Part shown: positions 1-14,565 of the stretch, piece by piece
How positions within the stretch are numbered: position 1 is the stretch's first letter
Layout of the letters: each line of letters opens with the position of its first letter
Assembly (NCBI GenBank): GCA_013041785.1
Contig: JABDRK010000125.1
Span: 1-14,565 of the forward strand
DNA length: 14,565 nt
Origin: Eudoraea sp.
GTDB lineage: Bacteria; Bacteroidota; Bacteroidia; Flavobacteriales; Flavobacteriaceae
Reading direction: 5' to 3'
The notes under the pieces: generated by a model
Database searches by the model: none
What the model saw: only the letters and a program-made list of their open reading frames with translations
What the model was told of the DNA's origin: nothing
Translations under genes and position numbers: made by a program

Positions 1-1146
1 GCACCTACCATACCTTTCCGGGACCTGGTGATACAAAAACGGGAAAATGATCTGGTTGGCGCTTCCTTTGGCCGTGGATTCTTTGTGTTGGATGATTACA
101 GCGCCTTACGTGAAGTAAATGCGCAGACCAAACAAAAGGAGGGACATCTCTTCCCTACAAGGAAGGCCCATTGGTACATCCCAAAAAACATCGTTGGGAA
201 TACAGGCGGCGATTATTATTTTGCCGAAAATCCGGAGTTCGGAGCCTGGTTTACTTACCACTTGTCCAGGGAATATCCTTCTAAGAAGAAAAGCCGAAAA
301 GAGGCCGAAAAGGAATTGGAAAAACAGAACAAGGACATACCCTTCCCAGGCTGGGATGCCCTGGAGGAGGAAAAGCGTGAAGAAGGAGTTAAGATCTGGA
401 TTGCTGTAATGGACCAACAAGGAAATGTGGTTCGAAAAGTAAAGGGGAAAGCCAAAAAAGGAATCAACCGGGTAGCCTGGGATCTGAGGCATTCCAGTAT
501 CTGGCCAATCCGCCCCGGACAGGCAGAACGAAGTGGAGGATGGAGGTCATCAGGACCTCCGGCCATGCCAGGTACCTATACGGCTACACTGATGAAAGAA
601 GAAAATGGGACAATCACCACCCTTGATGGCCCGATTTCTTTTGAGGTAGTCCCTTTAAGAGAAGGAACCCTGAAAGGCATTTCCTATGACGAATTCAACC
701 AGTACATCACAGAATTCAAGGACCTGCAACGCCGTTCCAGTATAGTGAGCGACGCCCTGGATGAGAGTATGAAGAAAGTGAAAGCCATGCAGGTGGCTTT
801 ATCCCGTACAAACGTAGCCCCTGGAACCCTGGACAAACAGTTGCACGACCTGAAACAGCAGCTTTACACCTTCGAGGAAAAACTTGAAGGAAATAGTTCG
901 AGGGATGAGATCGGGGAGCGTAATCCTCCCACGGTTGGTACCCATTTGCGTGTAGCCATGCGGGGGATGTCGACCACCTACGGCCCTACCCCTTTGCACA
1001 AGCAGAGCATGGGTATCGCGGGCAGTATGCTTAATGGGATGATAGGCGAAATGAAAACGATAAGTACGGAAACCATCCCGGCACTGGAACAGGAACTCAA
1101 ACGTTTGGGTGCTCCCTATATTATCGGCCAGGGAATGCAAGACTAA
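1..1146 (+). CDS. BNR/VPS10-like repeat protein ('glycosyl hydrolase'-annotated family), C-terminal part
   Basis: The reading frame is open from base 1, so the start lies left of the window; about 381 C-terminal residues are visible. The first residues contain a RENDLVGASFGRGFFVLDD motif typical of the last blade of the large (about 1000-aa) secreted BNR/sortilin-like beta-propeller proteins of Bacteroidota. These are often labelled glycosyl hydrolase, although enzyme activity is unproven. A FlgD-like beta-sandwich follows (VKIWIAVMDQQGNVVRKVKG, then INRVAWDLRH). The tail is helical and charged, with coiled-coil character. No catalytic residues can be assigned in this portion, and no type IX secretion tail was recognised. 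It ends at TAA and is followed within 20 bp by a strong hairpin terminator, so it is the last gene of its transcript. Family placement is firm; the biochemical role is not known. Confidence 0.85.
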   Translation, partial: APTIPFRDLVIQKRENDLVGASFGRGFFVLDDYSALREVNAQTKQKEGHLFPTRKAHWYIPKNIVGNTGGDYYFAENPEFGAWFTYHLSREYPSKKKSRKEAEKELEKQNKDIPFPGWDALEEEKREEGVKIWIAVMDQQGNVVRKVKGKAKKGINRVAWDLRHSSIWPIRPGQAERSGGWRSSGPPAMPGTYTATLMKEENGTITTLDGPISFEVVPLREGTLKGISYDEFNQYITEFKDLQRRSSIVSDALDESMKKVKAMQVALSRTNVAPGTLDKQLHDLKQQLYTFEEKLEGNSSRDEIGERNPPTVGTHLRVAMRGMSTTYGPTPLHKQSMGIAGSMLNGMIGEMKTISTETIPALEQELKRLGAPYIIGQGMQD

Positions 1147-1163
1147 AAATTGACTATCCAAAT

Positions 1164-1191
1164 AAAAAGGGCTCCTCGGAGCCCTTTTTTT
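1164..1191. terminator. Bidirectional rho-independent terminator
   Basis: A GC-rich 6-bp stem (GGGCTC/GAGCCC, 1169-1174 with 1179-1184) and a CTCG loop are flanked by an A-run on the left and a T-run on the right. It therefore works on both strands, between two convergent genes: the BNR-repeat protein (+) and the membrane cyclase (-). Confidence 0.9.
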
Positions 1192-1220
1192 ATTGTCCAT
1201 TTTGAAATGGCAAGTATTCT

Positions 1221-2336
1221 CTATACCCTCTGGAGCTGGGCATCCCGTATAGAAAAAATCTCGATGGGCTTTACCCTGCCCTTTAACTTTAGTTCCCCAT
1301 GGGATGTAAGTCGGTAATCCCGGGACATGTCCAATTGGGAGAGTAACAGGTGCGATACCAAAAGCTCTTCCCCATACGTTGCGCACAATCCCTGGATACG
1401 AGCTGTGACGTTAAGTACGTCTCCTGTGAAGAATATTTCTTTCTTAAGGGCACCGATTTCACCCGTGGTAACCAGCCCCAGATGTATCCCGGCCTTAAAG
1501 GTTGGGGCTACGCCATAGATTTTTAAATAATGTGCTTCTTTTGCTGAAAGCGCATCCTTCATTTTAAAAAAGCAGCGGATACAATTGAAATCACTTAGCC
1601 CCTCTTCGATTTCCCAGGAAATGACAATCTCGTCCCCGACATATTGATATACTTGTCCCAGATGCTCCACTATGGCATCAGACAGGTCGTTGTAGTATTC
1701 CCGAAGGAATTCAAAATAACGGATATGTCCAAGTCTTTCTGCAATAGCGGTAGACGATTTCATATCGAGGAACATAAAGATCCGATTTTCCTCCACCGGT
1801 TTATGGTATTTCCCAGTGAAAAAATTCAACAAAACATTATGCCCGAGATTATCGCTGATCCCCGCATAGAAAAGGCTCAGAAACGTGCTGAAAGCCAGGC
1901 TAATCATGGTACTCAAAAAGCTACCACTCAATAAAAAACTGTAAAACTTCTGCCAAACAGCAGGATCAACAGGAGATCTGTTAAGTTCCAGGCTCGCTGC
2001 CAGCGGATAGGTTAGGACGATAACAAGAAACAGGAAAAAAGTATAGAACCCGAATTTGTAAAACAACTTTCGGGTAAAGCTATGCTTGCTGAAGAGATCC
2101 TTTAATGCGTATACTTCCAAAGCCCCAATGCTTAGCCCCACCACGGTTACCGCCAGGGAGGCGAAAATGAAGACGGTAGGGGTCAGAGTTATTTCCACCG
2201 CCGGATTGATGTTCTTATTCCCCGTAGCCGCCGCATCGGTAAGCAGATCGAACCAGCCTACCAACAACCAGATGACTCCAAAAGGTATAATCCTTGACAG
2301 GTTTCTTTTGGTTTTGGGGGATAGTCCGTTTCTCAT
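1221..2336 (-). CDS. Membrane-anchored class III adenylate/guanylate cyclase
   Basis: A 371-aa protein with about four N-terminal membrane segments (roughly residues 14-31, 53-74, 93-113, 138-158) followed by a cytoplasmic class III cyclase homology domain (about 186-365). Such domains convert ATP (or GTP) to the cyclic nucleotide as dimers. Visible motifs are FMFLDMKSST with metal-binding Asp191, YQYVGDEIVIS with the second metal Asp235, and FFTGDVLNVTARIQ with Asn309 and Arg313, the transition-state pair. The two residues that normally read the base are non-standard: Gln231 sits where Lys is usual and Phe302 where Asp is usual, so substrate choice cannot be stated. The ATG start precedes the first membrane helix and fits the family. 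A TACCTTTA box at 2341-2348 (minus strand) lies only 5 nt upstream, hinting at a leaderless mRNA. The gene ends shortly before the shared terminator. Confidence 0.88.
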   Translation of the reverse strand: MRNGLSPKTKRNLSRIIPFGVIWLLVGWFDLLTDAAATGNKNINPAVEITLTPTVFIFASLAVTVVGLSIGALEVYALKDLFSKHSFTRKLFYKFGFYTFFLFLVIVLTYPLAASLELNRSPVDPAVWQKFYSFLLSGSFLSTMISLAFSTFLSLFYAGISDNLGHNVLLNFFTGKYHKPVEENRIFMFLDMKSSTAIAERLGHIRYFEFLREYYNDLSDAIVEHLGQVYQYVGDEIVISWEIEEGLSDFNCIRCFFKMKDALSAKEAHYLKIYGVAPTFKAGIHLGLVTTGEIGALKKEIFFTGDVLNVTARIQGLCATYGEELLVSHLLLSQLDMSRDYRLTSHGELKLKGRVKPIEIFSIRDAQLQRV

Positions 2337-2340
2337 GGCA

Positions 2341-2348
2341 TAAAGGTA
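2341..2348 (-). promoter_or_regulatory. Possible -7 box for the membrane cyclase
   Basis: Read on the minus strand this is TACCTTTA, one base off the Bacteroidota -7 consensus TAnnTTTG. It lies immediately before the cyclase ATG, which would make the transcript nearly leaderless. No TTG at the expected -33 spacing was found, so support is weak. Confidence 0.2.
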
Positions 2349-2526
2349 AAAATGAAAACCAATTTATGGGGCTTTTAAAGGAGCCCTGGCCAATAACAGA
2401 TTATAGAATTCCCCTTCCATCTCTTTGGAGGAAGAATAAAAATCGTTAATATTATTAAAGTATTAAACTTAAATCCCCTGCTTGTTTTCACCGAGGATTA
2501 ACAAGGGCATTAAAAATAAACATCAA

Positions 2527-2919
2527 ATGATAATGGAATATTTAGCCATTGCCTTTAAACTGATCATCTTTATCAGCATTATCAATGTCTGGTTCTTCCG
2601 GTTCAATAATCCGACTCCCTATAGGGGCGGGGGAGCCAAGTCCATGAAGGAGGAATTTGAAGTTTATGGCTTTTCTACTTCGGTGGTGTATTTGATCGGT
2701 GCTTTAAAAGTCCTAACTGCTACAGCTTTGGTGGCCTCCTATTGGTACCCGGACCTTTCTACCCCTGCGGCTGCCGCGATGGGCATTTTAATGTTGGGGG
2801 CCATTTTTATGCACTTGCGTGCTAATGATCCCAACATTCGTTCCTTTCCCGCTTTGTTGTTCTTCCTGCTTTCGGTCGGGATCATTGTGATTGATATCCT
2901 CAGCGTGGAAATGCTTTAA
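2527..2919 (+). CDS. DoxX-like small integral membrane protein
   Basis: A 130-aa protein of four hydrophobic segments, matching the size and layout of the DoxX/DoxX-like family. The first helix is followed by the family-typical FNNPTPYRGGGAKSMKEEFE stretch and a short Tyr/Gly loop; later helices include AAAAMGILMLGAIFMHL and PALLFFLLSVGIIVIDIL. DoxX-like proteins are poorly defined membrane proteins, in some bacteria tied to redox or quinone-linked functions; nothing here narrows that. The frame also opens at a TTG at 2482, but that adds 15 polar residues ahead of the first helix and has no support, so ATG 2527 is chosen (ATG 2533 is a close alternative). It is transcribed alone, divergent from the membrane cyclase and convergent with the CBS protein. 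Confidence 0.8.
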   Translation: MIMEYLAIAFKLIIFISIINVWFFRFNNPTPYRGGGAKSMKEEFEVYGFSTSVVYLIGALKVLTATALVASYWYPDLSTPAAAAMGILMLGAIFMHLRANDPNIRSFPALLFFLLSVGIIVIDILSVEML

Positions 2920-2973
2920 AAATTCTATTAGCAGTACATTCACTATTTCATTGAGGTTGAAAAGTAACAGCAC

Positions 2974-3783
2974 CTATTTGACCTCACTCAATTTCTGGGA
3001 AATATCAATTAACAAGCTGTTGGTTAGCTTCTGCATTTCTACAACGCCCATGAATTTACCCTCCTTGGTAACTGGCAGGAAGACCGTTCCCAGTTTTTGC
3101 ATTTCCGTAAGGGCCTCATATTTCGCTGTTTCAGGGGTTATGGCCTCTTCAGCGGTGAGCATTCCGGAAATTTCCTTCAACCGGTCTCGGTCGTTATCCC
3201 TGAGGAGTTGAGCTACAGTGGCTGGTGAAAGATTGGAATTAGGTGCAAAAACCTGGGCCATAAAATTTTCGAGAGAGATCAGCCCCAGGAAATCATCACT
3301 GTCGTTATCGAAAATTAGGATATACTTTAAAGTAGACTGGGATAATGTCTTCAGATAGGATTCGATTTCAGCTGCTCCATAATTTTTATATCCTGCCTTA
3401 AAGATCAGGCCTTCCGGCTTTGCCCTTAAAATATCAACCAGAGCCCCTTCGGTAGCCTTTTCTGCCAGGTTGATCTCGATTTCCTTTGGATTAATCATAT
3501 CGATCAACTCTTCCGATTCTGACAATGGGGATTTTTGTGCTGCTTCGATCTTGTCCGATAGGGTAAATTCCAGGTCACCGTACTTAAACGTCTTAATCTT
3601 ATCTGTTAGCAGTAGCCAGATAACCAAAGGGATAAGTGCCAGCACCACATCAGAGATCTTGATCTCGTATCCCTGGCCTACTTTACGGCGCAGGAAAATA
3701 ACCAGGGCAATGGAAATTACAAAAATGACAATAGCAATTACCGTTTCCGGGTTGAGGAGTTCGGAGGCTAAATAATAGGTCAT
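2974..3783 (-). CDS. Membrane-anchored tandem CBS-domain protein
   Basis: A 269-aa protein with two N-terminal membrane helices (about 13-31 and 44-60), a linker containing KTFKYGDLEF, an acidic segment, and a soluble C-terminal region with two CBS-like modules (about 110-180 and 206-265). The second is clearest: KYEALTEMQKLGTVFLPVTK followed by GKFMGVVEMQKL, the usual CBS strand-helix pattern. CBS pairs generally bind adenine nucleotides and gate attached or partner proteins, including channels and transporters. Only 43 bp separate it from the upstream channel gene on the same strand, and it is the last gene of the inferred three-gene operon, so a regulatory role on the channel is a reasonable inference. 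A TACATTTA box in that 43-bp gap could give an extra internal promoter. The CBS call is by pattern, not by a profile search. Confidence 0.7.
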   Translation of the reverse strand: MTYYLASELLNPETVIAIVIFVISIALVIFLRRKVGQGYEIKISDVVLALIPLVIWLLLTDKIKTFKYGDLEFTLSDKIEAAQKSPLSESEELIDMINPKEIEINLAEKATEGALVDILRAKPEGLIFKAGYKNYGAAEIESYLKTLSQSTLKYILIFDNDSDDFLGLISLENFMAQVFAPNSNLSPATVAQLLRDNDRDRLKEISGMLTAEEAITPETAKYEALTEMQKLGTVFLPVTKEGKFMGVVEMQKLTNSLLIDISQKLSEVK

Positions 3784-3826
3784 AAAACAAGAATTGATTG
3801 TGTTTGCTTAAATGTAGGGAATTGTT

Positions 3827-4897
3827 TTATTCTATGTGCAAATTGTAATCCTGCAGCAGTTCCTGCCAGGATTTCTGATTGATTTTGCGCACCAGGAGTG
3901 GATTGATCCATTCCAGATGTTTACTGTTTTTGGGCAGGAAAAAACTCTTGTATTGTTGATTAAAACTGATGGGAAGAAGAACGGTCTTGCTTTCAAGCTG
4001 CATTTTGCCAATGAGGTAATCCAATACCGTTTTGTCATAAACCAGAACTTCTGTTTTCCTTGCAGCAAGTGCCAAAAGGGCATTTTCAACATCTTCAAAC
4101 ATAGCCTGCGGTTTAATTTCATTTTGCTTTAAAAAAGCCTCACTGCTAGAACCGTGTACGCTGGCGATATCCTGCGTATTGCGCAAATCCTGCAGGTCTT
4201 CTATGTTTCTGCTGAGGGAATTAACCGTGAGGGTTGAGGCAACGGTAGCCGTAAATCCTGAAATAACCAGAATAGCCGTAAACATCCATACCATGGCAAT
4301 ACCCCGCCCCAGCTTGGTTTTTGGAGCTTTGTCCCCGTAACCTACTGTGGTCATGGTTACCGCAGACCACCAAAACCCATCGAACAAACCAATAATATTT
4401 GGCCTGAATTGTCTGCGGTTGTGTCTGCGTTCCACTAACCAAAGGATGGTACCAAAAACAAAAATGGTCAGTACCAGCAACAAAATAAGCCTCAGGAACT
4501 GCAGGGAAAAGAAGTTCTGTAAAAAGACACGGACCTGGCTCTGCTGCGCCTGGGAAGTAGCCACCCCGAGAAAGGAAACATAAAACGGCTGGGTTACATC
4601 CAACAAGGTTAATCGCGTTTCGTTTACGTGTAGGGGATTTATGGAAATATCAATATCTTCAAAATCCAGCGCCCGTATTAACCCAAGGTGATCATTAAAT
4701 TCAACAAGTTCATAACTGACCTTTTTTTCTGCGGCAATACTATTCCATAGATCTACGCTTAATCCAGAAAATTCAGTTCCGTCCTTTATGACAAATGGGG
4801 GTTCATGCACTACACCCACTTTAAGGGTATCCATGTCCTGGGCCAGCCCCAAAATTGGGAACCAACTCAACAATAACAAGACAAGTAACCTTCTCAT
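3827..4897 (-). CDS. GluR0-like ligand-gated potassium channel (prokaryotic ionotropic glutamate receptor)
   Basis: A 356-aa protein with the full order of a prokaryotic ionotropic glutamate receptor: signal peptide (1-19), ligand-binding lobe S1 (about 24-115), membrane helix M1 (about 133-154), re-entrant pore loop (about 170-190), helix M2 (about 197-222) and lobe S2 (about 230-350). The pore carries MTTVGYGD at 182-189, the potassium selectivity filter, so potassium is the expected ion. M2 ends in SGFTATVASTLTV, echoing the SYTANLAAF gating motif of animal receptors. Arg95 (NETRLTLLDVTQPF) and Asp288 (LVYDKTVLDY) sit where glutamate receptors hold the ligand alpha-carboxylate and alpha-amino groups, so an amino-acid ligand is likely. 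It starts 3 bp after the sensor stop codon, implying translational coupling. An ABC transporter binding protein is excluded by the inserted pore. Confidence 0.9.
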   Translation of the reverse strand: MRRLLVLLLLSWFPILGLAQDMDTLKVGVVHEPPFVIKDGTEFSGLSVDLWNSIAAEKKVSYELVEFNDHLGLIRALDFEDIDISINPLHVNETRLTLLDVTQPFYVSFLGVATSQAQQSQVRVFLQNFFSLQFLRLILLLVLTIFVFGTILWLVERRHNRRQFRPNIIGLFDGFWWSAVTMTTVGYGDKAPKTKLGRGIAMVWMFTAILVISGFTATVASTLTVNSLSRNIEDLQDLRNTQDIASVHGSSSEAFLKQNEIKPQAMFEDVENALLALAARKTEVLVYDKTVLDYLIGKMQLESKTVLLPISFNQQYKSFFLPKNSKHLEWINPLLVRKINQKSWQELLQDYNLHIE

Positions 4898-4900
4898 TTT

Positions 4901-7789
4901 TTATGCGATTTGTTCCAGATAGGTGGCAAAAATCTGAATTGCCTTTCGGGTGTATTCGTCAAATAAATCTTCTTTATCGGCATAGACCGTCAGAATAGCT
5001 TCGCGATTTTTGATATAAAAAGGGACACTGATTGCTGCTTTATACGGTGCAATTCTCAGGTCTTTCTTTTCCAGAAGCTTACTGCTTTCTTCAGACAAAT
5101 TATTAAATATAAAGGCTTTGGCCTGAGCCATGCAATACGCTGCCAGAGAAATCCCAGGCTTGAAAGGCACCCTGGCCGAGGTAAATCCCCTTACCTTTTC
5201 AGAATATCCTTCAAATTCAATATGTTTCCCGCGATGAATCCCAATTTCATAGGCCACAACTCCAGGCAATTTCAATAAATCAAGCGAGATGGTTTCGAGG
5301 ACCAGCTCCCATTTGGTATCGGGCCCAATCTTGGAAAAAAGGCGGTGCATAATTTCCAGGATAAGGAGGTCCGCCTTTCGCTCACGAAGTTTATGGCGCA
5401 TTTCTTCCCGGAACTTCACCAAATCTGCCTCTTGTTTAATCACCTCGCCTTCCTTTTCCTCCAACCCCCTGTTCAAGTTTTTTAATATCAGTTGAAACCG
5501 GCGTTTTTGGGACCAGAACAGATAACCCATAGCAGCCAGCAGAAATGCGGCCAATGCCCATAGCAATACTTTATTTTTATACCAATACTGACGTACCGAA
5601 ATATCAATTAACTGAGGGGTACTCCATAAATACGCCCCTTCCTTTTTTGCCCTGACGGCCAATGTATGCTGTCCGGGAACTAATCCCGAAATAGCCAATG
5701 TAGCTTCCGTAGCAGGTGCAGACCATGTCTTATCGTTGATTTTGTACTGGTAGAAAATTCTGTACCCATGAAAGGACGGGGCGCTTACGTCAACTTGCAA
5801 CTCCTCATCCGGGTACATCTGTGGTGTGTTTCCTGAAGTGGACCGGCCATCAACCACAGTTGAAATCAACCAGGGTTTCTTGCTTTGTCCCGGTTTGGGA
5901 CTCGTATTTAAAGTATATACAACGCCTTCGGCGGTGCCGATCCATAGGCGGCCCTGCTCGTCCGATTGTATACAGCGGTAGGTCATTACCTTGCTGGGAA
6001 GTCCGCTTTCCTCCTGCATTACAATGGTATTGTCTGCCGTGTAGCGAAGCACACCTTCCGTATCAAAGGATATCCATATGCTTCCATCCGCTGAAGCAGT
6101 CACTGCCTTAACTTCTTTGTTGCTAAATTGGGGTCCCAGGTCTACCTTGCTCACCTGTTCCATATTATGACGCAGCAGGCCATCCGTAGATGCCAGCCAA
6201 ATGACCCCATTCTGGTCTACCGCCAAATCGTGAACCTGGAAATTAGGCCCTACGTAGAATTCAAAAGGCATACTGAGATTTACGAAACGATCTTCGTCTT
6301 CCAAGTAACGGTAGAGGTAGGTATCCCTGCCTATACCTGAAGCATAAATACGCCCCCTGGGGGTTTCCCTCAGGCAAATAATGCGATTTTCAAGACCGTA
6401 TTCAGCCCCGTAATCCCTAAAAGATCCATTGGGCAGTACGCATCCGATCCCTGGCAGGGGCTTATCTCTTGGCGCCTGGGCAACCCAAATCCGGTTGCGG
6501 CTGTCTCCTGCCAGATAAAAAATGCCTTCTCCCCTTTCCTCCAGGTCAATGGTCTTTATCCGCTTTCCCTTTTGGTTGAGCTCATGCAGTTTACCCGTAC
6601 TGGTTCCGGTCCAAAGACGATCTCCTTTGGTTGTAAGTGCTGTAATTGTTCCTAAGGAAGCCGTGGCAAGTTGTTCGCCCTTGTATCCATAATCCGTTTT
6701 TTCAACCCTATAAACATCTCCAAAATTGACAAATATGTTTCCATTATCTGCTATGGAAATGGCTGTAGTATTGGCATTAGGGATAGAGCCAATACTTTCG
6801 AAAAATCGCTTTTGCAGGATTCCCAATCCTTCAGATGAGCATATCCATAATTTATCCTCGGCATCAAATACAATACTGTGTATGTTTTTGAAAGGAAGTT
6901 CATTGAGGGTATGCGGATCATTGTTGCCATAGACCTTGATGAATTCCGGTCTGTTCCCGCTGGTTCGATCCAAATAATACAAGCCCTGATCCTGTATCCC
7001 GAGATATATGTTTTCCATCGTATCCAGGGCCAGCGCGCTTACCTTTCCCGGGGGGGATTGAAAGGACTCCTCGGTTCGAATTTCTTTGCCATCGGATGTA
7101 AGTTGATTCCGGTAGATCTTATCACTCGCAATCCAGAGCGCATTACCACTGGATTTCATATCGTTTATCACAGGATAAGCGGCCTTTTGCTCGAGTAAAC
7201 CAGATGTTTCGTTGTAAACATACAGGGAACCGTCACTATAGGCGATCCAGAGTTGCTCATTTAATTCAGCAAAAAAAAGTTCAAGGCCCCGTTTGGCTTC
7301 CTCCCCGGACCGGGGTAATACTTGTTTCAACCCTCCCTGGGAAATACGATGGACTCCACCACCAGGTTGCCCCACCAATATAGCTCCATTGCTCCGCTTG
7401 AAAAGACGGTTGGGGTAATACAGTAAAGGGTCATCGGGATCAATGGAGGCATTCTGTGAGAGGGATATTTTCGTTGTGTCCAATTCCGGTTGAATCAGGC
7501 TGATACCGGCATCATGGCTTAAAAGCAAGCCCTCAGCAGTTGCCAACAGGTATTTCCCATATTGACTTGGTACATATTGGGTATAGCTTTCGAATTGAAT
7601 TCCGTCAAATCGGACCAAACCTGCATCCGTGGCAATCCATGCAAAGCCCAGACTGTCCAGCGCAACATGCCTAACTTCATTTGAGGGAAGTCCGTTGGCA
7701 GCAGAATAATGGGATACGTGCATATTCTGCCCGTGTGCTAACTGGGTCAGACCAAGGACTACTATGAAGAAATACCCTATTTTTCGCAT
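4901..7789 (-). CDS. Periplasmic beta-propeller/Y_Y_Y sensor-like protein with C-terminal GAF domain
   Basis: A 962-aa protein. Residues 1-20 are a signal peptide. A long periplasmic region of Reg_prop propeller repeats follows (FAWIATDAGLVRFDG near residue 49; later KLWICSSEGL, RLWTGTSTGK, VIWLASTDGL, RLWIGTAEGV), then a Y_Y_Y domain (about 664-733), one membrane helix (about 740-759), a charged coiled coil (about 764-810) and a GAF domain (about 812-962, with GISLAAYC and ISVPFYIKN). The first half matches hybrid two-component and related sugar/polymer sensors of Bacteroidota, but no histidine kinase, receiver, helix-turn-helix, SpoIIE-type phosphatase or cyclase domain follows the GAF. The signal probably passes by the GAF or coiled coil to a partner. 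It is the first gene of a compact operon; the channel gene starts 3 bp downstream. A leader of at most 96 bp separates it from the GH16 gene. Confidence 0.88.
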   Translation of the reverse strand: MRKIGYFFIVVLGLTQLAHGQNMHVSHYSAANGLPSNEVRHVALDSLGFAWIATDAGLVRFDGIQFESYTQYVPSQYGKYLLATAEGLLLSHDAGISLIQPELDTTKISLSQNASIDPDDPLLYYPNRLFKRSNGAILVGQPGGGVHRISQGGLKQVLPRSGEEAKRGLELFFAELNEQLWIAYSDGSLYVYNETSGLLEQKAAYPVINDMKSSGNALWIASDKIYRNQLTSDGKEIRTEESFQSPPGKVSALALDTMENIYLGIQDQGLYYLDRTSGNRPEFIKVYGNNDPHTLNELPFKNIHSIVFDAEDKLWICSSEGLGILQKRFFESIGSIPNANTTAISIADNGNIFVNFGDVYRVEKTDYGYKGEQLATASLGTITALTTKGDRLWTGTSTGKLHELNQKGKRIKTIDLEERGEGIFYLAGDSRNRIWVAQAPRDKPLPGIGCVLPNGSFRDYGAEYGLENRIICLRETPRGRIYASGIGRDTYLYRYLEDEDRFVNLSMPFEFYVGPNFQVHDLAVDQNGVIWLASTDGLLRHNMEQVSKVDLGPQFSNKEVKAVTASADGSIWISFDTEGVLRYTADNTIVMQEESGLPSKVMTYRCIQSDEQGRLWIGTAEGVVYTLNTSPKPGQSKKPWLISTVVDGRSTSGNTPQMYPDEELQVDVSAPSFHGYRIFYQYKINDKTWSAPATEATLAISGLVPGQHTLAVRAKKEGAYLWSTPQLIDISVRQYWYKNKVLLWALAAFLLAAMGYLFWSQKRRFQLILKNLNRGLEEKEGEVIKQEADLVKFREEMRHKLRERKADLLILEIMHRLFSKIGPDTKWELVLETISLDLLKLPGVVAYEIGIHRGKHIEFEGYSEKVRGFTSARVPFKPGISLAAYCMAQAKAFIFNNLSEESSKLLEKKDLRIAPYKAAISVPFYIKNREAILTVYADKEDLFDEYTRKAIQIFATYLEQIA

Positions 7790-7817
7790 GGTATCAGAAC
7801 CTGAGCCTACGGTCTTC

Positions 7818-7825
7818 TAAAGTTA
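7818..7825 (-). promoter_or_regulatory. Candidate -7 box for the sensor/channel/CBS operon
   Basis: Minus-strand TAACTTTA, one base from the Bacteroidota -7 consensus TAnnTTTG, lies 28 nt upstream of the sensor ATG in the only intergenic space available to the operon. No clear TTG -33 element is present; the equivalent area is T-rich. Confidence 0.3.
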
Positions 7826-7829
7826 AGAA

Positions 7830-7885
7830 ATAAAAAAACCGAATACTTAAATAGAAAGCGCGGATTTGAAATCCGCGCTTTCTAT
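7830..7885 (-). terminator. Perfect 15-bp stem-loop after the GH16 gene
   Basis: ATAGAAAGCGCGGAT (7851-7865) pairs perfectly with 7871-7885 around a 5-base loop. The stem begins directly after the GH16 stop codon (7886-7888). On the minus strand a run of seven T follows at about 7832-7838, roughly 12 nt past the stem, which is farther than in a classical terminator. It probably terminates or protects the 3' end of the GH16 transcript and separates it from the sensor operon. Confidence 0.6.
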
Positions 7886-8743
7886 TCATTTTCGATACTC
7901 GTGTTTTACCCAGTCTACTTCCATAACCCATTCTCCAGTCATGGGGTTGTCTGTGATCTTGGCAAAATTCAGGATAGCAAACATAGGTTCCGGATAGTTA
8001 TCCCCTTCTCCTTCATTGCGATACACTTCTTCTCCATCCAGCCGATATACCAGGTCACTGCCTTCCCATTCTACAGAGTACTCGTGGTATTCGTCTAATG
8101 TAGCCGGGAAGTCTTTACGGTAGCTCCACCAGTCCCCTTTATCACATTCTCCCTGGCTTTTAATGGCCCCGGTCGTAAAGTGATCTTTTTTCACGTCCCC
8201 GTGATGTTCGAATATATCGATCTCACCGGATCCTGTCAGGGGCCAGCAGACCGTTTCATCGGCTTCCTGTACCGGAGGTTCATTATTCTGTGCTCCCATC
8301 AACCACCAGGCCGGGAACATACTGGGTTCTCCATTTCCATGAAGTCGCAAGCGGGCCGTCCATTTTCCTTTGACAAATTCCTTGCGGTTTTTGGAACAGA
8401 TGCGGCCGGCAACATACTCGGTATCTGCCTGTTGTTCCCCGTGCTTGTCCAGGTTATCACAGGGTCGTTTTTCGCCTATATTAACCACTTTAATTTTCAG
8501 GGTACCCTCACTCACTTCACGGGTCCCGTACTCCCCATCGGGAACATAGCATTGTAATTCGTTGTTTACCCAGATCCGCTGATCCTGCCAGTTTTCGGGA
8601 TTAAAGGTGTCAAAATCATCCAGAAAATCGGTTTCCCAGATTCCGGCTGTGGCAGTTTCATTTTGGTCTTCTTTTTTCTCCCCCATGCGGCAGCTAACAG
8701 AAAATAAAATTATTATTGCGAGGACAATACGTATTGGTTTCAT
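7886..8743 (-). CDS. GH16 family beta-glucanase (laminarinase-like) lipoprotein
   Basis: A 285-aa protein. Residues 1-17 are a lipoprotein signal peptide ending in the lipobox FSVSC with Cys18 as lipid site, so it is probably anchored to the outer membrane. The mature part is a GH16 jelly-roll enzyme: WVNNELQCYVPD near 58-69 and FPAWWLMG near 143-150 are typical substrate-cleft strands, and GEIDIFEHHG gives the ExDxxE triad, with Glu174 as nucleophile, Asp176, and Glu179 as acid/base. GH16 enzymes with this motif cut beta-1,3 or mixed-linked glucans such as algal laminarin; the exact substrate cannot be read here. The mature domain has five cysteines (65, 95, 116, 166, 200), more than usual by my reading. 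The gene is single, with no SusC/SusD pair in the window, and is divergent from a small unknown gene. Confidence 0.88.
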   Translation of the reverse strand: MKPIRIVLAIIILFSVSCRMGEKKEDQNETATAGIWETDFLDDFDTFNPENWQDQRIWVNNELQCYVPDGEYGTREVSEGTLKIKVVNIGEKRPCDNLDKHGEQQADTEYVAGRICSKNRKEFVKGKWTARLRLHGNGEPSMFPAWWLMGAQNNEPPVQEADETVCWPLTGSGEIDIFEHHGDVKKDHFTTGAIKSQGECDKGDWWSYRKDFPATLDEYHEYSVEWEGSDLVYRLDGEEVYRNEGEGDNYPEPMFAILNFAKITDNPMTGEWVMEVDWVKHEYRK

Positions 8744-8901
8744 CTGCTTTTTGGATATGGTTATGCATAATTCCTATCTAAGGTAATAATCTTATTTCAA
8801 TATATGTAAAAGCGTTTCAACCTGATCTTCGTCATTGGTTAGGGTTCAAAACATATTGATCTTTACCCTTTTAACAGATTTATTAATTAAACCCTAGCAG
8901 C

Positions 8902-9249
8902 ATGAAAATTATTGATAGTGAAATTACCCAATATTGGATCCACTTTCAGGCCGGAAGTCATGAGCCAAACCGGGTTTATCCACCTGCTCTTGTAAAATGT
9001 TATCACGATGATGAATTTGTTTTACAGCTGAACTTTCATCCGGACAATAAATCCTTGCCGGAAAACCATTACGACAACAGAAATAAGCTCGTTTACCTGC
9101 AGTATCCTATGTCCATGTATCCCAACGTTATTGATACGCTAAGAAATGAAAAGCCCGTTTATTTCCACTGGACCCGGGAATTAAACCTGGGATTCCTCAG
9201 GACCGGCAAAGAGCCTGTAGGAGAAGGAGAAATAGAAGCCGTATTGTGA
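8902..9249 (+). CDS. Conserved-looking hypothetical protein, 115 aa
   Basis: Not recognised. It is a 115-aa soluble protein without signal peptide or membrane segment. It is mostly polar with many aromatic residues (YWIHFQAG, KLVYLQYPMSMYPNV, KPVYFHWTRELNLGFLRTG) and ends in an acidic GEGEIEAVL tail. The pattern of alternating strands ending in a basic-aromatic turn suggests a small beta-rich fold, but I cannot name it. Evidence that it is real: an ATG start in a 158-bp divergent intergenic region, ordinary codon use, no overlap with another gene, and a strong hairpin 31 bp after its stop. No link to the divergent GH16 gene is shown beyond shared upstream DNA. Confidence 0.7.
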   Translation: MKIIDSEITQYWIHFQAGSHEPNRVYPPALVKCYHDDEFVLQLNFHPDNKSLPENHYDNRNKLVYLQYPMSMYPNVIDTLRNEKPVYFHWTRELNLGFLRTGKEPVGEGEIEAVL

Positions 9250-9274
9250 AAACGACAGAACGTTTGATACATCT

Positions 9275-9310
9275 GAAAAAAGGAAAGCCGCCTTAACTGG
9301 CGGCTTTCCT
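9275..9310. terminator. Hairpin terminator with 12-bp stem
   Basis: AGGAAAGCCGCC (9281-9292) pairs perfectly with GGCGGCTTTCCT (9299-9310) around TTAACT. An A-run at 9276-9281 gives a T-tract on the minus strand; the plus strand has only a broken T-rich stretch (GCTTTGTGTTT). It ends the 115-aa gene and would also stop antisense transcription coming from the right. Confidence 0.75.
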
Positions 9311-9487
9311 GCTTTGTGTTTCCCGCTGGTACACTTCCTTCGACAATGCTTGGGATGAATTTCATGGTTTGACCTTATTATTTCAACTGATATCATATCA
9401 ATGTTTTATTAAGAGATCCCCTGTAAATTCATGGAGTAAGGCGAGGGCCTGAAAGACTTGTATTTTTCAAATGAAATAACCATCCAT

Positions 9488-11518
9488 ATGTCCAATAGAC
9501 GACTGGCAGCCATAATGTTTACCGATATTGAAGGCTATACTGCTTTGATGCAAAGGAGTGAAGTGGAAGCCATGGGATTTCGCGCCGCCCACAGAAAGAT
9601 CTTTGACAGCCTTACCACTAAGTTCAACGGTGAGATTATACAGTATTACGGGGACGGTACACTCAGTATTTTCGATAGTGCGGTTGATGCGGTTAAATGC
9701 GGCATAGCCATGCAACTGGCCTTTCGGAAGGACACTCAAATTCCCGTTCGCATTGGTATACATTCCGGGGATATTGTTCTTACCGAAGACGATATCATAG
9801 GCGATGCGGTGAATGTCGCCTCAAGGGTCGAATCTTTGGCTGTTCCCGGCAGTGTTTTGATTTCCGACAAGTTATTCGATGAAATAAAGAACAATAGCGA
9901 TATCAAAACCGTATACCTTGACACTTTTAGGCTAAAGAACGTAAAACCAGCACTTGGAATTTATGCCATTTCCAACGATGGGTTGGTTGTCCCACCCAGA
10001 AAAGCGATCACGGGAAAGCTTGAGAAAGAAAAATCAGTAACCAAACGGATCCTGGCGGGCGCTGCGATTGTTCTGCTGCTCGTTGCAGCATGGTTTGTTC
10101 AGGATTTACTGCAGGTAACTAAGGAACAGACCATCGTCCTTCTACCCCCTAAAAACTACACCGGTGAAGAAGATCTTGATTATCTGGTGGAAGGCGTCCA
10201 TGACCTGTTGTACGGAGACCTTTGCAAGGTAAGTGATAAACTGCGGGTAATTTCCCCGTTTACAGCCCGGGCGCTTACCAATGCGGGCAAATCCATGTCT
10301 GAAATAGCCGCTGAGTTGGATGTAGATTATTTCCTGGAAACTTCTATCTCCTGTGTGGAAGGGGATAATTTATGCATCAATCCCCGTTTGGTTGAATTCG
10401 ACACCGAAGAAAGGCAGCTCTGGACCGAAGAATATTTTGAAAAAAAAGGGGAGATCCTCAATTTCAACCACTTCCTGGTCAATAAAATCGCAGATGACAT
10501 AAACATACAATTGACCCCGGATGCAGAACTGGCTTTAGCAAAATCCAGTTCCGTAGATACCGCGGCCATTGACCTGTACCTACGTGGAGAGTATTACCTG
10601 GATCAGTTCAACCCCATGACAATTGCCAAGGCGGGTGAGCTTTTCAAACAGGCCATTGCAAAGGATCCGGACTGGGGCCTGCCCTATGCAGGTTTGTCCT
10701 TGGTCATCGCTTACCAAATGCAATTGGGATTTATCCCTCCTGCAACAGGTATTCCAAAACTGAATGAGTACCTTGCCCTTGCTTTTGAACTGGATCCCAA
10801 TTCTTCCCGGGCTTACCTGGCCAAAGCAATCAGTGCAGGCTGGCATGAGTGGAATTGGAAGAAAGCAGAAACAGCTTTCCTGGAATCCTTAAGGTGGGAT
10901 CCCAACGATCCATTGTGCAGGGGATTTTATGCTCACTTTCTGATGACACAAAGGCGAAACGATGAAGCATTAAAACAAGGTCAGGTTGCTGAGCGTCTTG
11001 ACCCCTTAAGGCCTTTTGTGCTGGGACTGAATAGCCAGGTAGTTGGACAGACAGGTGATCATGAAGCAGCCCTGGCTAAGGCGGAAAAAGCATTATCTAT
11101 CGATCCCGATCACTTCTTAGGAATATTATCCGCATGGGGGGCCTTGAATGCTAAAGGAGATCATGAGGGAGCCTTTAAATATCTTACGGAACTTAACTCG
11201 CCCATTTGGGAAAAATATGGCGTTGCTGACTTATTGGAGCAGACCTTCAATGAACATGGCAGGATAGCATTTTTAAAGGAATATATCCGTTTTAATGAGG
11301 AGATTTTGGCAAAAGATGGTCTCTTAAATAACTTTTACCAAGCCTTCAATTATATTGATACAAATAATTACGATAAGGCATGGGAGTCCTTTGAACAGGC
11401 TTTAGATAGACACAATCCGAACATGCCCTACATTTCTACAACTTACCATTACAACATGTTGAAGGGCTACCCCGAATATTTGGCCCTTTTGAAAAGAATG
11501 AATCTGCCCACCGAATAG
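9488..11518 (+). CDS. Class III nucleotide cyclase with transmembrane TolB-like/TPR C-terminal half
   Basis: A 676-aa protein. Residues 5-165 form a cytoplasmic class III cyclase domain: AAIMFTDIEGYT with metal Asp13, IQYYGDGTLSIF with metal Asp56, and DDIIGDAVNVASR with Asp102 (adenine side), Asn109 and Arg113. The usual base-reading Lys is Gln52. A linker leads to one membrane helix (about 188-205). Beyond it, presumably in the periplasm, lies a TolB-N-like alpha/beta domain (about 214-342, IVLLPPKNYTGEEDLDYLVE and LDVDYFLETSI), then tetratricopeptide repeats (about 360-670). This fusion is a known large family in Proteobacteria and Bacteroidota, thought to couple an extracytoplasmic interaction to cAMP production. 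The frame also opens at TTG 9458, but MSNRRLAAIMFTDIEGY is the normal N-terminus for the family, so ATG 9488 is used. Single gene; a hairpin follows about 95 bp downstream. Confidence 0.9.
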   Translation: MSNRRLAAIMFTDIEGYTALMQRSEVEAMGFRAAHRKIFDSLTTKFNGEIIQYYGDGTLSIFDSAVDAVKCGIAMQLAFRKDTQIPVRIGIHSGDIVLTEDDIIGDAVNVASRVESLAVPGSVLISDKLFDEIKNNSDIKTVYLDTFRLKNVKPALGIYAISNDGLVVPPRKAITGKLEKEKSVTKRILAGAAIVLLLVAAWFVQDLLQVTKEQTIVLLPPKNYTGEEDLDYLVEGVHDLLYGDLCKVSDKLRVISPFTARALTNAGKSMSEIAAELDVDYFLETSISCVEGDNLCINPRLVEFDTEERQLWTEEYFEKKGEILNFNHFLVNKIADDINIQLTPDAELALAKSSSVDTAAIDLYLRGEYYLDQFNPMTIAKAGELFKQAIAKDPDWGLPYAGLSLVIAYQMQLGFIPPATGIPKLNEYLALAFELDPNSSRAYLAKAISAGWHEWNWKKAETAFLESLRWDPNDPLCRGFYAHFLMTQRRNDEALKQGQVAERLDPLRPFVLGLNSQVVGQTGDHEAALAKAEKALSIDPDHFLGILSAWGALNAKGDHEGAFKYLTELNSPIWEKYGVADLLEQTFNEHGRIAFLKEYIRFNEEILAKDGLLNNFYQAFNYIDTNNYDKAWESFEQALDRHNPNMPYISTTYHYNMLKGYPEYLALLKRMNLPTE

Positions 11519-11612
11519 TTTTTATTATTTATTCTCTGCTGATTAAAGTGGGTTAGACTTTATAATAAACAAGATGGGTACAGGATTAAATTTTAGCCTA
11601 CACTTTCCCATG

Positions 11613-11643
11613 AAAAAAGCCACTTAAAAATTAAGTGGCTTTC
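11613..11643. terminator. Bidirectional hairpin terminator
   Basis: AAAGCCACTTAA (11616-11627) pairs with TTAAGTGGCTTT (11631-11642) around an AAA loop. The A-run on the left gives a good T-tract for the minus-strand gene ending at 11701; the plus-strand tract is short. It sits between the convergent TPR cyclase and the secreted two-half protein. Confidence 0.8.
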
Positions 11644-11700
11644 ATTATATTATCCTCATCGATTGCAATTCCACAAAGGTAAAATGGAATTATCCAGTAT

Positions 11701-12459
11701 TTAATTCATCGTTCCTGTGGACATTTCCGGAACCAGTTGCATCAAATCCCTTTGTTCTCCCCAGTACTCCAGGGAGGCATCAAAATTCTTCCAGTCTTCA
11801 TCCCATGAACCCCATCCAAAGAGTTCATCATAATCTTCTTTAGCGGTTGTTTCCATTTCTTGTTCTGCCGCGCGTTTATAGGTGTCAAAACCTGCTGCTA
11901 CAACAAACTGATGTCTGTTTCCACCGCTCACCAGTCTGTATAAGGATCTACCTTCCCATCCTCGTTTTTCGGCCACTTTGGACATTCTATACATAGCCCT
12001 GCGGAAATGCAGGACTTTATCTGCCTTTATATTATAAAATGTTCTGCTTACATATTTATCAGGGGTCGTATTTTCAGGGTCTGGATCATAAGAACCGTTT
12101 TCTAATCTCCTCCATCTTATATGTCCCCGATCGTTGGCTACATATTTAGCCACATTATCTTCCCAATATTTTCCCTCAGCAGTTCTGTCCCGATCATAAT
12201 CTGCAGCAGATTTGTTTCCTTCAACCCGAAAATAATTACCCGTGTCAGGCCCTGTAATAATTCTGTAGGTGGTAATAGCCGTCTCGGGGGTGTTGTTGAA
12301 CATGGCGGTTTTTTTAGCAGCGGCTTTTTCAAAATCCGCTCGGCTGCCATCTTTTGCAGTATACTCCCAGGAATTCCAATAAACTGCATTGTCGTTTCTC
12401 TGAGCATAAATGGATATACTTATTAGAAGTACCATCCCTGTTAATACTAGTTTTTTCAT
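11701..12459 (-). CDS. Secreted protein of unknown function with two similar halves
   Basis: A 252-aa protein with a Sec signal peptide (1-19, cut after YAQ). It was not recognised as a named family. The mature part seems to hold two modules of the same plan: residues 27-105 (VYWNSWEYTAKDGSRADFEK, then ITTYRIITGPDTGNYFRVEG) and 136-215 (KYVSRTFYNIKADKVLHFRR, then RSLYRLVSGGNRHQFVVAAG). Each has a strand, a helix carrying basic residues, a strand-turn-strand with a Gly-rich turn, and a further helix. This resembles the dimeric alpha/beta-barrel (NIPSNAP/ABM-like) fold in tandem, which is an inference from pattern only. The C-terminal part is rich in Trp and acid residues (FGWGSWDEDWKNF). No catalytic residues can be assigned. 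The gene stands alone, with a terminator just downstream. Confidence 0.75.
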   Translation of the reverse strand: MKKLVLTGMVLLISISIYAQRNDNAVYWNSWEYTAKDGSRADFEKAAAKKTAMFNNTPETAITTYRIITGPDTGNYFRVEGNKSAADYDRDRTAEGKYWEDNVAKYVANDRGHIRWRRLENGSYDPDPENTTPDKYVSRTFYNIKADKVLHFRRAMYRMSKVAEKRGWEGRSLYRLVSGGNRHQFVVAAGFDTYKRAAEQEMETTAKEDYDELFGWGSWDEDWKNFDASLEYWGEQRDLMQLVPEMSTGTMN

Positions 12460-12731
12460 TGTAGTTGATTTTTGGTTAGTTAATTATTTCAGGTCTTACC
12501 CCTAATTCTCAATTGCATTGCTAATCAGGTATTTCATGAAGTTAGCTTTTAGATACAGGATTTTGCGGTATTCGAGGACGAATGGCCCCTAAAATTGTCC
12601 CAAACTGCGATTTATATTATCCAAACAGCTTGATTGAGCATAATAGGGAAATTTTATTGAGCGGATGACTTGCGTGATAAAAAGGTATTTTAGTAATTGG
12701 TAAGGAGTTACAACCAAATTACACTCTCTTA

Positions 12732-13118
12732 ATGAAAATTGAGCACATAGCTATCTGGACAAAGGATCTGGAAAAAATGAGGGAATTTTATCTGGAGTTT
12801 TTCGACTTACGTTCGAATGAAAAATATCATAATCCCGGGAAAGCATTCAGCTCATACTTTTTAGCATTTAATAATGGCGCACGAATTGAATTAATGCACA
12901 AACCTGATATAGCGGAACTCATTGTGAAATCTGATTTAAAGTTAGGATTGACCCACTTCGCCATATCGGTTGGATCGAAAGAAAATGTTGATTTATTAAC
13001 GGAAAGAATCCGTCAAAGCGGGTATAAAATAATAGGAGAACCGAGGACGACAGGTGATGGATATTACGAAAGTGTTATCTCAGACCCGGAAGGCAATGCA
13101 ATTGAAATAACGGTATAA
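12732..13118 (+). CDS. VOC (glyoxalase/bleomycin-resistance fold) family protein
   Basis: A 128-aa single-domain vicinal-oxygen-chelate protein with two beta-alpha-beta-beta-beta modules (about 1-57 and 70-128). The four metal-ligand positions of the glyoxalase family are all filled: His5 (EHIAIW), Glu53 (RIELM), His75 (LTHFAIS) and Glu125 (AIEITV). The DPEGNAIEI ending is the classic family signature. It therefore probably binds a divalent metal and acts as a lyase, isomerase or dioxygenase, or possibly sequesters a drug; the substrate cannot be told. Cytoplasmic, with no signal peptide. It stands alone, without a clear Shine-Dalgarno, and the DNA on both sides is AT-rich and gene-poor. Confidence 0.88.
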   Translation: MKIEHIAIWTKDLEKMREFYLEFFDLRSNEKYHNPGKAFSSYFLAFNNGARIELMHKPDIAELIVKSDLKLGLTHFAISVGSKENVDLLTERIRQSGYKIIGEPRTTGDGYYESVISDPEGNAIEITV

Positions 13119-13473
13119 AAAATAGATGAATTATACAGTCAGTTGTAACAAAACACTTTAATAAGAGGTATGCAGGAAAGCCAACAAAAAATATTCAAGG
13201 TTATTGAATTACATCAAGAATGCTGAAAATATTAGCTTGATGAACTTGAAAAGAAATTTTATTCTAATACTTTTTCAACAGCTTGAGTTCGGCCAGCGAT
13301 TTTTCCGGCATCTTCAGGTTTACAGGAATTCAGTCAGCTAAAACCCAAAACAAGGCCACCACTGGCATTACTGGCCTTCCTGATAAAAGCACGTCTCCCG
13401 ATTTTGGTTTTAACTATGTTCTTATATACTAACTAGGTACTTCAGTGTTCACCTCTAGCTATTGATTTTCAAT
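13119..13473. other. 355-bp gene-poor, decayed stretch
   Basis: No intact gene. The right half holds, on the minus strand, a Tat-signal-like reading frame broken by a stop (listed separately as a pseudogene). The left half is AT-rich with scattered stops; its only ATG frame of note is 18 codons (13170-13226, MQESQQKIFKVIELHQEC), which matches nothing I know. No clear terminator hairpin was found for either flanking gene. Confidence 0.6.
13259..13420 (-). pseudogene. Remnant of a Tat-exported oxidoreductase N-terminus (probably IorB-like)
   Basis: On the minus strand one frame reads KTKIGRRAFIRKASNASGG, then LVLGFS, a TGA stop (13334-13336), LNSCKPED and further residues to a TAA at 13259-13261. 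GRRAFIRKAS is a twin-arginine export motif, and GGLVLGFS-x-LNSCKPE is how IorB-type molybdopterin hydroxylases of Bacteroidota normally begin, with Trp where the TGA stands (a one-base TGG to TGA change). There is no ATG start and no following catalytic domain, so this is a broken fragment. It lies 54 bp downstream of a gene of the same family on the same strand, suggesting a lost tandem copy or a rearrangement. The residues after SCKPED do not clearly align with the family. Confidence 0.55.
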
Positions 13474-14565
13474 TCATCCAACAAGAGGTGGTCTGTCTGA
13501 AATAAAGGGTTGATGGTAAACCCTTCTCCCTGTTGCCTTGTAAAGCGCATTAGCCACTGCTGCAAAAATGGGCGGGAAGGTCGGTTCGCCAAGCCCCGTG
13601 GGGTCGATATTATTTTCCACAAAATGAACCTCGATTTCTTTGGGGGCTTCGGCCATTCTTATCATTCGATAGCTGTCAAAATTACTTTTCTCCGGTACTC
13701 CATCTTTAAAGGTCAGCTCTCCATAGAGGGCATTGCCAATCCCATCTACAATACCGCCTTCGGCTAAGTTTGTTGCGGCATCCGGATTGATAACTATACC
13801 ACAATCTACCGCAGAAGTGACTTTTTGAACCCTGGGTGTACCATTTTCAACGCCCAAATCAAGTACATGAGCAGCATAGGAATTATGACAATAATAGGCG
13901 GATACCCCCCGATTGAAATTGGAGTCATCTTTGCCCCAGCCCGATTTTTCGCGCACCAGCTCCAAAACCCCGGCATAGCGGGCCGGATCATAATCGTTAT
14001 TTTCTCCCACAGGGTCATTTTTTGCCCGCTCCAGTAATTCCAGGCGGAAGGCAATGGGATCCTGGCCCATTTCTTCTGCTATTTCATCCAAAAAAGATTG
14101 TTCAGCACAAGCGATAAAATTAGAACGGGGAGCCCGGAATGAACCGATGGTTATGTTGGTATTAATCGTCCAGCTTTCTGCCAGGTAATTATCAACGGCT
14201 CCTGCCGGAAACCTATTGGCATACAGCGGACTTTCAGGAATCCCTCCGGCATTTATATGGAGTCCTGTCAATTTATTTGCCTTATCCAGGGCAGCCCGAT
14301 AGGTTACCTGATAGATAGGACGGTAAATACCCCCGGTCATGTCGTCCTCACGACTATACATAAGTTTTATGGGCGCATTCATTTTTTGTGAAATAAGTGC
14401 AGCCTCCACCGCCCAATGGGCATAGGAACGGCGTCCAAACCCACCCCCAAGCCGGGTCAATTGGATATCAATATTTTCTACAGCTATCCCCAATCTTGAA
14501 GATAAGGTCTGTTCTGTTAATTCTGCTTTTTGGAGGGGCCCTGCAAGAACGGCTTTCCCATTGAC
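13474..14565 (-). CDS. IorB-type molybdopterin hydroxylase large subunit (xanthine dehydrogenase family), C-terminal part
   Basis: The frame is open to the right edge, so the N-terminal part lies outside; 363 C-terminal residues are visible. The family (isoquinoline 1-oxidoreductase beta subunit and relatives) binds the molybdenum pterin cofactor and oxidises aldehydes or N-heterocycles, with a small [2Fe-2S] partner passing electrons on. Visible signatures are TRLGGGFGRRSYAHWAVEAA (cofactor-binding loop, near 14430-14450), GSFRAPRSNFIACAEQSFLD, the C-terminal DCGIVINPDAATNLAEGGIV, and GLGEPTFPPIFAAVANAL with the expected catalytic Glu at 13585-13587. A TTG at 14493 is an internal codon, not the start: upstream residues (GPLQKAELTEQTLSSRLGI) align with the family. 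No iron-sulfur subunit gene is in view; it may lie to the right. Substrate unknown. Confidence 0.88.
   Translation of the reverse strand, partial: VNGKAVLAGPLQKAELTEQTLSSRLGIAVENIDIQLTRLGGGFGRRSYAHWAVEAALISQKMNAPIKLMYSREDDMTGGIYRPIYQVTYRAALDKANKLTGLHINAGGIPESPLYANRFPAGAVDNYLAESWTINTNITIGSFRAPRSNFIACAEQSFLDEIAEEMGQDPIAFRLELLERAKNDPVGENNDYDPARYAGVLELVREKSGWGKDDSNFNRGVSAYYCHNSYAAHVLDLGVENGTPRVQKVTSAVDCGIVINPDAATNLAEGGIVDGIGNALYGELTFKDGVPEKSNFDSYRMIRMAEAPKEIEVHFVENNIDPTGLGEPTFPPIFAAVANALYKATGRRVYHQPFISDRPPLVG

Follow-up and report, generated by a model that had tools for sequence, protein, structure and literature searches.

Comparison of the window, a 14,565-nucleotide stretch of Eudoraea sp. 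DNA, with other genomes indicates that the real unit at this locus is a two-gene module, consisting of a membrane sensor and a GluR0-type potassium channel and kept across many genera. The preliminary description of the window had proposed a three-gene operon acting as one signalling unit, in which a predicted CBS membrane protein followed the channel. The spacings and orientation that it gave were exactly right: 3 bp separate the sensor stop from the channel ATG, 43 bp separate the channel from the third ORF, and all three genes lie on the minus strand. As a unit, the proposal stands for sensor and channel and fails for the third gene. The pair comprises the following features.

4901..7789, minus strand: sensor gene, 962 aa, with signal peptide, propeller region, Y_Y_Y-like domain, one TM, coil and C-terminal GAF-like domain
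5900..7729, minus strand: Reg_prop propeller region, aa 21-630 (Pfam; strands in AlphaFold2 model; family profile against HTCS structures)
5594..5872, minus strand: predicted Y_Y_Y-like beta domain, aa 640-732 (AlphaFold2 model; relatives)
5513..5569, minus strand: core of the single sensor TM, aa 741-759 (hydropathy scan; basic C-terminal side; model helix 740-779)
4907..5311, minus strand: predicted C-terminal GAF-like domain, aa 827-961 (Pfam below cut-off, several relatives above; model)
4898..4900, minus strand: gap between sensor stop and channel ATG
3827..4897, minus strand: GluR0-type channel gene, 356 aa, with signal peptide, S1, M1, pore loop, M2 and S2
4613..4615, minus strand: Arg95, ligand-binding Arg of S1, in all 44 paired channels; matches the GluA2 and GluR0 Arg in alignments
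4328..4351, minus strand: K+ selectivity filter TTVGYGDK, aa 183-190, kept in 44 of 44 paired channels
4034..4036, minus strand: Asp288, ligand-binding Asp of S2, in 42 of 44 paired channels; aligned with the Asp of GluR0

Conservation of the sensor-channel pair

A search located the sensor at 19 places in 16 of 397 Flavobacteriaceae genomes, no more than two candidates being scored per genome, so that extra copies could be missed. At all 19 loci, the window included, a GluR0-type channel gene lies directly downstream of the sensor; possible channel starts lie at -14 to +32 nt in the other pairs. Within a 149-genome set of the family, the sensor was found in seven genomes, all belonging to the 23 that carry the channel (Fisher p = 9e-7, the genomes not being independent; up to five candidates were scored per genome and extra copies could again be missed). 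The genes around the pair turn over: mechanical gene calls, made with the window left out, assigned the upstream neighbour to 13 families at 17 loci and the downstream neighbour to 14 families at 18 loci. Therefore, the sensor-channel pair outlives its surroundings. Three genomes (G126, G103 and G684) have two divergent copies, each with its own partner. Sensor and channel distances also mirror each other (r = 0.886, n = 44 pairs; none of 2000 permutations was as high). For 34 of the 44, the pairing rests on sensor and channel contigs of equal size, compared between the best 120 of 3,631 channels and, on the sensor side, the best 120 of 218 matches.

In a tree of 57 channels, the 12 paired ones form a single clade with an SH-aLRT of 88, short of the 95 that the tree tool marks with a star; the closest channel outside this clade (L071) has no sensor beside it. 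The tree held one channel per locus and left out L066, L067 and L068 (same or nearly same place as L038, L039 and L069), L046 and L064 (cut), L073 (far), channel ORFs shorter than 300 aa, and two loci (L092 and L099) that yielded no channel ORF. The pairing seems to have a single origin, so that its occurrences at 19 loci are not independent of each other. Forty-five channels of the tree are solo, meaning that no sensor lies beside the channel within the fetched stretch (about 1.5 kb per side for L074-L101), and genome and locus comparison likewise revealed many channel relatives without such a sensor. Given this count of solo channels, the idea that GluR0-type channels in general have a dedicated sensor was rejected. 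None of nine upstream neighbours of solo channels scanned with Pfam was a sensor. A tenth upstream neighbour, in L059, carries a Cache sensor domain. The 26 positions at which paired channels differ from solo ones show no concentration in any one part of the protein, and no clear contact face could be drawn from them.

Domain organization of the two proteins

The channel agrees with its earlier description as GluR0-like. Lig_chan, Ion_trans_2 and SBP_bac_3 each scored above cut-off in Pfam, and the solute-binding halves S1 and S2 flank M1-P-M2 as judged from Pfam, from profile matches to 2pyy, 1iit and GluA2 and from a hydropathy scan; a third TM was not found in the channel. Alignment indicates that the protein keeps a K+ filter together with the amino-acid-binding Arg and Asp, and its ligand is presumably an amino acid. 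The layout S1-M1-P-M2-S2 with a K+ filter is that of GluR0 (Synechocystis Slr1257) and the Group 1 prokaryotic iGluRs in excerpts of PMC2950845 and PMC13099474, the former adding that the S1 Arg and the S2 Asp hold the amino-acid ligand in prokaryotic iGluR. The window channel differs from GluR0 in being paired with a second receptor. We know of no GluR0-type channel with a dedicated sensor partner, and literature searches found no description of the sensor-channel pair or of such a channel with a sensor partner. A second channel copy in the window's own genome (C399) begins within the channel at a contig end; it lies outside the 19 sensor loci and its upstream side is not visible.

The sensor had been presented as a propeller/Y_Y_Y/GAF protein. 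In the window protein itself the propeller part was borne out, Reg_prop scoring 77.4 bits against a cut-off of 20.4, whereas Pfam made no Y_Y_Y call and GAF_2 reached 26.5 bits, slightly below its cut-off of 28.6. Relatives and model point to both domains. Y_Y_Y and GAF_2 exceed their cut-offs in some of eight sensor relatives scanned with Pfam (Y_Y_Y in P0190 and P0196), and the AlphaFold2 model (mean pLDDT 86.1, 42 sequences) has propeller strands, a beta domain, a single long helix in the TM region, a coil and, where the GAF match lies, an alpha/beta domain. The fold assignment rests on this model and on profile matches; the Reg_prop region is read as two propellers, and, taking P0190 and P0196 into account, we read a Y_Y_Y domain ahead of the TM. 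P0196 belongs to the Cytophagales according to its source. A sensor-profile search of the phylum, in which two candidates were scored for each genome, added no members to the family: no match other than the window reaches beyond position 858 of 977, which leaves the GAF part largely or wholly uncovered.

In its Reg_prop propellers, its predicted Y_Y_Y-like domain in the periplasm and its single TM, the sensor resembles HTCS proteins as laid out in excerpts of PMC3243724, and the best PDB matches of the sensor family profile are HTCS sensor structures (3v9f, 4a2l and 3ott). It differs from them in that Pfam found no kinase (histidine kinases included), receiver, or AraC HTH or other DNA-binding domain in the window sensor, which terminates in a coil followed by a GAF-like domain and shares its locus with a K+ channel gene. 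The propeller part also has a distant match to PorZ of the T9SS (69.9 bits); the sensor, however, falls far under the 260-bit cut-off of the PorZ family, and PorZ is characterized in source excerpts as a surface component of type IX secretion.

Proposed mode of action and alternatives

It is quite possible, if short of probable, that the two proteins associate and that the sensor tunes the gating of the channel, which would make the pair a glycan-type receptor with a K+ channel output. A glycan fragment in the periplasm would change the state of the propeller/Y_Y_Y part; the change would travel along the membrane or via the TM-coil-GAF rod to the channel, and K+ flux through the amino-acid-responsive pore would rise or fall. 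We base this reading on gene order, tight spacing, linkage at all sensor loci found, parallel divergence, domain anatomy and the conserved filter and ligand residues, and infer from them co-transcription, physical contact and a direction of effect, along with a glycan ligand and an amino-acid ligand. It is further favoured by the domain content of the sensor family: of 80 proteins, 79 (P0122-P0200) have no catalytic, receiver or DNA-binding Pfam domain listed, and the remaining one, P0201, has the composition PAS-GAF-HisKA-HATPase and is nested within the sensor tree, which suggests that this type of receptor can drive cytoplasmic outputs. The glycan ligand is proposed because of the fold likeness and of a GH16 gene that adjoins the pair at some loci:

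7886..8743, minus strand: GH16 gene with EIDIFE motif and lipoprotein-like N-terminus; adjoins the pair at 7 of 19 loci
7850..7886, no strand assigned: near-perfect 37-nt palindrome between GH16 and sensor, with a strong stem; possible terminator

Among the ten genomes bearing this GH16, four have neither sensor nor channel. The neighbour in part of the family suggests beta-glucan as a candidate sensor ligand; excerpts of PMC3243724 state that HTCS sensors with this type of ectodomain switch on polysaccharide-utilisation genes. A stronger version, which is conceivable and which we hold to be rather doubtful, is that of a natural two-gene receptor-gated K+ channel, in which a polysaccharide-sensing HTCS-type ectodomain would have exchanged its kinase for a GluR0-type channel and a glycan plus an amino-acid signal would directly yield a membrane-potential or K+ response. 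The GPCR-Kir6.2 receptor-coupled channels offer a parallel to the proposed action of the pair, in that a K+ pore is under the control of a receptor with a fold of its own; in excerpts of PMC5286527 these are artificial designs, whereas the window has receptor and channel as two distinct natural genes.

The linkage could reflect co-expression alone. In that case the two proteins would be co-regulated yet independent, both being needed in one condition, such as polysaccharide feeding accompanied by osmotic or nitrogen shifts; the sensor GAF would signal to some other partner and the channel would answer its own amino-acid ligand alone. GAF domains are common within other signalling chains, channels of the same family occur solo at 45 of the 57 tree positions, and a class III cyclase gene lies near the pair and is syntenic in two relatives, all of which fits this scheme. 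However, no other partner gene is conserved beside the pair across the family, and the linkage at 19 of 19 loci, the tight spacing and the parallel divergence fit direct partners better. We therefore regard independent action as somewhat unlikely.

The roles could also be reversed, with the channel as input and the sensor reading amino-acid binding or K+ flux while its GAF acts on a cytoplasmic target. The ligand-binding domain of the channel is complete, and the sensor family has a kinase-bearing member in P0201. However, P0201 is the single one of the 80 to carry an enzymatic output domain, and we consider the reversed arrangement improbable.

Should the sensor indeed modulate the channel, an HTCS-type sensor would gain an output that is electrical or osmotic and fast, and the GluR0 family would have a partner protein dedicated to it. 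A 2026 paper on one cyanobacterium (PMC13099474) presents its result as the earliest direct evidence that a prokaryotic homologue of glutamate receptors with K+ channel activity has a role. Isolates with sequenced genomes are among the flavobacteria that conserve the pair (Lentiprolixibacter aurantiacus, strain D16), making any coupling directly testable. Some of the hosts that carry the pair are marine bacteria.

An orphan ORF downstream of the channel gene

The third gene lies in a segment of its own.

2974..3783, minus strand: orphan ORF, 269 aa, with two TMs and a CBS-like C-terminal domain (unproven); outside the conserved unit
2902..3822, no strand assigned: segment of about 920 bp, containing the orphan ORF, without DNA match in L065 and L066 (blastn)

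In blastn comparisons with L065 and L066, similarity stops at 3823-3829 and restarts at 2897-2901, breaking synteny with close kin. Co-occurrence of the three families in Bacteroidota genomes had been named as a check, and adjacency in this strain only as an outcome that would speak against the unit. The latter is what was found for the third gene. At E <= 1e-5 it is present in its own genome alone among the 149 of the family, and tblastn against 24 pair-bearing stretches (the 18 other loci, some fetched twice) gave no match at E <= 0.1. A protein search that detects only relatives sharing short exact words returned one match, the orphan itself, among 2,010 candidates scored from 5.8 billion proteins. 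In the genus, the two remaining genomes showed nothing beyond weak similarity (best E 0.001), the top match in each falling within a DHDPS gene. No match to plasmid or phage sequences was obtained at E <= 0.01. L065 has a 162-aa gene in the corresponding position, which was considered as a counterpart and rejected, being SnoaL-like and without real similarity to the orphan.

The designation of this gene as a CBS membrane protein is upheld in its second part, a hydropathy scan giving two TM segments; the CBS label is plausible and unproven. No CBS match appeared in Pfam at E <= 1, the orphan was not matched in a PF00571 search of its own genome at E <= 0.001, and with a profile built from 8 of that genome's 14 PF00571 matches it scored no better than shuffles. 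The sole hint of CBS by sequence was a match (13.4 bits for the best stretch, E 0.14 overall) to entry 5g5r, which is titled site-2 protease and represents the CBS part of the protease. A fold search with a low-confidence model (pLDDT 47.9) listed 50 matches, 46 of them to AMPK (presumably its CBS-bearing chains), cystathionine beta-synthase, CNNM, ClC and other CBS-type proteins, none significant (best E 0.027). The domain had further been thought able to read cytoplasmic nucleotides. Under the positive-inside rule basic loops lie on the cytoplasmic side, and since the loop between the two TMs is basic, a periplasmic C-terminal domain is favoured and nucleotide reading becomes doubtful, the charges not being decisive.

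A promoter-like site with one mismatch at 3842-3809, just ahead of the orphan, is weak evidence against a three-gene unit because six sites of this kind occur on that strand across the window. The common strand and 43-bp gap, a coding-like codon use and the fold matches of the poor model are what speak for a three-gene unit in which a CBS protein would read cytoplasmic nucleotides and tune the channel; set against the failure to find relatives in the protein search, in 148 other family genomes or at the 18 other loci, the non-syntenic segment, the unconfirmed domain and the doubtful topology, they leave such a unit very improbable, and the three-gene operon was rejected. From these comparisons, the ORF looks like a stray neighbour of the pair, seen in the window's species alone.

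A conserved sensor-channel gene pair

The preliminary description had read the locus as a three-gene operon joining a propeller sensor, a GluR0-like channel and a CBS membrane protein. The contig (14,565 bases, the whole of the window) comes from a 2.37-Mb draft genome, and the coordinates bear out three consecutive minus-strand genes, with gaps of 3 bp between sensor and channel and 43 bp between channel and third ORF. The features of the locus are:

7886-8743, GH16 gene, 5′ of the sensor
7850-7886, near-perfect palindrome of 37 nt, between GH16 and sensor
4901-7789, minus strand, sensor gene, 962 aa
3827-4897, minus strand, channel gene, 356 aa
2974-3783, minus strand, third ORF, 269 aa

A search of 397 family genomes, in which two candidates per genome were scored at E <= 1e-40, placed the sensor at 19 loci in 16 genomes. 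At all 19, the window and 18 others, the channel lies directly 3′ of the sensor; the third gene was found at none of the other 18, so that the proposed co-occurrence holds for the first two genes only. Candidate channel starts at these 18 loci fall between −14 and +32 nt relative to the sensor stop, and a 4-nt overlap is possible at seven of them; in one MAG contig (L179) the channel is divided between two frames and no start was identified. Within a set of 149 genomes, the seven carrying the sensor are all among the 23 that carry the channel. Judged by the channel, the closest named relatives are Lentiprolixibacter aurantiacus, Flavobacteriaceae bacterium D16 and Robiginitalea/Eudoraea MAGs; one protein assigned by NCBI to Eudoraea sp. 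(P0123) is 98% identical to the window sensor.

The pair is retained down to about 45% identity in the channel and 27% in the sensor, coexisting copies within one genome (G126, G103, G684) stay paired, and the flanking genes turn over (13 families at 17 loci upstream, 14 families at 18 loci downstream). A channel tree of 57 rows groups all 12 paired channels in a single clade, whose SH-aLRT of 88 falls short of the starred level of 95; around it stand 45 channels with no sensor found beside them in the fetched stretch. A single origin of pairing is thus the simplest reading. Sensor and channel distances correlate at 0.886 over 44 pairs, a value reached in none of 2000 permutations; 34 of these pairs were matched indirectly, from sensor and channel clusters sharing the same size of longest contig, an agreement found for 34 of 80 sensor clusters versus 0 of 40 other propeller proteins. 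Such a correlation is also expected from shared inheritance alone; it shows that partners have not been swapped.

The third ORF

Codon use in the third ORF is coding-like (0.20 in frame versus −0.11 to −0.49 in the five other frames), and it is therefore probably a real gene. Of the 2,010 candidates that were scored, drawn from a database of 5.8 billion proteins, only the protein itself matched; the search finds only relatives with short exact words in common. The 149 family genomes gave one match, in its own genome; in the two other genomes of the genus all matches were weak (best E 0.001), and the top one in either genome fell within a DHDPS gene; the 24 fetched pair-bearing stretches gave none at E <= 0.1. 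DNA similarity to L065 (a Lentiprolixibacter stretch) and L066 spans sensor and channel until 3823-3829 and restarts at 2897-2901 in a DoxX gene, which puts the ORF within a segment of about 920 bp without counterpart there. A SnoaL-like gene occupies the place 3′ of the channel in L065. Self-match only, the lack of hits at the other pair loci and a non-syntenic position argue that the third gene is not a member of the sensor-channel unit. Nor could its CBS label be established: Pfam gave no CBS match, and a CBS profile from its own genome scored the protein no higher than shuffles. The structural model was poor (pLDDT 47.9), and 46 of the 50 listed fold matches were CBS-type entries, none significant (best E 0.027).

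Anatomy of the sensor

The propeller was clear in the window sensor (Reg_prop, 77 bits). The GAF and Y_Y_Y parts of its initial assignment fared less well in this protein, GAF_2 falling slightly below cut-off (26.5 versus 28.6 bits) and Y_Y_Y not being called by Pfam; both scored among eight relatives scanned (GAF_2 in L041, P0184 and P0198 at 35.6, 35.5 and 34.3 bits; Y_Y_Y in P0196 and P0190 at 36 and 32.8 bits). An AlphaFold2 model from 42 sequences (mean pLDDT 86.1) predicted an N-terminal helix, propeller strands ending near residue 626, then a beta domain (640-732), a single long helix (740-779), a coil helix (791-820) and an alpha/beta domain (827-961).

The top matches of the sensor-family profile were solved sensor domains of hybrid two-component systems (HTCS), 3v9f (E 1e-44), 4a2l and 3ott; in HTCS, ectodomains of this type bind specific oligosaccharides (PMC3243724). 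Domain searches found no kinase, receiver or DNA-binding domain in the window sensor. With kinase and HTH absent from its sequence, it is not an HTCS by membership, although its build is HTCS-like and it may resemble an HTCS in sensing. The family is distinct in protein search: its 80 proteins all score at least 642 bits, followed by one protein at 346, and the remainder of the best 120 score no higher than 238. In one member nested in the sensor tree (P0201, 1308 aa, placement support 93), PAS-GAF-HisKA-HATPase replaces the short GAF end, and the same receptor type has thus been joined to a kinase. This single case would agree with the channel standing in for the kinase where sensor and channel are paired.

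Anatomy of the channel

The GluR0-like assignment held: Pfam and hydropathy gave the order S1, M1, pore loop, M2 and S2 in the window channel, and a third transmembrane segment was not found. Among the matches of the channel profile are AMPA receptors and two bacterial glutamate-receptor domains, 2pyy and 1iit. The K+ filter TTVGYGDK and Arg95 are invariant in 44/44 paired channels and Asp288 is present in 42; this Arg and Asp line up with glutamate-binding residues named for such channels in PMC2950845. In its sequence features the channel fits Group 1 of the prokaryotic glutamate receptors. According to PMC13099474, GluR0 itself conducts K+ when in E. coli and, in Synechocystis, plays a part in cell volume.

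Possible coupling of sensor and channel

Gene order, spacing, linkage, anatomy and the conserved filter and ligand residues are directly established for the pair. As the likeliest reading we tentatively propose that the two genes share one transcript and that their proteins would be in contact, the sensor, on binding a glycan fragment (possibly a beta-glucan), setting the gating of a channel whose own ligand might be an amino acid. The main rival, simple co-regulation of sensor and channel, seems to us somewhat less likely. The 26 positions distinguishing paired from solo channels are scattered over S1, S2, M1, M2, pore and loops and carry no weight for or against contact. Under the coupling proposal, one clue to a glycan ligand is the GH16 gene, which adjoins the pair at 7 of 19 loci, upstream at five (the window, G126, G103, G684, G536) and downstream at two (G062, G106). 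It occurs in 10 of the 149 genomes, including six of the seven with the sensor; since the remaining four have neither sensor nor channel, the link is suggestive and not strict. Among the open-licence papers listed in searches on GluR0 in Bacteroidetes, on propeller regulators with ion channels and on broader topics, titles and the openings of abstracts gave no sign of the sensor-channel pair having been described.

Neighbouring elements

The 37-nt palindrome scored as terminator-like on the plus strand only, in a scan where such sites were not above chance in the region (7 found, 8.0 expected). Stem-loops occupy the equivalent position in L065 and L066. The 27-nt core occurs once in its own draft genome with up to two mismatches allowed; L065 holds several near-identical copies within 21 kb, as if the palindrome were a dispersed element there.

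Class III nucleotide cyclase genes lie on both sides of the pair (1221-2336 and 9458-11518). The former has four hydrophobic segments, and its position is conserved by synteny in D16 and Lentiprolixibacter; against Pycsar cyclase models it scores about 30 bits. The analysis identified no partner acting through cyclic nucleotides.

Other channels have other neighbours. A uracil phosphoribosyltransferase gene lies 3′ of the second-paralogue channel in L041, L045, L046 and L172, including the copy of the window's own genome (Pfam calls it in L041 and L046, and in L045 and L172 the gene, of 217 aa, groups with that of L041). In genome G116, a 704-aa Cache-domain protein (L059:1894-4008) ends 12 bp 5′ of a GluR0-like channel that lacks the propeller sensor. 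The C-terminal half of this protein looks by eye like a pentameric ligand-gated channel, a likeness unconfirmed by sequence search against solved structures. Two solo GluR0-like channels from another Bacteroidota family (L076, L077) lie 63-75 bp 3′ of a same-strand Proton_antipo_M gene, antiporter/NADH dehydrogenase-like.
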